Assembly (NCBI GenBank): GCA_029242745.1
Contig: JAQWTI010000011.1
Span: 1 to 64,000, forward strand
Direction of reading: 5' to 3'
DNA length: 64,000 nucleotides
Source: Acidimicrobiales bacterium
Lineage (GTDB): Bacteria > Actinomycetota > Acidimicrobiia > Acidimicrobiales > MedAcidi-G1
In this document: piece after piece, positions 1 through 64,000 of the stretch
Layout of the letters: every line of letters starts with the position of its first letter
Numbering within the stretch: the stretch's first letter is position 1
The notes under the pieces: generated by a model
Told to the model about the DNA's origin: nothing
Database searches by the model: none
Seen by the model: only the letters and a program-made list of their open reading frames with translations
Made by a program: the position numbers and the translations under genes

Positions 1-1
1 G

Positions 2-550
2 ACCGGACTGGCAGCTGGCGACGTACTGATGGCGCTTGAAGCCAACTTTCCACACACATACCACTTGTTGCTGACCCTTCCATTGGATCAGGTAAGTGCC
101 GAGATACCCGGTCTTTTGACCTTCGTCGCCGACAACTCAGACCTACCCGATGAGGGTGCGGTGCTTGGTGCTATCGCCGGAGCCACACCCAACATTGCCC
201 AGGCGGTCACCAACCTCCTCGTCGTCACCGACGGATTTCGCCACATCCCGGGAATCGATCAACTGACCCGGTTCGACGGATCGCCCGTGCGTTCAATCCC
301 TGAGTTGCGGGACTACTTCGCCGACGACGTTGTCCCGGGTGTGCGCGCGGTTGCCGAGGACTACCGGACTCTCGATACGACCGCACCCCCAGTCGACGCA
401 TTTCCGCCGCTTCTACTCATAGTGGGGATACTCGTCATCATCTACGGGGCTGCGATGCTTCTACTCACGAGTACAGCACTGCCCGAAACCGACGAGACCG
501 ATCTGTTCGTGGACGATCCGATTGGATCGGACGCGAGCATTACCAATTAA
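2..550 (+). CDS. Hypothetical protein with C-terminal membrane anchor (5' end outside window)
   Basis: The reading frame is open to the left edge of the window, so this is probably the 3' part of a longer gene. An ATG at position 29 could be an internal methionine or the real start. The visible part is mostly soluble, followed by one strong hydrophobic segment of about 22 residues (begins PPLLLIVGILVII) and a short acidic tail rich in Asp and Glu. This suggests a protein held in the membrane by its C-terminus. I do not recognise a family. It is transcribed towards, and is convergent with, the minus-strand genes that follow. Confidence 0.55.
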   Translation, partial: TGLAAGDVLMALEANFPHTYHLLLTLPLDQVSAEIPGLLTFVADNSDLPDEGAVLGAIAGATPNIAQAVTNLLVVTDGFRHIPGIDQLTRFDGSPVRSIPELRDYFADDVVPGVRAVAEDYRTLDTTAPPVDAFPPLLLIVGILVIIYGAAMLLLTSTALPETDETDLFVDDPIGSDASITN

Positions 551-616
551 CTCGCCTACCCACCAGCAATTCTCAATCAAGACCTCGTTTAACCAGCGAA
601 GGGTCGCAGTGCTCGT

Positions 617-1045
617 TTAAGGGTCTCGTCTGGTCGTGAGTGGATTGGTTGTTGGGGCCTTATAACTACCAATCCATTGGTCTTTCCAAGTTGGATCGTA
701 TTTTTCAGAGTTGCATCCCGGCCGGTACACCGCGATCAGTTCTTGCATGATCTGTTCACGATGCGAACTCAAACCACCTGGCACTTCATAGGTACAGATA
801 TGAAGTTTCCATTTATCTCCTGCCCGCTTAACCCAACAACTAGATGCCCGATGTCTGAACGGAAAATCTTCGCCAGACAGGTCCTCTGAATGGTTGACAT
901 AGATGACGGCAAAGTCCTGTGGCTTCAAATCAACTTCAGGCCTGTACAAGATGGCGTAAACGCCAGGAGCAGAGGGAGGATTCCAACCTCCCAAAACCCG
1001 AGGTCCCTCAAACGGGTAGCCTGCGAGAGAGCCCAGCCGGATCAC
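617..1045 (-). CDS. GIY-YIG-like domain small protein
   Basis: A 142-residue protein beginning GTG. The segment PGVYAILYRP followed about 12 residues later by IYVNHSEDLS resembles the GIY and YIG strands of the GIY-YIG fold, although the YIG glycine is replaced by Asn. Later conserved-looking parts include GDKWKLHICTYEVPGG and YDPTWKDQWIG. Related proteins are, to my knowledge, found as uncharacterised conserved genes in several bacteria, so nuclease activity should not be assumed. The start overlaps the stop of the preceding 94-residue gene by the 4-base GTGA pattern, so the two are probably translationally coupled. Last gene of the minus-strand run that starts near 5.4 kb. Confidence 0.65.
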   Translation of the reverse strand: MIRLGSLAGYPFEGPRVLGGWNPPSAPGVYAILYRPEVDLKPQDFAVIYVNHSEDLSGEDFPFRHRASSCWVKRAGDKWKLHICTYEVPGGLSSHREQIMQELIAVYRPGCNSEKYDPTWKDQWIGSYKAPTTNPLTTRRDP

Positions 1046-1326
1046 TCTAAGTCTTCGAACTCGTCGTGTTCACCCACTACTTCAGCTCCAGTTAGGGGCC
1101 ACACTGGTAAACCTGCGGCAGCTGCCGCCTCCTCGAAGGCGGGTATTGCGAGATTCACAGCCTGGTCTGACGTCTCGGCTTCGATAACCAATTGGGCGCC
1201 GTAAGTCATCGCCCCTATTCCCGATGCGATTCCTTCCATCGGGGCAATGGCGTCAGCGAACGCCACCACCTCCTCAAGGACGAGTACCCGATCTCCTTCA
1301 GCTCGAAGGGACACGCTCCACCTCAT
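1042..1326 (-). CDS. Conserved small hypothetical protein
   Basis: A 94-residue acidic protein. The start is well supported: ATG at 1326 is preceded by an AGGAGG ribosome binding site at good spacing. The middle contains alternating hydrophobic segments (for example GAQLVIEAETSDQAV) followed by an Ala-rich helix (FEEAAAAAGLPVWP), compatible with a compact alpha/beta fold similar to ACT- or DUF-type modules, but I cannot name the family. It overlaps the GIY-YIG-like gene by 4 bases and lies 10 bases downstream of the VWA gene, so it probably belongs to the same transcript as the molybdenum-hydroxylase maturation genes. Confidence 0.6.
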   Translation of the reverse strand: MRWSVSLRAEGDRVLVLEEVVAFADAIAPMEGIASGIGAMTYGAQLVIEAETSDQAVNLAIPAFEEAAAAAGLPVWPLTGAEVVGEHDEFEDLE

Positions 1327-1336
1327 TACAAGCCTC

Positions 1337-2464
1337 CTAACGCAACTGGGGCAGTTTCACGGCAAAGTCCTCCAAACTTCGGAGGTTGTGACCTGAAACT
1401 ACGGTATCGACGAATCGGTTCGCTACGGTCATCCCCAGCGTGGTTGGCTGGTAGTTCTCCACATCACCCTTGTAGGGATTCATCCACACAATCCGATGCG
1501 AGAGACGATCAAGTTTTTCCAATGCATCAGCAAGCACCGCCGGCTCGCCCCTATCGTGACCATCAGAGCAAATCACCACGATCGCGCCCCGACCCATGCC
1601 GCGCCGACCCCACTGCTGGACGAATTCCTGAAGGGAGGCCCCAATCTGGGTTCCTCCATCCCAATCGGTTACAAGTTTGGTGGCATCGGTGATGGCATCG
1701 TCTAGCTTCGGACGGTCTAAGGCCAAGGTGATTCGGGTCAGCCTCGTTCCAAAACAAAACACTTCGACACGGCCGGCGGCACGTCTACTTGAACACGCAA
1801 ACTGCAACAGATTGCGTGAGTAGTCCGACATTGAACCGGATACATCAAGAATGAAGACAAGAGGTCGAACCTTCAACTTTCGACTCGACCACAGCAGCCT
1901 TGGTGACTCGTATTGCAGCCGCATCGTTTGGCGAGCCATCCGCCGGATATCAAGACGATCAGGAATTCGTCCTACGCATCGTCGGCGAGTTTTTTTCTGC
2001 GGCGGGCTGAGGCTCATACGAGCCATGATCCGGCGCAGGGCAACCAATTCCTCCGGAGTGCAGTCTGCGAAAGATTTGTCTCTGGAAATTTCAGTATTGG
2101 AAGCGACAAGACCTAATTGCGTCTCCTCTTCTTCACCACTATTGCTCTCAATTTCACTATCCGGAATTTTTAGTACTGCATGGGTCTCCTCGGACGGTGA
2201 AGGGGGAACATCACCATCAGAACTTGCTTGCGACTGTGCTGAGAAAAATTCACGGAATATCCGATCATAGATAGCGATGTGGTCGCGTCGAGAAATGAGC
2301 GTTGCGCGACCACTCCAATAGAGGTCACCTAGGTCATCCGGATCGAGGAGAGTGACTGCGTTGCAGAAATGTTCTAGGTCACCAGATCCAACAGGCAACC
2401 CTGCCTCCCGCAGCGCACGTCCAAATAGCACCAGGAGTTCAACAAATGTCCTGTCTTCAGCCAT
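1337..2464 (-). CDS. VWA-domain protein of CoxE type (first copy)
   Basis: A 375-residue protein with a von Willebrand factor A domain in the C-terminal half. The metal-ion-dependent adhesion site is visible as LDVSGSMSDYS (DxSxS), with the further conserved segments GGTQIG and CSDGHDRG. The N-terminal 100 residues contain the family-typical YWSGRATL segment, followed by a low-complexity acidic linker. CoxE proteins pair with a MoxR-type AAA+ ATPase (CoxD) to mature the molybdenum-copper or molybdenum centre of CO dehydrogenase-type hydroxylases. The start overlaps the end of the MoxR gene by 8 bases. A second, higher-GC copy occurs at 44706-45872. This copy is notably AT-rich in the linker. 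Confidence 0.85.
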   Translation of the reverse strand: MAEDRTFVELLVLFGRALREAGLPVGSGDLEHFCNAVTLLDPDDLGDLYWSGRATLISRRDHIAIYDRIFREFFSAQSQASSDGDVPPSPSEETHAVLKIPDSEIESNSGEEEETQLGLVASNTEISRDKSFADCTPEELVALRRIMARMSLSPPQKKTRRRCVGRIPDRLDIRRMARQTMRLQYESPRLLWSSRKLKVRPLVFILDVSGSMSDYSRNLLQFACSSRRAAGRVEVFCFGTRLTRITLALDRPKLDDAITDATKLVTDWDGGTQIGASLQEFVQQWGRRGMGRGAIVVICSDGHDRGEPAVLADALEKLDRLSHRIVWMNPYKGDVENYQPTTLGMTVANRFVDTVVSGHNLRSLEDFAVKLPQLR

Positions 2465-3350
2465 CAGCTATCACTATTGCGATGTCACTAGCAACATCGG
2501 TGAGATCGTCTCGATCCTTAATCACTGATCCAAGAGTGTCGTGTGCATCCTGGGCACTGAGATCCTTAGATTCGATTACAGCAAGAGCAGCAACCCAGTC
2601 GAGCGTTTCGGCAATTCCAGGTGGCTTCACTAGGTCTCTTTCGCGCAAGCGATGCACTGCGTTTACGACCTTCTGGGCCAATAGCTTAGGAGTCTCTGGG
2701 CATCGGGCTTGAATTATTGCCAGCTCCTGTTCAGCAGTGGGGTAATCGATCCAGTGGTACAAGCAACGTCGTTTCAACGCGTCGTGGAGCTCTCGAGTCC
2801 GGTTTGAGGTGAGCACAACCATGGGCGGCGACTCGGCTCGAATGGTTCCAACTTCTGGGATGGTGACTTGGAAATCTGAGAGCAACTCCAGCAGAAACGC
2901 TTCAAACTCATCGTCAGCGCGATCGATTTCATCTATTAGCAGAACACACTCGTCTCCCTTCTTCACCGCCTCCAAAAGGGGGCGCTCCAGAAGAAAATCC
3001 TCGCTGAAGAGTCTGTTGACTGCATTCTCATCGTGAACTTCGGCTTCTGAAAGAGCTCTAACGTGCAGCATCTGTCGGGCGTAGTCCCATTCATATAGCG
3101 CCTGGTGGGTGTCGATTCCCTCGTAGCACTGAAGTCGGATTAAGGGACAGTGAAAGACTGCGGCAAGTGTCTTTGCTAGTTCCGTTTTACCGACCCCAAC
3201 CTCACCCTCCAACAAGAGCGGTCGACCAAGTTCGAGGGCAATATAAGCAGCTGTAGCAAGTCCACGGTCTGCTAGGTATCCAGCATTTTTGAGGTTCGCG
3301 GACAACTCCACGACTCCCCTATGACCCAGACCACCATCCACGGCTGTCAC
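2457..3350 (-). CDS. MoxR-family AAA+ ATPase, CoxD-like (first copy)
   Basis: A 297-residue AAA+ ATPase with a Walker A motif GEVGVGKTE near residue 50 and a Walker B motif LLIDEIDRADDEF near residue 135; sensor-type sequence VLTSNRTREL follows. The size and motifs fit the MoxR/CoxD group, which work as chaperone ATPases together with VWA proteins to insert or remodel metal centres. The GTG start at 3350 has only a weak ribosome binding site. It is translationally coupled to the VWA gene and is preceded by a small hypothetical gene and XdhC. A paralogue sits at 45862-46785 next to coxM and coxS, which supports the assignment to molybdenum hydroxylase maturation. Confidence 0.88.
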   Translation of the reverse strand: MTAVDGGLGHRGVVELSANLKNAGYLADRGLATAAYIALELGRPLLLEGEVGVGKTELAKTLAAVFHCPLIRLQCYEGIDTHQALYEWDYARQMLHVRALSEAEVHDENAVNRLFSEDFLLERPLLEAVKKGDECVLLIDEIDRADDEFEAFLLELLSDFQVTIPEVGTIRAESPPMVVLTSNRTRELHDALKRRCLYHWIDYPTAEQELAIIQARCPETPKLLAQKVVNAVHRLRERDLVKPPGIAETLDWVAALAVIESKDLSAQDAHDTLGSVIKDRDDLTDVASDIAIVIADG

Positions 3351-3378
3351 ATTGAGGCCCTAAACGTCGCTGCATATT

Positions 3379-3654
3379 TCAGTTTGATGAGGTACGACCA
3401 AGAATTAGATCGCGAATCGACTCGGCTGAAGTGCTCAACTTTCCCTCACGCTCAAGGGTGTCACGCCAAGCAGCCTGCAGGTCACCGCCTTCTTCAGCAA
3501 ACCCATCGAAACTGAAATCACGTGCGTTTCTGCATACTCGTGTTGGGCTGCAGTCCTCATTAGGTTCAGCAGGACTTTCATGCCGCCCAGCCCACTCCGC
3601 ATGTTTCTGGTCACCCGTATCTTCGCTACCGAGCATTACCGAACGGTCTCCCAT
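3379..3654 (-). CDS. Small hypothetical protein in the molybdenum-hydroxylase maturation cluster
   Basis: A 91-residue open frame between the XdhC and MoxR genes, on the same strand and 28 bases upstream of MoxR. The C-terminal half (DFSFDGFAEEGGDLQAAWRDTLEREG) looks like an ordinary acidic, partly helical protein, while the N-terminal 45 residues look low in structure, so the true start may be further downstream. No ribosome binding site is obvious before the ATG at 3654. I do not recognise it. Its position in a tight run of functionally linked genes is the best argument that it is real. Confidence 0.4.
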   Translation of the reverse strand: MGDRSVMLGSEDTGDQKHAEWAGRHESPAEPNEDCSPTRVCRNARDFSFDGFAEEGGDLQAAWRDTLEREGKLSTSAESIRDLILGRTSSN

Positions 3655-3731
3655 CTATGACCAACTAAACGATGGCACTACCACCTAAACCTACAACTAC
3701 AACAGACGCGTTTGCATCTTGTGAAATAGCA

Positions 3732-4646
3732 CTAATCCCTGCTAGCTGTTTGCAGGGTAATCATTTGTCCAACTATCGCTACCGCTATCTCAGAGGGATT
3801 GCGTGCTCCGATGTCTAATCCAGCTGGGCTCGCAACCCGACTTAGGTCAGTGAACCCCCGGTAGGCCAACCAGTCACTTCGAGAATTCCTCAAGCGCTCA
3901 GAACCAACTGCTCCGATATATCCAACCTCACCTTCAAGAGCGGCTGCCAATGCTCTTCCTGCTCGCTCAATGTCATGACCCATGACCACCACTCCGTCGA
4001 TTTTCGACAGAGTCGCAATTAGACCCACAGCCTCATTAGCGTCGCTAGTAACTACCGGAGCCCAACCCAGCAGGTTGGCCATCTGATAGAGGGGCCGGGC
4101 TGCTTCTTCTTCGGCGACTATCACCAGATTCTGCAGAGGCCAAAGAACCGTGATCAGATCATTACCAACAATCTCTGAGACACTTGATTCAGTATCAAAC
4201 ATCTGCTCGGCGAGTCCGCCCAATTCAGAGATCGTGTCGGCGGTGTACAGCTCCATTTCCTCGATCATGTCGCCAACTATCCGGCCAACGAGACAAACCG
4301 GCTCACGGTTCAAGAGGCAGACCCAGAGGCTCTCCGGCACACCTGAACCCGAGACCAACACACAGTCAATCGGAGCCTGAGATTCAACAGCATGAGTCTC
4401 GGTACCAGGAGATTCATCACTGATTCTATGGATTCGTCCTCCGTGCCCTTGGAGGCCAGCCAACTCGATCAGTTGGTTTTCTACCGCCTTAGAGTCAAGT
4501 GAACCAAGACGACCGCCTCCCGGTGTTACGGCGATTGTCTTGACCGGACCTGAATTCTGCACTTGCGGATGGCTAAGAATCCAAGCGAGATCGACACGGG
4601 TTCCAGCACGCATACAGGCGGCAACACTCAGTGCTATGCCGTACAT
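3732..4646 (-). CDS. XdhC-family molybdenum hydroxylase maturation protein (divergent first copy)
   Basis: A 304-residue protein whose C-terminal half carries the XdhC Rossmann domain: GYIGAVGSERLRNSR followed by SPAGLDIGARNPSEIA is the family signature. XdhC/CoxI proteins bind the molybdenum cofactor, promote its sulfuration and insert it into xanthine-dehydrogenase-type enzymes. The N-terminal half is divergent. It keeps a GGGRLGSLDSKAVENQ segment where relatives have GSVSGGCVEG, so the usual conserved Cys is absent, and no GLTCGG motif is seen; the second copy at 40623-41768 has both. It lies downstream of a MobA-like gene and upstream of the MoxR/VWA pair. Confidence 0.8.
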   Translation of the reverse strand: MYGIALSVAACMRAGTRVDLAWILSHPQVQNSGPVKTIAVTPGGGRLGSLDSKAVENQLIELAGLQGHGGRIHRISDESPGTETHAVESQAPIDCVLVSGSGVPESLWVCLLNREPVCLVGRIVGDMIEEMELYTADTISELGGLAEQMFDTESSVSEIVGNDLITVLWPLQNLVIVAEEEAARPLYQMANLLGWAPVVTSDANEAVGLIATLSKIDGVVVMGHDIERAGRALAAALEGEVGYIGAVGSERLRNSRSDWLAYRGFTDLSRVASPAGLDIGARNPSEIAVAIVGQMITLQTASRD

Positions 4647-4771
4647 GACTTGATTCTAACTGTCGTTACTTGACTGCCTAACCGGAAAGTCCGAGCGAGA
4701 GTCAGGTAAGACGACTACCGCAGGAGCCCACCGGTGGGGTGCAATCAGACCTGCAAGTGATGGGCATACGG

Positions 4772-5407
4772 CTAAATAGGTGGCTCTTCTGCATCAACAA
4801 TCGGGAAATTGAAACTCGCACATGCCGCTTCGTAGTCAGCCCACGTATCGACGTCACGAGGCAGATTCTCATCGACTGGTATGTGCCTCAAGCGATCCGC
4901 TGACGCAGAATCCACTATCTTCCAAACCGCCTTGTCACCATGTAGTTGACGAAGTTCCCCGAACGAAGAGGATTCAAATATAAAAGGATGTCCTAATCGG
5001 CCTCGATAACTCGTTACAGCAGCCCAAGACGGCAACCTTCTCCAGTCTGATACCACTTCATCAATAACCTTCGAAGTGACACCTGGCATGTCGCCAAGCA
5101 GCATGACAATGCCATCACAAGCTCCTGCAGCGTCAAGTCCGGCCAACAAGGATGACGCACATCCCGTACCGTAAGAATCGTTATAGACGATGTGGGCGTG
5201 ATCAAGGGTCAGGGAGTCCGCTGCTTCTCTACTGCTCCCACCCAACACCAGGTAAACCCGCTCCAATTTCTGTGCACCTTCGACGTCTTTCATGACATGC
5301 GACAGCAGAGTCTGACCACCAAAACTCAACGTTTGTTTTGGTCTACCGAGCCGGCGCGAACTACCCGCGCCCAGTACTACTCCAACGAGGCCTGACACGT
5401 CGATCAA
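4772..5407 (-). CDS. MobA/MocA-like nucleotidyltransferase (first copy)
   Basis: A 211-residue protein with the MobA-like NTP transferase signature near the N-terminus (VVLGAGSSRRLGRPKQ), a second conserved region around MLLGDMPGV, and a C-terminal VDENLPRDVDTWADYE segment typical of this family. Relatives such as MocA attach CMP to molybdopterin to give the cytosine-dinucleotide cofactor used by CO dehydrogenase and related hydroxylases. Start is TTG at 5407; a GTG nine bases further in is an alternative. It begins a minus-strand run with XdhC, MoxR and VWA, which supports a role in molybdenum cofactor supply. A second copy occurs at 40049-40612. Confidence 0.78.
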   Translation of the reverse strand: MIDVSGLVGVVLGAGSSRRLGRPKQTLSFGGQTLLSHVMKDVEGAQKLERVYLVLGGSSREAADSLTLDHAHIVYNDSYGTGCASSLLAGLDAAGACDGIVMLLGDMPGVTSKVIDEVVSDWRRLPSWAAVTSYRGRLGHPFIFESSSFGELRQLHGDKAVWKIVDSASADRLRHIPVDENLPRDVDTWADYEAACASFNFPIVDAEEPPI

Positions 5408-5466
5408 ACTAGTAGGTTCCGTCAGAGTCGACTACCTACGGTTATTTCGTCGACCAGACGACTTGC

Positions 5467-6099
5467 TTATTGCGGCTGAGGAACAACTCGGAGATAGGGC
5501 CGCTGTTCGTCCCACCCACCAGGAAACAACTGTGCAGCCTGCTCAGCATCAATAGTGGGAAGAATTATCACGTCATCACCAACTTTCCAGTTGACTGGTG
5601 TGGCCACCTGGTGAGCGTCAGTTAGCTGAAGAGAGTCAATGACCCGGAGAATCTCTTCGAAATTTCGTCCCGTAGAGGCCGGGTAAGTCAGTATGAGGCG
5701 GATCCTGTTCACCGGGTCAATGACGAAGACCGAACGCACCGTCTGCGTGTCATCTGCGTTGGGGTGAATCATGTCGTAAAGACCGGCTACCACACAGTCG
5801 GGGTCACCAATCATTGGAAAATTCACGACATGACCCTGCGTCTCAGCAATATCTGCCGCCCATAGCTCGTGATCAATTACTGGATCAACCGAAAGGCCTA
5901 TGACTCTGACATTCCGAGCAACAAATTCATCAACTAGTCCTGCCACATAGCCCAGTTCTGTAGTGCATACGGGTGTGAAGTCCTTGGGATGAGAAAATAA
6001 AATAGCCCACGCGTCTCTCTTCCAAGAATGGAAGTCAACTAACCCCTGGGTCGTATCGGCCCTGAAGTCCGGTGCCGGGTCCCCAAGCTGGAGTGTCAT
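5467..6099 (-). CDS. 1-Cys peroxiredoxin (Prx6 family)
   Basis: A 210-residue peroxiredoxin. The peroxidatic cysteine is Cys45 in the motif FTPVCTTELG; the length and the C-terminal dimerisation region (PYLRVVPQP at the end) fit the Prx6/1-Cys group, which reduces hydrogen peroxide and alkyl hydroperoxides in the cytoplasm. I chose the ATG at 6099 because a GGAGGAG ribosome binding site lies just upstream and homologous proteins begin at this point; the frame continues upstream without clear coding signal. It follows the DmdA-like gene on the same strand with about 107 bases between them, so it may be co-transcribed with it. Confidence 0.88.
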   Translation of the reverse strand: MTLQLGDPAPDFRADTTQGLVDFHSWKRDAWAILFSHPKDFTPVCTTELGYVAGLVDEFVARNVRVIGLSVDPVIDHELWAADIAETQGHVVNFPMIGDPDCVVAGLYDMIHPNADDTQTVRSVFVIDPVNRIRLILTYPASTGRNFEEILRVIDSLQLTDAHQVATPVNWKVGDDVIILPTIDAEQAAQLFPGGWDEQRPYLRVVPQPQ

Positions 6100-6206
6100 A
6101 GAAACTCCTCCTTCAATTAGTGGTTTACGAACTGCTGATCTTTGTCGGTTGGCCGAAACGAACGCGCTTTCAGAACTCCTCTCGGGAAAGGTCCGCTGAC
6201 CCACCC

Positions 6207-7316
6207 TCACTCGGCAAAGTAGCCGAGGTGAAGAGCTTGGAGTTTCTCTCCAGCCGGCGTCTCCGTAACAAATGCCCCCCCTGCTACCTCAGTGGAAACC
6301 AGCGCAAGGCATAGATTTGACTCGTGTTTCGGCGACCAGACCGCCACCCGGACCTCTCCGCACCATTGTCCATCAGGGCCAACTGCCGGCCACGGAGACT
6401 CACTAGTCGCAGAAAACCGTTCTCCGGGGAGCAACGCCTTGACCAGGCGTCGAGCTGGCCCGCGCCGCTCCTCTGACAACAACGCCGACTTACCGATGAA
6501 CAGGTCATCTCGGTCCAGGGATAGAAACCTTCCTAGACCAACCTCCAGCGGTGAAGCATCAGCTCCGCAGTCAGCCCGGTATGAGAAAAGGTCTGATTCG
6601 ATCCGTTCATTGAGAGTTGGCCCACCAGGGTGGATCCCGTACTTCTCCCCGACCGCCCATACCGCCTCCCAAAGATCAACGCCCTTGGATCCGTCTTGGA
6701 GGAACAATTCGTAGCCACCTTGGCCGCTCCACCCAGAACGACACAACACAAACGGAATCCCTTCATGCTCTACTTCGACAAATGCAAAGAACGGAAGGTC
6801 GCGTACCCACTCACCCAAGAGGTCAGCAATGGTGTCATCGGCCTTGGGTCCTTGCACTCCGAGCGGCGACACATCCGGTTCAAATATCATGCAATCGAAA
6901 TCTCGCTCGGCAGCTACCGCCTTGCACCACAGCAGTACGTCACTGTCAGCAATCGACAGCCACCAACGGTCTTCCCCAAGTTTGAGGGCCATCGGGTCGT
7001 TTATTAGCACCCCTTCGTGGTTGCACATCGGCGCATACCGAACCCGACCAACCTTCATGCCACCTAAGTCCCGTGCTGAAACATACTGGCAGAGTGCAGC
7101 GGCGTCTGGGCCCACTATTTCCACCTGCCGCTCAGCGGCCACGTCCCAGAGCGAAACCCGCTCCACAAGCGCCCTGTACTCCTCTTCCGGGTCACCAAAC
7201 GAACTTGGCATCAACATATGGTTGTAAACAGTCATATGTGTCGCACCGCGACGCACAACTGCCTCGTGAAACGGCGACTTACGAACCCGTGATCCGAATC
7301 CAATCTGCAACGACAC
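6207..7316 (-). CDS. dmdA: DmdA-like tetrahydrofolate-dependent DMSP demethylase (GcvT family)
   Basis: A 369-residue protein of the GcvT aminomethyltransferase fold. Specific resemblance to DmdA is seen in the N-terminal RKSPFHEAV, in TVYNHMLMPSSF, in the stretch LWDVAAERQVEI, in EPDVSPLGVQGPKADD, and in RSGWSGQGGYELF. DmdA moves a methyl group from dimethylsulfoniopropionate to tetrahydrofolate, giving methylmercaptopropionate, the first step of the marine DMSP demethylation pathway. The GTG start at 7316 has a strong GGAGG site seven bases upstream. Later pathway genes (dmdB, dmdC, dmdD) are not in this window. A related GcvT-type demethylase with another substrate, such as dimethylglycine, cannot be fully excluded, but the motifs favour DmdA. 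Confidence 0.78.
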   Translation of the reverse strand: MSLQIGFGSRVRKSPFHEAVVRRGATHMTVYNHMLMPSSFGDPEEEYRALVERVSLWDVAAERQVEIVGPDAAALCQYVSARDLGGMKVGRVRYAPMCNHEGVLINDPMALKLGEDRWWLSIADSDVLLWCKAVAAERDFDCMIFEPDVSPLGVQGPKADDTIADLLGEWVRDLPFFAFVEVEHEGIPFVLCRSGWSGQGGYELFLQDGSKGVDLWEAVWAVGEKYGIHPGGPTLNERIESDLFSYRADCGADASPLEVGLGRFLSLDRDDLFIGKSALLSEERRGPARRLVKALLPGERFSATSESPWPAVGPDGQWCGEVRVAVWSPKHESNLCLALVSTEVAGGAFVTETPAGEKLQALHLGYFAE

Positions 7317-7451
7317 TAAATTCCTCCGTCTGTCTGATCTTTGACTGCTAAATGGCCGCCTGCTGCTCTGAGTCCTAGCGTTACTCTGACTATCTGGCTC
7401 TAATCTTTATGCTTAATCATCTCGGCCTCAATCAGTACCGAAACCTGCGTG

Positions 7452-9107
7452 TTACCAATCGGGTTCAGATACGCCATGTTGATACTGCGCTGCACTGCTC
7501 GGCGGTAGCGTTGTATTCCCCAAAATTAGATCAGCTGACTTCTCAGCAACCATCATCACCGGAGCATAAATATTGCCATTGGTCAGTGTGGGCATGACCG
7601 AGGCGTCCACTACGCGTAGACCTTCCACTCCATGAACTCGCAGAGTAGATGGGTCGACCACACCCATTTCGTCGACACCCATACGTGCCGTGCAAGACGG
7701 GTGGAGTGCTGTCTCTGCATCCCGACGCACCCAATCCAGCACCGCCGTCTGTCCTTCCACCTCCGGACCCGGAGAAATCTCGCCTCCATTGAACGGACGG
7801 AAAGCCGCTTGGCTCATAATCTCGCGAGCGACAGCAATGGCCTCAGCCCACTCGCGACGATCCTCAGGTGTGGATAGATAGTTGAAGAGCATCTTCGGCT
7901 TCTCCAATGGGTCGGCACTGGCGATCCTTACCCAGCCACGACTGTTGGAAAACATCGGTCCGATATGAAATTGGTAGCCATGCCCTGCTGCTGGCACCGA
8001 ACCGTCGTAGCGGATAGCAATTGGCAGGAAGTGGAACATCAAGTTAGGCCACGACACCTCTGCGTTGCTTCGTAAAAAACCGCCGGCCTCGAAATGGTTG
8101 GATGCGCCCGGGCCCCCACGAGCCAACCATTGCAGGCCGATCCAGGGGCGCCGCCACTTGGCCAAGTGCGGAGCCATCGATACGGGCTGGGTGCAGGCAT
8201 ATTGAAGGTAAACCTCAAGATGGTCCTGTAGGTTTTCGCCCACTCCCGGTAGGTCGATCACCAACTCGACACCAGCATCTTTCAAGACTGCCGCCGGGCC
8301 GATTCCTGAGAGTTGAAGCAACTGGGGGCTGTTGATGGCGCCACTACAGGAAATCACCTCTGCCGCCCTGACGATCCGGCGTCGTCCCCGGTGCAGTACC
8401 TCCACACCAGTGACTTTGGTGCCTTCTAGCACCAAACGAGTGGCATGCGCCTTGGTCCACAGTTCAAGATTGGGGCGATTTAAGACTGGGTGAAGATAGG
8501 CCCTTGCAGCCGACAAGCGACGGCCTCGGTAAATATTTCGGTCAAAGGAATTAAATCCTTCCTGTCGGTAGCCATTGACGTCAGAAGTCAACGGATGCCC
8601 AGCCTGCTGGACAGCTTCAAAAAAAGCTTCGAACAAAGGGCTTGCGGCTGGGCCACGCTCCAACTTCAACGGCCCATCTCCACCTCGCCACTCGTCCTCC
8701 CCAGCCAGGCAGGTTTCCATCCGCTTAAAATAAGGCAGACAGTGCGCCCAGTCCCACGAACCACAACCCGGCGTAGCTGCCCAACGGTCATAGTCCATTG
8801 GATTGCCCCGTTGGAAGATCATTCCATTTATGCTTGATGATCCACCCAGCACTTTTCCGCGTGCGTGATACACGCGTCGGCCACCCATCTCGGGTTCTGG
8901 CTCCGATTCATACATCCAGTCGTAGAAGCGGTTACCGATCCCCATTGAAAGAGCAGCCGGCATGTGGATCACAACATCTGTACGCCAGTCACGCCGTCCA
9001 GCTTCAAGAACTAACACCCGTGTAGACCGGTCGGCGGACAGGCGATTAGCCAACGCACAACCAGCTGATCCACCTCCCACGATCACGAAGTCATACACGT
9101 CTGACAC
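7452..9107 (-). CDS. betA: Choline dehydrogenase (GMC oxidoreductase)
   Basis: A 551-residue GMC-family flavoprotein. The FAD-binding motif [15 protein letters not shown] is at the N-terminus, GMC signature 1 ([14 protein letters not shown]) near residue 80 and signature 2 ([16 protein letters not shown]) near 255. Active-site segments HPSCTARMG and NGNIYAP resemble BetA, as do [13 protein letters not shown] and [11 protein letters not shown]. BetA oxidises choline to betaine aldehyde, leading to glycine betaine. I chose GTG at 9107 because GAGAGGG lies six bases upstream; a TTG at 9122 is the alternative. No betaine aldehyde dehydrogenase is adjacent. It is followed on the same strand by the DmdA-like gene. 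Confidence 0.85.
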
Positions 9108-9201
9108 ATCGAGCCCTCTCAACTAAACTTCCACCGGGTAGGAAGAGATTCTGCCTGAACTGGGACACGAGTGCGACACCCATAGGGTGTACAGAGTGCC
9201 C

Positions 9202-9870
9202 ATGACCCTCAGTTCCTTACCTGTCCATAACGGGTTGCGCCCCCGTTGGCGGGGCGTGTCGCACCGGATGGCGTTCGTGGCCGCCCTGACGCTGGCCCCA
9301 ATCATGATCGTGCGCACTCCGGGCATCGGCCCTCGCTTGATTGTTGCCCTATACGTGCTAGCGGTCGTCGCCCTATTCGGCGTATCGGCTCTCTTCCACC
9401 GCATCCCGTGGAGCGAGCGGGGTGAGCGCCGCATGCAACGCCTCGATCATGCCACGATATTTCTGGCCATAGCCGCTTCATACACGCCGATAGCAGTGTT
9501 CTCCTTGTCCTCATGGGCAGCCAAACTGGTTCTCGGCCTAGTTTGGGGTGGCGCCATAGTCGGCACTTGGATTCGACTGCGCTTCGCAGATACTCCCACC
9601 CCTGTAGTCGCGCTTCCGTATCTAGTAGTCGGGTGGTGCCTACTAGCCGTGGCAGGTGACGCTTGGCATAATTTGGGCGTAGCTGGTTTCCTGCTTTTCC
9701 TCATAGGCGGCTTGCTCTATACGGCTGGTGCCTTGGTTTATGCCTTCCAACGGCCCGATCCTTGGCCCAACTCTTTCGGGTTCCACGAAATCTTCCATGC
9801 CCTGACAGTCACGGCCGCTGCCCTGCATTACATAGCAATTGCCTTCGTGGTCATACCTGATGCTGGATGA
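9202..9870 (+). CDS. Hemolysin III / PAQR-family membrane protein
   Basis: A 222-residue integral membrane protein with about seven hydrophobic segments. Family hallmarks are SALFHRIPW and RRMQRLDHATIF in the first half and the C-terminal FHEIFHALTV followed by LHYIAI, which carry the conserved Ser, Asp and His residues of the PAQR/hemolysin-III fold (TrhA in E. coli). Members are thought to be membrane hydrolases or regulators of membrane energetics; the specific role here is unknown. ATG at 9202 is preferred over an in-frame GTG at 9187; neither has a clear ribosome binding site, so translation may be leaderless. Divergent from betA. Confidence 0.85.
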   Translation: MTLSSLPVHNGLRPRWRGVSHRMAFVAALTLAPIMIVRTPGIGPRLIVALYVLAVVALFGVSALFHRIPWSERGERRMQRLDHATIFLAIAASYTPIAVFSLSSWAAKLVLGLVWGGAIVGTWIRLRFADTPTPVVALPYLVVGWCLLAVAGDAWHNLGVAGFLLFLIGGLLYTAGALVYAFQRPDPWPNSFGFHEIFHALTVTAAALHYIAIAFVVIPDAG

Positions 9871-9942
9871 GGTACAACGAAAGTCAGCTAAGAGGCTCTG
9901 CCCAATCAGCGGAAATACAAGGCCCAAGGCTCAACAGGTAGT

Positions 9943-10413
9943 TCAGGCGTGAAGTTGTTCAGCTAAGTAGTTCTCAATTCCGATGTCTTTAACAACCTGC
10001 TGTTGGGCTTCCAGCCAGTCAGCATGCTCTTCTTCGCCAACCAACAGGTGTTCTAGCAACTCCCGAGAACCTCCATCGTGTTTCTGGCCGCACAGCACGA
10101 CCCCTCGGTTGTACCTCTCGACTGCCGCGTACTCAAGTCTAAGATCAACCTCAAACTGCTCAGGGACCGTTTCGCCAACCAGCACATTCCCATATCGCTG
10201 CATATTGGGGACTCCCTCCAGGAACAGGATCCGATCTATCAGCCGATCAGCATCTTTCATTTCGTCAATCGATTCTTCTCGGTTCTTGGCGGCTAGGCGG
10301 TGGTAGCCCCAGTTCTCGCACATCTTGGCGTGAATGAAATACTGGTTGATGGCTGTCAACTCAGCGGTCAACGCCTCATTCAGGAACTCAATGACTTCTG
10401 GATCACCCTGCAA
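9943..10413 (-). CDS. bfr: Bacterioferritin, with an altered ferroxidase ligand
   Basis: A 156-residue bacterioferritin that aligns without gaps to E. coli Bfr numbering. Glu18, Glu51, Glu94, Glu127 and His130 of the di-iron ferroxidase centre and heme ligand Met52 are all present, but residue 54 is Asp where His is usual. The protein stores iron in a 24-subunit shell with heme between subunits. Translation starts with TTG at 10413, well supported by an AGGAGG site six bases upstream. It is followed at a distance by nothing on the same strand and preceded by the bacterioferritin-associated ferredoxin gene, with 151 bases between them that probably hold the bfr promoter. Confidence 0.92.
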   Translation of the reverse strand: MQGDPEVIEFLNEALTAELTAINQYFIHAKMCENWGYHRLAAKNREESIDEMKDADRLIDRILFLEGVPNMQRYGNVLVGETVPEQFEVDLRLEYAAVERYNRGVVLCGQKHDGGSRELLEHLLVGEEEHADWLEAQQQVVKDIGIENYLAEQLHA

Positions 10414-10564
10414 CTGGGGCCTCCTTCTCGTCGGACAGGTACCACCATAGTAAGTACGACTCCTCTATGCACTATTAGAAAAGGTACTCTGACCTGCTGT
10501 GACAGGCTTACTTCACACTCTCAGAAAAGGAGTCCATCAACTGCAGGTTCACTATTCAGAGCAG

Positions 10565-10756
10565 TTACGCAGGTAGCGGCAGAGCCACTCGACTCTCAAG
10601 AATCCGATCTACCAAACACTTGACCACCGAATGGCAGGACCCACAGTCCCGACCAGCCAAACAAGCCTCACCAACCTCAGCAACCGTGCTCGCTCCAGCC
10701 AACGCTGAGGCCTCAATCACATGAGCTGAGACGGCGTGGCAGTGGCAGACAATCAT
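10565..10756 (-). CDS. bfd: Bacterioferritin-associated ferredoxin (Bfd)
   Basis: A 63-residue [2Fe-2S] protein. With the ATG at 10756 as start, the cysteines fall at 4, 6, 38 and 41, the same positions as in E. coli Bfd, which is why I prefer it over an in-frame GTG at 10783. Bfd donates electrons to bacterioferritin heme and so releases stored iron. It lies upstream of bfr on the same strand, the usual pairing. No clear iron-regulator operator was recognised in the 151-base gap between them. Confidence 0.88.
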   Translation of the reverse strand: MIVCHCHAVSAHVIEASALAGASTVAEVGEACLAGRDCGSCHSVVKCLVDRILESRVALPLPA

Positions 10757-10962
10757 GACCGACAGTCCAGTCTGTTGCGACACTCCAGCATTTGCTCTTT
10801 GGTACTCTCACCCATGAGCATAAAGACTACTTAACACTACCTATCAGGGCAAACCTTGATTTCGAGTCTTCCTCCACTAGCGATAACCCTCCTTACACCT
10901 CTACCGTTTGTCCCACGTACTCTTCAGTGGGTTACCAATCTCCCTCGGTAGAAGGATCGAGA

Positions 10963-12150
10963 ATGCTCGATAGATCCATTCAGTATGAATTGATGTCTGG
11001 AGAATCATGGCGCGATCCGTATCCGATGTATCGCTCGCTACGCGACCACGACCCCGTCCACTACGTTGAGGGAGACTCCCATCGGGACGGCTTCTGGCTG
11101 CTTTCTCGTTTCGATGACGTATTCGACGCTGCCAGGGATACAGGCGTCTTTTCATCAAGTAGTGGACTAACTGTGGAACGCGGTACCGGTGTCGATATGG
11201 GTGAAGCCTCCCCAATCGTGTTTCTCGACCCACCGGACCACACAGCATTCCGACGGCTCGTTAGTTCAGGCTTCACTCCCCGGCAGGTCTCAACCATTGA
11301 ACGCGCCGTGCGGTCCTTTGTGGCTGAACGCCTCGAAGGACTAGGCGACGCCGGTGGTGGCGACATCGTGACTGAATTGTTCAAGCCTTTACCCAGCTTT
11401 GTAGTGGCTCACTACCTGGGTGTCCCACTTGAGGACCGTTGCCGATTCGATCGTTGGACCGATCAGATAGTGGCTGCAGCAGCTCAGGGACAAACTGATG
11501 ACCCTGAATCAGGTATCGCTGAATTGCTGGAGTACTTCACCGACTTGATTCAACGTCGGCGGATCGAACCAGGTGGCGACATGATCAGCCAACTAATCAG
11601 TATGGGCGAAGCCACTGTCCCAGTCCTCTGGATCCTCGGCTTCGCCTTCACCATGGTCACCGGGGGGAACGACACCACGACCGGTCTGTTGGGTGGATCA
11701 ACAGCACTCCTCTACCACGATCCCGCTCAACGGCGTCGCCTTGCAGAGAATCCAGAGATGATCCCAAGTGCCGTCGAAGAGTTGCTGCGCCTTACCAGTC
11801 CAGTTCAGAATCTCGCTCGCACAACCACTCAGAATGTGGAGTTGCACGGCACGACTATCCCTAAAGGATCCAAGGTGCTACTTGGCTACGGTGCAGCCAA
11901 CCGAGATGAGAGGGAGTTCGGCAAAAGTGCCGAACTGCTTGAAGTGGGGCGCAACCCGTCAAGAATTCTCACATTTGGTTACGGAGCCCACCACTGCTTA
12001 GGTGCTGCAGTAGCCCGCCTGCAGGGGCGGGTTGTATTGGAGGAACTCCTGTCCCGCTTTCCAGACTACGTGGTCGACCCTGACCGCATGGAGTACGCCA
12101 CGGGAAACTACGTACGCCGGCCCCTAAACCTCGCCTTCAGCCCGAGTTGA
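10963..12150 (+). CDS. Cytochrome P450
   Basis: A 395-residue soluble bacterial P450. The heme-binding loop is FGYGAHHCLGAAVARL, with the thiolate cysteine in the expected place. The I-helix oxygen-activation motif is GGNDTTTG, and the K-helix ExxR motif is in EELLRL. The substrate is unknown. I chose the ATG at 10963 because a GAAGGA ribosome binding site precedes it and the length then fits the family; the upstream in-frame stretch has a composition unlike coding sequence. No ferredoxin or reductase gene is adjacent, so electrons must come from partners elsewhere. Upstream and divergent is bfd. Confidence 0.9.
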   Translation: MLDRSIQYELMSGESWRDPYPMYRSLRDHDPVHYVEGDSHRDGFWLLSRFDDVFDAARDTGVFSSSSGLTVERGTGVDMGEASPIVFLDPPDHTAFRRLVSSGFTPRQVSTIERAVRSFVAERLEGLGDAGGGDIVTELFKPLPSFVVAHYLGVPLEDRCRFDRWTDQIVAAAAQGQTDDPESGIAELLEYFTDLIQRRRIEPGGDMISQLISMGEATVPVLWILGFAFTMVTGGNDTTTGLLGGSTALLYHDPAQRRRLAENPEMIPSAVEELLRLTSPVQNLARTTTQNVELHGTTIPKGSKVLLGYGAANRDEREFGKSAELLEVGRNPSRILTFGYGAHHCLGAAVARLQGRVVLEELLSRFPDYVVDPDRMEYATGNYVRRPLNLAFSPS

Positions 12151-12299
12151 ACCGCTGCCCGAGGTTGATCAAGTAAGCAGAACGACTTCAGAGGGCTCTG
12201 CACCTGCGGTCATCTTCGACAAGACTGAGATAGTCGGTACGCGGCTGTCCACCGGAACCACGCGACTGGGTCCCCAGCCTTAGCAGCCACTCCCGACAC

Positions 12300-13349
12300 C
12301 TACTCGGCTGGCGAGAGCAGATAGTCGCCCCGCTTATCATCCCAAGCCATGGCCACCAGGTCACGGGCAGCGGCTGCCTTACAGAACTGCAGGAAACCCC
12401 CATATCCCAAGGCTCGCTCATTAAAGCCGTCATCTCGGCGGGTGATCTCGGTCTTGAGGCCAGACAAGGCCGCACCCTTACCTCCCGCCTTGTCAGCCAC
12501 CACTGCGACTAGCAACTCAAAGGCAGCCTGCGCCGGGCCGTCACCAGTCACAAGGTCCACCTCCGGGTCACGTTTCGGCCCGGACAACTCAACAACCTTC
12601 CGATCGGCTAGGTGCCGGAGCAGTTCAGTGAACCCCCGAAACCCGTGGTCAGCCTCGTTGAAGGTGGGGTCAATCCGGGTCATGGCGCGCTTCAGCGTGG
12701 ATGCACGAACGTCATCACTGGAGCCCTGCATACCCACCAAGGTAGAAATCACTAGTTCCTCCAGAGGTGGTACTTCTAGGAGAGCCTCATCGTCCGTACC
12801 AACAGACTGCGGTGACTGCGGTGCTCTACTGGCAGCGATGCTGGCCTCGATTCCCTCAAGGCTGTCGTAGTAGATGAACTCATCGCAGGCCGGCGGCAAG
12901 AGTTTCGACGTGGAGTTTCTCACGCCAATACCAATTACCCGTCGATCCAGCTCACGTAACTTCTGCACCAGAGGCGTGAAATCACTGTCGCCAGTGCATA
13001 GGACGATCGTCGTCACGTGATCACGTTCAAAAGCCAACTCGAGGGCATCAACCACCATCTTTATGTCTGCCGAGTTTTTGCGACTGGTCCCCATCCGCTG
13101 TGGGATCTCAACCAACTCCACTTGGTGACGGGTGAGGTGGCGCCGATCCTCGTCGAAACCCGACCAGTCTGCGTAAGCCCGCCGGTAGACGACTCGTCCA
13201 CGCTCGGCCATAGCCCGAGCAATGGGTCCGAAGTCAAAGCGGGCCATACCAAGATCCTGTCGGGCCCCGATAGCGAGGTTCTCGTAGTCGAGGAAGAGGC
13301 CTATACGTTCCTCGTTGTCTTCTGTTCGCATAGCGACAGCATCACACAC
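12300..13349 (-). CDS. NYN-domain protein with two OST-HTH/LOTUS domains
   Basis: A 349-residue protein. The first 165 residues form a NYN (PIN-like) nuclease domain with the acidic residues in LFLDYENLA, SADIKMVVDA and LCTGDSDFTPL. After a linker come two related winged-helix OST-HTH units (about 200-262 and 275-345), recognisable by parallel patterns such as DPTFNEADHGFRGFTELL and DDGFNERALGYGGFLQFC. Proteins of this design are thought to bind and possibly cleave RNA. The GTG start at 13349 has an AGAGG site five bases upstream. It lies 26 bases downstream of the DapA-family gene on the same strand. Confidence 0.82.
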   Translation of the reverse strand: MCDAVAMRTEDNEERIGLFLDYENLAIGARQDLGMARFDFGPIARAMAERGRVVYRRAYADWSGFDEDRRHLTRHQVELVEIPQRMGTSRKNSADIKMVVDALELAFERDHVTTIVLCTGDSDFTPLVQKLRELDRRVIGIGVRNSTSKLLPPACDEFIYYDSLEGIEASIAASRAPQSPQSVGTDDEALLEVPPLEELVISTLVGMQGSSDDVRASTLKRAMTRIDPTFNEADHGFRGFTELLRHLADRKVVELSGPKRDPEVDLVTGDGPAQAAFELLVAVVADKAGGKGAALSGLKTEITRRDDGFNERALGYGGFLQFCKAAAARDLVAMAWDDKRGDYLLSPAE

Positions 13350-13375
13350 CTACCTCTAAGTTCCTATTATCTCGC

Positions 13376-14284
13376 TCAAAGGGCAGCTATGCGCTCCTCC
13401 AACCTGGTTCCGGTTAGCTCATCGGCCTCCAGAAACGGAGGTCTCACCGTGGCCCAGATCGGGTCACCCAGCCTGAGAGCCAATAGACGCTTCTGGATGG
13501 GGACGGCTTGGTACTCCTGCAGGAGAAGGCGGAAGACCCGCACTCGATTCATGATCGTCTTGGCTGCATCCCTGTTGCCAGATGCATGAAGAGCGATCAC
13601 CTCTGCCAACGGCCCGGCATTGACGTTGGCAGTCGCCGTGATACAGCCTGGGCCACCTAGGTCAAGCGCTTCCATCAGAGGCAACTCGGCACCCGGGTAG
13701 ACGGTCAGGCCATCAATATCAAAGAGCGCTCGAGTGTTATCCCAGTCACCAGATGAATCCTTTATAGCCACGATCACCTCAGGAAACTCGGTATGGAGGC
13801 GGGCCACCAAAGACACCGGCAGGCCTACACCCGCTACCTGAGGGATGTGATAAAGCATGATCTGTAGGCGATCGTCGCCGATTCCGTCGATCAGGCCAGC
13901 GAAGTGACGGAACAAACCCTCCGCTGCCGGGTCCTTAAAGTAGAAGGGCGGCAGGACCATGCACGCCCGACAACCTAACTCCATAGCGTGGCGGGTCAGG
14001 TGCACCGTGCTCGGCAGATCCGTCATACCGGTGCCGACCACCAGGCATGCCGGATTGATCCCACCAGTCACCAGCGCCTCGACGGCATCCTTGCGTTCTC
14101 GGACACCCACTGACAGAGCCTCCCCGGTGGTGCCGAACACCGCCAGGCCCACGCATCCCTCTTCGAGCAGTTGGTGTGCATGAGCGACAAGTCTGTCGTG
14201 AGACACCGCTAGATCGTTCTCAAATGGCGTCAAGATGGGCGCTACCACCCCATTTGGCAGTAGCGGTTCTCGCTTCTCCCTCAT
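13376..14284 (-). CDS. DapA-family lyase/aldolase (dihydrodipicolinate synthase family)
   Basis: A 302-residue TIM-barrel class I aldolase of the DapA/NanA group. Landmarks are GTTGEALS near residue 50, the catalytic Tyr in LYHIPQVAG, and the Schiff-base Lys in VAIKDSSG. Members include 4-hydroxy-tetrahydrodipicolinate synthase and several sugar- and hydroxyproline-related lyases; the sequence alone does not show which, and the degraded lysine-biosynthesis context argues for a catabolic role. I chose the ATG at 14284, which has GGGGAGG eight bases upstream, over longer in-frame starts. Divergently arranged with the threonine aldolase gene, with 67 bases between starts. Confidence 0.82.
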
Positions 14285-14351
14285 CTTCCGAACCTCCCCA
14301 TGGACGACTCCGAGCAGGCATCGTCGCACACTGATCCCGTATCCTGCAGCA

Positions 14352-15410
<1,059 letters not shown>

Positions 15411-15480
15411 AGATCGGGCCTACGAGTAGCCTCCGCTGCAAGTCGATTTCTTCCCACTCAACCAGCAAAGGACGCGGGAC

Positions 15481-16296
15481 ATGGCTCGAACACACGAAGG
15501 CCAAGTAGTGGTGGTGACCGGTGCCGGCAAGGGAATTGGGCGGGCCGTCGCTGAACGATTTGCCAAAGCCGGCGCGAACGTTGGAGTCAACGACATCGAT
15601 GCCAACCGAGTGGACGAGGTGGTTAATGGCCTCATCACATCGGGATACGCAGCGTTAGGGATCCCCGGTGACGTTTCAGACTCCAGCCAAGTCCGCACCA
15701 TGTTTGATGATGTAGTCAAAGATTTCGGCACCGTCGACGTATTGGTCAACAACGCTGGACTGGTGAGCCCAATGCTCCACTTCTTCGAAGCTGATGAAGC
15801 GTGGTGGCGTCGCATCATCGACGTGAACTTGACCGGCCATTTCTTATGCTCCCACCGGGCGGCCCGCATAATGGCAGCAGCCGGTAAGGGCGTGATCATC
15901 AACATGTCTTCCGGAGGGGCCACCCGGGCCCACCGGGCGTTTACCGCGTACGACGCTTCCAAAGGCGGGATTGAGGCTCTGACCCGTGCCATGGCGCTGG
16001 ACCTCGGCCCCTACGGCATCCGCGTGTGTGCTCTCATGCCCGGCTCTATCGATACCGAGGGCATGAGTGAAGCAGCGCGGAACCTGCGAGGCGAGAACAT
16101 CCCACTGGGGCGGCCAGGCGATCCGGACGACATGGCTGGACCGGCCCTGTTCCTGGCGTCCGACGATGCCTGCTACATCACGGGGGACGTTATTAAGGTA
16201 GACGGTGGGATGCTCTCCCAGCAGCGTTCGGCCACCGTCGACATCATGCCGCCCAGCGACTTCCCGTCGCTCGATCAGGTCCTCGGCGAGGACTAG
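15481..16296 (+). CDS. SDR-family NAD(P)-dependent dehydrogenase
   Basis: A 271-residue classical short-chain dehydrogenase. The cofactor-binding motif TGAGKGIG is at residues 14-21, NNAG near 90, the catalytic Tyr and Lys in YDASKGG near 160, and a conserved proline-glycine region LMPGSIDTEG follows. The C-terminal 25 residues are an unusual extension. The preceding ribosome binding site is AAAGGA. It precedes the HyuA gene by 21 bases and probably belongs to the same operon, so it may oxidise or reduce an intermediate of that pathway. The substrate is unknown. Confidence 0.85.
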   Translation: MARTHEGQVVVVTGAGKGIGRAVAERFAKAGANVGVNDIDANRVDEVVNGLITSGYAALGIPGDVSDSSQVRTMFDDVVKDFGTVDVLVNNAGLVSPMLHFFEADEAWWRRIIDVNLTGHFLCSHRAARIMAAAGKGVIINMSSGGATRAHRAFTAYDASKGGIEALTRAMALDLGPYGIRVCALMPGSIDTEGMSEAARNLRGENIPLGRPGDPDDMAGPALFLASDDACYITGDVIKVDGGMLSQQRSATVDIMPPSDFPSLDQVLGED

Positions 16297-16317
16297 AGCA
16301 CAGACTATGACGCAGCA

Positions 16318-18477
16318 ATGATGGGGACCATGCGGATCGGCGCTGATGTCGGGGGCACCTTTACCGACGTCGTACTGGAGATAGGTGGCGACCTTGACGA
16401 TGACGGGTCTGGTGGACAAATGTTCTCCACCAAGGTCCTCACCACGTATGAGGCCCCAGAACAGGGGATCCTCGAAGGGGTGGCCACCGTGGTGGCTGAG
16501 GCGGGAGCCGATCTGACTGAGCTGGACACGTTCATCCACGGAACGACCCTGGCCACCAATGCCCTGATTGGTCGAACCGGAGCCCGCACTGCGCTGGTCA
16601 CTACTGACGGTTTTCGCGACACCATCGAGATGCGGACCGAGAGTCGGTTCGAGCAGTATGACCTGAACCTGGTGCTACCAACCCCACTCATCGAGCGTCG
16701 GGACCGTCATGTGCTGAGCGAACGTATCGCGGCAGACGGCACCGTGCTGCGTCCGTTCGACGAAGACGAAGCCTGCGCGCTAATTGAGGTGCTGGCTGGG
16801 CAGACGGCCGCCGAGGCCTACGAGGCTATTGCGGTCGGATTCATCCACGCCTACGTGGATGGAAGCCATGAGCGCCGCTTTCGCGACCTATTGGTGGAGC
16901 ACCTGCCCAACGTGCCGGTATCCATCTCGTCGGAGGTCGCTCCACAAATGCGGGAATTCGAACGATTCAACACGGTATGCGCCAACGCCTACGTGCAGCC
17001 CCTGATCGCCACCTACCTGCGGCGGCTCGAAGCCCAGCTACTCGAAACGGGCGCCAGCTGCCCCGTGTACCTCATCCACTCGGGCGGCGGGCTCATCAAC
17101 GTGGACGCAGCGGCCCGTTTCCCGGTACGGCTCATAGAGTCAGGCCCAGCCGGCGGCGCCATCTTTGCGGCGGACATTGCAGCCCGCCATGGGCTGGACC
17201 AGGCGCTTTCATACGACATGGGTGGCACCACAGCCAAGATCTGCCTGATCGAGGACCAGACGCCCCGCACAGCCAAGACGTTTGAAGTAGCCCGAACCCA
17301 CCGCTTCACCAAAGGCAGCGGCATGCCCATCTCCATTCCGGTCATCGAAATGATCGAGATCGGGGCCGGTGGTGGGTCGATAGCCACCGTCGACGTGCTC
17401 GGCCAGATCCGCGTCGGCCCACTGAGCGCCGGCTCCGAACCCGGCCCGGCCGCCTACGGACTCGGGGGAACCAAACCTACGGTGAGCGACGCCAATCTAG
17501 TGCTGGGTCGCCTCTCGGCCGACTCGTTCGGCGCCCCGGGCGTCAATCTGGACGACGCAGCGGCACGAGACGCCCTAGACCGCACGGTTGGCGCGGTCCT
17601 AGCAATGGATGCTGAGACAGCGGCGGCGGGTGTGGTTGAGGTGGTCGACGAGAACATGGCCAACGCAGCCCGGGTCCACGCCATCGAGAACGGCAAGGAC
17701 GTCGCTACCTTCACCATGATCGCTTTCGGTGGTGGCGCCCCGCTGCACGCCGGTCGGCTCTGCGAGAAACTGGACGTGATCGAACTACTTGTGCCGCCGG
17801 GCGCTGGGGTCGGCTCAGCGATCGGCTTTCTTCGTGCGCCATTTGCCTACGAGGCCCTGAGAAGCCATCACGCCACCGTGGACCACTTTGACCCGGATGC
17901 CGTTAATCGGATGCTGGTCGACTTGGCTGAGGAGGCCACCGCCTTCGTGGCCGAGGCACTGGCCTCCACCGGGACCCCGGTCACAGATGTGGCGTTGGAG
18001 ACCGAACGGTGGGTCTACATGCGCTACGCGGGACAGGGATGGGAAATTCCGGTCCTCGTCGATGCCACCCCGTTTGACGCACTGGGTGGCGAGCGCCTAG
18101 CCGACCAGTTCGAGAAAGCGTACGAGGAGTTCTTTGGTCGGGCCATAGCTGGCTTGGCGGTCGAGGCGATCGGCTGGTCGGTGCGGGTGTCCACCCCTCG
18201 ACCGCCAGTTAGTCGGGTCACACGGGTGGTGGCGCTCCGCGACATCGTCCCGGATCGGACTCGTCTTATCCACGACACGGCCACCGACACCTCACTGGAG
18301 GCCGGCATCGTCGAACGCCATGCCCTCGTTGCCGGCGACCGGGTGCTCGGACCAGCAGTAATCGTCGAGACACAGACCACGACGCTGCTGTCATCTCGCC
18401 AGCAGGCCATCATGCAGACCGATGGCTGCCTATTGGTGACCCGGACGACTCCAGTCAGCAAGGAGGCCAACCCGTGA
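16318..18477 (+). CDS. hyuA: Hydantoinase/oxoprolinase subunit A (HyuA family)
   Basis: A 719-residue ASKHA-fold ATPase. The first nucleotide-binding motif GADVGGTFTDVV is at the N-terminus, FIHGTTLATNAL follows near residue 75, and the second phosphate loop YDMGGTTAKI near 300, with GAGGGSIA after it. HyuA works with HyuB to hydrolyse hydantoins or 5-oxoproline at the expense of ATP, and relatives carboxylate acetone or acetophenone or open lactams. Length is as expected. Start could be 16318 or the ATG at 16330. The stop overlaps the GTG start of HyuB by 4 bases, showing translational coupling of the two subunits. Confidence 0.87.
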   Translation: MMGTMRIGADVGGTFTDVVLEIGGDLDDDGSGGQMFSTKVLTTYEAPEQGILEGVATVVAEAGADLTELDTFIHGTTLATNALIGRTGARTALVTTDGFRDTIEMRTESRFEQYDLNLVLPTPLIERRDRHVLSERIAADGTVLRPFDEDEACALIEVLAGQTAAEAYEAIAVGFIHAYVDGSHERRFRDLLVEHLPNVPVSISSEVAPQMREFERFNTVCANAYVQPLIATYLRRLEAQLLETGASCPVYLIHSGGGLINVDAAARFPVRLIESGPAGGAIFAADIAARHGLDQALSYDMGGTTAKICLIEDQTPRTAKTFEVARTHRFTKGSGMPISIPVIEMIEIGAGGGSIATVDVLGQIRVGPLSAGSEPGPAAYGLGGTKPTVSDANLVLGRLSADSFGAPGVNLDDAAARDALDRTVGAVLAMDAETAAAGVVEVVDENMANAARVHAIENGKDVATFTMIAFGGGAPLHAGRLCEKLDVIELLVPPGAGVGSAIGFLRAPFAYEALRSHHATVDHFDPDAVNRMLVDLAEEATAFVAEALASTGTPVTDVALETERWVYMRYAGQGWEIPVLVDATPFDALGGERLADQFEKAYEEFFGRAIAGLAVEAIGWSVRVSTPRPPVSRVTRVVALRDIVPDRTRLIHDTATDTSLEAGIVERHALVAGDRVLGPAVIVETQTTTLLSSRQQAIMQTDGCLLVTRTTPVSKEANP

Positions 18478-20078
18478 GCGAACTTCGCCACCAGGTGATG
18501 TGGAACCGCCTTATCTCAATAGTCGAGGAGCAGGCCCTGGCGCTGGTTCGTACTGCGTTCTCGACCAGCGTGCGCGAGGCAGGCGATCTCTCGGCCGGCG
18601 TCTACGACGCACAGGGCCGGATGATCGCCCAGGCGGTCACTGGCACACCGGGCCACGTCAACACCATGGCCGCCGCTGTAGCCAACTTCATCGAAGACAT
18701 CGGCGCCCACCACATATATGAAGGTGACTCCTACATCACCAACGACCCATGGAAGGGCACCGGCCACCTCCATGATTTCACAGTGGTCAACCCGGTGTTT
18801 CGAGAAGGTGTCCTCATCGGCTACTTCGCCTGCACAGCCCATGTAGTCGACGTGGGTGGCCGCGGCTACGGACCCGACGCCAACGAAGTTTACGAGGAGG
18901 GGCTATTTGTCCCCATCATGAAGTTTGCCGAGCGGGGGGTAATCAACGACGACCTGTTGAACATCGTGCGCCACAACGTGCGTGAGGCTGGGCAGGTCGT
19001 GGGCGACCTCTACTCGTTGTCGGGCTGCAACGACACAGGCGCCCGACGACTCCACGCCATGCTCGACGAGTTTGCTATTGACGACCTAGAGGACTTGGCC
19101 GCCTTCGTGTTCGACCGAACGGCTGCAGCTACTCGGGAGAGGCTGGCCGACCTACCAACAGGGACGTACGCCAACGCGATGCGTGTCGACGGCTACAACA
19201 ACTCAATCGACTTGGCAGTGATGCTGACGGCGTCAGGTCACTCCGTACACGCCGACTTCACCGGGACATCACCAACGTGTGCCTACGGCGTGAACGTGCC
19301 CCTCACCTACGCTCACGCTTACTTCTCGTACGCGATGTTGGTGGCCCTGGCCCCCGAAATGCCTTCCAACTGGGCGTCCCTTGCCTCCTTTACGGTAAGT
19401 GCCCCAGAGGGCTGCATTCTGAACGCCAAGCACCCCGAGCCGGTGGCTGTGCGCCATGTCATCGGCCATTTTGTGACTGACCTGTGCTTAGGCGCCATCG
19501 CTAGCGCCCTGCCTAACGTGGTACCTGCCGAGGGCGCCGGGGCCCTGTGGAACTTTCAGGTCAGCGCTCGGGCCATCGACCCACGGTCAGAACTACCTCC
19601 CCGGGAGGTTCTCATGTTCAACAGCGGCGGCACGGGTGCGCGACCGACCCTCGATGGGATCAATGCCACTGCGTTCCCTAGCGGTGTTCGTACCATGCCG
19701 GCCGAGGCCACCGAGCAGTCCGGTCCCATCGTCGTGTGGCGCAAGGAACTGCGCCCCGATTCGGGTGGTGTCGGTCGCCATCGGGGTGGCCTTGGCCAGG
19801 TGATCGAGATCGGAGCAGCGACTGGATACGACATATCCGTGTCATGCATGTTCGACCGGGTAGCCAATCCGGCACGAGGACGCCACGGTGGGGGCGACGG
19901 GGCCCCGGGGCGTGTGTACCTCGACAACGGCACCCCGTTTGACGCCAAGGGCAAGCAGACGATCCCTGAGGGGCGCACACTGATATTGGAACTGCCGGGC
20001 GGTGGCGGTCTCGGGGATCCGACCGAACGTGAGATCTCTGAGGTTGCCGATGATCTGGCCCAGGGCTACGTGACGTGA
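18474..20078 (+). CDS. hyuB: Hydantoinase/oxoprolinase subunit B (HyuB family)
   Basis: A 534-residue HyuB-type subunit. Diagnostic segments are EAGDLSAGVYDAQGRMIAQ, GTPGHVNTM and ITNDPWKGTGHLHD in the N-terminal part and FNSGGTGARPTLDGINAT later on. It carries the hydrolase half of the ATP-dependent hydantoinase/oxoprolinase complex. It starts with GTG inside the HyuA stop and itself ends in a GTGA overlap with the FAD oxidoreductase, so HyuA, HyuB and the oxidase are probably made together in fixed ratio. Whether the substrate is N-methylhydantoin, 5-oxoproline or another ring cannot be read from the sequence. Confidence 0.87.
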   Translation: MSELRHQVMWNRLISIVEEQALALVRTAFSTSVREAGDLSAGVYDAQGRMIAQAVTGTPGHVNTMAAAVANFIEDIGAHHIYEGDSYITNDPWKGTGHLHDFTVVNPVFREGVLIGYFACTAHVVDVGGRGYGPDANEVYEEGLFVPIMKFAERGVINDDLLNIVRHNVREAGQVVGDLYSLSGCNDTGARRLHAMLDEFAIDDLEDLAAFVFDRTAAATRERLADLPTGTYANAMRVDGYNNSIDLAVMLTASGHSVHADFTGTSPTCAYGVNVPLTYAHAYFSYAMLVALAPEMPSNWASLASFTVSAPEGCILNAKHPEPVAVRHVIGHFVTDLCLGAIASALPNVVPAEGAGALWNFQVSARAIDPRSELPPREVLMFNSGGTGARPTLDGINATAFPSGVRTMPAEATEQSGPIVVWRKELRPDSGGVGRHRGGLGQVIEIGAATGYDISVSCMFDRVANPARGRHGGGDGAPGRVYLDNGTPFDAKGKQTIPEGRTLILELPGGGGLGDPTEREISEVADDLAQGYVT

Positions 20079-21328
20079 GTGGAGATTCCGTCGGTGCGTC
20101 GTCGGCCCACATCGGAGCCGACAGAAGTACTGGGCCACGAAACTCGGGCTACGGCACGGTCATCGTGGGTGGGGCCGTCATGGGTAGTTCTTTGGCCTAC
20201 TGGTTGTCGGAGAACCTCGACTACGGCGACACGGTGTTGGTTGTCGAGATGGATCCCACCTTCGAACGCTCTTCTACCACACTGTCCGAAGCGAGTATCC
20301 GTCATCAGTTTTCCGAACCGGTCAACATCCGGCTGTCAATGTTCGCCACCGAGTTCATCGCCGACTTCCATGACAACGTTCAAGTAGGCGGCGAGTCGCC
20401 CGAACTCGGTTTCCGGGACACCGGCTACCTGTTCCTTTCTAACGACGAGGGCATGGACGTCTTACGGGAGAACCACGAGGCGCAACGGGCGTGCGGAGCC
20501 CAAGTGGCATTGTTGTCTCCCGCTGAGTTAGCCCAGCGGTTCGGGTACATGTACATCGATGATCTGGCTGGTGCAAGCCTCGGCCTTCGTCACGAGGGCA
20601 CGCTGGATGCCTACTCGCTGATGCGAGGCTTTCAGCAGCGAGCCCGACACAACGGCGTGGAGTACGTCACCGATCGAGTGACTGGGCTTCAGACTTCTGC
20701 TTTCGGCGACTGGGTCACCCACGTGGAGCTGGCCTCGGGCGCCGTGGTGGCCTGCGACAGGGTGGTCAACTGCACCGGACCCCGAGCAAGCTGGATGGCC
20801 GACCTGGTCGAACTACCGTTACCCGTCGAACCTCGTATCCGCGGCGCGTGGGTATTTGACTGTCGAACACCGCTGGTGGGCCAGACTCTGCCTCTAACCA
20901 TCGATACGACCGGCATGCACGTACGCACTGAGCCACCTCACTACCTGGCCGGCATGCCACCGGTCGACGACGTGGTCGTGGATGTCGACGACTTCGCTGT
21001 GCGACACGATGAGTGGGAAGATCAGATCTGGCCCGCCCTCGTGCACCGGATCCCAGCCTTCGAACGTATTGGAGTAACCCACCAGTGGGTCGGGCACTAC
21101 GCCTACAACACTCTGGACCACAATGGGGTCGTTGGCCCAGCCTCCGCTGTACCCAACTTCTACTTCTGCAACGGATTTAGTGGACACGGTCTTCAGCAGA
21201 GCGCCGGCGTGGGTAGGGCTCTCAACGAACTAATAACCTACGGCGAATACCAGACCATCGACCTTTCCCAAATGGGGCACGACCGCATCGTCAACGGTGA
21301 GCCCTTCTTGGAGAAGGCCATCATTTAA
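20075..21328 (+). CDS. FAD-dependent amine/amino-acid oxidoreductase (DAO family)
   Basis: A 417-residue flavoprotein of the D-amino-acid/sarcosine oxidase family. The FAD-binding motif VIVGGAVMGSSLAYWL starts near residue 28, with a second dinucleotide element (VLVVEMDPTFERSST) after it and the C-terminal GFSGHGLQQSAGVGRAL loop that contacts FAD. The STTLSEASIRHQFS region resembles the FOXRED1 subgroup rather than classical glycine oxidase. Start is GTG overlapping the HyuB stop. Likely role: oxidation of the amino acid or N-methyl amino acid released by ring opening. It ends 7 bases from the convergent livF gene. Confidence 0.82.
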   Translation: MSGDSVGASSAHIGADRSTGPRNSGYGTVIVGGAVMGSSLAYWLSENLDYGDTVLVVEMDPTFERSSTTLSEASIRHQFSEPVNIRLSMFATEFIADFHDNVQVGGESPELGFRDTGYLFLSNDEGMDVLRENHEAQRACGAQVALLSPAELAQRFGYMYIDDLAGASLGLRHEGTLDAYSLMRGFQQRARHNGVEYVTDRVTGLQTSAFGDWVTHVELASGAVVACDRVVNCTGPRASWMADLVELPLPVEPRIRGAWVFDCRTPLVGQTLPLTIDTTGMHVRTEPPHYLAGMPPVDDVVVDVDDFAVRHDEWEDQIWPALVHRIPAFERIGVTHQWVGHYAYNTLDHNGVVGPASAVPNFYFCNGFSGHGLQQSAGVGRALNELITYGEYQTIDLSQMGHDRIVNGEPFLEKAII

Positions 21329-21335
21329 AGTCGGG

Positions 21336-22082
21336 TCAGCCCTCACCAAGGTAGGAGGCACGCAACTCAGGATTAGCCAAAAGAGCTTCTGCTGTATCGT
21401 CTAGCACTACCCGACCGGTCTGAAGCACCCAGCCCCGGTCGGCAATTGAGAGCGCCATGTTGGCGTTCTGCTCAACCATGAAGATCGCCACACCATCAGA
21501 GTGGATCTGCTGAATCAACTCAAAGTTCTGCTGCACGAGTGCTGGGGCAAGCCCCATCGACGGCTCATCCATCAGGAGCACCCTCGGACGGGACATGAGT
21601 GCACGACCGATGGCCACCATCTGCTGTTCACCACCGGACAGCGTGCCGGACTTCTGGGACAAGCGTTCCTTAACCCTCGGGAACAACCCGTAGATCTTCT
21701 CTAAATCCTCGGCGATGCCTTCCTTGTCGTTGCGGAGATAGGCACCCAACTCAAGGTTCTCCTTAACCGACAGACGCTTGAACAAGCGACGATTCTCCGG
21801 AACCATGGTCACACCATTAACAACCCTGTAACTCGTCGGCTTATTGTTGACCACCTCGCCATCAAGCACTACTTCACCTGAGGTAGGAGTAACCATGCCG
21901 AGCAGAGTCTTGAGCGTTGTCGATTTTCCCGAAGCATTACCACCTAGCAAACAGACCAACTCACCAGGATAGATGGCTAGGTCCACATCCTTCAGAATAT
22001 GGACCGCACCATAATGAGTGTTGACCTGTCGGAACTCCAACAGTGCCGTGACATCCTTTGGAGAACCGTTATCACTGCTCAT
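21336..22082 (-). CDS. livF: Branched-chain amino-acid ABC transporter ATP-binding protein LivF
   Basis: A 248-residue ABC ATPase. Walker A is GGNASGKSTT (an Ala-Ser variant of the usual NGAGKT), the signature is LSGGEQQMVAIGRAL, and Walker B is LLMDEPSMGLAP. The LivF-specific VEQNANMALSIADRGWVLQ motif is present near the C-terminus. Last gene of the livHMGF operon; it overlaps livG by the ATGA pattern. It energises uptake through LivH and LivM. Confidence 0.92.
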   Translation of the reverse strand: MSSDNGSPKDVTALLEFRQVNTHYGAVHILKDVDLAIYPGELVCLLGGNASGKSTTLKTLLGMVTPTSGEVVLDGEVVNNKPTSYRVVNGVTMVPENRRLFKRLSVKENLELGAYLRNDKEGIAEDLEKIYGLFPRVKERLSQKSGTLSGGEQQMVAIGRALMSRPRVLLMDEPSMGLAPALVQQNFELIQQIHSDGVAIFMVEQNANMALSIADRGWVLQTGRVVLDDTAEALLANPELRASYLGEG

Positions 22083-22861
22083 CGAGCCTCCACCGGGCGG
22101 CCAAGGTAGGCCTCGACGACGTCGGGGTTGTTCGACACCTCGTCGTACGAACCCTGAGCGATAGGTACCCCGTGATCGAGCACCACGACCCGGTCCGAGA
22201 CGTCCTTAACCACTTTCATATCGTGTTCAATCATCACGATGGTGAACCCCCATTCACTCCGCAGACGTCCGATAAGCGCAGTCAACTCAGCAGTTTCTAT
22301 AGGATTCATCCCTGCTACCGGCTCGTCGAGTAGTAAGAGTTGAGGTTGAGTGGCCATAGCACGAGCTATCTCCAAGCGGCGTCTATTTGCGTACGACAGC
22401 GCAAAAGCCGGTTGATCCATTCGGTAACCAACAAGACGGTGGCCAAAAAATCCGAGAATCTCCTCAGCCCGTTCCCTTATCTCTCGCTCTTCCTGTTTGA
22501 AGGCTCTCGTCTGAAACAGGGCACCATAAAGCAACTGCCTAGTCCGACAGTGCTGAGCCACCATGACGTTTTCCAAGATTGTCATGTTCGGGAAAAGCCG
22601 TACGTTCTGAAAGGTACGAGCGATGCCCAGCGAGGTCACGGTGCTGGGATCCAATCCCACAATCGATTCCCCCTCGAAAAACATGTCGCCATCCGTGGGA
22701 GTCACTAGTCCGGAGATGGCGTTGAAGAACGTGGTCTTGCCGGCCCCGTTGGGCCCAATGACGCTAACGATCTCACCTTTATCGATATGGAAGTTCAGCC
22801 CGGATAAGGCATCAAGGCCACCGAAGGTGATCTGTAGGTCTTTAATCTCGAGAAGTCTCAT
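22079..22861 (-). CDS. livG: Branched-chain amino-acid ABC transporter ATP-binding protein LivG
   Basis: A 260-residue ABC ATPase with Walker A GPNGAGKTTFFN near residue 36, the LivG-type signature LSYANRRRLEIARAM and Walker B LLLDEPVAGMNP. The following IVMIEHDMKVVKDVSDRV and the C-terminal VVEAYLGR are characteristic of LivG. It overlaps livM upstream and livF downstream by 4 bases each. Together with LivF it forms the ATPase pair of the transporter. Confidence 0.92.
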   Translation of the reverse strand: MRLLEIKDLQITFGGLDALSGLNFHIDKGEIVSVIGPNGAGKTTFFNAISGLVTPTDGDMFFEGESIVGLDPSTVTSLGIARTFQNVRLFPNMTILENVMVAQHCRTRQLLYGALFQTRAFKQEEREIRERAEEILGFFGHRLVGYRMDQPAFALSYANRRRLEIARAMATQPQLLLLDEPVAGMNPIETAELTALIGRLRSEWGFTIVMIEHDMKVVKDVSDRVVVLDHGVPIAQGSYDEVSNNPDVVEAYLGRPVEAR

Positions 22862-24669
22862 CTTGACTCCTCTTCGACATGGCCCGTTTCGATCTCGTCA
22901 TCATCAATCCCGAGTTTGTCTCCCTTAAGCCAAGCATCTTGCAGAAACTCGTCTTGGTGGAGTTCCCGGCTACGACGGGCGCTCGGAACGAGACCCTCGG
23001 GCCGTTTCAACATCATGAATACCAAAAGAATTCCGTAAATCAGCAACTTGAAATTCTGAAACTCCTGAAGAAGACCCGGCTGTTTGGGGCCACCCAAGAC
23101 GCCGATCAGAACAACTGACCCAACGAGCACCCCTGCGATGTTGCCCATACCGCCCACGATCACCACCACAAGAATGATGATTGATACAAGGATCATGAAG
23201 GATGTGGGGAAGATCGAGCCGACCTTGGCGGCCAGTACAGCTCCACTAAAGGCGGCCAGCACCGCACCGACCACAAACGCCATCAACTTGGCGCTGACCG
23301 TGTTGATTCCCATGGCCTCCGCCACCTGCTCGTCTTCGCGTATGGCCATCCATGCTCGGCCCAGCCGAGATGCCTGCAGACGCCAGGAGACATAGATTGC
23401 GATGACGCAGAAAAACAACACTAGGTAAAAGACCGACCTTGGGTCGGTGCCCTTCACAGTGGCGAAGCCAAGATCGACTCCAGGGACATTGGTGATGCCC
23501 TGGGCACCCCCAAAATACGGACCAAGCCAGTCCGACATGAAGAGTAAGCGAATAATCTCACCGAAGCCAAGAGTCACGATGGCCAAATAGTCGCCGCGCA
23601 TCCGTATGACCGGTGCTCCAATGATCAGACCAACGATCGCCGCAAAGATAACTACGAAGATAAGACTGACGCCGAAGTGCAACTCGGGTGCGAACCAAGG
23701 ACTGTTTGGCGAGGTCAAGACGGCTGTGGTGTAGCCCCCGACTGCGAAAAAGGCCACGTAACCGAGATCCAGCAGTCCGGCCAGGCCGACAACGATATTC
23801 AGTCCGAGGGCTAGGAGCAGGAATATTCCAACGTTGGCTAGCAACTCATTCATGATCTTGCCGAGGAATATCGGTAAGACGATGCACAACACGGCAACCA
23901 CGGCAAACAGGACTATCGAGGCCTTCTGGCGCTCCATTCCTTCCATCTCGCGGTACCGGTTAGTCACCGCCTTGACTCGACCGTCGGTGAGCGCCGCGAC
24001 CACGGCCATGACTATGCCGACCACTAAAGCCGACGTAAGCGTTAGGCCACCCTTTTTGGCATAGATCAAGTCAGCCAGCCACTCCAGACGAAAACCCTCC
24101 GAAAGATCCGAGACCGCTGACTCGAGAACTGAGAGGGCCAACAAACCCATTAGAACGATCGCCACTACTCGCCGAACTACCCGTGGCACCACATGCAGTG
24201 AAGCCCCGGCCAGACCAAGGACTCCACAAGTAATGATCCAGGCACCGGCCCCGAAGCCCATCCCATTCTCGTAAGTCAGAAATCTTAGAAGTTTAGGGCT
24301 CCAGTTGACCAACGGATCCCTGAGGTTCCACGAGTCCAGCGCAACCATCAGTAGCGACAAACCTCCGCCACCTAGGACTCCGACCAGCAAGCCGGTCACT
24401 AAGTCGTACAGGCCCTGCTTGCGGGATTCAAAGCCTTCTAGCACTATCTGCGTGGCGGCGACCCACCCTGCGCAGATAGGCACCAACAGCACCGAGACAT
24501 AACCCAAACTGAGATAGCGCTCAACAATCTCCCGTCTATCAAGTTCGACGGGCATACCGACCAGGCAGAGTGCTATGAGGCTCCCACCACAGATCAACCC
24601 CCAGCGAAAGACCTTTCGCCAGTCTTGGTGCAGGGCCGAAGACGGCAGCAAGGCGGCAGCGGCGCTCAT
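22858..24669 (-). CDS. livM: Branched-chain amino-acid ABC transporter permease LivM with large N-terminal extension
   Basis: A 603-residue permease, about twice the size of a typical LivM. The C-terminal half (from about residue 245) is the standard permease domain, with GLNIVVGLAGLLDLGYVAFF, the GAPVIRMRGDYLAIVTLGFGE loop, and a long C-terminal tail. The N-terminal 240 residues add about six more hydrophobic segments and have no family I can name. The ATG at 24669 overlaps the livH stop (ATGA), so the whole length is probably translated. Function: one of two membrane halves of a polar or branched amino-acid importer. No periplasmic binding protein gene is present in the window. Confidence 0.88.
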   Translation of the reverse strand: MSAAAALLPSSALHQDWRKVFRWGLICGGSLIALCLVGMPVELDRREIVERYLSLGYVSVLLVPICAGWVAATQIVLEGFESRKQGLYDLVTGLLVGVLGGGGLSLLMVALDSWNLRDPLVNWSPKLLRFLTYENGMGFGAGAWIITCGVLGLAGASLHVVPRVVRRVVAIVLMGLLALSVLESAVSDLSEGFRLEWLADLIYAKKGGLTLTSALVVGIVMAVVAALTDGRVKAVTNRYREMEGMERQKASIVLFAVVAVLCIVLPIFLGKIMNELLANVGIFLLLALGLNIVVGLAGLLDLGYVAFFAVGGYTTAVLTSPNSPWFAPELHFGVSLIFVVIFAAIVGLIIGAPVIRMRGDYLAIVTLGFGEIIRLLFMSDWLGPYFGGAQGITNVPGVDLGFATVKGTDPRSVFYLVLFFCVIAIYVSWRLQASRLGRAWMAIREDEQVAEAMGINTVSAKLMAFVVGAVLAAFSGAVLAAKVGSIFPTSFMILVSIIILVVVIVGGMGNIAGVLVGSVVLIGVLGGPKQPGLLQEFQNFKLLIYGILLVFMMLKRPEGLVPSARRSRELHQDEFLQDAWLKGDKLGIDDDEIETGHVEEESR

Positions 24670-25817
24670 GCCCGGTCCTCCGACGAGAGTCGTTCTCCAA
24701 AGAGCCCGGAAGGCCTGAACAGCAGAACCAGAACCAGAACGGTGAAAGCCACCGCATCTTTCAACTGAGACACACCAGGAACCCCAAGTGGTTCAAGAAT
24801 AATCAGCGGAGCGATGGACTCTGCAGAACCCAAAGAGATTCCTCCAGCCATGGCTCCACCAAGGTTGCCGATACCCCCAACCACTGCAGCGGTGAACGCC
24901 TTGACCCCGGGTAGGAAACCAGTCATATGGGTAACCGAGCGGAACATCAAGCCCCACAGGATGCCCCCAACGCCGGCCATAGCCCCACCCACAGCAAACG
25001 TGGTGACAATAGTGCGATTCACATCAATGCCCATCAGGGCAGCGATCTCCTTATCTTCTGCGACCGCCCGCATAGCCTTACCGGTCTTGGTGCGCTCCAC
25101 GAAGTACCAGAGGGCTGTCATTGAAACAGCGGCCACTGCCAGCACCAACAAGCGGGTACCAGCAATCTCAAACGTAAAGATTGACCGCTGTTTGGAAAGC
25201 CACTCCGGCAGGCGTGGGTAACTCTTGGTTGCTGGTCCGAAGAGGCCAAGCACAAAGTTCTGGATAAAAAACGAAACGCCTATCGAAGTGATCAGAGGAA
25301 TCAATCGGGGCGAACTGCGCAGTGGTCGGTAGGCCACTCGCTCCATCACCACTGCGGTGAACGTCGAGAAAAAGATCGCCATAACAATGATGAGGGCCAA
25401 GCAAAGCAAGAAGTTGGATTCCCACATCCCGTTGGCCTGGAACTTATCCGAAGCGATGAAACCAGTCATCGCACCAACCATGAACACTTCACCGTGGGCG
25501 AAGTTGATGAAACCCAACACGCCGTAAACCATTGAGTATCCCAATGCGATCAACCCATACATCGAACCCTGCGAGAGACCTGAAACAATCAACCCCTTGA
25601 ACTGGTCTCCGGTGAGCCCTCGAGCCCCGGGGTTCCGCCACCGGGCGAACGGATTATCAGCATCGATCTGCTGCCATATGAAGGCCAAGAACCCGACGAC
25701 AATCATGGTCACCAGAAAGATCCTGATGAACGTGAGAAATCGGTCGACCGAAATTAGTCGCTTCACGGGATTCGTCGAGATGGTATGCGCTGACACAGGT
25801 CCTCCATCTGACGTCAT
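24666..25817 (-). CDS. livH: Branched-chain amino-acid ABC transporter permease LivH
   Basis: A 383-residue permease. The core (from about residue 75) has the LivH landmarks GLSQGSMYGLIALGYSMVYG, INFAHGEVFMVGA and GGIGNLGGAMAGG. An extra N-terminal region of about 75 residues contains one hydrophobic segment (IFLVTMIVVGFLAFIW). First gene of livHMGF; the promoter should lie in the 90-base divergent region shared with the aminotransferase gene. ATG at 25817 is used here, but a GTG at 25796 preceded by GGAGG is a possible alternative. Confidence 0.88.
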   Translation of the reverse strand: MTSDGGPVSAHTISTNPVKRLISVDRFLTFIRIFLVTMIVVGFLAFIWQQIDADNPFARWRNPGARGLTGDQFKGLIVSGLSQGSMYGLIALGYSMVYGVLGFINFAHGEVFMVGAMTGFIASDKFQANGMWESNFLLCLALIIVMAIFFSTFTAVVMERVAYRPLRSSPRLIPLITSIGVSFFIQNFVLGLFGPATKSYPRLPEWLSKQRSIFTFEIAGTRLLVLAVAAVSMTALWYFVERTKTGKAMRAVAEDKEIAALMGIDVNRTIVTTFAVGGAMAGVGGILWGLMFRSVTHMTGFLPGVKAFTAAVVGGIGNLGGAMAGGISLGSAESIAPLIILEPLGVPGVSQLKDAVAFTVLVLVLLFRPSGLFGERLSSEDRA

Positions 25818-25907
25818 TGGCGTAGACCAGAGGAAAGGGTAGCCGACCAGCCGTCCCTCTTCCGACCCGCCTCGGGCCCCGCCCTGTCATGTGAGTACGA
25901 TCCGCGT

Positions 25908-26846
25908 GTGATTGAAACCGGACTGGGGACCGAACCCCGCAGCACTCATCAAGCCCTCACTGACGAAAGGAACGCCACGGTCGAGATTTGGATCAATGGA
26001 GAGTTCTTCCCCCGCAACGAAGCGAAGGTGTCAGTCTTCGACAGTGGGTTCCTTGTTGGTGACGGGGTCTGGGAAGGACTTCGGCTGCACCACGGGAACT
26101 TCGCTTTTCTGGATCGCCATCTAGACCGGCTATTCAGTGGCCTAGCAGCCACCGATATTGGTCTGGGTATGACCCGCGACGAGGTGACAACTGCACTTCG
26201 AACAGTCGTGGATCACAATGACATGCACGACAATGTGCATATCCGACTTATGGTCACGCGTGGTGACAAGAAAACGCCTTCGCAGCACCCCTCGAACTGC
26301 GTGGGCGGGCCAAACATCGTCATTATCGCTGAACATAAAGCCGCCGATCCGGCGGTGCTCGCGTCGGGCATCTCGTTGTTCACCACCACGGTCCGGCGAC
26401 CACCACCAGACACCCTCGACCAGCGCCTGAACTGCCACTCCAAGATGCACGAGGTGATTGCCCTCATCCAGGCAGTGGAGGCGGGCGCCGACGAGGCTCT
26501 CATGCTGGACCCGACCGGCGCAGTAGCCACTTGCAACGCCACCAATTTCTTCGTGGTCCGAGAGGGTGGGGTTTGGACCTCAACCGGGCACTACAACCTA
26601 AACGGCATTACAAGACAGTTGGTCCTAGAAATTGCCCCTCAAGCCGGGTTGTCAACCCATGAGAAGCCGTTCTCGCTGACCGACGTCTACGCAGCCGACG
26701 AGGCGTTTGTTACCGGCACGTTCGGCGGACTGACCCCGGTAATTACCGTCGATGGGAGAACTATTGGTGACGGCCAACCAGGCCCGCATACGGCTCAGTT
26801 GCGCGCTCTCTATCAGACGGCTGTGGAAATTGATGTTGCTCCATGA
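25908..26846 (+). CDS. Class IV aminotransferase (branched-chain or D-amino-acid type)
   Basis: A 312-residue PLP fold-type IV aminotransferase. Conserved parts are WINGEFFPRNEAKVSVFDSG, the strand with DGVWEGLRL, the catalytic Lys in NCHSKMHEV (relatives usually have an NY at the first two positions), and the PLP-phosphate region EALMLDPTGAVATCNATN. GTG at 25908 gives about 25 residues more than usual at the N-terminus; no better start is visible. It overlaps the following sulfotransferase-like gene by ATGA and is divergent from the amino-acid transporter, suggesting amino-acid catabolism. Branched-chain, D-amino acid and aminodeoxychorismate-type activities cannot be told apart here. Confidence 0.83.
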   Translation: MIETGLGTEPRSTHQALTDERNATVEIWINGEFFPRNEAKVSVFDSGFLVGDGVWEGLRLHHGNFAFLDRHLDRLFSGLAATDIGLGMTRDEVTTALRTVVDHNDMHDNVHIRLMVTRGDKKTPSQHPSNCVGGPNIVIIAEHKAADPAVLASGISLFTTTVRRPPPDTLDQRLNCHSKMHEVIALIQAVEAGADEALMLDPTGAVATCNATNFFVVREGGVWTSTGHYNLNGITRQLVLEIAPQAGLSTHEKPFSLTDVYAADEAFVTGTFGGLTPVITVDGRTIGDGQPGPHTAQLRALYQTAVEIDVAP

Positions 26847-27562
26847 CCCTCCGCATCAACTGTTGGTCCGGACCTCGCAATATCTCTACCTCCTTCATGT
26901 ACGCCTTCGGCCAACGGTCCGACACGACGGTGGTCGACGAGCCCATCTACGCTCACTACTTACGAGTCACTGGTCGTGAACATCCGGGGAGACTCGAGGT
27001 GTTGGCTAGCCAGGACCACAACGGCGAAGCCGTAGTGCGCGACGTAATTCTCGGTGAGCATTCCACCGCAGTTGTCTTCTTCAAGCAAATGGCCCAACAC
27101 GTTGTGGAACTTGATAGAGATTTTCTGGCGGTCTGTCGCAACATGCTGCTGGTACGTGATCCCGAACGCGTAGTTACGTCTTTTGCCAAAAATGTGCCTG
27201 ACGTAAAAGTTGCTGACACAGGGTTGCCAATCCAGATTGAACTGCTGAAAGCGGTCTTAGATACCGGCGAAAAGCCAATCGTTGTTGACGCTGCGGCGCT
27301 GTTGGCCTCACCCGAAGCAATGTTGAGAGTGTTGTGCCGAGAACTAGACCTAGCCTTCGATCCAGCGATGTTGTCATGGCCCGCTGGCCCCAAGCCAGAA
27401 GATGGCGTGTGGGCCAAACACTGGTACGCCAGCACCCATAAGGCCACTGGATTCGAGCCCGGCAGACCAAGTACAGAAGCTCCTCCCAGTTACCTGCGAC
27501 CAGTAGTCGAAGAGGCCCGGATCCTCTACGACCAGCTATTGGAGTATGCGCTCACTGTCTGA
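26843..27562 (+). CDS. Sulfotransferase-like P-loop protein
   Basis: A 239-residue protein with the sulfotransferase-type 5'-phosphosulfate loop near the N-terminus (WSGPRNISTSFMYAF) and the 3'-phosphate element LLVRDPERVVTSF near residue 100. It is translationally coupled to the class IV aminotransferase upstream. Plant proteins annotated as branched-chain aminotransferase-like carry this same type of domain fused to an aminotransferase, so the pairing looks functional. The substrate is unknown and true sulfate transfer is not proven. Its 3' end overlaps the 3' end of the opposite-strand aconitase X small subunit by 37 bases. Confidence 0.75.
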   Translation: MTLRINCWSGPRNISTSFMYAFGQRSDTTVVDEPIYAHYLRVTGREHPGRLEVLASQDHNGEAVVRDVILGEHSTAVVFFKQMAQHVVELDRDFLAVCRNMLLVRDPERVVTSFAKNVPDVKVADTGLPIQIELLKAVLDTGEKPIVVDAAALLASPEAMLRVLCRELDLAFDPAMLSWPAGPKPEDGVWAKHWYASTHKATGFEPGRPSTEAPPSYLRPVVEEARILYDQLLEYALTV

Positions 27563-27972
27563 CCCACGACCCCGACTCGGATTCCTGTGTGGAGGTCATT
27601 AAAGGCGTCTTCAGCCAGTATCACCACGGGAATAAGAAGCCCGTATAGTTCGTCAGCCACTATGGCACCCAAAGCGATGATTTCGTCGGGGGCCTCCATG
27701 ATGATGGCTGCCGGCCCTGTTCCGGCCCGAGCCGATTCACACAACGTGCTACTAGCCGAACTGGAACCCCGGCCTGACGGCATGACGAGCACCCTGTCGG
27801 TGACCAACTCATTGACCTCAGGGTGGCGGCGGTCGATGATTCTTCCGGTCATCGGATCGAGGCCACCGTAGAAACTGAGTGGTTCACTAAGTCGCAGAAC
27901 CTCACCATCCGCCTCACCGGCCACCATTACTCGCCCAATTTCTGACCATTCAAGTTTTTGTTCCTCAGCCAC
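27526..27972 (-). CDS. Aconitase X small (swivel) subunit
   Basis: A 148-residue DUF126-type swivelling domain. The hallmark is VLVMPSGRGSSSAS, with PEVNELVTDR before it and APDEIIALGAIVADELYG-like C-terminal strands. Together with the large subunit it forms aconitase X, a dehydratase group known to act on mevalonate 5-phosphate in archaea and on cis-3-hydroxy-L-proline in bacteria. I chose GTG at 27972, which has GAGGAG about ten bases upstream and overlaps the large subunit stop by 8 bases. Amino-acid context here favours the hydroxyproline-type activity, as inference only. Confidence 0.83.
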   Translation of the reverse strand: MAEEQKLEWSEIGRVMVAGEADGEVLRLSEPLSFYGGLDPMTGRIIDRRHPEVNELVTDRVLVMPSGRGSSSASSTLCESARAGTGPAAIIMEAPDEIIALGAIVADELYGLLIPVVILAEDAFNDLHTGIRVGVVGQTVSAYSNSWS

Positions 27973-29233
27973 GAGTCCAGATCTCCTCATCCCGGACTAC
28001 CCGTCCAATGACTGCCGACTCCACACAGTCTTCGGTGCTCCCGAACACCACCTCGACGCCAAGGTTCCCTGGGGCGTAGTAGGCCCATTTGGCCGAGTCG
28101 GTCATTGTCGTACCGACCGTGTCCTCGATGATCGGCGTGATATAGGTGCAGGTATCGGTGACCACCTGAATGCCAGCACCGGCTAAGCGGTCGGCCCAAC
28201 CCCTTAACCGGATCTCAGAAAAGATGTCTCGTCCTGTGGAGGCATAAACAACCACACCCGGGTGGACCTGCCGGTCCCCCAGCACTTCCAAGAGGTGACC
28301 GAATTCAGCCACTGAATAGTGCGGAGTACCTAGGCTCACCGTACGTAACCGGTCATCACTGGTCGTGCTTAGGTGGTCTCGTGCCAAACGAAGGTGCTCA
28401 GGGCCGATTCGAAACTCCGCATCCGGGGATCGGCCACCCAGCGCAACTTCCAGTGTCGGGGCCTCCGGCGTACTACCCACGACGTGAAACAAACCGACGC
28501 TGCCAGTAGTAGCCGCAGCTGCTCCCAAAGCCTTAAGCCTGTCCTCACCAACGCCTACCGGAAGGCCTGTAATGACCGGAACGGCCTTGCCCACCAAAGG
28601 CCCCAACAGGCCTCCCAGCACCGGGTAGAGGACGTCCCGGTTGAGCAGCCCGTCGGATACTCCGGCAAGTTCGACAACGACGGTGGCGTGGCGATTATCG
28701 TCTAGGTGCAACCCCGCTGCCGGTGCTCGGCCGGTAATCGCACAACAAATGTCGATGAAATCTCCATACCGATGTGTACGAGCTCCAAGCACCGAATTGG
28801 CAAAGACGATGGCGTTGGATTCTGCCCATGCCACGTGATCACCAAAGGCCGGTCGCATCTCAAGTTGGTAGGGAGCGCACGTCCAGGTGGGCTGACAACC
28901 CATTTCCTCAAAACGTTTCATAAGGCGGCGCGCTAGACCAGCTGTCTCAGGGTCACCCCGGTAGAGCTCAGGGTGAATGAGGTCCAGCGATGACACATTG
29001 AGTGTGGTCGGTACAGTCACCTGGGCCCCACCATCAGCGAGTCGATCAGCGAAATCCAAGACCGCAGGCCCGAGGTAGAGGCACGAGTCGATATGAGCAC
29101 CGACGACATCCAGCAACTTTTCGGCCTCCATCGCCTCAGCCGCTCGGGTCACAACCCGCATTGCCAAGGCCACCGAAGGGCCTTCTTCGCCGGCTAAGCG
29201 GGCGGCGTCACGCTCATCTAGTTTGACCGTCAC
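27965..29233 (-). CDS. Aconitase X large subunit
   Basis: A 422-residue DUF521/AcnX catalytic subunit. Family signatures are AVLDFADRLADGGAQV near residue 60, AWAESNAIVFANSVLGARTHRYGD near 135-160 (Asn, Ser and Arg of the active site), and the C-terminal TDTCTYITPI with the cysteine that holds the iron centre. It dehydrates a hydroxylated substrate using an iron or iron-sulfur centre. GTG start at 29233. Encoded upstream of, and overlapping, the small subunit gene. A nearby proline racemase or pyrroline-2-carboxylate reductase, which would prove the cis-3-hydroxyproline route, is not in the window. Confidence 0.85.
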   Translation of the reverse strand: MTVKLDERDAARLAGEEGPSVALAMRVVTRAAEAMEAEKLLDVVGAHIDSCLYLGPAVLDFADRLADGGAQVTVPTTLNVSSLDLIHPELYRGDPETAGLARRLMKRFEEMGCQPTWTCAPYQLEMRPAFGDHVAWAESNAIVFANSVLGARTHRYGDFIDICCAITGRAPAAGLHLDDNRHATVVVELAGVSDGLLNRDVLYPVLGGLLGPLVGKAVPVITGLPVGVGEDRLKALGAAAATTGSVGLFHVVGSTPEAPTLEVALGGRSPDAEFRIGPEHLRLARDHLSTTSDDRLRTVSLGTPHYSVAEFGHLLEVLGDRQVHPGVVVYASTGRDIFSEIRLRGWADRLAGAGIQVVTDTCTYITPIIEDTVGTTMTDSAKWAYYAPGNLGVEVVFGSTEDCVESAVIGRVVRDEEIWTRG

Positions 29234-29269
29234 CGTCAGCGACCTGTCAGGCTAAACCTTGGTACGGGT

Positions 29270-29887
29270 TCAGCAGTTGGGGTTGTCCTCGGGCTCATCA
29301 GAAGATGGAGCCTCGCCGTCAATTACCAGTTCCTGGCCAACAAACAGCAAATTAGCGTCTTCGATGGCGTTACGAACCATGATTTCCTCAACCGTCGTAT
29401 CGTGTCGCTTGGCAATCTTGGACAATGAGTCGCCCGCCATGACGGTCACGATGAGGGCACCATCCGCTTCGGTGACCTCATCGGCCTCCGGATCGTCAAG
29501 AAGGATGACCTGACCGACAAAGATTTGATTTGCGTCACAGAGCCCGTTGATACGCACCAGAGTGTCGACGGCAGTTCCAAATCGCTTGGCAATCTTCGAC
29601 AACGAATCACCCGCTTCGACAGTTACCGACTGCGGAACCTCCACTAGTGGCTCACTAGTGGAGGGGGCCGCAGCGGCAGGGGCTGCAGTAGTCGTAGTAG
29701 TCGGCGCCTGGTAAACCGCTTCCGTGGTCGTAGTGGCCGGTACCTCTTCATCCATAGCCGCCAGAGTGGTATCGCTAAAGATGCCTGAGGTCGTGGTCTG
29801 GACGACAACCGGGTCTTCGTCGCTGGAGCCACCACAGGCGGACGTCAGCAGTAATGGGACGATTATCAGAAAGGCAAACCAGCGCAT
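29270..29887 (-). CDS. LysM-domain lipoprotein
   Basis: A 205-residue secreted protein. The ATG at 29887 starts a lipoprotein signal peptide (MRWFAFLIIVPLLLTSACGG) with Cys16 as the predicted lipidation site. A Thr/Ala-rich linker of about 60 residues follows, then two LysM modules that share the sequence AGDSLSKIAKR and end in FVGQ-type strands. LysM domains bind peptidoglycan, so this is probably a membrane-anchored cell-wall protein. It lies 36 bases upstream of the aconitase X genes on the same strand but looks functionally separate. Confidence 0.82.
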   Translation of the reverse strand: MRWFAFLIIVPLLLTSACGGSSDEDPVVVQTTTSGIFSDTTLAAMDEEVPATTTTEAVYQAPTTTTTAAPAAAAPSTSEPLVEVPQSVTVEAGDSLSKIAKRFGTAVDTLVRINGLCDANQIFVGQVILLDDPEADEVTEADGALIVTVMAGDSLSKIAKRHDTTVEEIMVRNAIEDANLLFVGQELVIDGEAPSSDEPEDNPNC

Positions 29888-30158
29888 GGACTGAGCATAG
29901 GTCCGACCCCCAGTCTCACGGGGTACCCATCGAGAGCGCACTGCGAATCTTGGTTATTCCAGATGGCGCGCAGGAACCTCCTCACGATCGACACCCTTGA
30001 AGCAGCCCTAGAACAGGTCAAACGAAGCCAACTGCCGGCCTCCAATCACCTGATGATGGGATTGGGTGGGAGAATTTTCAACAGCACCAGTTTTGTCGCC
30101 AGACACAGACCCAGCCTCAGACTGACCACTGCTCAAAGAACAGTCGGCTGCAATTCAC

Positions 30159-30617
30159 TCAACTCTTCCCAAGACGGGAATCGGGGCCATAACTCGGAAT
30201 ATCACCCAAGTGCGTCTCGATAGCATCGTCCAGAAAGTGAAAATCTGACGCTTCCTCCGCCCAGATGGCCAACTCTGTAGTTAAACCGGTCGGTTGGTCA
30301 AGAGTGCCCGCCGCAATAGACGTGATCAAATCCTTGTCGGCGGCCTCCCAAAAGAGAGTCGAACCGCAAGTTGAACAAAAACCGTACTTGACGGTTGGCG
30401 TGCGCTGAAACCACGCCAACGTGCCCTGAGCCTCAAGATGGAGATCTTCACGAAGCACTGCAGTAGCCGCCATGTGGTGACCTGTGATGCGGCGACAGGG
30501 TTCGCAGTGACAATGCACGACTCCTCGTAGGCCACCACTGATTCGATACCGGACGCCACCACAGGCGCATCGTCCAGTCGGCTGCTTCTCTTCTAAGGCT
30601 TGCTGGTCGGATGTCAT
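30159..30617 (-). CDS. GFA-family (CENP-V/GFA) zinc protein
   Basis: A 152-residue protein of the glutathione-dependent formaldehyde-activating family fold. The zinc cysteines are in GRCACGGVRYR, CHCEPCRRITG and GFCSTCGSTLFW. Few members have been shown to act on S-hydroxymethylglutathione; in most bacteria the function is unknown. The ATG at 30617 is chosen because the family begins near this point. It is divergent from the EamA-type transporter, whose reading frame begins within about 45 bases. Confidence 0.82.
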   Translation of the reverse strand: MTSDQQALEEKQPTGRCACGGVRYRISGGLRGVVHCHCEPCRRITGHHMAATAVLREDLHLEAQGTLAWFQRTPTVKYGFCSTCGSTLFWEAADKDLITSIAAGTLDQPTGLTTELAIWAEEASDFHFLDDAIETHLGDIPSYGPDSRLGKS

Positions 30618-30662
30618 ACGCGCATCCTCGCGCGCTCCTACATCTAGTGGTGGAATGTAGAT

Positions 30663-31556
30663 CTGCCTTATCAAATTGTCGCCCTTTTAGCTGCCACATC
30701 ATGGGCGTGCAGCAGCCTCATCGCAGCAGAGCCGGTACGCCGCCTTGGCGGGCCCCGATTCTGTCGTCTTCGCATGCTGTACGTCAGCGCGATGCTGCTC
30801 GTCGCAACCACCGCAACAGGTGGTTGGTCGACATTGGAACTCGCCGACCTAGGCCTGCTTGCCGTATCAGGATTAATCGGAATCCTGGTTGGCGACCTCG
30901 CACTATTCACCGCCATGGCACGGATCGGACCCCGCCGAACCTCTGTACTTTTCACATTTAATGCACCCTTAGCCGCAGTGGGTGGGGTCCTGCTGTTCGG
31001 CGAGTCATTTACGCCATGGGCGCTCGTCGGCGCCGTACTGACAGTGGCCGGAATCGGTCTGGCCGTAAACTTCGGATCTCGCAGCGGAACTCACGCAGAT
31101 GTCATCGAACGAGTTGAGGGTTCCCTTGCCGCAGGCATGGTCTGGGCAGGTATAGGCGCCCTTGGCCAGGCTGCAGGCGCCTTGGCGGTCAAACCAGTCC
31201 TGGATGGCGGCGCCGATACCCTGGCGGTCGCAGCGGCTCGGGTCGTCATTGCCACTATCGCTCTATGGGCGCTGGCTCGACCCGGCGACCGATTGGCCCG
31301 TCCCGCTCGACGTGGTGAGTTCCTTGCAACAGACCATCTCCGCTTGGCTGGAAGTGGCTTTATCGCCATGGTGCTGGGCATGTCGCTGCTGCTCTGGGCA
31401 CTCGGCAACGGCGATACAGGAGTGGCGACCATCCTGTCTGCCACCACGCCGGTGATTCTGCTACCCATGCTCTGGATCCGGATGCGCCAAGTTCCCACAT
31501 TTGGGGCATGGGCTGGTGCCATTTTGACGGTGGTTGGTACGGCACTTCTCCTCTAA
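30663..31556 (+). CDS. EamA/DMT-family transporter, without a standard start codon
   Basis: A drug/metabolite transporter of about 297 residues with ten hydrophobic segments in two EamA repeats (GDLALFTAMARIGPRRTS marks the first repeat). The first ATG is at 30774, but the frame upstream encodes a typical first EamA segment (IVALLAATSWACSSLIAAEP), so the protein surely begins earlier. The frame opens after a TAG at 30645, and between there and 30774 no ATG, GTG or TTG occurs. A CTG at 30663 or ATT at 30675 would have to serve, or the base sequence differs from the true genome. It overlaps the nitroreductase gene tail-to-tail by 4 bases. Confidence 0.75.
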   Translation: MPYQIVALLAATSWACSSLIAAEPVRRLGGPRFCRLRMLYVSAMLLVATTATGGWSTLELADLGLLAVSGLIGILVGDLALFTAMARIGPRRTSVLFTFNAPLAAVGGVLLFGESFTPWALVGAVLTVAGIGLAVNFGSRSGTHADVIERVEGSLAAGMVWAGIGALGQAAGALAVKPVLDGGADTLAVAAARVVIATIALWALARPGDRLARPARRGEFLATDHLRLAGSGFIAMVLGMSLLLWALGNGDTGVATILSATTPVILLPMLWIRMRQVPTFGAWAGAILTVVGTALLL

Positions 31557-32320
31557 CTATTCAGCACATCGGCCTCAGCGCTGTCGACGACTACCAGCAC
31601 CTCGTCGAGGGTCTTACGGGCCAGGTCGGGCACACGTGTCCCGGGTAGTGGGTGACCGACCGGGAACATCACAAAGGGCCGCTCGTGATTAGGGCGATTT
31701 AGCACGGTGCGGAGGAAAGCCATTGGTGAAGGAGTGTGGGGCAACGTGGCTAGCCCCATCTCGTGGATAGCCGCCACGAAGAGTCCTGCTGCCATTCCTA
31801 CACTCTCTTTCACATAATAATTTTTTCGTGTGGATCCGTCATCTAGAACCTCGTAGCGCTGTGCGAACAGCACGACCAGCCACGGTGCCACCTCCAAGAA
31901 CTCCTTATGGTGATCTGTTCCGAGTGGGGCCAAGGCTTCCTGCCATTCAGCGTTCATACGGTTTTTGAGGTAGTTCTCGTGTTCCTCAGCTTCAGCAGAT
32001 TTTCGAATTTTCGACTTCAGCACCGGATCGGACACCGCCACGAACGTCCACGGTTGCTTATGGGCTCCGGAGGGAGCGGTCGATGCTGTTCCTACTGCTG
32101 ATTCAATTAAGTCCAAGGGAACCGGATGAGAACTAAACATCCGGACACTTCGTCGGCGGTTAGCTGAAGCCTGAAACGCCTCGGATCTCTGACGCATAGT
32201 GGTGTCGTCGATGCGCTGGTGATCGTAGGTCACGAAGGGATACTCGGCCGCCAGACCCGGAGACGGGTAAGGATGCCGATACAGCGTTCGACCTTCTTGG
32301 GCGTCGCCAGATTTCATCAT
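31553..32320 (-). CDS. Nitroreductase-fold flavoprotein, iodotyrosine-deiodinase-like
   Basis: A 255-residue FMN protein of the nitroreductase superfamily. FMN-binding RRRSVRMFS near residue 57 and TASTAPSGAHKQPW near 80 are typical. The lid region (AEAEEHENYLKNRM followed about 15 residues on by TDHHKEF) keeps the Glu, Tyr and Lys that clamp halotyrosines in iodotyrosine deiodinase, so this is a better match to the bacterial IYD group than to nitro-reducing members. Start is one of two adjacent ATGs (32320 or 32317). It lies 18 bases downstream of the tRNA-Leu gene. Confidence 0.8.
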   Translation of the reverse strand: MMKSGDAQEGRTLYRHPYPSPGLAAEYPFVTYDHQRIDDTTMRQRSEAFQASANRRRSVRMFSSHPVPLDLIESAVGTASTAPSGAHKQPWTFVAVSDPVLKSKIRKSAEAEEHENYLKNRMNAEWQEALAPLGTDHHKEFLEVAPWLVVLFAQRYEVLDDGSTRKNYYVKESVGMAAGLFVAAIHEMGLATLPHTPSPMAFLRTVLNRPNHERPFVMFPVGHPLPGTRVPDLARKTLDEVLVVVDSAEADVLNS

Positions 32321-32337
32321 CACACCATTCTTGCCGG

Positions 32338-32424
32338 TGCCCGGGACAGGAATCGAACCTGCACGCCCCTTTCAGGGGCCGCGGGGTTTAAGCCCGCTGC
32401 GTCTACCTGTTCCGCCACCCGGGC
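32338..32424 (-). tRNA. tRNA-Leu (anticodon UAA)
   Basis: An 87-base class II tRNA on the minus strand. The 7-bp acceptor stem is GCCCGGG pairing with CCCGGGC, the anticodon stem is GCGGG/CCCGC with loop CTTAAAC (anticodon TAA), a long variable arm (GGCCCC/GGGGC) follows, and the T-loop is TTCGATT. The discriminator base is A. The 3' CCA is not encoded (the genome continues CCG), so it must be added enzymatically. Confidence 0.95.
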
Positions 32425-32462
32425 GCCCTACCCACGGTAACCAAACTGGTCACCCGATATGA

Positions 32463-32475
32463 ACCGCCTCAGGCG
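32463..32475. terminator. Possible short hairpin between two transcription units
   Basis: The sequence CCGCC-TCA-GGCGG forms a perfect 5-bp GC stem. On the plus strand it is followed by CTTATTT, a weak T-run. It lies just downstream of the minus-strand hypothetical gene (stop at 32483) and upstream of tRNA-Leu, so it could act as a weak terminator or processing site. The T-run is poor, so this is tentative. Confidence 0.3.
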
Positions 32476-32482
32476 GCTTATT

Positions 32483-32803
32483 TCAGGCAGCCAGAGCTGG
32501 TTCATCTACCGCTAGCCATAGTGCTGCCCGAACGGTATCGGCCCGTCGGCTGTCAAGCCCGTTCACGACCACGACCCCCTCCACCATGTCGGCCAACACG
32601 GCCGCCCAAGGGCGACCCCGGACCACAACCGAAACGGTCGCCGAAGTACCGCACCGTCTGATAGTGCGCTGGACCCCAGTCATACTCGGAGGGCTCCGAA
32701 AAGTCGGTACCTCCAGTCCCCGCAGGCGCGCAGCCCCCCCTATCGAACGCGCAGCTTCGGCAAACCAAATAGCACCTGGGCCCGTGCTCCCTCCTTGCGT
32801 CAT
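32483..32803 (-). CDS. Conserved hypothetical protein
   Basis: A 106-residue protein of unknown function. ATG at 32803 is preceded by a GGAG site and gives a compact protein; a longer frame to 32884 exists. Conserved-looking features are GLEVPTFRSPPS followed by RTIRRCG and a C-terminal segment of alternating beta strands and a helix (VSVVVRGRPWAAVLADMV). I recall similar short genes in other actinobacteria but cannot name a family. It is divergent from the RecB-like nuclease gene. Confidence 0.55.
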   Translation of the reverse strand: MTQGGSTGPGAIWFAEAARSIGGAARLRGLEVPTFRSPPSMTGVQRTIRRCGTSATVSVVVRGRPWAAVLADMVEGVVVVNGLDSRRADTVRAALWLAVDEPALAA

Positions 32804-32917
32804 ATCTTGTCTCCGCTTCATGTCCTTAATCTTCGCGCCCACCTGTGACAGCGCTACTTGAAGGGGATCCGGTTTCCCTCTCAACGGCTGCCACAGCGCC
32901 AGGCCATACTCCTATTC

Positions 32918-33907
32918 ATGCCTGCGTCGGAAGAAAAGAAGGACCCAACCACTGGGGAACCCTCTGCCTCAAAACGCGCAGCTCTGAACCCTGCGCAAAA
33001 GGCGGTGCTCGACGAACTAGGCGCCGCCTCTAAAGACCACCCTGAATTCGACGAGGATCTCAAACCTCACCTACGGGCAGCCTTGGAAACGGCCATCGAG
33101 CCCCACCTCGATGAACTACCTCCCGACGCCGACGTGTATCTCTCCAAGCATCGGCTTAGCCAGATTCACGGCTGTGAAGCCAAGTTCTTAGCCGAAGAAG
33201 CACAGGATTTCGAATGGAGTGTGCCCATTGCCCGGGGCTCAGTAGTACACAAGGCTGTCGAATTGGCTATCAACTGGCGCCGTGAGTTCGAACCGCCAAC
33301 AATGGTTGATGAGGCCCTGGCTCGCCTTGAAGCCGAGGATCGAGGTCTGGGCTACTGGTTGCAGGGGGTGTCTGAAGCCGAAAGAGCCGAATTGCGTTCC
33401 TTAGCCGTAGATTCCTTCACCAAATTCCTCGAGTGTTGGCCCCCTCTTCGTCCAGCTTGGCGACCCGTCACCGAGTCACGCCTCCGAGCCGAGCTCTGCG
33501 AGGGTCGAGTGGTTCTCGACGGCAAGGTTGATCTGACTCTTGGATCGGCCCGAGGCTTCCGCGCTGGAAAAGTAATTGTGGACTTCAAGACCGGCACCTC
33601 GGCACCCATCCATCGCGAAGACCTCCGCTTCTACGCTCTAATCGAAGCCCTGAGGATCGGTACTCCACCACGCATGCTGGCCTCCTACTACCTCGATCGG
33701 GCCTACTTCGTTCCTGAGGCGGTCACTACTGAGACTCTTCAGGCCACAGTGGCCAGAGTGGCTGATGGCGTTGGCCGACTAGTTGAAATCCGACACGGAG
33801 GCCGAACCCCAAGCCGTATTCCGGGACCACCCTGTCGGTGGTGCCCTGCTTTCGACGACTGTGATATCGGACAAGCCCACCAAACCGAATACGACGACTG
33901 GCCGTAA
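32918..33907 (+). CDS. RecB/AddB-like PD-(D/E)xK exonuclease with iron-sulfur cysteines
   Basis: A 329-residue nuclease-like protein. The PD-(D/E)xK core is visible as LDGKVDLTLG followed by VIVDFKTGT, giving the Asp and Asp-x-Lys catalytic residues, with a downstream motif around REDLRFYAL. A single Cys in IHGCEAKF plus CRWCPAFDDC at the C-terminus (C-x2-C-x5-C) match the four cysteines that hold a [4Fe-4S] cluster in AddB, Cas4 and Dna2. No cas genes or CRISPR repeats occur here, so a DNA repair role is more likely. ATG at 32918 is used. Confidence 0.8.
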   Translation: MPASEEKKDPTTGEPSASKRAALNPAQKAVLDELGAASKDHPEFDEDLKPHLRAALETAIEPHLDELPPDADVYLSKHRLSQIHGCEAKFLAEEAQDFEWSVPIARGSVVHKAVELAINWRREFEPPTMVDEALARLEAEDRGLGYWLQGVSEAERAELRSLAVDSFTKFLECWPPLRPAWRPVTESRLRAELCEGRVVLDGKVDLTLGSARGFRAGKVIVDFKTGTSAPIHREDLRFYALIEALRIGTPPRMLASYYLDRAYFVPEAVTTETLQATVARVADGVGRLVEIRHGGRTPSRIPGPPCRWCPAFDDCDIGQAHQTEYDDWP

Positions 33908-33908
33908 C

Positions 33909-35171
33909 TCAATCAGAATCAAGCAAACGTAGTCGCCCAGTCAGTTGCAAGAATACGCCGCCACCGAGAACCACCAGCCCAGCAAAGGCAACAACTGGCC
34001 GAGGGCCAAAAATGGCAATTGCTGCACCCATTACCAAGTTGGCGAACGGTGAAACCCCAAGCACCCCCATTAGGTAGAGGGCCATCACCCTGCCCCGCAT
34101 CGTGTCATCAACCTGCAACTGGACAGTTGAGTTGAGGTTAGATGCTGAACCAAGATGCATGCACCCAATCAGACCCAACCCCACGAACCCCATCCAGAAA
34201 ACGGGTGCCGCCGCAAACAGCATTAACGCGACGCCATACCCACAGGTTGCCACTAGTTGAACACTTGATCGTCGCATCTGACCAAGTTCTCCAACAACCA
34301 GAGGAGCGGCTAAAAGCGCCCCCAAACCCTGGGCTGATCCCAACATTCCAAACCAAAATGGTGAAACCTCAAAAACTTCCTCCGCAAAAACAACGATCTG
34401 TTGCACCACCGGCTGACCCATAGTGGAAACCAGCGCAGTGGTTCCGATTGCCACTCTGATTCCCGGCGATCTCAACACGTATCGAATTGACTCCCGGTAA
34501 TCGCCGAGTATCGATGAAACGTGGCTGGTTGTTCTCACTTCAGATTCCCTGTCAGGTCGGAACAGCTCATCAACCTGAATGAGGTACAACGCAGAAAGGA
34601 CTGGGGCGTAGCAGACCGAAGCCACGAACAATGCCCAACCGGGGCCTACTGTTCCGATGATTACTCCACCAAGGGCTGGACCAAACGTGCGGGCCGCATT
34701 GAACTGGGTGGAGTTCAGGGTGATGGCATTGCGGAGGTGCTCACGGGGCACACAGTCGGCCACGAAGGACTGCCAAGTCGGAAGTTGGATTCCGTAGACA
34801 AATCCACCTGCCAAGAGAAGGGCCATCCAGACCCCGACGCCACGCATCCCAATTCCCCAGGCAAACGCCATAAGGGCAGCAAGTAAGGAACAAACCGAGT
34901 TGGTAACCAGCAACACTTTCCGCCGGTCATAACGATCCGATACGTAACCTGCGAGCGGGTTGGTAAACAGCATCGGAATGAACGAAGCGAATGCAGCAGC
35001 CCCCACCCAAGCGGCGGATTCGGTGATTTGGTAGACGATCCAGTAGGTCGCCACGTACTGGATCCAACGACCATTGTTGGTGAGCACACCGCCGGTCCAG
35101 AAGAGTCGATAGTTGCGAAACCCCATGGCCGGATAGCGCCGGCCCGGTCGATTCGGGGCCTCATCAAACAT
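33909..35171 (-). CDS. MFS transporter (MFS_3, EntS-like)
   Basis: A 420-residue membrane transporter with about 12 hydrophobic segments. The MFS_3 group signature is seen in FRNYRLFWTGGVLTNNGRWI at the start, in GYVSDRYDRRKVLLVTN (the MFS loop 2-3 motif), and in NAITLNSTQFNAARTFGPALGG. Members export siderophores, drugs or metabolites; no substrate can be assigned. The ATG at 35171 is used. It is convergent with the RecB-like gene and divergent from the enoyl-CoA hydratase-like gene. Confidence 0.83.
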   Translation of the reverse strand: MFDEAPNRPGRRYPAMGFRNYRLFWTGGVLTNNGRWIQYVATYWIVYQITESAAWVGAAAFASFIPMLFTNPLAGYVSDRYDRRKVLLVTNSVCSLLAALMAFAWGIGMRGVGVWMALLLAGGFVYGIQLPTWQSFVADCVPREHLRNAITLNSTQFNAARTFGPALGGVIIGTVGPGWALFVASVCYAPVLSALYLIQVDELFRPDRESEVRTTSHVSSILGDYRESIRYVLRSPGIRVAIGTTALVSTMGQPVVQQIVVFAEEVFEVSPFWFGMLGSAQGLGALLAAPLVVGELGQMRRSSVQLVATCGYGVALMLFAAAPVFWMGFVGLGLIGCMHLGSASNLNSTVQLQVDDTMRGRVMALYLMGVLGVSPFANLVMGAAIAIFGPRPVVAFAGLVVLGGGVFLQLTGRLRLLDSD

Positions 35172-35261
35172 GCGGCGACACTAGATGGGGGCCTAGTCAC
35201 ACTAGTCAGTGGGCCCGGCCGGCAGTAAGGAACATCCCAGACCGTGCAACAATCTGAACAT

Positions 35262-36032
35262 ATGAGTCTTCTGAGAATCGAGCGAAGAAACCGGGTTGCA
35301 GTTCTCACTTTTGATGATCCCGATAGACGCAACGTGGTTAGCAACGAAATGAATGACGAGTTGCTGACTGCCTTTGACGAGTTAGAAGCCGACGAGGGAG
35401 TGGGTGCTGTAGTCATCACCGGAGAAGGGCGGGCATTCTGTGCCGGGGCCGTCCTAGATGATTTACTGGAAGCCGGCAAAGGTGAGGCCGACGGCACGCT
35501 GCCTGACATCTATCGGGGTTTCCTGCGAGTGGCTCACACCCCGCTACCGACCGTCGCTGCTGTTAACGGAGCGGCAGTGGGCGCTGGTATGAACATGGTT
35601 CTGGCATGTGATCTGGTGGTCGCCGCCCGATCAGCCCGATTCGACTCACGATTCCTCACAATCGGTGTCCACCCAGGTGGCGGCCATACTTGGCGGCTCC
35701 GCAACATCACCGAACTTCAGACCGCCAAGGCCATGGTGCTATTTGAGCAGGTCCTGGATGGCGAGCAGGCAGTTCAGCGTGGCGTGGCCTGGGACTGTGT
35801 TGACGATAGTCAATTGGTCGATCGGGCGGTGGACTACGCAGCCAAGGCCGCCAACCACCCTCGAGAGCTCGTGGCTATCACCAAGCAAACTCTCCACGAC
35901 ACTGCGGCAGTTAACGAATCGACGGCGGCAGTGCGGCTAGAGATCGATCCTCAGGTCTGGTCGATGCATCAGCCAGCCTTTACCGAGATGGTGACCAAGT
36001 TGAAGGCTAAAATTGCGGGCAGCCAGGGTTAA
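35262..36032 (+). CDS. Enoyl-CoA hydratase/isomerase-family protein lacking the standard catalytic glutamates
   Basis: A 256-residue crotonase-fold protein. The oxyanion-hole elements GRAFCAGAVLDDL and NGAAVGAGMNMVLACDL are intact. However, where rat hydratase has Glu144 and Glu164, I align Phe (FDSRFLTIG) and Ala (TAKAMVL). It is therefore unlikely to be a simple enoyl-CoA hydratase and may act on another CoA thioester. ATG at 35262 fits homologues; an in-frame GTG at 35244 is less likely. It ends in a convergent 4-base overlap with the acetyltransferase gene. Confidence 0.8.
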   Translation: MSLLRIERRNRVAVLTFDDPDRRNVVSNEMNDELLTAFDELEADEGVGAVVITGEGRAFCAGAVLDDLLEAGKGEADGTLPDIYRGFLRVAHTPLPTVAAVNGAAVGAGMNMVLACDLVVAARSARFDSRFLTIGVHPGGGHTWRLRNITELQTAKAMVLFEQVLDGEQAVQRGVAWDCVDDSQLVDRAVDYAAKAANHPRELVAITKQTLHDTAAVNESTAAVRLEIDPQVWSMHQPAFTEMVTKLKAKIAGSQG

Positions 36033-36745
36033 TTCGAAGGCGAGAGCCACTCTCTGACCAAGTCGGCTCGTCGTACACACCATTCTTCAGCGGTCACCGC
36101 GTAGCGCAGATGATCTTCCCATACTCCTGCGATTTCCAGATACCGCTCGGCTAAGCCTTCACAACGAAACTCCAGTTTCTCCATGACCCGGCGAGACTGC
36201 GAATTCCTAGGCACAATCGATATCTGCAGGCGATGCAAGTCAAGCTCATCAAAAGCAAATCGGCAAAGCACGACTAGGGCCTCAGGGACGTAGCCGTGGC
36301 CGGCCTGAACCTCGTCTACCCAATAGCCCACGTGGCCACTGCGGAAAGCGCCGAGGACCAAATTATTGAAGTTCAGTTCCCCAGCAAAAACTGCACTAGG
36401 CAACTCATCCGAAGAACTACCGCCCGTCATGGATCTTGCTGATTGGCTGCTCTGATTCGCAACAAAAATGCCAAAACTCCAGCCTGTTCCCAACTGACGT
36501 TGTCGGCGGCGATCAGCACAACGCGCTGCGAAGGCATTGTGGTCTTCGACTGGATCAGGTTGACTAACGCCACGTTGGGGCTCCCACTTAGTCAACCAGT
36601 CGGTGTTTCGGCGACGGACGTCTCGCCACTCACCAAAGTCTTCAGGCTCAAGGGGTTTCAAGAGCACCCTTCGCCCCCCAAGAACCGGACACTCGATGCT
36701 CTCGTCGGCGGCCATACCTCCATCATTCCCTGTGCTTGATGGCAT
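36029..36745 (-). CDS. GNAT-family N-acetyltransferase (RimJ/RimL-like)
   Basis: A 238-residue acetyltransferase. The acetyl-CoA region is GYWVDEVQAGHGYVPEAL (R/Q-x-x-G-x-G/A-like), followed by FAFDELDLHRLQISIVPRN and SRRVMEKLEF, both typical of RimJ/RimL. These enzymes acetylate N-terminal amino groups of ribosomal proteins or small amines. A 20-residue Ser-rich insertion (QSSQSARSMTGGSSS) in the middle looks like a flexible loop. ATG at 36745 is used; an ATG at 36715 is possible. Confidence 0.82.
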   Translation of the reverse strand: MPSSTGNDGGMAADESIECPVLGGRRVLLKPLEPEDFGEWRDVRRRNTDWLTKWEPQRGVSQPDPVEDHNAFAARCADRRRQRQLGTGWSFGIFVANQSSQSARSMTGGSSSDELPSAVFAGELNFNNLVLGAFRSGHVGYWVDEVQAGHGYVPEALVVLCRFAFDELDLHRLQISIVPRNSQSRRVMEKLEFRCEGLAERYLEIAGVWEDHLRYAVTAEEWCVRRADLVREWLSPSN

Positions 36746-36789
36746 GACAGAACCCGGGCCGAATTAGCGGGCCACAGTCCCCAGCGAAG

Positions 36790-37884
36790 TCAAATCAAAA
36801 TTTCGTCCAACGCTCCAAGCAGGAGAGTGACGTTGCGCTGTCGGGCGGTGTGACCCATACATCCAATACGCCAGACCTGGCCAGCCACCGGCCCCAGACC
36901 ACCGCCAATCTCAATCCCGTAGTCGCTTAAAAGTTGCCTCCGAACGTCGGCTTCGCTAACGCCGGCGGGAAGACGATTGGACGGGACCAAGGCCGAGGTG
37001 AGCTCCGGCAATCTGTGGCCCTCTTGGGCAAACAATTCAAATCCGCGCTGCACTAGGCCCTCCTGCAGCCGATCACCACATTCCTGATGTCGGGCCTGCA
37101 CGTTGCTTAACCCCTCCTCGAGTACGACACCCAGTCCTGCGTGAAGCGCGTAGATCATCGAAATAGGGGCCGTGTGGTGGTAGGCGCGGGTGCCTCCACC
37201 AGTCACGTAGTTAGCGATCATTGAAAAGTCCAGGTACCAAGACTGCGGCTTGTCAACAAATCCGCTTATAGCCGCAGGTGAGACGGTCACTGGTGACAGG
37301 CCGGGTGGCACGCCAAGGCATTTTTGAGTACCGCTGTAAGCTAAGTCGATACCCCAGCGATCGATTTCCAGCGGAATGCCACCTAGTGAAGTCACACAGT
37401 CCACTAGCAGCAGCGCATCGCCCTTACCAAGGCCAATTGGGGCGATGTCGTTGCGAACTCCAGTGGAAGTTTCTGCATGGACCACGGCGATGACCTTGGG
37501 AGACGGGTGGGCGTCGAGCAGGGCCTGCGGCTCGATGGCTGCACCCCACTCTGCGTCAACGCGAATGACATCAGCACCACATCGAGACGCCACGTCACAC
37601 ATACGCTCACCGAAAACGCCGTTAACGCCGACAACTACCACGTCGTCGGGCCCCAACACATTTACGAATGTGGCTTCCATACCAGCTGATCCAGTGGCCG
37701 AGACAGGAAAGGTCAAAGGATTGGAGGTTTGGAAAACCTGTCGTAGACGTTCGTTGGTTTCGTCTAAGAGGCAGATGAAATCGGGATCTAAGTGGCCTAT
37801 AACCGGGCGACCAAAAGCCTCAATGACCTCAGGATACGGATTCCCCGGACCGGGGCCCATGAGAACACGATCTGGGTGCAACAT
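36790..37884 (-). CDS. Class V aminotransferase (alanine-glyoxylate/serine-pyruvate type)
   Basis: A 364-residue PLP enzyme of the alanine-glyoxylate aminotransferase family. It begins near MLHPDRVLMGPGPGNPYPEV, has the central TSTGVRNDI and DCVTSLGGIPL regions, and the PLP Lys in SGTQKCLGVPPG. Reactions in the family include glyoxylate plus alanine or serine giving glycine. The ATG at 37884 has AAGGAG about ten bases upstream and is preferred over a longer frame. It lies 75 bases after the DUF501-Ppx gene on the same strand. Confidence 0.86.
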   Translation of the reverse strand: MLHPDRVLMGPGPGNPYPEVIEAFGRPVIGHLDPDFICLLDETNERLRQVFQTSNPLTFPVSATGSAGMEATFVNVLGPDDVVVVGVNGVFGERMCDVASRCGADVIRVDAEWGAAIEPQALLDAHPSPKVIAVVHAETSTGVRNDIAPIGLGKGDALLLVDCVTSLGGIPLEIDRWGIDLAYSGTQKCLGVPPGLSPVTVSPAAISGFVDKPQSWYLDFSMIANYVTGGGTRAYHHTAPISMIYALHAGLGVVLEEGLSNVQARHQECGDRLQEGLVQRGFELFAQEGHRLPELTSALVPSNRLPAGVSEADVRRQLLSDYGIEIGGGLGPVAGQVWRIGCMGHTARQRNVTLLLGALDEILI

Positions 37885-37959
37885 GTCTAATCCACTCCTT
37901 AAAGGCTTGCTTCTAAAAGGACGCGCTTTCGTTAAGGAAAAGCTCAACCTTGACAAATC

Positions 37960-39339
37960 CTAGAGTTGCGAAGCCACAAGGCCGTCGAGAATGTCAGACT
38001 CTGACACCAAGCACTCCTCGAAGCCGAACTGCCGCATCACCTTCACCAGGATCGAGAGGCCTCCAACAATTACGTCAGCGCGGCCCTCTTCCATTCCAGG
38101 ATTGGCCATGCGCGCCTCGCGATCTTCAGTCGCCAAGGTCCGGAACACATCCTCAACCGCCTCTTTAGATAAGCGAAAATGGTGGATACGGTCCCGGTCG
38201 TAAGTCGCTAGGCCGATCTCAACGGCTGCTACGCACGACACGGTGCCCGCCAATCCGACCAGTGTCTTAGCCCTGACTAAACTTGGGACCTCGAGGCACA
38301 CCTCGTCGAGGTGTGCCTCGACGACGGACAGACAAGCGAGCAGTTCTTCTGGCAGCGCTGGGTCGTGCTCAATCCACTGCTCAGTCAAACGGACACAGCC
38401 AATGTCACAAGACCAAGCCTCTTCGGCTGCACTGGTGCCACTCACAAATTCTGTTGACCCGCCACCAATATCGACTACCAGAAATGGGCCTGCTGCTGGG
38501 TCTAGGCCTGCCGTGGCACCGGCAAAGGATGCTCTGCCTTCTTCAATTCCTGAAAGCAGCTCGGGGCGAAACCCGATTACCGACTCGGCAGCATTAAAGA
38601 ACTCCTCACGGTTCGTGGCATCGCGCGCCGCCGAAGTCGCCGTGATTCGGCAATGAGCAACGCTGTGAGCATCCATCACTTCGCGATATTCAGCCAGAAC
38701 CGCTAGTACCCGGTCGATAGCCTGAGGATTGATGCGACCGGTGGCGTCGACCCCCTCTCCCATCCGCGTAATACGCATTCTTCGATCCAAGGTTATGAAT
38801 CCAGCCGGACCTCCGCTCGGGCTGGCCCGGCCAATTAAAAGCCGAGTGGAGTTGGTTCCACAGTCGATTGCAGCCACCGGTTTAACTTCTAATGAAATCT
38901 GGTGGTGAACCCACCGGCCAACTGGATCATCTCCACCAGCCAGAAACCAGGCGTAGTGGGCGTGTAGGCACTTCACCCCTTGCCGAGTTCCTCCGACGCC
39001 ACCAGAGGGTCGATGTCCGCTGTGAGCATCGGGTATGGCCGCGTCTCGCTCGAGGGCATAGCGATCGTGCGCCGCTGCCAAAGCCACCGGGTCGCAGGCG
39101 GCCTCGGCATTCCGAACTCCACCACTGGATTCCAATGTGCCAATGCGCGCCCTCAGGACTCTGCCGACAAGCCAATAACGGGTGGGCATCGGCCGTCCAT
39201 CGTCCAGCACCGGGTGATTGCGGATAACTACCGGTGTACCTGCCGTATCCCGAACTACGACTTCAAAGGCCCCTTCGGGGCGGCGACCCAATAATGCCTC
39301 GACGACCAACCCCTCTGAAGGGCGATCGTCAGGAATCAT
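37960..39339 (-). CDS. DUF501-Ppx/GppA fusion (exopolyphosphatase-type)
   Basis: A 459-residue protein of two parts. Residues 1-150 match DUF501: RPMPTRYWLVGR, IGTLESSGGVR and QGVKCLHAHYAWFLAGG. Residues 153-459 are a Ppx/GppA phosphatase with AAIDCGTNSTRLLIG, RMGEGVDATGRI, the ASKHA loop VVDIGGGSTEFV and GLAGTVSCVAA. Mycobacteria carry these as separate adjacent genes downstream of eno and ftsB; here they are one polypeptide and lie about 9 kb from eno and ftsB. The Ppx part hydrolyses polyphosphate or (p)ppGpp-related substrates. Stop is 20 bases downstream of coxG's start side... the next gene on the strand (coxG) ends at 39354. Confidence 0.85.
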   Translation of the reverse strand: MIPDDRPSEGLVVEALLGRRPEGAFEVVVRDTAGTPVVIRNHPVLDDGRPMPTRYWLVGRVLRARIGTLESSGGVRNAEAACDPVALAAAHDRYALERDAAIPDAHSGHRPSGGVGGTRQGVKCLHAHYAWFLAGGDDPVGRWVHHQISLEVKPVAAIDCGTNSTRLLIGRASPSGGPAGFITLDRRMRITRMGEGVDATGRINPQAIDRVLAVLAEYREVMDAHSVAHCRITATSAARDATNREEFFNAAESVIGFRPELLSGIEEGRASFAGATAGLDPAAGPFLVVDIGGGSTEFVSGTSAAEEAWSCDIGCVRLTEQWIEHDPALPEELLACLSVVEAHLDEVCLEVPSLVRAKTLVGLAGTVSCVAAVEIGLATYDRDRIHHFRLSKEAVEDVFRTLATEDREARMANPGMEEGRADVIVGGLSILVKVMRQFGFEECLVSESDILDGLVASQL

Positions 39340-39353
39340 GGTCTACAGGGGAC

Positions 39354-40058
39354 CTAAACTAATGCCACCACGATCACAACGATTACCGCAATAACGATAA
39401 GCGTCGGGACCAGGCGTTTGAGTACCGGTGTACCAGCGGCACCTAAAAGATTTACGGCCTCGACCTCAGGCGCATCGATGACCCTCACCTTGGTCGCCTC
39501 GTCTCCAGAAACCAGAGGATCGACAGGCTGCTCTTCGACGGGCTGCTCCTCAACAGGCTGCTCCTCAACAGGCTGCTCCTCGACGGGCTGCTCCTCGACG
39601 GCTCCACCTGCGGGATCTGATGAGATCAACTCGCTTAGGTTGTCCGCAAACTGAGCCATTAGTTTTTTTGATACATCGGCCATAACACCGCGCCCGAACT
39701 GGGCGACCTTGCCGGTCACCGTGAGATCAGTGATAACAGATACCTTCGTGCCCTCCGTGGTGGCTTCCAGCTGGGCGGTAATGTCAGCCGAAGCGTTGCC
39801 TGCACCCCGGGTGTCACGGCCCTCCGCCCTGAGAACAGCCCGATAACTATTGTCGTTACGCTCAACGAAAGAAGCGGCACCCTTGTACTGGGCGGTAATT
39901 GGGCCAACCTTGATCTTCACAGCGCCGCGAAACTCGTCACCCTCGATCTCCTGAAGTTGAGCGCCCGGTAGACAAGGGGCGATTCGCTCAACGTCGGTCA
40001 GCACCGCCCAGACCTGATCTATTGGTGCCGAGACATCAAACTCGTTGTTCAGTTCCAT
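39354..40058 (-). CDS. coxG: CoxG-type SRPBCC protein with C-terminal membrane anchor
   Basis: A 234-residue protein. Residues 1-145 form the SRPBCC/CoxG domain (FDVSAPIDQVWAVLTDVERI at the N-terminus and QFGRGVMADVSKKLM near 125). A linker with five EEQPV repeats follows, then a C-terminal hydrophobic helix (LIVIAVIVVIVVALV). CoxG is thought to recruit CO-dehydrogenase-type hydroxylases to the membrane, and the anchor here supports that. The start overlaps the end of the MobA-like gene by 10 bases, placing it in a run with the second XdhC copy. Confidence 0.85.
   Translation of the reverse strand: MELNNEFDVSAPIDQVWAVLTDVERIAPCLPGAQLQEIEGDEFRGAVKIKVGPITAQYKGAASFVERNDNSYRAVLRAEGRDTRGAGNASADITAQLEATTEGTKVSVITDLTVTGKVAQFGRGVMADVSKKLMAQFADNLSELISSDPAGGAVEEQPVEEQPVEEQPVEEQPVEEQPVDPLVSGDEATKVRVIDAPEVEAVNLLGAAGTPVLKRLVPTLIVIAVIVVIVVALV
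39526..39600. repeat. Five tandem 15-bp units inside coxG
   Basis: Five consecutive 15-base copies of ggctgctcctc(g/a)ac(g/a), with only small differences (first copy has ctcttcg). On the minus strand they encode EEQPV five times in the linker between the SRPBCC domain and the membrane helix. Repeats of this kind expand and contract by slippage, so copy number may differ between strains. Confidence 0.9.
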
Positions 40059-40612
40059 CGTCGCAAGTCCTCCATCGTGTCCACGTCAGCGGGATCACCT
40101 TCACACGGTACTTCCGTCACTAGGTCCGACCTCCGTGACAAGAGGCTCCTCGCCCCTTCGTCGCCCGTGTAGGGAAGTTCGTCCCACAGGTCCCGTCCGA
40201 TCAGAGTTGGCGGCCGGCGTTGGCCGTTGAAAGTGGCTACGGCCAACATCTCGTCAGTTGCGGCCACAGCGCGCCAGGCTTCAGCCGGCACCCCCGGACT
40301 ATCGGCTAAACCCACGAGCAGGGAATCATGGCCGACCCTTGTGGCATGTGTTACCGCCAAGCGGAGAGATCCCGCCTGTCCGTCTGCCCACCGTTCGTTG
40401 TGGAGCACCGTCGCGCTAGTTGGAATTACGCTCTCCAGGTCCACGGCCCCAGTTACCACAATCAACTCGTCAAGCCCGCTAGCCGATGCGGCAATTAACG
40501 CATGTGCAACTAACGGGCGCCCATTCACCTCAGCCAGCAATTTGTGGCCATCTCCATCCCAACGTGAACCGCCACCAGCAGCCAACACGACAGCAGCCCG
40601 GGTCACCTGCAC
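40049..40612 (-). CDS. MobA/MocA-like nucleotidyltransferase (second copy)
   Basis: A 187-residue MobA-like NTP transferase: AAVVLAAGGGSRWDGDGHKLLAE near the N-terminus, GLADSPGVPAEAW in the middle and the C-terminal CEGDPADVDTMEDLRRW, where PxDVDT is characteristic. It probably builds the cytosine-dinucleotide form of the molybdenum cofactor. Start is GTG at 40612 (GTG at 40606 also possible), ten bases after the XdhC stop; a longer in-frame reading overlaps XdhC extensively and is unlikely. It overlaps coxG by 10 bases. Confidence 0.8.
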   Translation of the reverse strand: MQVTRAAVVLAAGGGSRWDGDGHKLLAEVNGRPLVAHALIAASASGLDELIVVTGAVDLESVIPTSATVLHNERWADGQAGSLRLAVTHATRVGHDSLLVGLADSPGVPAEAWRAVAATDEMLAVATFNGQRRPPTLIGRDLWDELPYTGDEGARSLLSRRSDLVTEVPCEGDPADVDTMEDLRRWN

Positions 40613-40622
40613 CAATATATTC

Positions 40623-41768
40623 TCAGTCGTGAATTGGCCCGTCGGTGACCGACAAGGCCTTGGCCGAGCGGCCGGTCCGCATGGCGATAATCTCCGAGAC
40701 GATAGAAATGGCCGTCTCCTCGGGGGTTCGAGCACCGATATCGAGCCCGATAGGCGAATGGAGACGACTGAGCTGTTCATCGGAAACACCAACTGCCCCA
40801 AGACGATCGATCCGTTCGTCATGGGTTCTCCTCGATCCCATGACTCCGATGTAGCCAACCGAGGTGCCTAGTGCTCCAACGATGGCTGGAACGTCAAATT
40901 TGACATCGTGTGTCAAAATGCAGATCGCGTCCCGATACCGCAAATCAGGCCCCACCTCGTTCAAAAGACGGTCAGGCCAATCCACGCGGACTTCGTCGGC
41001 CAGCGGAAACCGCTTTTTCGTAGCGAAAACCTCACGCGCGTCACAGACCGTGACCCGGTATCCGAGGACCTTGGCTACACGCACAAGCGCCGCCGTGAAA
41101 TCCACAGCTCCGAAGACAAGCATCTGCGGCGGGGCGGCAAATGATTCTACGAAAATCGAGACTGACTCCTCCCGAGCCTCACCGTGTTCGCCGTAGTGCC
41201 GAACCCCGCTACGCCCGGCAGACAATTCGCCGAGGGCATCTCGGACCACCACCCGATCTAATCCCTCGTCACCGAGGGAACCCAGTACCTCAAACCCTTC
41301 GGCCGCAATCGGACGGACCAGCAAATGACCACCAACTCCCGGCCCTTCTACGACCGTGGCCAGCGCAACCGGCACCTCGTCGACTAAAAGCCCTGCCAAA
41401 CGATCAAATAGAGGTTCTTTCTGGTCCACTGACTGATCCATGTCGGGCACTATTGCCCAATCGAGTGGTTCGACGAAGAGGTGAACAGTGCCACCACAAG
41501 TCAGGCCCACAGAAAACGCCTCGTCATCGCTGTAACCGAAGGTGACCATGCGAGGGCGTCCTGTGGTCAGCACCTCGAGGGCCTCAGACACCACCGCTCC
41601 CTCAACACAACCTCCAGATACTGAACCGGCAACCTCTCCTTCCTCTGTGACAGCCATCGCTGCGCCAGGAAGGCGCGGGGCGGACCCTTCTACATCAACG
41701 ACACGCGCTAGTGCAACCTGTTGACCCTGTCGACGCCACCGCTGGAGGTCGTTCAGTAAATCTTTCAC
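40623..41768 (-). CDS. XdhC/CoxI-family molybdenum cofactor maturation protein (second copy)
   Basis: A 381-residue full-length XdhC. The N-terminal CoxI domain has GSAPRLPGAAMAV, GSVSGGCVEGAVV and GLTCGGTVHLF, with the conserved cysteines. The C-terminal Rossmann domain has GYIGVMGSRRTHDERI and HSPIGLDIGARTPEE. It prepares and hands over sulfurated molybdenum cofactor. GTG start at 41768. Encoded ahead of MobA-like and coxG genes and about 6.3 kb from coxS and coxM. This copy is the better candidate partner for the CoxMS proteins. Confidence 0.88.
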   Translation of the reverse strand: MKDLLNDLQRWRRQGQQVALARVVDVEGSAPRLPGAAMAVTEEGEVAGSVSGGCVEGAVVSEALEVLTTGRPRMVTFGYSDDEAFSVGLTCGGTVHLFVEPLDWAIVPDMDQSVDQKEPLFDRLAGLLVDEVPVALATVVEGPGVGGHLLVRPIAAEGFEVLGSLGDEGLDRVVVRDALGELSAGRSGVRHYGEHGEAREESVSIFVESFAAPPQMLVFGAVDFTAALVRVAKVLGYRVTVCDAREVFATKKRFPLADEVRVDWPDRLLNEVGPDLRYRDAICILTHDVKFDVPAIVGALGTSVGYIGVMGSRRTHDERIDRLGAVGVSDEQLSRLHSPIGLDIGARTPEETAISIVSEIIAMRTGRSAKALSVTDGPIHD

Positions 41769-41884
41769 TCCGACAGGCTACGACTTCTCATAGCGCGCGC
41801 ATGAACTGGTAGCTGCATCTGATACGACTCACAGTGCCGAGTATTCGAAGCCCTGTGCGGGAGAGAGAAAGTATGATTCATTTT

Positions 41885-41906
41885 CCTAAGAAATTTATTT
41901 CCTTAG
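41885..41906. promoter_or_regulatory. AT-rich imperfect palindrome upstream of ppc
   Basis: In an unusually AT-rich stretch about 45 bases upstream of the ppc start, the sequence reads CCTAAGAAATTTATTTCCTTAG, whose arms CTAAGAAAT and ATTTCCTTAG are near inverted complements. The same stretch also contains direct repeats TTTCCTAAG and TTTCCTTAG spaced 16 bases apart. It may be an operator or core promoter for ppc. No protein is proposed; this rests on base pattern alone. Confidence 0.35.
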
Positions 41907-41951
41907 ATTGAAATATCTAGAACCACGGGGGTAACTAGTTATGTTCTCGTT

Positions 41952-44690
41952 ATGCCTCAGTTGAGGTCCAACCCGCCAGAACAGGCAACAGAAGCCGCCA
42001 ACACCGCTCTGCGCGCCGATATTCGTCGGCTGGGTAAACAACTTGGAAACACACTCGTGCGGCAGCATGGGCAGGATCTACTAGATGCTGTTGAACGGGT
42101 CCGTGCTCTTACACGCCGTCTTCGTGAAGAGGGCACGGATGACTTAGCCACATCCGAACTCCATGACCTATTCGACGAGACGGACTTGACCCACGCCATC
42201 CTCATGGTGCGGGCCTTCACAATGTATTTCCACCTCGCCAATGTGGCTGAACAAGTCCACCGCATCGAAGACCTCAACTCAGGCTCTCCAAACCCCGCCA
42301 ACCAGTTCGACGAAACGATTCAATCTCTCGTCAAGTCAGGTATCCCTCCCGAGGAAATCGCAGCCCTCATCGGACGGGCTGAGGTTCGACCAGTCTTCAC
42401 CGCCCATCCCACTGAAGCCTCCCGTCGCGCCATCCTTGACAAAATTTCCGCAGTGGGCCGACTGCTGGAGCAGAGAGCTGAGCTACGTCGGACCGAGACT
42501 GACCGGCGGCGGATCGACCGGCGTGTTGAGGAGATAATTGACGCTGTCTGGCAAACAGATGAGTTGCGCCATGTCCGACCCCAGCCAATGGACGAGGCCA
42601 AGTCAGTCCTCTACTACATCGGCCTGACTGTGCGCCAGGCTGCTCCCGATCTTTTCGATGAGATGCAAACATCACTTGCCTCCATCGACCAGTCCCTGCC
42701 GACCAACCGAGTACCCATCCGGTTCGGTTCTTGGGTTGGAGGAGACAGGGACGGCAACCCCAACGTGTTACCAGAAACTACCGTCGAGGTTCTTCGCCTA
42801 CAGCGCCACCGAGCATTAGAAATCCTGATTGAAGAGGTAGACGGGCTAGGCCAAGAACTGAGTATGAGCACCCGGGTCCACGGCGTGTCCGTCGAGTTGG
42901 CAGCGGCCACTGCGGCAGACAGGGCGGATCTCCTCGACTCAAGCAGTCAAGTTGACGCTTCAGAGCCCTACAGGGTCCGCTGTGCAGCTATCCGACGCAG
43001 ACTTCAGGCGACCACCGACAACACGGCAGTCCGCACTATTGGCAATCCCTATGGGTCACCAAGTGAAGTAGACGAAGACCTAGAAGTGATCGAGCGCTCT
43101 CTGCGAGCCAACGGCGGTGACCTACTCGCCAACGGGTCGGTAGCCCGAGTGCGCCGCATTCTCCATATGATCGGATTTCACTTTGCCACACTGGACGTTC
43201 GCGAACATTCCACCCACCACCACGACGCGCTGACCACGATCTACGCCACTAACGGCATCGACTACGGCAACCTCTCGCCAACTGAGCGCTGCGACCTCTT
43301 GACTAACGAGCTGGAGAGACACCCACCGCTGGAAGCACATCATCTCCCGGGCGACACGAGTCCTCTAGAACTCTTCCAGACCCTACGAACAACCATGGAC
43401 CACTACGGCGACGACGTTATTGAGAGTTACATCATCTCCATGACGGAAGGTGTCCAAGATGTACTGGCCCCGGTAGTGCTAGCCAGCAAAGTTGGCTTAA
43501 TCGATTTAGCACGCGATACGGCCCGAATCGGCTTCGTGCCCCTGTTCGAGACGATCAATGACCTCCGCTCTATCGGCCCCATCCTGCGCGGCCTTCTTTC
43601 TGTGCCCCCCTACCGGCGTATCGTCGAACTCCGCGGCGGCACCCAAGAGGTCATGGTCGGCTATTCCGACTCGAACAAGGACGGTGGGATCACCACTTCA
43701 CAGTGGGAAATCCACAAGGCTCTGCGAGTCATCCGGGATGTCTCCGCAGAAACGGGAATTCCAATCCGGATATTCCACGGCAGAGGTGGCACGATCGGCC
43801 GAGGTGGAGGACCGACCCATGCCTCGATCCTGGGCCAACCCAGCGGCGTCCTAGACGGTGAGGTGAAGTTCACTGAACAGGGTGAGGTCATCGCCGACAA
43901 GTACGGCCACCCCGATATCGCCCGACGAAACCTTGACTTGGCTTTCACCGCGGTACTTGAAGCCTCGCTGGCCCACAAGGCCCCTCGCCACGACCATGAA
44001 ACCATCACTCGTTGGTACTCAGTCATGGACGATCTAGCTGAAGCCGCCTACACGGCGTATCGGCAGTTCGTTGAACACCCTGGCCTATTGGAGTACTTCA
44101 CCAACTCCACACCGGTGGAAGAACTCGGCCAGATGAATATCGGATCTCGCCCATCTCGCCGGAAAGGAGCCACCAGTGGAATCGCTGACCTCAGGGCCAT
44201 ACCTTGGGTTTTCGGCTGGACGCAGTCTCGCCAGATCATCCCCGGTTGGTTCGGGGCTGGGAGTGGCCTGGCGGCCGCCAGAGCGGCCGGCCACGGTGAG
44301 GAGCTCAGGCGCATGTACGAAGACTGGAACTTCTTCCGAACCTACATATCCAACGTCGAAATGACCCTAACCAAGACTGACTTGACCATCGCCCGCCACT
44401 ACGTAGAGCGACTCGTTGACCCTTCTCTACACCACCTCTTCGAAGTTGTAGCGACTGAGTACTACCGGACAATTGATGAGATTCGGGCAATCACCAGCGC
44501 CAACCTTCTGGATGAAAAGCCCATGCTGCGTCGTACCCTGGCCGTCCGCGACGCCTACCTAGACCCACTAAACGTTCTTCAAGTAGAAATGTTGCATCAA
44601 TCTCGCGCAGGTAAAGCCGACACAGAACTTCAACGGGGCCTGCTGCTGACTATCAATGGGATAGCCGCGGGGATGCGCAACACCGGTTGA
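41952..44690 (+). CDS. ppc: Phosphoenolpyruvate carboxylase
   Basis: A 912-residue PEP carboxylase, the usual bacterial length. Catalytic segments are FTAHPTEASRRAIL near residue 155 (active-site His), WVGGDRDGNPNV near 260, GYSDSNKDGGITTSQW near 570 and RIFHGRGGTIGRGGGP near 615 (glycine-rich loop). It adds bicarbonate to PEP to give oxaloacetate, refilling the TCA cycle. ATG at 41952 is used. It stands alone on the plus strand between two minus-strand molybdenum hydroxylase gene groups and is convergent with the second VWA gene. Confidence 0.96.
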   Translation: MPQLRSNPPEQATEAANTALRADIRRLGKQLGNTLVRQHGQDLLDAVERVRALTRRLREEGTDDLATSELHDLFDETDLTHAILMVRAFTMYFHLANVAEQVHRIEDLNSGSPNPANQFDETIQSLVKSGIPPEEIAALIGRAEVRPVFTAHPTEASRRAILDKISAVGRLLEQRAELRRTETDRRRIDRRVEEIIDAVWQTDELRHVRPQPMDEAKSVLYYIGLTVRQAAPDLFDEMQTSLASIDQSLPTNRVPIRFGSWVGGDRDGNPNVLPETTVEVLRLQRHRALEILIEEVDGLGQELSMSTRVHGVSVELAAATAADRADLLDSSSQVDASEPYRVRCAAIRRRLQATTDNTAVRTIGNPYGSPSEVDEDLEVIERSLRANGGDLLANGSVARVRRILHMIGFHFATLDVREHSTHHHDALTTIYATNGIDYGNLSPTERCDLLTNELERHPPLEAHHLPGDTSPLELFQTLRTTMDHYGDDVIESYIISMTEGVQDVLAPVVLASKVGLIDLARDTARIGFVPLFETINDLRSIGPILRGLLSVPPYRRIVELRGGTQEVMVGYSDSNKDGGITTSQWEIHKALRVIRDVSAETGIPIRIFHGRGGTIGRGGGPTHASILGQPSGVLDGEVKFTEQGEVIADKYGHPDIARRNLDLAFTAVLEASLAHKAPRHDHETITRWYSVMDDLAEAAYTAYRQFVEHPGLLEYFTNSTPVEELGQMNIGSRPSRRKGATSGIADLRAIPWVFGWTQSRQIIPGWFGAGSGLAAARAAGHGEELRRMYEDWNFFRTYISNVEMTLTKTDLTIARHYVERLVDPSLHHLFEVVATEYYRTIDEIRAITSANLLDEKPMLRRTLAVRDAYLDPLNVLQVEMLHQSRAGKADTELQRGLLLTINGIAAGMRNTG

Positions 44691-44705
44691 GCGATATACG
44701 CCAAC

Positions 44706-45872
44706 TCAGTCCTCGACGAGCACCTGAGAGAGTTCGCGCAATGAGTCCAGTGAGTGCCCTTCGAGAAAGCGGTCAACATGGGGTAGAGCAGCAGCCATAC
44801 CTTGAGCCAGTGGGCTGTAGCCCGGAGAGGCTTTCAGTGGGTTAACCCATACAACACGGTGAGCGACCCGGCCAAGGCGTTCCATCTGCTCGGCCATGAT
44901 GGCGGGCTCACCTCGATCCCAACCGTCGGACAGGATCACCACCGTGGCCCCCCGAGCCATCCCCCGAACGCCCCAGAGATCGTTGAAATATCGAAGTCCG
45001 TCTCCCAAGCGCGTACCACCCGACCAGTCAGTGACTGCTTCAGCGGCTCTTTTCAACGCCACGTCAGGATCACGCGAGGAAAGTTCTCGTGTAACGCGCG
45101 TTAGTCGGGTACCTAGAGCAAAGGCCTCAACGTGACGACGACCGACCATCGCTGCATGTAAGAAACGGCTGAGAGACCGAGCGTAAGGCTCCATCGAACC
45201 AGAGACATCTAGCAGTAGAACGAGACGCCGGGGCCGTCTGCCTGGTTCTGCGAAAGACCGCCGGATTGGCTCACCACCGGTCCGCAATGCAGATCGTACG
45301 GTACGCCGGAGGTCAGGGCGCCCGCGCTGCGAGGTCGGACGGAGCCGGCGACAACTTCGAGTAGCACCGAAGAACCGAAGCCGAGTCATAAGGTCATACA
45401 ACTCCGTTAATTCACTCTCAGAACATTCAGCAAAGTCTTTCGCTCCCAAAATCTCAGTACGCGACCAGCGCACACTGAGTTGTTCTTCACCCTGCTCTGA
45501 CTCATCTTCGGCTTCCGGCGACGGGTCATCATCGGTGTCCAAGACCAAGGTCACTGATGGCTGCTCCACAGGCAGCGCACTTCTAGAGGGCCCTCCCATC
45601 CAGTGGTCAGCAAATACGACGTCGTAGACCTCGATATCCTCCGGGCGGTACACCAAGGTGGCGCGACCTGACCAATACACACCCGATTGACTGCTCACAC
45701 CAACCTCGGCAACTGCACGACCAAATGAGAGTGTGCTCCCAAATGGCACATTCAGCCCAGCACAGCGGAGCTTGTCAACGAAACGCACTAAGTGGCGATC
45801 GAGAGTAAGCAGCTTGTTGTCGGTCATGGTCAGTTCATCAGGGGAATGTTGTGCCGAAAGTTCAGGCTCCAC
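44706..45872 (-). CDS. VWA-domain protein of CoxE type (second copy)
   Basis: A 388-residue protein with C-terminal VWA domain: LLLDVSGSMEPYARS, WSGGTRLGDGL and LSDGWDRGEP mark the MIDAS. The family segment VYWSGRATLVYRPED is near residue 70, and an acidic linker follows. It probably acts with the adjacent MoxR protein in building or remodelling the metal centre of the molybdenum hydroxylase encoded by coxM and coxS. GTG at 45872 overlaps the MoxR stop by 11 bases; the ATG at 45827 is an alternative start. Confidence 0.87.
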   Translation of the reverse strand: MEPELSAQHSPDELTMTDNKLLTLDRHLVRFVDKLRCAGLNVPFGSTLSFGRAVAEVGVSSQSGVYWSGRATLVYRPEDIEVYDVVFADHWMGGPSRSALPVEQPSVTLVLDTDDDPSPEAEDESEQGEEQLSVRWSRTEILGAKDFAECSESELTELYDLMTRLRFFGATRSCRRLRPTSQRGRPDLRRTVRSALRTGGEPIRRSFAEPGRRPRRLVLLLDVSGSMEPYARSLSRFLHAAMVGRRHVEAFALGTRLTRVTRELSSRDPDVALKRAAEAVTDWSGGTRLGDGLRYFNDLWGVRGMARGATVVILSDGWDRGEPAIMAEQMERLGRVAHRVVWVNPLKASPGYSPLAQGMAAALPHVDRFLEGHSLDSLRELSQVLVED

Positions 45873-46785
45873 GCAGGAGTCCTGCTACTTCCCCGAAGCC
45901 TCTGGACCGTAGACGGTCTTGATCCTCTCGGTACTTGAGTAACGCCCCGATAGTGACATCTATCGCCTCAGCATCAAGGTCATCAACACCTAACAACACA
46001 AGAGCCTCAGCCCAGTCGATCGTCTCGGCTACGCCTGGTGGTTTGTAAAGCCCCATCTTCCTCAACTCAGCAGCCACCGTTGCCACGTCACGGGCAAGAG
46101 CGGCAGGAACATGCGGAGCCCGAACACGCAAGATCTCAACCTCGCGTTCGACATCGGGGTGCTCCACCCAGTGGTATAAGCACCGGCGTTTAAGGGCATC
46201 GTGCACGTCACGAGTGCGGTTCGACGTGATGACGACCACTGGCGGTATGTCTGCTGTGAAGGTCCCCAGTTCAGGCACGGTGACTGCAAAGTCCGAAAGG
46301 ATTTCCAACAGGAAGGCCTCAAACTCATCATCTGCCCGGTCCAACTCATCTATAAGCAAAACGGGTGGCACACCGTCAGCCGCCACTAGTGAGCGCAAGA
46401 GTGGTCGTCGTACCAAGAAGCGCTCGTGGTACAACTCGTCTTCCAAGTCGGCGGCGTTTGCGCCTGAAGCCGAACCAGCGGCTTCAGCAGCTCGCAGGTG
46501 CAGCAACTGACGGGAATAGTCCCACTCATAGACAGCCTGAGAGGCGTCGAGGCCCTCGTAGCACTGGAGGCGAATGAACTCACCTCCAGACCAGGCCGCC
46601 AACGCCCTCGCCACTTCGGTTTTACCCACTCCCGCTTCGCCTTCGAGAAGAAGCGGCCTTCGAAGGCGGAGGGCAAGATAGATAGCAGTGGCAAGGCCCT
46701 CGTCGGCTAAGTAATCCTGTCCGTTAAGGGCTGCAACAACCGCGTCGACCGAGGGGACATGGTGAGCGGTGTCCTTGGAGACCAT
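45862..46785 (-). CDS. MoxR-family AAA+ ATPase, CoxD-like (second copy)
   Basis: A 307-residue AAA+ ATPase. Walker A is GEAGVGKTEVA near residue 50, Walker B is LLIDELDRADDEF near 140, and VITSNRTRDVHDALKRRCLYHW follows (sensor 1 and arginine region). Closely parallels the copy at 2457-3350. Located 46 bases downstream of coxM on the same strand, it fits CoxD, which assists metal-centre assembly of CO-dehydrogenase-type enzymes. Confidence 0.9.
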   Translation of the reverse strand: MVSKDTAHHVPSVDAVVAALNGQDYLADEGLATAIYLALRLRRPLLLEGEAGVGKTEVARALAAWSGGEFIRLQCYEGLDASQAVYEWDYSRQLLHLRAAEAAGSASGANAADLEDELYHERFLVRRPLLRSLVAADGVPPVLLIDELDRADDEFEAFLLEILSDFAVTVPELGTFTADIPPVVVITSNRTRDVHDALKRRCLYHWVEHPDVEREVEILRVRAPHVPAALARDVATVAAELRKMGLYKPPGVAETIDWAEALVLLGVDDLDAEAIDVTIGALLKYREDQDRLRSRGFGEVAGLLRGA

Positions 46786-46831
46786 TCTGACAGGCTACGA
46801 GGATTGGGGGCTGCCGCCCGACCTCAAACCC

Positions 46832-47656
46832 TCAGCAACCAGATTCTTCTAGGCCCCGGCGGGTAAGAACCCGCGCCAAATGACATCGATAGTCGACTCC
46901 GGCGTTGAGGTCGGTCGGCGGCTCCAGGCCATCAGCTGCAGTAGCCGCCGCATCAGTGGCGCTGGCTCCCGAGACGACAGCCGCTTCGACACCCATAGCC
47001 CGGATGGGACGTGAGTCCATGTTCACAAGTCCCACGCCGCAGGAATCGCTGCCCACCATCACCGCAGCGCCGACGATGGCCCAGTCTTGGGCTCTTCGGT
47101 TGAATTTCTGAAACGACCAGCGAGCGTTAGGAACTTTCGGAATCCGCACCTCGGTAAGCATTTCGTCATCACCTAGGTCTGTCTCAAGGAATCCGGTAAA
47201 GAAATCGTCGGCGGCCACCTCACGAATGCCAGATGGGCCCTGGATGATCAGAGTGCCTCGCAGGGCGATGAGGGCGGCAGGAAGATCCGAAGCAGGATCA
47301 CCGTGAGCCAGCGAGCCACCCAGTGTTCCCCGGTGACGAACTTGCGGATCCCCAACTTTGGCCGTAGCAGCTGCCAGCAATCCAACTTCACTCCGCACCA
47401 AATCGTTGATCTCTACATCACGATGACGAGTTAGCGCACCAATCGCTAGAACTTCCCCATCGGAGCGAATGTACGAAAGGTCTGTCAGCCGACCGATGTC
47501 AACCACCACAGCGGGAGCCGCAAGGCGATATTTCATGAGCGGCAGCAACGAGTGTCCACCGGCCAGCAACTTGGCTTCATCCCCGTGCTCAGCCAACAAG
47601 GAAAGAGCATGGTCGGTTGAGGTTGCGCGCTCGTAGTCAAAGGCGACGGGAATCAT
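46832..47656 (-). CDS. coxM: Molybdenum hydroxylase FAD-binding medium subunit (CoxM/CutM type)
   Basis: A 274-residue FAD subunit. The two FAD motifs are [15 protein letters not shown] near residue 35 and [17 protein letters not shown] near 105, as in CoxM. It passes electrons between the [2Fe-2S] subunit and the acceptor. I chose ATG at 47656, which overlaps the coxS stop by ATGA and has an AGGAGGT ribosome binding site; a longer frame starting at 47719 overlaps coxS more and is unlikely. The order coxS-coxM-MoxR-VWA lacks the usual coxL large subunit. Confidence 0.88.
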
Positions 47657-48114
47657 CGTGGACCTCCTGCTGCCTGTAGTACGGCCGCCACAATGTTGTG
47701 GTAACCAGTGCAACGACACAGGTTGCCTTCAAGACCCTCACGGACATCAGCCTCACTGGGTTGAGGCACTTCATCGAGCAGAGAGACAGCCGCCATAACC
47801 ATTCCCGGTGTGCAATAGCCGCACTGCAGAGCGTGACACTCGTGAAATGCCTGTTGCATCGGGTGCAGAATGTCACCGTCAGCAAGGCCCTCGATGGTGG
47901 TCAGCTCCTGCCCGTCAGCCTGAACGGCTAAGACCGTACATGACTTCACCGCCTCACCATTGAGGTGCAACGTGCACGCACCGCAGGACGACGAGTCACA
48001 GCCGATATTGGTTCCAGTAAGACCAGCATTCTCCCGAATGAAATGAACCAGCAAAGTACGAGGTTCGACGTCGTCGGATATCTCCTCTCCATTGATGTTC
48101 ATCGATACCTGCAT
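47653..48114 (-). CDS. coxS: Molybdenum hydroxylase [2Fe-2S] small subunit (CoxS/CutS type)
   Basis: A 153-residue ferredoxin-type subunit with two [2Fe-2S] clusters. The plant-type cluster is in [17 protein letters not shown], and the second in [11 protein letters not shown] plus [12 protein letters not shown]. In CO-dehydrogenase and related enzymes it carries electrons from the molybdopterin site to FAD. ATG at 48114 has an AGGGAG site. First gene of the coxSM-MoxR-VWA run; no large subunit gene lies on either side. Confidence 0.92.
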
Positions 48115-48456
48115 TAGTTCTCCCTCTAGCGATCAGCAGTCAAATGGTGATCCAGCATTACGACAACGAACATTACTTCCACAGCACCTCTCTTCCGGTG
48201 CCAGCGGGGGCAACTAATAGGATCTTCTGGGGAGTGAGTGCCGTGCAAGACCGATTCCCATCCGAGCCGATGCCCTAAACAGAACGAGAGCGACAAGATG
48301 AACTGCGCACACAGATACTACTTCTGGCCCGTCTCTACTAGCACCAAGAGGGCGCATGCCGAAGATCGTGTTCACCGGTGACTCCAGAACAGTCAGAACC
48401 TTCCGACAACTAGTGAAGGGCAGTCCTCCCCCAATAGTCCGACTCTGGCGGTTGCA
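48115..48456. other. Gene-free stretch between coxS and ftsB
   Basis: About 340 bases without a convincing gene or RNA. It would hold the coxS promoter (coxS reads away from it on the minus strand) and the end of the eno-ftsB transcript. I found no remnant of a coxL large subunit, no tRNA and no clear terminator hairpin. Confidence 0.6.
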
Positions 48457-48783
48457 TCAGTCTCCAAAAGGCCAGACACCAGGGATCTCACGACTGGTTT
48501 GAGGCGATGGTGAGATTGCATAAGCCTCCTCATCGGAGCGGATTAGGCCGTAATCCTCACGGGCGCGCCGTTCTATCTCCTCATCCGTACCTAAGGCGTC
48601 AATCCTCGTCTCATAATCTCGATTCACGGCCTCAACGACCTCAACTTCTACACGGAGTTCGGCGGTGCGTTCACGCTGCACAAGCCAATCACGAAACGGC
48701 ACCACTCCGAGTGGCAGAGCCGCTGCAGCCGCGGTGATAGCCACCAGTACCAAGACGAGCCGTCGGCTAGTGGCCTGATGCAT
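48457..48783 (-). CDS. ftsB: FtsB/DivIC-type septum formation protein
   Basis: A 108-residue protein with a single N-terminal membrane helix (LVLVLVAITAAAAALPLGVV) followed by a coiled coil (TAELRVEVEVVEAVNRDYETRI) and the family-typical IERRAREDYGLIRSDEEAY. It belongs to the FtsB/DivIC family that links FtsL and FtsQ in the divisome. It follows eno with a 3-base gap, the standard actinobacterial arrangement. Confidence 0.86.
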   Translation of the reverse strand: MHQATSRRLVLVLVAITAAAAALPLGVVPFRDWLVQRERTAELRVEVEVVEAVNRDYETRIDALGTDEEIERRAREDYGLIRSDEEAYAISPSPQTSREIPGVWPFGD

Positions 48784-48786
48784 GAT

Positions 48787-50103
<1,317 letters not shown>

Positions 50104-51474
50104 TCAGCCGTGGTTGCTCTCTATCTCTGCATGGCGGACAGTTGCTGAAAACCGAGATACCGCCTCTCTGAGGGCCTCCTCAGCGTTGAGGCCAGCGGCT
50201 CGAGCGGCCATTGTCACGGCCAACAGCAGGTCTCCCAATTCTTGGTCGCTAGCCACCCCAGGTACTGGCCCAGGCTCGAGGTCAGGTTCGATGCCGATAC
50301 CGGCCGCCCGACGCAGAACCTTGTGCGCGACCGCCAAGGCTGGAAGCGTCGACGGAATACCATCAAGTACTGATTTCCGTCCCTTCTCGACCTGCTTAAG
50401 TCGGTCCCAGTTAGCCAGCAACTGAGCTTCATCATCGAGGTGCCCTATCCCCATCGCGACTGTGCTGTCAACAGCTGGAAACACATGAGGATGTCGGTAA
50501 TAGAGTTTGTCGTGGATGCCGCTAGCCACATCTGCTAGATCGAAGCGCCCAGCGTCGGCCGCGATGCGTGCATGAAAAACTACTTGGAAAAGTAGATCAC
50601 CTAACTCTTCTTCTAGTGCGTCGGAACCGTCCCCAGTGGTCTCATCGAAACGATCAAGAGCCTCAAGTACCTCGTGGGCTTCCTCAAGCAGGTGTGGACG
50701 CATACTCGTATGGTTCTGCTTGGCATCCCACGGACACTCACGCCGCAACACGTCCACCAACTCGACAAACCGCTGGATCTCTAAAGCGATGGGAGCACTT
50801 AAGCGAGGCACAAACAACGAGGTCAGATGATCAGGTTTGACCACGCTGAGAAGGTCATCCCAGGCAACCTGCAGGATTCTCTCCTCGCTGGTACCTAGGC
50901 CCTGCAACACGGTCACTGGCTCTTCCGGTGGTTGATCGAGAGCAGCTACCACGTCGGCCAACACCGCCACGGTGTCAATTTGGACAATCAGCATTGGCCC
51001 CCGTTCCCCTGCTGCCTCAACCGGGAAGCGATGCGCGTCAACTATGCGGACTCCGGCGGCTAGCGGGTCGAGTTTCAGGCGCACCCAGCTCAGATCCAGG
51101 AATGACAAAGCGGGGACAAGGGTCACGTCGACCCGATCGTCAACTAAGAGAAGCTCGACAGTGTGCTCTGCAACCATGGGCGATCCGGGCACCGCATACA
51201 AAATCCGGCCATGGGCCTTAGCGGCAGCTACAACCTCTTCAACCATGCCTGCGTAGACCTCAGCAAACGATTCAGCCGACTCGTAATGGTGGTCCAAGGT
51301 CACTACCGAATCTCCAAGGACCGAAACAGCCGGGTGGCGCGCCGTGCGAACCAGTCGATGCGAGTGTTCAGCCACCGCAGTCAGGGTGGCCGTTGTGCAC
51401 AATTCAGATCCGGCTGGTCCGAGACCAATCACCGTCACCACAGGCTGACCAGCAGCGGGCAGCAAGACAGCCAT
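50104..51474 (-). CDS. mazG: MazG nucleotide pyrophosphohydrolase with TP-methylase domain (YabN-like)
   Basis: A 456-residue two-domain protein. Residues 10-200 form a tetrapyrrole-methylase-like domain (VTVIGLGPAGSELCT and YAVPGSPMVAEHTVELL). Residues 230-440 are MazG: LRRECPWDAKQNHTSMRPHL, LEEAHEVLEAL and LEEELGDLLFQVVFHARIA carry the metal-binding Glu residues. MazG hydrolyses nucleoside triphosphates, removing aberrant ones. The combination is the same as B. subtilis YabN. It lies 30 bases after the SurA-like gene and 39 before eno. Confidence 0.9.
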   Translation of the reverse strand: MAVLLPAAGQPVVTVIGLGPAGSELCTTATLTAVAEHSHRLVRTARHPAVSVLGDSVVTLDHHYESAESFAEVYAGMVEEVVAAAKAHGRILYAVPGSPMVAEHTVELLLVDDRVDVTLVPALSFLDLSWVRLKLDPLAAGVRIVDAHRFPVEAAGERGPMLIVQIDTVAVLADVVAALDQPPEEPVTVLQGLGTSEERILQVAWDDLLSVVKPDHLTSLFVPRLSAPIALEIQRFVELVDVLRRECPWDAKQNHTSMRPHLLEEAHEVLEALDRFDETTGDGSDALEEELGDLLFQVVFHARIAADAGRFDLADVASGIHDKLYYRHPHVFPAVDSTVAMGIGHLDDEAQLLANWDRLKQVEKGRKSVLDGIPSTLPALAVAHKVLRRAAGIGIEPDLEPGPVPGVASDQELGDLLLAVTMAARAAGLNAEEALREAVSRFSATVRHAEIESNHG

Positions 51475-51504
51475 GATTAATCCTCCGTTGCAGAATCTTT
51501 CATA

Positions 51505-52425
51505 TCACAAACCCAGTCGCGCCAGGGCGGGGTCTAACGGCCCGGAGGGTGGCGCCAGACGTCCTACCGCCGGGTCCCAGGAGCCAAAACGGGAGTCCAC
51601 CTGAACGGTCCGAGTTAAGCCGGCTATCTGCAGCAGGGCGGCAGATAGCCGTGAATCAAGCTCATCGAAAGCAACGGGTTCAACATTTCGTACCTCGTCA
51701 ATGCGGATCACGTGAAAGCCAAACTCACTGGGGACTGGGCCAACAAGTGTCTTACCCCAGAACAGCGCCCCAAGAGCCGCCCGTTCGAAAGTTGGAACAA
51801 ACCTGCCGAGGGCGACACAGCCCAGCGAGCCACCCATCTCAGCCGAGCCCGGGTCTTGAGAGATTGAACCAGCCAGTTGGGCGAAATCCTCACCCGACTC
51901 CAGCAAACTCAGAACTGCATGAGCCTCGTCCTCGTAAGTGACGAGAATGTGGCTGGTGCACAGGTCATGTCCCAACAGCCCGGCGTTGGCCTCGTAGGCG
52001 GCCCGAATACCCTCGCCACCGTTTTCCACCATGTCCAGGGCGGACTGCCAACCAATAAATCGAGGCAAAGACGGATTGCCTGCATCTACTCCAGCGGCAA
52101 TTAGGCGGTCACGGGCTGCTGTTCGGGCTTCCGTATCGATGACCACATCAAACTCGTTGAGCAGGTCGGACAGGGCCTCATAGCGAAGAAATCGATCGAT
52201 GACATTGGCTGCAGTCTCAGTATCAATAGTTTCAACGTCAACTGGTCCACCAGTGGCCTCGCCCACTAGAGCGGCTACACCTTCACGATCCAGCGTGATA
52301 TCTCCCACCCGGACCGCCTCAATGGATGAACCACAGGCGATCACTACGAGGGCCAGAGCCGCCGTTAGAGCCTGAACAATAAAGGTGGACGGGAGCTTCC
52401 TTCGATTCTTGGGGAATTCATTCAT
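51505..52425 (-). CDS. SurA/PrsA-like peptidyl-prolyl isomerase lipoprotein
   Basis: A 306-residue exported protein. The signal peptide (LTAALALVVIACGSS) ends in a lipobox, so it is probably a membrane-anchored lipoprotein. A SurA-N-type helical region follows, then a parvulin (PPIC) domain with CTSHILVTYEDEAHAV near residue 150 and SEMGGSLG-like GSAEMGGSLGCV and VPSEFGFHVIRIDEV. It would assist folding of secreted proteins. ATG at 52425 preferred; an upstream GTG at 52434 is possible. It is inserted between mfd and mazG. Confidence 0.82.
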   Translation of the reverse strand: MNEFPKNRRKLPSTFIVQALTAALALVVIACGSSIEAVRVGDITLDREGVAALVGEATGGPVDVETIDTETAANVIDRFLRYEALSDLLNEFDVVIDTEARTAARDRLIAAGVDAGNPSLPRFIGWQSALDMVENGGEGIRAAYEANAGLLGHDLCTSHILVTYEDEAHAVLSLLESGEDFAQLAGSISQDPGSAEMGGSLGCVALGRFVPTFERAALGALFWGKTLVGPVPSEFGFHVIRIDEVRNVEPVAFDELDSRLSAALLQIAGLTRTVQVDSRFGSWDPAVGRLAPPSGPLDPALARLGL

Positions 52426-52457
52426 GAGGTGCACAGGTCGTGCAGGCTACGTGCCTC

Positions 52458-55400
52458 TCAGGTAGAGCCGTCGCCCTGCGCTACTGCCACCACCGGATCC
52501 AATGCGGGTACGAGATCTTCCAGCAACTCCGTCAGTGACTCTGCGAGGTCCCCCGAGCGAGTCTTCTTTAAGGGTAAGAGAACTTGCTGCTGAGCCTCCT
52601 TGTATCGGGAGTCTCGATGGAGGCGGGTTAGCCGAGTCTGACGACTCAATGGCAGAACTACCGGAGTGCATCGCGCTATGTAGTCCGCTCCACCAAGACC
52701 TGGCCCTTTCCCAACGGTTACTTCGGTGATACCTCGGGCCACGCATACTGTTCTCAGGCGGGCCACGGAAAGTAGGGCTTCCACCGGTTGGGGGATCGGG
52801 CCGTAGCGGTCTTCCCACTCCCCTTGCACGGCGTCGACAGCGGCCTTGTCTGGAGCAGTGCCAGCATCAGCCAATTTGCGATAGGCCTCGAGACGTAGAT
52901 CGCTTCGGGAAATATAATCCTCAGGCAGGTGAGCGTTGATCGGCAGGTCAACACGGATCTCGGGCTGTTCAACGGGTGTCGTCCCGGCAAGTTCGGCGAC
53001 CGCCTCCGTCACCATCTGGCAGTAAAGGTCGTATCCGACCGCCGCTATGTGGCCACTCTGGCCAGTACCCAGCAGGTTGCCTGCCCCCCGGATTTCAAGG
53101 TCACGCATCGCTATGCGGAACCCTGATCCCAGTTCAGTGGTCTCACCAATGGTGCGCAGCCGTTCGTGCGCCTGTTCACTGAGTGACTGGTCAGGTGGAG
53201 TGAATAGGTATGCGTAGGCCCGCTGTCCGGCTCGGCCCACCCGGCCCCGCAACTGGTGCAACTGGCCGAGACCTAGTAAGTCAGCCCGGTCAACCACCAG
53301 GGTGTTCACGGTGGGCATGTCGATACCTGATTCGATAATTGTGGTACACACCAGGACGTCGTAGTGGCCTTCCCAGAAGTCGAACACCACCGACTCAAGC
53401 GTGGCCTCGTCCATCTGTCCATGGGCCACCGCTACCCGGGCCTCCGGCACGAGATCTCGCACCCCTCCCGCCACCTGATCGATGTCATGGACTCTGTTGT
53501 GGACAAAGAAAACTTGACCTTCGCGTAACAGTTCTCGTCGGATCGCCTCCGCTACTGGTCGCTCGTCATAATCGCCCACGTAGGTGAGAATCGGTTGGCG
53601 ATCTGCTGGTGGAGTATCGAGAAGACTTAGATCTCGGATCCCGGTCAGGGACATTTCCAACGTTCGAGGGATGGGGGTAGCGGTCAAGGTCAGAACGTCA
53701 ACATCTCCCCGCAGTTTCTTGATGGACTCCTTGTGGCTGACGCCGAATCGCTGCTCCTCATCGACCACCAGCAGTCCGAGGCGAGCAAACTGGACATCTT
53801 CAGACAGCAAGCGGTGAGTGCCAATGACGACATCGACCGAACCGTTGGACAAGCCTTCGGCAACCACCCTCGCCTCTCTGTTGGTCAGAAACCGGCTGAG
53901 AACCTCAACGCGCACCGGGTACGGAGCAAAGCGGTCCCGGAATGTTTGACCGTGCTGTTGAGCCAAAAGGGTGGTCGGCACCAAGATGGCGGCCTGATAC
54001 CCATCTTGAACAGCCTTGAATACCGCCCTAACTGCCACCTCAGTCTTGCCAAAACCGACATCACCGCAGACCAGTCGGTCCATGGGTACTGGACGTTCCA
54101 TGTCAGCCTTGATGTCCTCAACGGCGCGCAGCTGGTCTGGAGTCTCCTGAAAAGGAAACGCCTGTTCCAACTCGCGCTGCCACGGCGTGTCCTCAGCAAA
54201 TGCATGCCCCTCAGCAGTAACTCGCTGCTGGTAGAGAGTCACCAGTTCCTGAGCTATCTCGGCCACCTCGGAACGCACACGGGCCCGAGTCTTCTGCCAC
54301 TCTGATCCACCCATCCGGCTTAGAGTCGGAATCTCGCCACCAGTGTGGGGTCGAATCGAATCGATCTGATCAGTTGGGAGGTATAAACGATCATCACCCC
54401 GGTACTCGAGCAGTAAGTAGTCCCGTTCGACACCACCCATAGAGCGGGTGACTAGGCCCGCAAAGCGGGCGACCCCATGGTGTTCATGTACGACATAGTC
54501 ACCAGACGAAAGGTCTTCAAAAACACGAATAGCGGGTCGTCTGCGGGGACGAGTCCTACGCCTTGTTCGGCGTCGTCCTGTTAATTCAGACTCCGTTACC
54601 AGAGCCAATCGTGACGCCGGAAGAACAAACCCACGCTCGAGAGGCGCCACTACCAGCGAGGCGCCACCGGGCACCAACTTTTCAGCGACAAGAGCGCCGA
54701 CCCGGACCACGTCTACCTCCGCGTCGAGCAAGCGTCGGGCCACTTGTTCGGCGGTGCCCTCACCGTCGGCTGCCACCACCACTCGATATCCGTCAGCCAG
54801 GAGACGTCGTAGACGAGCAGTGGGTCCGTCCGAACCATCTCTGGCCATGATCTCCCCGGTGCCGCTAACCCACCCTGCGGCCTGAACGGTTTCCACGGCG
54901 GGTCCCTCTGGAACCGCATCCATGGTCCATACCGGTGCATCAGTGTGGACCAGTAGGCGCTCCCAGTCCATATGCAAGCGGGGCAGCACTGTGTCAGCAA
55001 CACCCCAGGTGGTGGCCAACGTGGTGGCCATCTCAGCCTCCTCAGCCTGCAGATCGGCGATGCGATCACGCAGGCGTCGAGGTTCGACGGCTACCACTAA
55101 AGCATCATCATCGACTAAGTCGAATAGGACCCGTTCTTCACCAGCCAACCACGGCAGCCACGACTCCATTCCATCAAACATCTCGCCGTCAGCCAGACGA
55201 TCCCAGTGCTCACGACCCCACGGCTCTTCAAGCCCCAACTCAGCGGCACGGATCTGCACCTCATTATTGGGAAGGAGTTCCCGGCAGGGATGTATCTCGA
55301 CCTCAGCACGCGCGACGGTCGTTCGTTGATCAGCCACCCCAAACTCGGCTAATCGCTCTACCTCGTCACCCCACAGGTCGATACGGACTGGTGCGTCACC

Positions 55401-55961
55401 AGTCGACGGCCAGACATCGATGATTGATCCGCGCACGGCCAACTCGCCCCGGTGCTCAACTTGATACTCCCGCCGGTATCCGACAGCAACCAGATCTGCG
55501 ATGAACTCTGATTGATCAAAGGTGTCTCCCGGGCCGACGCAAAGTGGTTCGGTCAGTCCGGCCCCCGGCCCAAGACGCTGGACCAGTGCTCGCCCCGATG
55601 CCACTACCACCGAGGGACGGTCTTGGGTTGCGGCAAGCCGGTGGAGAACCCGAAGCCGCCGACCCATGGTCTCCACACCGGGACTGATCCGTTCAAAGGG
55701 AAGTGTTTCCCATGCCGGGAACAGTTCGACTGCACTGTCTCCGAGGAATAACCTGAGATCGCCTGCAAGGCGCTCAGCCTCGATGCTTGTCGGAACGGCG
55801 ACCACCAGTGGCGACCGCCCCGTCTGACGAACGAGGGATGCCAGCACAACGGCGCGCGCCGGTTCAGGCACCGCCAAAGACGCTGTGCGCCTGCCTAGCA
55901 CAGCAGCCACGGCCGGTTCATCTTCCAGCAATGCTGGAATAAGTTCTAGAAGCGTAGGCAT
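52458..55961 (-). CDS. mfd: Transcription-repair coupling factor
   Basis: A 1167-residue Mfd, full family length. The N-terminal part is UvrB-like; the RNA-polymerase interaction domain begins with SSGDYVVHEHHGVARFAG; the translocase has CGDVGFGKTEVAVRAVF, LVVDEEQRFGVSHKE and LTATPIPRTLEMSLTG. The C-terminal TRCF domain is present. Mfd removes stalled RNA polymerase and recruits UvrA. The frame starts at TTG 55970, overlapping the pth stop; I favour ATG at 55961 (MPTLLELIPAL). Confidence 0.95.
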   Translation of the reverse strand: MPTLLELIPALLEDEPAVAAVLGRRTASLAVPEPARAVVLASLVRQTGRSPLVVAVPTSIEAERLAGDLRLFLGDSAVELFPAWETLPFERISPGVETMGRRLRVLHRLAATQDRPSVVVASGRALVQRLGPGAGLTEPLCVGPGDTFDQSEFIADLVAVGYRREYQVEHRGELAVRGSIIDVWPSTGDAPVRIDLWGDEVERLAEFGVADQRTTVARAEVEIHPCRELLPNNEVQIRAAELGLEEPWGREHWDRLADGEMFDGMESWLPWLAGEERVLFDLVDDDALVVAVEPRRLRDRIADLQAEEAEMATTLATTWGVADTVLPRLHMDWERLLVHTDAPVWTMDAVPEGPAVETVQAAGWVSGTGEIMARDGSDGPTARLRRLLADGYRVVVAADGEGTAEQVARRLLDAEVDVVRVGALVAEKLVPGGASLVVAPLERGFVLPASRLALVTESELTGRRRTRRRTRPRRRPAIRVFEDLSSGDYVVHEHHGVARFAGLVTRSMGGVERDYLLLEYRGDDRLYLPTDQIDSIRPHTGGEIPTLSRMGGSEWQKTRARVRSEVAEIAQELVTLYQQRVTAEGHAFAEDTPWQRELEQAFPFQETPDQLRAVEDIKADMERPVPMDRLVCGDVGFGKTEVAVRAVFKAVQDGYQAAILVPTTLLAQQHGQTFRDRFAPYPVRVEVLSRFLTNREARVVAEGLSNGSVDVVIGTHRLLSEDVQFARLGLLVVDEEQRFGVSHKESIKKLRGDVDVLTLTATPIPRTLEMSLTGIRDLSLLDTPPADRQPILTYVGDYDERPVAEAIRRELLREGQVFFVHNRVHDIDQVAGGVRDLVPEARVAVAHGQMDEATLESVVFDFWEGHYDVLVCTTIIESGIDMPTVNTLVVDRADLLGLGQLHQLRGRVGRAGQRAYAYLFTPPDQSLSEQAHERLRTIGETTELGSGFRIAMRDLEIRGAGNLLGTGQSGHIAAVGYDLYCQMVTEAVAELAGTTPVEQPEIRVDLPINAHLPEDYISRSDLRLEAYRKLADAGTAPDKAAVDAVQGEWEDRYGPIPQPVEALLSVARLRTVCVARGITEVTVGKGPGLGGADYIARCTPVVLPLSRQTRLTRLHRDSRYKEAQQQVLLPLKKTRSGDLAESLTELLEDLVPALDPVVAVAQGDGST

Positions 55962-55966
55962 TGCCG

Positions 55967-56578
55967 TCAAGAGCGGATGTTCACGCGGCCCATGGTGGCG
56001 TCAACACCCACGGAGAGAATCCCCTCCACCGCGTCGGCCGCCTCCTGACAGACCACCCCAAGTTCAGTCGCTTCGACCTTTCCGGGCCGCTGCAGGACGT
56101 AGTCGGCGCCCGACGCGCGCCCGGTCGGCTTGCCCACGCCGATACGTACCCGAAGGTATTCCTGGGTTTTCAGATGCGCAGCGATCGACTTAAGGCCGTT
56201 GTGTCCGGCGAGACCACCGCCTGCTTTGACTCGCAGGCAGCCGACTGGAAGATCCAGTTCGTCGTGGACGACCACGATTCTGGTTGGGTCGTCTACCCCG
56301 TATCGCCGAACCAACTTCTGAACAGAGCGACCAGATTCATTCATAAAAGTCTGCGGGAAGGCCAACGCAACCCGCTCATCACTCAATCTAATCTCACACG
56401 AAAGGGCAAGTTCACGTGAGGGTCGGAAGCGGCCAGCGTGACGATCCGCCAGTATGGCAACCACCTCAGCACCTATGTTGTGCCGCGTTCCAGCATATTT
56501 TTCCCCTGGATTACCTAGACCGACAACCAGAAGGCGAGCCGGTTCCCCTGTCCGTTCGGTGCGAGACCGACGCAGCAC
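55967..56578 (-). CDS. pth: Peptidyl-tRNA hydrolase
   Basis: A 203-residue Pth. Active-site residues are in LGNPGEKYAGTRHNIG (Asn and catalytic His), VVHDELDLPVG (Asp) and GLAGHNGLKSI (Asn). It frees tRNA from prematurely released peptidyl-tRNA. I chose GTG at 56578 because longer starts run into the bL25 gene and read as low-complexity sequence; an AAGGG site lies upstream. It follows rplY and precedes mfd with an overlapping stop, the usual gene order. Confidence 0.9.
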   Translation of the reverse strand: MLRRSRTERTGEPARLLVVGLGNPGEKYAGTRHNIGAEVVAILADRHAGRFRPSRELALSCEIRLSDERVALAFPQTFMNESGRSVQKLVRRYGVDDPTRIVVVHDELDLPVGCLRVKAGGGLAGHNGLKSIAAHLKTQEYLRVRIGVGKPTGRASGADYVLQRPGKVEATELGVVCQEAADAVEGILSVGVDATMGRVNIRS

Positions 56579-56594
56579 TTGTCGGCCCTTGCCG

Positions 56595-57263
56595 CTATTC
56601 GGAGTCGGTGGACTCGTCTGGGTTGCCTTCATCTTCGGCTGACGCTTCGGCATCTTCATCTGACTCGCTCTCGGCCGCATCATCAGCAGCCATCGCCTCC
56701 AACGTGGAGCGGGTGATCATGCCTACGGCCACCGTCTCCTCTGGATCGACGTCAGTAGTGACCCCAGTCGGTAGGACAATGTCCCCTACCCTCTTGGATT
56801 CACCAATAGTGAGATCTGAGATATCGACCTCGAGCTCATTGGGAATAACGTTAGGTGCCGCGTTCACAGTGAGGCTGAACAGATTCTGGTCAACCATGCC
56901 GTCAGCATCTAGGACCTCTTTGGCCTCACCTACCATCACGACAGGCACGTCGACGGTAACGTCCTTATTTGGGTCGATGCGCAAAAAGTCAACGTGGGTT
57001 ACGTCGCGACGCACCGGATGACGCTGAATGTCCTTAACGATGGACATCTGCTTTTCACCACCGAACTCCAGATGAATTACCGCATTTACCCCAGCGTCGG
57101 TTGTTAGCACACGGCGTAGTTCGGGCCAATCCACATCGATACTGACCGGATCCTGGCTAAGTCCATAAATAACTGCGGGCACACGGCCTTCGCGCCGGAG
57201 GCGACGGCTTGCCCGGGTCCCGGTAATTCGGGTTGTCTCTGCGGAGAGAAGAATCTCGCTCAT
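56595..57263 (-). CDS. rplY: Ribosomal protein bL25 (Ctc/TL5 form)
   Basis: A 222-residue bL25 of the long Ctc type, with the 5S-rRNA-binding N-terminal domain (GTRASRRLRREGRVPAVIYG, VTHVDFLRID) and the C-terminal TL5 domain (VDISDLTIGESKRV). A very acidic tail of about 35 residues (Asp, Glu, Ser) follows. ATG at 57263 (MSEILLSAE) fits homologues; the longer frame upstream is probably not translated. Located between prs and pth as in other actinobacteria. Confidence 0.92.
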   Translation of the reverse strand: MSEILLSAETTRITGTRASRRLRREGRVPAVIYGLSQDPVSIDVDWPELRRVLTTDAGVNAVIHLEFGGEKQMSIVKDIQRHPVRRDVTHVDFLRIDPNKDVTVDVPVVMVGEAKEVLDADGMVDQNLFSLTVNAAPNVIPNELEVDISDLTIGESKRVGDIVLPTGVTTDVDPEETVAVGMITRSTLEAMAADDAAESESDEDAEASAEDEGNPDESTDSE

Positions 57264-57370
57264 TGAAGTGCTTTCTGGGCGACCTGCGCAAGGCAAGTAG
57301 ACAAGTAGGTGGGGATATGCAAGTCCAACGTGGACAAGCAAAAAGTCTATCGCCGCCCAACGCCGAGGCG

Positions 57371-58351
57371 TTAAGAGAGGTTCTCGCCTCCAAAAATCTC
57401 GCTGACCGAAGCGTCGCCAAATACAGCGTCGATGGCCCGGGCGATGAGTGGCGCAACAGACAGAACTTCGATCAGATCGGAATCAGCGTCGACGGGCAGC
57501 GGCAACGTGTCGGTAACAATCACTTTCTCAATAGCCGATGCAGAGAGGCGCTCCATGGCCGGGCCCGAAAAGACACCATGGGTCGTGGCAGCTATCACCC
57601 GGGAAGCGCCCCGTTCAGCCAACTGTTCAGCTGCTGCGCAAATGGTGCCAGCGGTGTCGATCATGTCATCGACGATGACGCAGACCTTTCCCTCGACCTC
57701 ACCAACGACCTCTCTGGCCTCGACTGTGTTGAACGCCGTGTGGCTACGCCGCTTGTGGACGATGGCCAGGTCGGCGCCTAGTTGATTTGCGTAGCGCTCG
57801 GCGACCTTCACCCGGCCGGCGTCAGGCGACACAATGGCCAGATCGCCTTCAACGGACCGCAGGTAGTCCACTAGGACCGGCATGGCCGTTAGGTGGTCCA
57901 CCGGGCCGTCGAAGAACCCTTGGATCTGTCCTGAGTGGAGGTCAACTCCTACTAGGCGACTGGCCCCAGCTTCCTTAAATAGGTTGGCCACCAACTTGGC
58001 GGTAATGGGCTCACGCCCGGAAGACTTGCGATCTTGGCGGGCGTAGCCGTAATGCGGACAGACCACCGTGATGCGCTTGGCTGAGGCCCGCCGGGCGGCG
58101 TCAACCATGATCAACTGCTCCATAAGCGTGTCATTGATTGAGGAGTTTTCGGTCTGACAGTGGGTTTGGATGATAAATGCATCACAGCCCCGAATTGACT
58201 CAGAGAACCGACAGTGAATCTCACCATTAGCAAACTCGGCAATATTTGGTTCACCCAACAACTCGCCAAGTTCAATAGCAATGGCCTCAGCCAGCGTGCG
58301 GCTAGCTCGGCCAGAGACCAGATATAACTTCTTGTGGGTAACCAGTTCCAT
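57371..58351 (-). CDS. prs: Ribose-phosphate pyrophosphokinase
   Basis: A 326-residue PRPP synthetase. Characteristic are FANGEIHCRFSESIRGCD near residue 40, VDLHSGQIQGFFDGPVDHLTA near 135, VSPDAGRVKVAERYA and the PRPP loop VIVDDMIDTAGTICAAA near 225. It makes PRPP from ribose 5-phosphate and ATP for nucleotide, His and Trp synthesis. First gene of the prs-rplY-pth-mfd-surA-mazG-eno-ftsB run; no glmU precedes it, unlike many relatives. Confidence 0.95.
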   Translation of the reverse strand: MELVTHKKLYLVSGRASRTLAEAIAIELGELLGEPNIAEFANGEIHCRFSESIRGCDAFIIQTHCQTENSSINDTLMEQLIMVDAARRASAKRITVVCPHYGYARQDRKSSGREPITAKLVANLFKEAGASRLVGVDLHSGQIQGFFDGPVDHLTAMPVLVDYLRSVEGDLAIVSPDAGRVKVAERYANQLGADLAIVHKRRSHTAFNTVEAREVVGEVEGKVCVIVDDMIDTAGTICAAAEQLAERGASRVIAATTHGVFSGPAMERLSASAIEKVIVTDTLPLPVDADSDLIEVLSVAPLIARAIDAVFGDASVSEIFGGENLS

Positions 58352-58724
58352 AGGTTGTGACTAGATCCTCGTTGGGGGGTCGTTCCGTATCCGATCATAC
58401 GTGGTGACCAATCGCGCGGATCAGTCGGCATTGACAGATCTCCATTTAGGCCACCCTCCTCTCCGGGCAGAACTAACGTCTCAGCAAATTGGGATCAGAG
58501 CCTGCACCGACAGCGCTGTTAGACAGTCTGGAATTCCAAACGAACTGCCACGCTGAACCAGCCCCAGATAAGGCGCTAGTCAGATTTGGCTAGATCATTG
58601 ATACTCAGGAATCCAGCAACGACTGAGTAATCGACTTACGAAGGCAGCACCTACTCGGAACCGAAACGATCCCATATTCTGCGCTGCGCATCCTGTGGCA
58701 GGAAACGCTGGACTGGCAGCAAGG
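58352..58724. other. Gene-free stretch upstream of prs
   Basis: About 370 bases without a convincing gene. It should contain the promoter of the prs operon and the end of the dioxygenase transcript, both on the minus strand. I looked for tRNA, a glmU remnant and strong hairpins and saw none. Confidence 0.55.
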
Positions 58725-59567
58725 TCAACCGAAAAGATCAGCGGCATCCTCAAAGTCGACCAGCCAAGTGCGGCCACCACCCTCCGAGTGGTACGACGAC
58801 CACCCCAGCAGTCGACGGGCCTCTTCAGGTAGTCCGGCAGCGCAGACGCGATCAACCTGCAAAGGGCTGGCCTCCTCGGGACGCAGCCACCCCGCCACAA
58901 AACTCACGTGCACGCCGTACCGCAACTGATCTGTGATATTGGCGCCGGCGCCGTGGATCACTTTGCCGGAGTAGATCAGCCCTGCTCCAGCCGACATCTC
59001 GGCATAGGCCACGTCGTCATCAATGACTTCGTATCCACGCGTAACTCCCGGCGGCAACTTATGAGTGCCGGGAACCACCACGGTTGCCCCATTCGCCTGA
59101 GTGAACTCAGACAGCGCAAACATGCAACTAATAGTCAACTCCTGCTCCGCATTTATGGCCTCCGGCCAGTTGCCCTCATCGCGGTGGAGATACTGGGCCG
59201 TCTCTCCTGGCCCGACGGCCATGACCTGTCCCGTGTTAAGCCAGTACGAAGTACAGCCACCCAGCAACTCGTGATCGGTGACAGCACGGAACACCGGTTC
59301 CAGCAGGGCGTGCTCAACAAAGGCCCGACTCCGGGCAGCCAGACCGCAGAACCGGATGGTCTCTCGACCATGGAACAGCTCCCACTGCTCAAGGCCGCTC
59401 TTGGACCCCGGTTCGATGACCTCCATCGCACCAGCCAAGTCGTCAATAATGGCCAAACGGGCCTCCTCGGAGAGTAGGTCCTGGACAATTACCCCGCCGT
59501 CGCGGTGTAGGTGAGCCAGTATCTCGCCGAGTGGAGCATCACGATCAACGGTGGTCAGGGTCGCCAT
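58725..59567 (-). CDS. Phytanoyl-CoA dioxygenase (PhyH)-family protein
   Basis: A 280-residue non-heme iron, 2-oxoglutarate-dependent oxygenase. The iron ligands are His and Asp in QYLHRDEGNW near residue 130 and a distal His in KVIHGAGANI near 205, with the 2-oxoglutarate Arg in DQLRYGVHVS. PVVPGTHK-like VVVPGTHKLPPG is typical. Members hydroxylate lipids, amino acids or osmolytes; the substrate is not predictable. ATG at 59567. Followed by no close gene; preceded by an SDR gene on the same strand, 151 bases away. Confidence 0.84.
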   Translation of the reverse strand: MATLTTVDRDAPLGEILAHLHRDGGVIVQDLLSEEARLAIIDDLAGAMEVIEPGSKSGLEQWELFHGRETIRFCGLAARSRAFVEHALLEPVFRAVTDHELLGGCTSYWLNTGQVMAVGPGETAQYLHRDEGNWPEAINAEQELTISCMFALSEFTQANGATVVVPGTHKLPPGVTRGYEVIDDDVAYAEMSAGAGLIYSGKVIHGAGANITDQLRYGVHVSFVAGWLRPEEASPLQVDRVCAAGLPEEARRLLGWSSYHSEGGGRTWLVDFEDAADLFG

Positions 59568-59718
59568 CAGCTACGCCTGATGCCCGATCCGGTCATGATC
59601 TGGACGCCCTCGCAAACCATGAGCCGGGCATCGGTGAGGGGCCTAGCCATGGCAGGCAGGTTACTAAGCGGATTAACGATCGGCCAGCCCCCGACCCGTT
59701 TCTGCCAAGGACTCCAGT

Positions 59719-60471
59719 TCAGCCCCCAATGGGACTCTGAGCGGTGAGACCCCCGTCGATCGTGAAAAGGCTTCCCGACACGAACGCCGACTCGTCCGAC
59801 GCCAGCCACACAGCCAGCGCGGCAACTTCGTCGGGTAACCCGAGACGACCTACCGGGTGGCGGGCCATTACGTCCATCCGCATGGCAGTGGGGTTATCAG
59901 CCTGGTCGAAGACGGCCTCGGTCATCTCGGTTGCAATCCACCCGGGTCTGATGGCGTTGCAACGGATCCCGTCGCTCCCATGGTCAATGGCCACCGCACG
60001 GGTCAGAGAGTGCACGGCACCCTTGGAGGCGTTGTAGACCGCCATCTCGTGGTCTGCAGTGTCGGCTGCTACTGAACCGATGGTCAAGATGGAACCCCCG
60101 CCGTGTTCGCTCATGTGGCGTACCGCAGCCCTGCAGCAGTTAAAGACACCACGCACATTGACATTCATCACTAGGTCAAATTCGGCATCAGTCGTATCAG
60201 CCACTGACGCCTGGACCTGGCATCCGGCGTTGGCCACCATTACCTCAAGGCTCCCGTGGGCAGTAACCGCTGCGCCCACTAGGGCATCTACGGCTACCGG
60301 GTCAGTGACATCAGTTGGCACCCATAGCGCTCCTTTAATGGACTGCGGCGGTTCAGACCTGCTGCCCACCACAACCCTTGCCCCTTCTGCCACAAATCGG
60401 CGGGCAATAGCCAGACCAATTCCACTGCTGGCCCCGGTCACCACGACTGACTTCGACTCGAGCATCCCCAA
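59719..60471 (-). CDS. SDR-family dehydrogenase/reductase
   Basis: A 250-residue short-chain dehydrogenase. VVTGASSGIGLAIARRF at the N-terminus binds the cofactor, VANAGCQVQ replaces the usual NNAG, and the catalytic Ser, Tyr and Lys are in GSVAADTADHEMAVYNASKG. RPGWIATEM follows. TTG at 60471 is supported by GGGAGG seven bases upstream; ATG at 60465 is the alternative. The substrate is unknown. May be co-transcribed with the dioxygenase. Confidence 0.85.
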   Translation of the reverse strand: MGMLESKSVVVTGASSGIGLAIARRFVAEGARVVVGSRSEPPQSIKGALWVPTDVTDPVAVDALVGAAVTAHGSLEVMVANAGCQVQASVADTTDAEFDLVMNVNVRGVFNCCRAAVRHMSEHGGGSILTIGSVAADTADHEMAVYNASKGAVHSLTRAVAIDHGSDGIRCNAIRPGWIATEMTEAVFDQADNPTAMRMDVMARHPVGRLGLPDEVAALAVWLASDESAFVSGSLFTIDGGLTAQSPIGG

Positions 60472-60652
60472 GGGTGTACCTCCCCGTTTCCTGCCTTACA
60501 AGCGTCAGAAATCAAACTTTAACTTGGGGGCAGCAGAAGCGTCCGTGCTGAGGTCACCAGAAACGAACGACGCTCCCACCCTCCCCGAGGCAAGCGAACC
60601 ATCAGAACCAGCGAGGCAGTTATGTCTTACATGAACCAAACAAGTGCTTTCT

Positions 60653-60672
60653 AAAAAAAGGGGCCAACCTTT
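60653..60672 (-). terminator. Possible Rho-independent terminator after the glutamine-synthetase-like gene
   Basis: On the minus strand, about 10 bases beyond the gmaS-like stop, AAAGG-TTGGCC-CCTTT forms a 5-bp stem followed directly by a run of T. The stem is short and AT-rich, but the position at the end of the operon supports a role as terminator. Confidence 0.45.
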
Positions 60673-60679
60673 GCAACTC

Positions 60680-62035
60680 TCACATCAGCGAAAGATAGGC
60701 ATCAATTTCAGCGGGACTAACCCGGTCAGTGATTGAGCGGTGCTCTGCTCGCTTCACCTTGGCGAAATAGTCCACGTAGTCACCGTCTCGACCGGTACCC
60801 ATAGCGGACCGCAAGACGTCATCGGCCTCAAGGGCGTCCATAGCGTGGAGCAATGTCGGTGGCAAGGCGTTGATTCCCCGAGCATCTATCTCGTCTAACG
60901 ACAACGTGAACAGGTTGTCGACATTGGGTTCACCTGGATCAACGGCTTTCCTTATCCCGTCTAACCCAGCGGCCAACATGGCCGCTAGCGCCAGATAAGG
61001 GTTGGCCGACCCATCGGGCACCCGAACCTCAATTCTCCCACCATCTGGAACACGAATCATCTGTGTTCGGTTGTTGCCGCCATACGCAACGTATGACGGT
61101 GCCCAGGTAGCCCCCGAGTCCGGCGGGCCGACGCCAATGCGCTTAAAGGAATTCACTGTCGGGCAGACAATCCCAGTCAGGCCCTGGGCATGGTTTAAAA
61201 TCCCACCAGTGAAGTGGTAGGCCATTTCGCTAAGACCCAGTCCACGCTGGTCATCATCACCATGGAATAGTGGCTCGTCGCTGTCAGCCGTCCACAAACT
61301 GAGGTGGGTATGTAGTCCGTTACCGGTCTTATCGGCGAACGGCTTAGGCATGAACGTTGCGTAGAGGCCTTGCCGCCGGGCCAGTGTGTGCAGCATGAGT
61401 CGAAGCACGATGAGTCGGTCGCAGGTGGTTAATGCGTCGGCGTACTGAAAATTCTGCTCAAACTGGCCGTTCGCGTCCTCATGGTCGTTGGCATAGTTGC
61501 CCCAGCCCATGGCATCCATGTGGTTGGACACGGTGGTTAGGTGGTCGAGCGCAGCCGTGAGGCCTCGGGCGTCGTAGCACGGCGTCGATGAGACATCACG
61601 TTCGTCTGCCACTCGGATCGAACCATCTTCATCGCGCCGAAGAAGCGAGTACTCAACTTCGGCCCCTGCCTTGAGAACCAGGTTCTGTTCAGCCGCGCTG
61701 GCTAGTGCCCGTTTGAGGATGATTCTCGGGGCGTATGGCCAGTCCTCTCCTTCGACGGTGGGATCACACTGCATTGCTGCCACGTTGGGCTGCCATGGCA
61801 ATTGGACATACGAGGAGATATCGGGGATGGCCAGGATATCCGGGTCAGCCGCTGTCTGGCTCAATGGCCCAGCGGCGAAACCAGCGAATCCGGCGCCTTC
61901 CTCTAGAAGGTTGTCGATGGCAGTGACCGGCACTAATTTGGCGCATGGCTTACCGTGCATCTCAACGAACATGGCGTAGATGAATTCGACACCATCTTCA
62001 AAGATCTTGGCCTTCAACTCCTCTGATGTTGTCAT
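60680..62035 (-). CDS. gmaS: Glutamine-synthetase-family enzyme, probable gamma-glutamylmethylamide synthetase
   Basis: A 451-residue glutamine synthetase-like protein of the GlnT/GmaS group. FMPKPFADKTGNGLHTHLS (ATP and metal region), TVNSFKRIGVG and the RIEVRVPDGSANPYLAL substrate region are present. The two following genes encode glutamate-synthase-like FMN and GXGXG domain proteins, the layout of the N-methylglutamate pathway (gmaS with mgsABC) that assimilates methylamine via gamma-glutamylmethylamide. GlnT-type genes of other function also occur in such neighbourhoods, so the methylamine role is likely but not certain. ATG at 62035 has a GAGGAG site. Confidence 0.72.
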   Translation of the reverse strand: MTTSEELKAKIFEDGVEFIYAMFVEMHGKPCAKLVPVTAIDNLLEEGAGFAGFAAGPLSQTAADPDILAIPDISSYVQLPWQPNVAAMQCDPTVEGEDWPYAPRIILKRALASAAEQNLVLKAGAEVEYSLLRRDEDGSIRVADERDVSSTPCYDARGLTAALDHLTTVSNHMDAMGWGNYANDHEDANGQFEQNFQYADALTTCDRLIVLRLMLHTLARRQGLYATFMPKPFADKTGNGLHTHLSLWTADSDEPLFHGDDDQRGLGLSEMAYHFTGGILNHAQGLTGIVCPTVNSFKRIGVGPPDSGATWAPSYVAYGGNNRTQMIRVPDGGRIEVRVPDGSANPYLALAAMLAAGLDGIRKAVDPGEPNVDNLFTLSLDEIDARGINALPPTLLHAMDALEADDVLRSAMGTGRDGDYVDYFAKVKRAEHRSITDRVSPAEIDAYLSLM

Positions 62036-62097
62036 CTCGATCTCCTCATGGGGCTACTCGAGCCCATGTCATGCCGAATTGGCTTGTTCACAATCAA

Positions 62098-63414
62098 TCA
62101 GTCCCTTCTGCCAGGCACCCAAGATGTGCCAGCCAGCGGCACGCCGGCCATGGCGGCCGCCTCTACAGTAAGGGCAGCCATGTCGTGTGGTTCTAAATTG
62201 TGGATATGAGATTTACCACATGCCCGAGCCAATGTCTGCGCCTCGAGTGTTAGCACCTTTAAGTAGTTTGCTAGTCGCCGACCAGCCAGCACCGGGTCGA
62301 GACGACCAGCCAAGTCCGGATCCTGGGTGGTAATGCCTGCCGGGTCGTTGCCGGCCTGGTACTGGTCCCAGTAGCCAGCAGCTGAACCAAGGGCCCGATA
62401 CTCAGCATCAAGTTCCGGATCGTTGTCGCCAATGGCCACGAGGGCGGCTGTCCCGATGGACACCGCATCAGCGCCCAGAGCCAGCGCCTTGGCTACGTCG
62501 GCACCGGAGCGAATACCACCGGCCACCACTAACTGCACAGTGCGGTGCATGGCAAGTTCTTTGAGTGCTCTAACAGCCTCAGGTACAGCAGCCAGAGTCG
62601 GAATTCCGACATGTTCGATGAACACATCCTGGGTGGCCGCCGTTCCACCCTGCATCCCGTCGACTACAACCACGTCTGCTCCGGCTTTTACCGCCAGTGC
62701 CGTGTCGTAATAAGGACGAGCCGCACCAATCTTGACATAAATTGGCTTGCGCCAACCGGTGATCTCCCTGAGTTCTTGAATCTTGATTTCGAGGTCGTCA
62801 GGACCAGTCCAGTCGGGGTGACGACAGGCACTGCGCTGATCAATACCTTCCGGAAGATTGCGCATAGAAGCCACCCGAGCACTAATTTTTTGACCCATCA
62901 GCATTCCGCCACCACCCGGCTTGGCACCCTGGCCGACAACCACCTCAATGGCGTCCGCTCTCCTGAGGTCGTCAGGGTTCATGCCATAGCGAGACGGGAG
63001 ATACTGATAAACAAGTTTTGTGGAGTGGCTGCGCTCCTCGTCGGTCATCCCTCCGTCGCCGGTGGTAGTTGAGGTGCCGGCCGCCGATGCTCCCCGACCA
63101 AGCGCCTCTTTAGCGTTAGCCGAGAGCGAACCAAAACTCATGCCGGCGATGGTTACTGGAATATCTATTTGGATGGGCTCACTAGCATGCCGGGCTCCCA
63201 ACACCACGTCGGTACCACAGGCTTCCCGGTAGCCCTCCAACGGATAGCGAGACATCGAAGCACCAAGAAATACCAGATCATCAAAGTTGGGCAACTGGCG
63301 TTTGGCTCCAAAACCCCGTATCGAATAAACGCCGGTATTGGCGGCACGTCGGATCTCCGCCAGAACGTCTTGGCTGAACGTATGAGAAGGTCGGAGTCCC
63401 CAGTCACCAGTCAT
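62098..63414 (-). CDS. mgsC: Glutamate-synthase-like FMN-binding subunit (MgsC/GlxD type)
   Basis: A 438-residue protein matching the FMN domain of glutamate synthase: TIAGMSFGSLSANAKEALG, GQGAKPGGGGMLMGQKI, VDGMQGGTAATQDVF and GGIRSGADVAKALALGADAVSIGT. Where glutamate synthase has the [3Fe-4S] cysteines before PVGIATQ, this protein reads NDPAGITTQ without cysteine, so no cluster is expected. Predicted to make N-methylglutamate (or glutamate) from an amine and 2-oxoglutarate in a three-subunit enzyme. ATG at 63414 overlaps the preceding GXGXG gene by ATGA; the GmaS-like gene follows. Confidence 0.78.
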   Translation of the reverse strand: MTGDWGLRPSHTFSQDVLAEIRRAANTGVYSIRGFGAKRQLPNFDDLVFLGASMSRYPLEGYREACGTDVVLGARHASEPIQIDIPVTIAGMSFGSLSANAKEALGRGASAAGTSTTTGDGGMTDEERSHSTKLVYQYLPSRYGMNPDDLRRADAIEVVVGQGAKPGGGGMLMGQKISARVASMRNLPEGIDQRSACRHPDWTGPDDLEIKIQELREITGWRKPIYVKIGAARPYYDTALAVKAGADVVVVDGMQGGTAATQDVFIEHVGIPTLAAVPEAVRALKELAMHRTVQLVVAGGIRSGADVAKALALGADAVSIGTAALVAIGDNDPELDAEYRALGSAAGYWDQYQAGNDPAGITTQDPDLAGRLDPVLAGRRLANYLKVLTLEAQTLARACGKSHIHNLEPHDMAALTVEAAAMAGVPLAGTSWVPGRRD

Positions 63415-64000
63415 CTTGCTGCCTCAACCGCATTGACATCGTCTGGGTGAAAGTTGTAGAGCATCCGCGCTGAACCGTACCGAGAGAAATCGGCCGGATT
63501 AGCGTCCATCTCAGCATCAGCGAGGCGCACGGCAAGAAAATCGAGGTGCTCCGGTCGGACTTCTTTTTCTACGCAGTCAGCACCGAGGCTGGTAGTTGAC
63601 CCCCTCACAAATAACTGAGCCTCGTAGATGGAGTCGCCAAGATCAGCACCAGCATCACCCAACACAATCAGAGCTCCGGCCTGGGCCATAAACGCGCTCA
63701 TGTGTCCAACATCGCCGCCGACCACGATGTCGACTCCCTTCATGGAGATCCCACAACGCGCCGAAGCGTTGCCTTGAACTACGACAAGACCGCCGTGCCC
63801 TGTGGCTCCAGCGCTCTGCCCGGCGTTGCCTGTTACCGTGACGGTACCCGACATGATGTTTTCCGCTAGCCCAGTCCCAGCGTTTCCATCTACTAGAACG
63901 TTGGCCTGCTGGTTCATACCGCCGCAGTAGTATCCAACCGGGCCCTCCACTCGCAGAGTCACAGGTGCATCAAGACCACAACCCAACGCGTGGGCTCCCT
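63411..64000 (-). CDS. mgsB: Glutamate-synthase-like GXGXG subunit (MgsB/GlxC type), partial
   Basis: The frame is open at the right edge, so the N-terminal part of the gene is outside the window. The visible 196 residues are the GXGXG beta-helix of the glutamate synthase C-terminal domain: GPVGYYCGGMNQQANVLVDG, GLAENIMSGTVTVTGNAGQSAG, HGGLVVVQGNASARCG and GGDVGHMSAFMAQAG. It is translationally coupled to the FMN subunit. The missing amidotransferase-like subunit (MgsA/GlxB) is expected just beyond the window if this is a complete operon. Confidence 0.82.
   Translation of the reverse strand, partial: GAHALGCGLDAPVTLRVEGPVGYYCGGMNQQANVLVDGNAGTGLAENIMSGTVTVTGNAGQSAGATGHGGLVVVQGNASARCGISMKGVDIVVGGDVGHMSAFMAQAGALIVLGDAGADLGDSIYEAQLFVRGSTTSLGADCVEKEVRPEHLDFLAVRLADAEMDANPADFSRYGSARMLYNFHPDDVNAVEAAR

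Follow-up and report, generated by a model that had tools for sequence, protein, structure and literature searches.

A lysine-free aminotransferase-like protein and its sulfotransferase partner: a probable undescribed sulfation system in bacteria

In the genome of an Acidimicrobiales bacterium, a two-gene operon encodes an aminotransferase-like protein (AT) and a sulfotransferase (ST), and the AT/ST pair probably forms a sulfation system that has not been described before, not a pathway for amino-group transfer. As judged by alignment, the binding site of the AT protein is conserved and the residue for transamination is gone. The evidence comes from the residues of the two proteins, from the association of their genes across several phyla, and from two bacterial proteins in which both domains are fused.

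The gene pair and the residues of its aminotransferase-like protein

Both open reading frames were confirmed on the plus strand, at 25908–26846 and 26843–27562 of the window (the whole stretch of DNA analysed, 64,000 nucleotides), and the preliminary description was right that they overlap by ATGA:

25908–26846, plus strand: AT gene, 312 aa, GTG start, class IV/fold type IV, Asn type, no Schiff-base lysine (PF01063; nearest PDB entries 7z79/9j32)
26843–27562, plus strand: ST gene, 239 aa, AT-linked Sulfotransfer_5 subfamily (PF19798; PAPS-sulfotransferase fold)
26843–26846, plus strand: ATGA overlap of four bases, AT stop and ST start, read from the bases

In Pfam, the AT protein matched PF01063 (Aminotran_4) with an E value of 4.3e-41 and the ST matched PF19798 (Sulfotransfer_5) with an E value of 1.7e-47; NCBIfam had no model above its own cut-off for either. 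The initial identification of a class IV aminotransferase next to a sulfotransferase-like gene is correct for both domains, but the AT is no normal aminotransferase, as it carries Asn175. The genome to which the window belongs holds one Sulfotransfer_5 match and four class IV matches, the window AT among them. Two of the other class IV proteins retain both the lysine and the glutamate of the active site; the fourth match (L085) was missed by the HMM and stands outside the residue typing.

The positions that set the AT protein apart, and those that it shares with the E. coli branched-chain aminotransferase IlvE, are the following:

26238–26246, plus strand: His111-x-Arg113, both residues in 197/197 relatives; the carboxylate contacts of IlvE here are Tyr96-x-Arg98
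26430–26432, plus strand: Asn175 (codon AAC), where IlvE has its PLP-binding lysine, Lys160, from alignments, bases read
26529–26531, plus strand: Thr208 (codon ACT), where IlvE has its pyridine-nitrogen Glu, Glu194, from the alignment, bases read
26604–26612, plus strand: Gly233-Ile234-Thr235, the kept PLP-phosphate cup (IlvE G220, I221, T222), from the alignment

Arg74 of the phosphate cup (IlvE R60) is likewise retained in the window AT. Residues were counted, in IlvE numbering, over 197 distinct AT proteins, 122 of the Asn type and 75 of the His type. At the Lys160 site, Asn was found in 122 and His in 75, while lysine was found in none, which speaks against the earlier reading of the first protein as a working aminotransferase. 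The phosphate contacts R60, G220, and T222 were unchanged in all 197 proteins and R98 was kept in all; T258 was Thr or Ser throughout, and Y96 was replaced by His in every case. The two types differ at Glu194, which is Thr or Ser in 122/122 Asn-type proteins and Glu in 75/75 His-type proteins, and at Y165, which is Lys or Arg in the Asn type and Leu or Gln in the His type. Of 29 class IV proteins outside this set, 16 showed K at the K160 column; the column is misaligned for part of them, as some subfamilies have the lysine displaced by one position (seen in L153, L163, and L164). In section 14 of PMC9309667, the lysine is described as absolutely conserved in catalytically active aminotransferases and the acidic residue as essential for the forward reaction; the roles given above for the IlvE phosphate-cup and carboxylate residues come from the same section.

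Among solved structures, 7z79 and 9j32 (1e-95) were the best relatives of the AT, with true branched-chain aminotransferases far behind. According to the PDB titles, 7z79 is an 'aminotransferase-like protein from Variovorax paradoxus' and 9j32 is the N174K mutant of that protein. Aligned to the Schiff-base lysine of 5mqz are Asn175 in the window AT, Asn in 7z79, and Lys in 9j32. The Variovorax protein, with Asn at the lysine site, falls in the same Asn-type lysine-less clade as the window AT; it is known as a lone protein, whereas the window AT has an ST partner. Among its near relatives by motif, the AT occurs without an ST in four genomes (G459, G551, G476, and G624) and with an ST in four others (G303, G411, G482, and G484). 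The branched-chain aminotransferases 5mqz, 5e25, and IlvE have the fold and the PLP-phosphate cup in common with the window AT, but they carry the Schiff-base Lys and the pyridine-nitrogen Glu, both absent from the window AT, and have no ST partner.

In an AT tree of 80 rows, for which the Lys column was kept, the lysine-less ATs (62 rows) lay on one side of a branch (100/99). This side splits into an Asn clade of 38 rows, including 7z79, and a His clade of 24 rows. The 18 other class IV rows, with neither Asn nor His at the Lys column and with long branches among them, stood apart. Identity between the window AT and a His-type AT is 42%, and the model of a His-type relative gave 9j32, 7z79, and 5mqz as structural matches. 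ColD is a precedent for PLP/PMP enzymes with a Lys-to-His replacement; this precedent was not found in the open-access literature searched.

Association of the two genes across bacteria

Scanning species genomes with the ST yielded 249 encoding stretches, of which the best 80 were analysed. An Asn-type AT lay upstream of the ST in 36 of these best 80 loci and a His-type AT downstream in another 36; the remainder comprised one AT fragment at a contig end and seven loci without an AT. No lysine-bearing AT was found as an ST neighbour in the best 80 of 249 loci, and in L016, L017, L019, and L020 a lysine-bearing AT lies several kilobases off. All 38 strong STs in the relatives of the window's own genome were AT-adjacent: the 36 read at first gave 35 Asn-type ATs and one that was cut off, and the last two (L409 and L410) also had an adjacent AT.

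After identical sequences were removed, 216 distinct STs remained, 199 of them full-length members of the strong class and 17 weak paralogues; the cut for the ST subfamily was an HMM score of 200 of our own choosing, and no sequence scored between 130 and 200. A typed AT on the same strand was adjacent in 173 of the 199 full-length STs, a contig-cut AT fragment was present in 3, and no AT was found in the stretch in 23. The gap between AT and ST was at most 100 bases in 148/173. Pairs occur in Acidimicrobiia, Bacteroidota, Planctomycetota, Pseudomonadota, Chloroflexota, and others, so that the suggested search for further bacterial pairs was rewarded in several phyla. This adjacency, together with two ST-AT fusions, supports the functional coupling of AT and ST that the preliminary description had proposed. 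Counted over distinct STs, Asn-type pairs were ordered AT-ST in 101 cases and ST-AT in 2, and His-type pairs were ordered ST-AT in all 70. Gene order is therefore a near but incomplete marker of AT type, and its use as a strict marker was rejected because of the two Asn-type ST-AT pairs. For 21 of the 23 STs without an adjacent AT (12 in Pseudomonadota, 4 in Planctomycetota, and 5 in others), a lysine-less AT was encoded elsewhere in the genome; none was found in the genomes of the other two (L022 and L036).

At the genome level, with an ST cut of 200 bits, three phyla comprising 790 genomes were surveyed. The ST was present in 112 genomes, all with a lysine-less AT (in one as a contig-end fragment only). 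The AT was present in 119, seven of which lacked an ST (G159, G257, G459, G476, G498, G551, and G624); in G459, the AT without ST lies on a contig of 4.9 Mb. AT type could be read in 118/119 genomes, 71 Asn and 47 His. In Bacteroidota (198 genomes), the ST was found in 26, the lysine-less AT in 28, and both in 26. The figures for Pseudomonadota (397 genomes) were 46 at 200 bits (G654 being of the solo type, described below), 50, and 45, respectively, with a Fisher p value for co-occurrence of 1.7e-52, ignoring relatedness. In Planctomycetota (195 genomes), 41 had an ST, and the 40 with a typed lysine-less AT all fell within the 41; in the 41st (G753) the AT is cut by the contig end (L383), and its Lys-site residue lies outside the fragment. 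Nine further Planctomycetota AT matches all retain Lys, and none has an ST. These counts exclude 7/33 Bacteroidota genomes with an ST match and the weak Pseudomonadota matches; G654 (208 bits, L266) was of the solo type, as were G561 (160 bits) and six further copies (L402–L408).

The genes around the pair vary. Divergent upstream of it in the window, at 21336–25817 on the minus strand, are genes of a branched-chain-type (liv-type) ABC transporter with two PF02653 permeases and two ATPases. Downstream, on the opposite strand at 27526–29233 (minus), is a split aconitase X (AcnX) with swivel-domain and catalytic-domain genes (PF01989 and PF04412). In the 14 nearest loci (L002–L015), AcnX lies downstream in 14/14 and the liv-type transporter upstream in 12/14; in L016–L021, neither was found flanking the pair. 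The neighbourhood was considered as a clue to the substrate and set aside, as gene clustering in the best 80 loci left only the pair conserved beyond close kin. Operon mates at 135 loci, where only representatives were searched for domains, included ABC transporters, aldehyde dehydrogenase, adenine deaminase with AMP nucleosidase, SnoaL-like proteins, class I/II aminotransferase, and P450, and from this variety no single pathway emerges.

Several of these settings can be described individually. In L259 and L270, where the AT lies away from an ST, genes for an ABC-transporter permease and ATPase stand beside the AT. In L259 and the two loci that cluster with it, L260 and L263, all from genomes without an ST, the lysine-less AT stands in a row with another ABC transporter's genes. 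Such transporter neighbours hint at an imported amino-acid-like compound. In L278, L280, L281, and L300, an ST or an AT-ST pair is followed by genes that cluster with adenine deaminase and AMP nucleosidase; these might salvage the adenine nucleotide that remains of PAPS, or their presence might be chance. Genes for a class I/II aminotransferase (NF005334, above cut-off) and a SnoaL-like protein precede AT-ST in L313, L323, L326, L327, and others. The AT of L265 is followed by genes for a GntR-type regulator, a TctC-type receptor, and an amidohydrolase, and the AT-ST pair of L309 by a cytochrome P450 gene.

The sulfotransferase, the fused forms and the plant proteins

Three segments of the ST were compared between 199 AT-linked STs and 14 solo Sulfotransfer_5 STs:

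26867–26890, plus strand: ST residues 9–16, SGPRNIST, P-loop-type segment, with P11, R12, and S15 in every ST of both sets (199 linked, 14 solo)
27155–27181, plus strand: ST Arg105 to Ser113, with Arg105 invariant (199/199) and Ser113 in 195/199 linked STs
27401–27427, plus strand: ST residues 187–195, DGVWAKHWY, which separates AT-linked from solo Sulfotransfer_5 STs, with G188 and Y195 in 199/199 linked STs

We take the P-loop-type segment to have a role in PAPS binding, and the Arg105/Ser113 pair presumably has a 3'-phosphate role, as in SULTs. Invariant across all linked and solo STs were P11, R12, S15, E33, P34, K81, R105, and P107. D32, Y36, M83, H86, and G188 were invariant in the 199 linked STs and rare or not among the commonest residues in the 14 solo STs; G188 was not among the three commonest there, and Y195 was present in 1/14. 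The exact pattern DGVWAxHWY was found in only 126/199 linked STs. An AlphaFold model of the ST (pLDDT 93) had as its nearest folds TPST1, TPST2, and the olefin-synthase and curacin sulfotransferases, with Z scores of 14–15, rmsd of 3.6–4.1, 207–221 aligned residues, and 14–16% identity. We infer that the ST transfers sulfate from PAPS. To our knowledge, no AT partner has been described for the nearest solved folds, the TPSTs (5wrj and 3ap1) and the curacin/olefin-synthase ST domains (4gbm and 4gox).

The solo paralogues, among them L116–L120, L123–L131, L135, and L402–L408, had an AT neighbour in 0/24 cases (17 weak paralogues plus the seven L402–L408) and represent a separate, apparently undescribed subfamily. 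They have the Pfam family and P11, R12, S15, E33, K81, and R105 in common with the linked STs but form a separate clade and lack the D32, Y36, H86, and DGVWAxHWY features. In an ST tree, 13 solo paralogues formed one group, and STs with Asn-type and His-type partners were intermixed. The possibility that each AT type has its own ST lineage was rejected, as the Asn-partnered STs do not form one clade (AU p 6.8e-9, in a separate tree of 58 rows). Since the two kinds are mixed, a single ST subfamily serves either AT type, and an exchangeable residue at the lysine site under one ST subfamily argues against a precise catalytic role for that residue.

A fused form of the two domains, which the preliminary description had pointed to in plants, was found in bacteria. 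Of the 627 ORFs that matched above 100 bits, with repeats counted, both domains occur together in two: L331 (G813) and L335 (G860), Planctomycetota ST-AT fusions of 534 and 533 aa counted from the ST start, both of the His type. Sulfotransfer_5 spans residues 4–235 in L331 and 4–233 in L335, and Aminotran_4 spans 280–505. The ST part of L331 and the window ST share 54% identity.

In the Arabidopsis branched-chain aminotransferase (BCAT)-like proteins 1 and 2 (At3g05190 and At5g27410), about 555 aa long, a class IV aminotransferase part comes after a sulfotransferase-type part. The bacterial fusions (533–534 aa) match them in ST-AT order and in length; the plant proteins form one chain in this order, whereas the window genes are split and ordered AT-ST. 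Because the plant order is mostly that of the His type, we consider the His type likelier than the Asn type of the window to be the bacterial counterpart of the plant proteins. No paper on this AT/ST pair or on its relation to plants was found in the open-access literature searched. In the passages available, PMC12506393 used PF19798 in a search of plants and named no fusion, PMC11625862 merely lists the PF19798 family, and PMC4867686 concerns a different plant sulfotransferase.

The function of the pair

A supply of PAPS can be traced through APS kinase, the PAPS-making enzyme. The window's own genome has two matches to it, and in Bacteroidota (matches above 100 bits) it was found in 25/26 pair-bearing genomes versus 43/172 others. 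APS kinase was not found in five pair-bearing relatives of the own genome (G003, G007, G013, G019, and G025), which are estimated to be 77–97% complete, nor was it found in G193.

Our best explanation, to which we assign a probability of about 0.45, is that the operon encodes two parts of one sulfation system: a PAPS-dependent ST, and a lysine-free partner of the PLP fold that binds or supplies the substrate. The process would run as follows. The lysine-less AT would bind a carboxylate-bearing, amino-acid-like substrate, and PLP or PMP (or the phosphate of the ligand itself) would probably be held non-covalently in the retained phosphate cup. The AT would make, hold, or position the molecule, and the ST would then sulfate it with sulfate from PAPS; no ordinary transamination by the AT would take place. 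The AT most likely acts before the ST, because some genomes have the AT and no ST, while an ST lacking the AT is hardly ever seen.

The main rival, which we hold to be less likely, treats the AT-like protein purely as a pseudoenzyme: without catalysis and with no need of PLP, it would be a subunit that serves the ST as scaffold or regulator. The absence of the Schiff-base lysine in 197/197 proteins and the loss of the pyridine-nitrogen Glu in the 122 Asn-type proteins would fit such a subunit, as would the exchange of Asn and His types under the same ST subfamily, the ST-AT fusions, and the adjacency of the genes. However, the invariant cofactor cup, His111, and Arg113 go beyond what a scaffold needs, and seven genomes, including G459 with its 4.9 Mb contig, have the AT without any ST. 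A bolder and quite improbable reading is that the pair is a sulfation-elimination enzyme: the ST would sulfate an amino or carboxylic acid that bears a hydroxyl group, and the lysine-free partner, with non-covalent PLP or PMP, would help to eliminate the sulfate. On this reading, the BCAT-like proteins of plants would unite the two parts of that enzyme in a single chain. In curacin and olefin-synthase biosynthesis, sulfotransferases prepare a hydroxyl for elimination by sulfating it, and serine O-sulfate reportedly inactivates aspartate aminotransferase, going by the title of a 1982 study cited in PMC9127364. A partner without the lysine could then process O-sulfo amino acids such as serine O-sulfate safely.

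Two further explanations keep the AT as an enzyme of the ordinary kind. It might still be a transaminase or another PLP enzyme that uses a different lysine as its Schiff base, for example Lys179, four residues on, with the ST modifying the product. Lys or Arg does stand at window position 179 in 122/122 Asn-type proteins, but in 8 of these it is Arg, and in the His type the position is held by Leu or Gln. In addition, the deposited N174K mutant 9j32 indicates by its title that others took the Asn as the missing Lys, and the conservation of that Lys in active aminotransferases, as stated in PMC9309667, points the same way; we consider this explanation very unlikely. The chance pairing of an ordinary branched-chain aminotransferase with an unrelated sulfotransferase would draw on the conservation of genes beyond the pair among close kin only, and on the four-base overlap, as such overlaps are common in bacterial operons. 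It is hardly credible given that 173/199 STs are AT-adjacent, in both gene orders and in several phyla, that co-occurrence in the 397 Pseudomonadota genomes is so strong (ignoring relatedness), that two fusions exist, and that the lysine is absent.

The pairing has consequences for the proteins on either side of it. A lysine-less 'aminotransferase' known as an orphan crystal structure gains a conserved partner, and so a function that can be tested, and we suggest that genes of the lysine-less clade that carry the name aminotransferase are misnamed. For the plant proteins of unclear function, candidate fused counterparts from bacteria are now at hand. Finally, the spread of the pair over phyla implies a sulfated metabolite or intermediate that the literature searched does not link to these genes.
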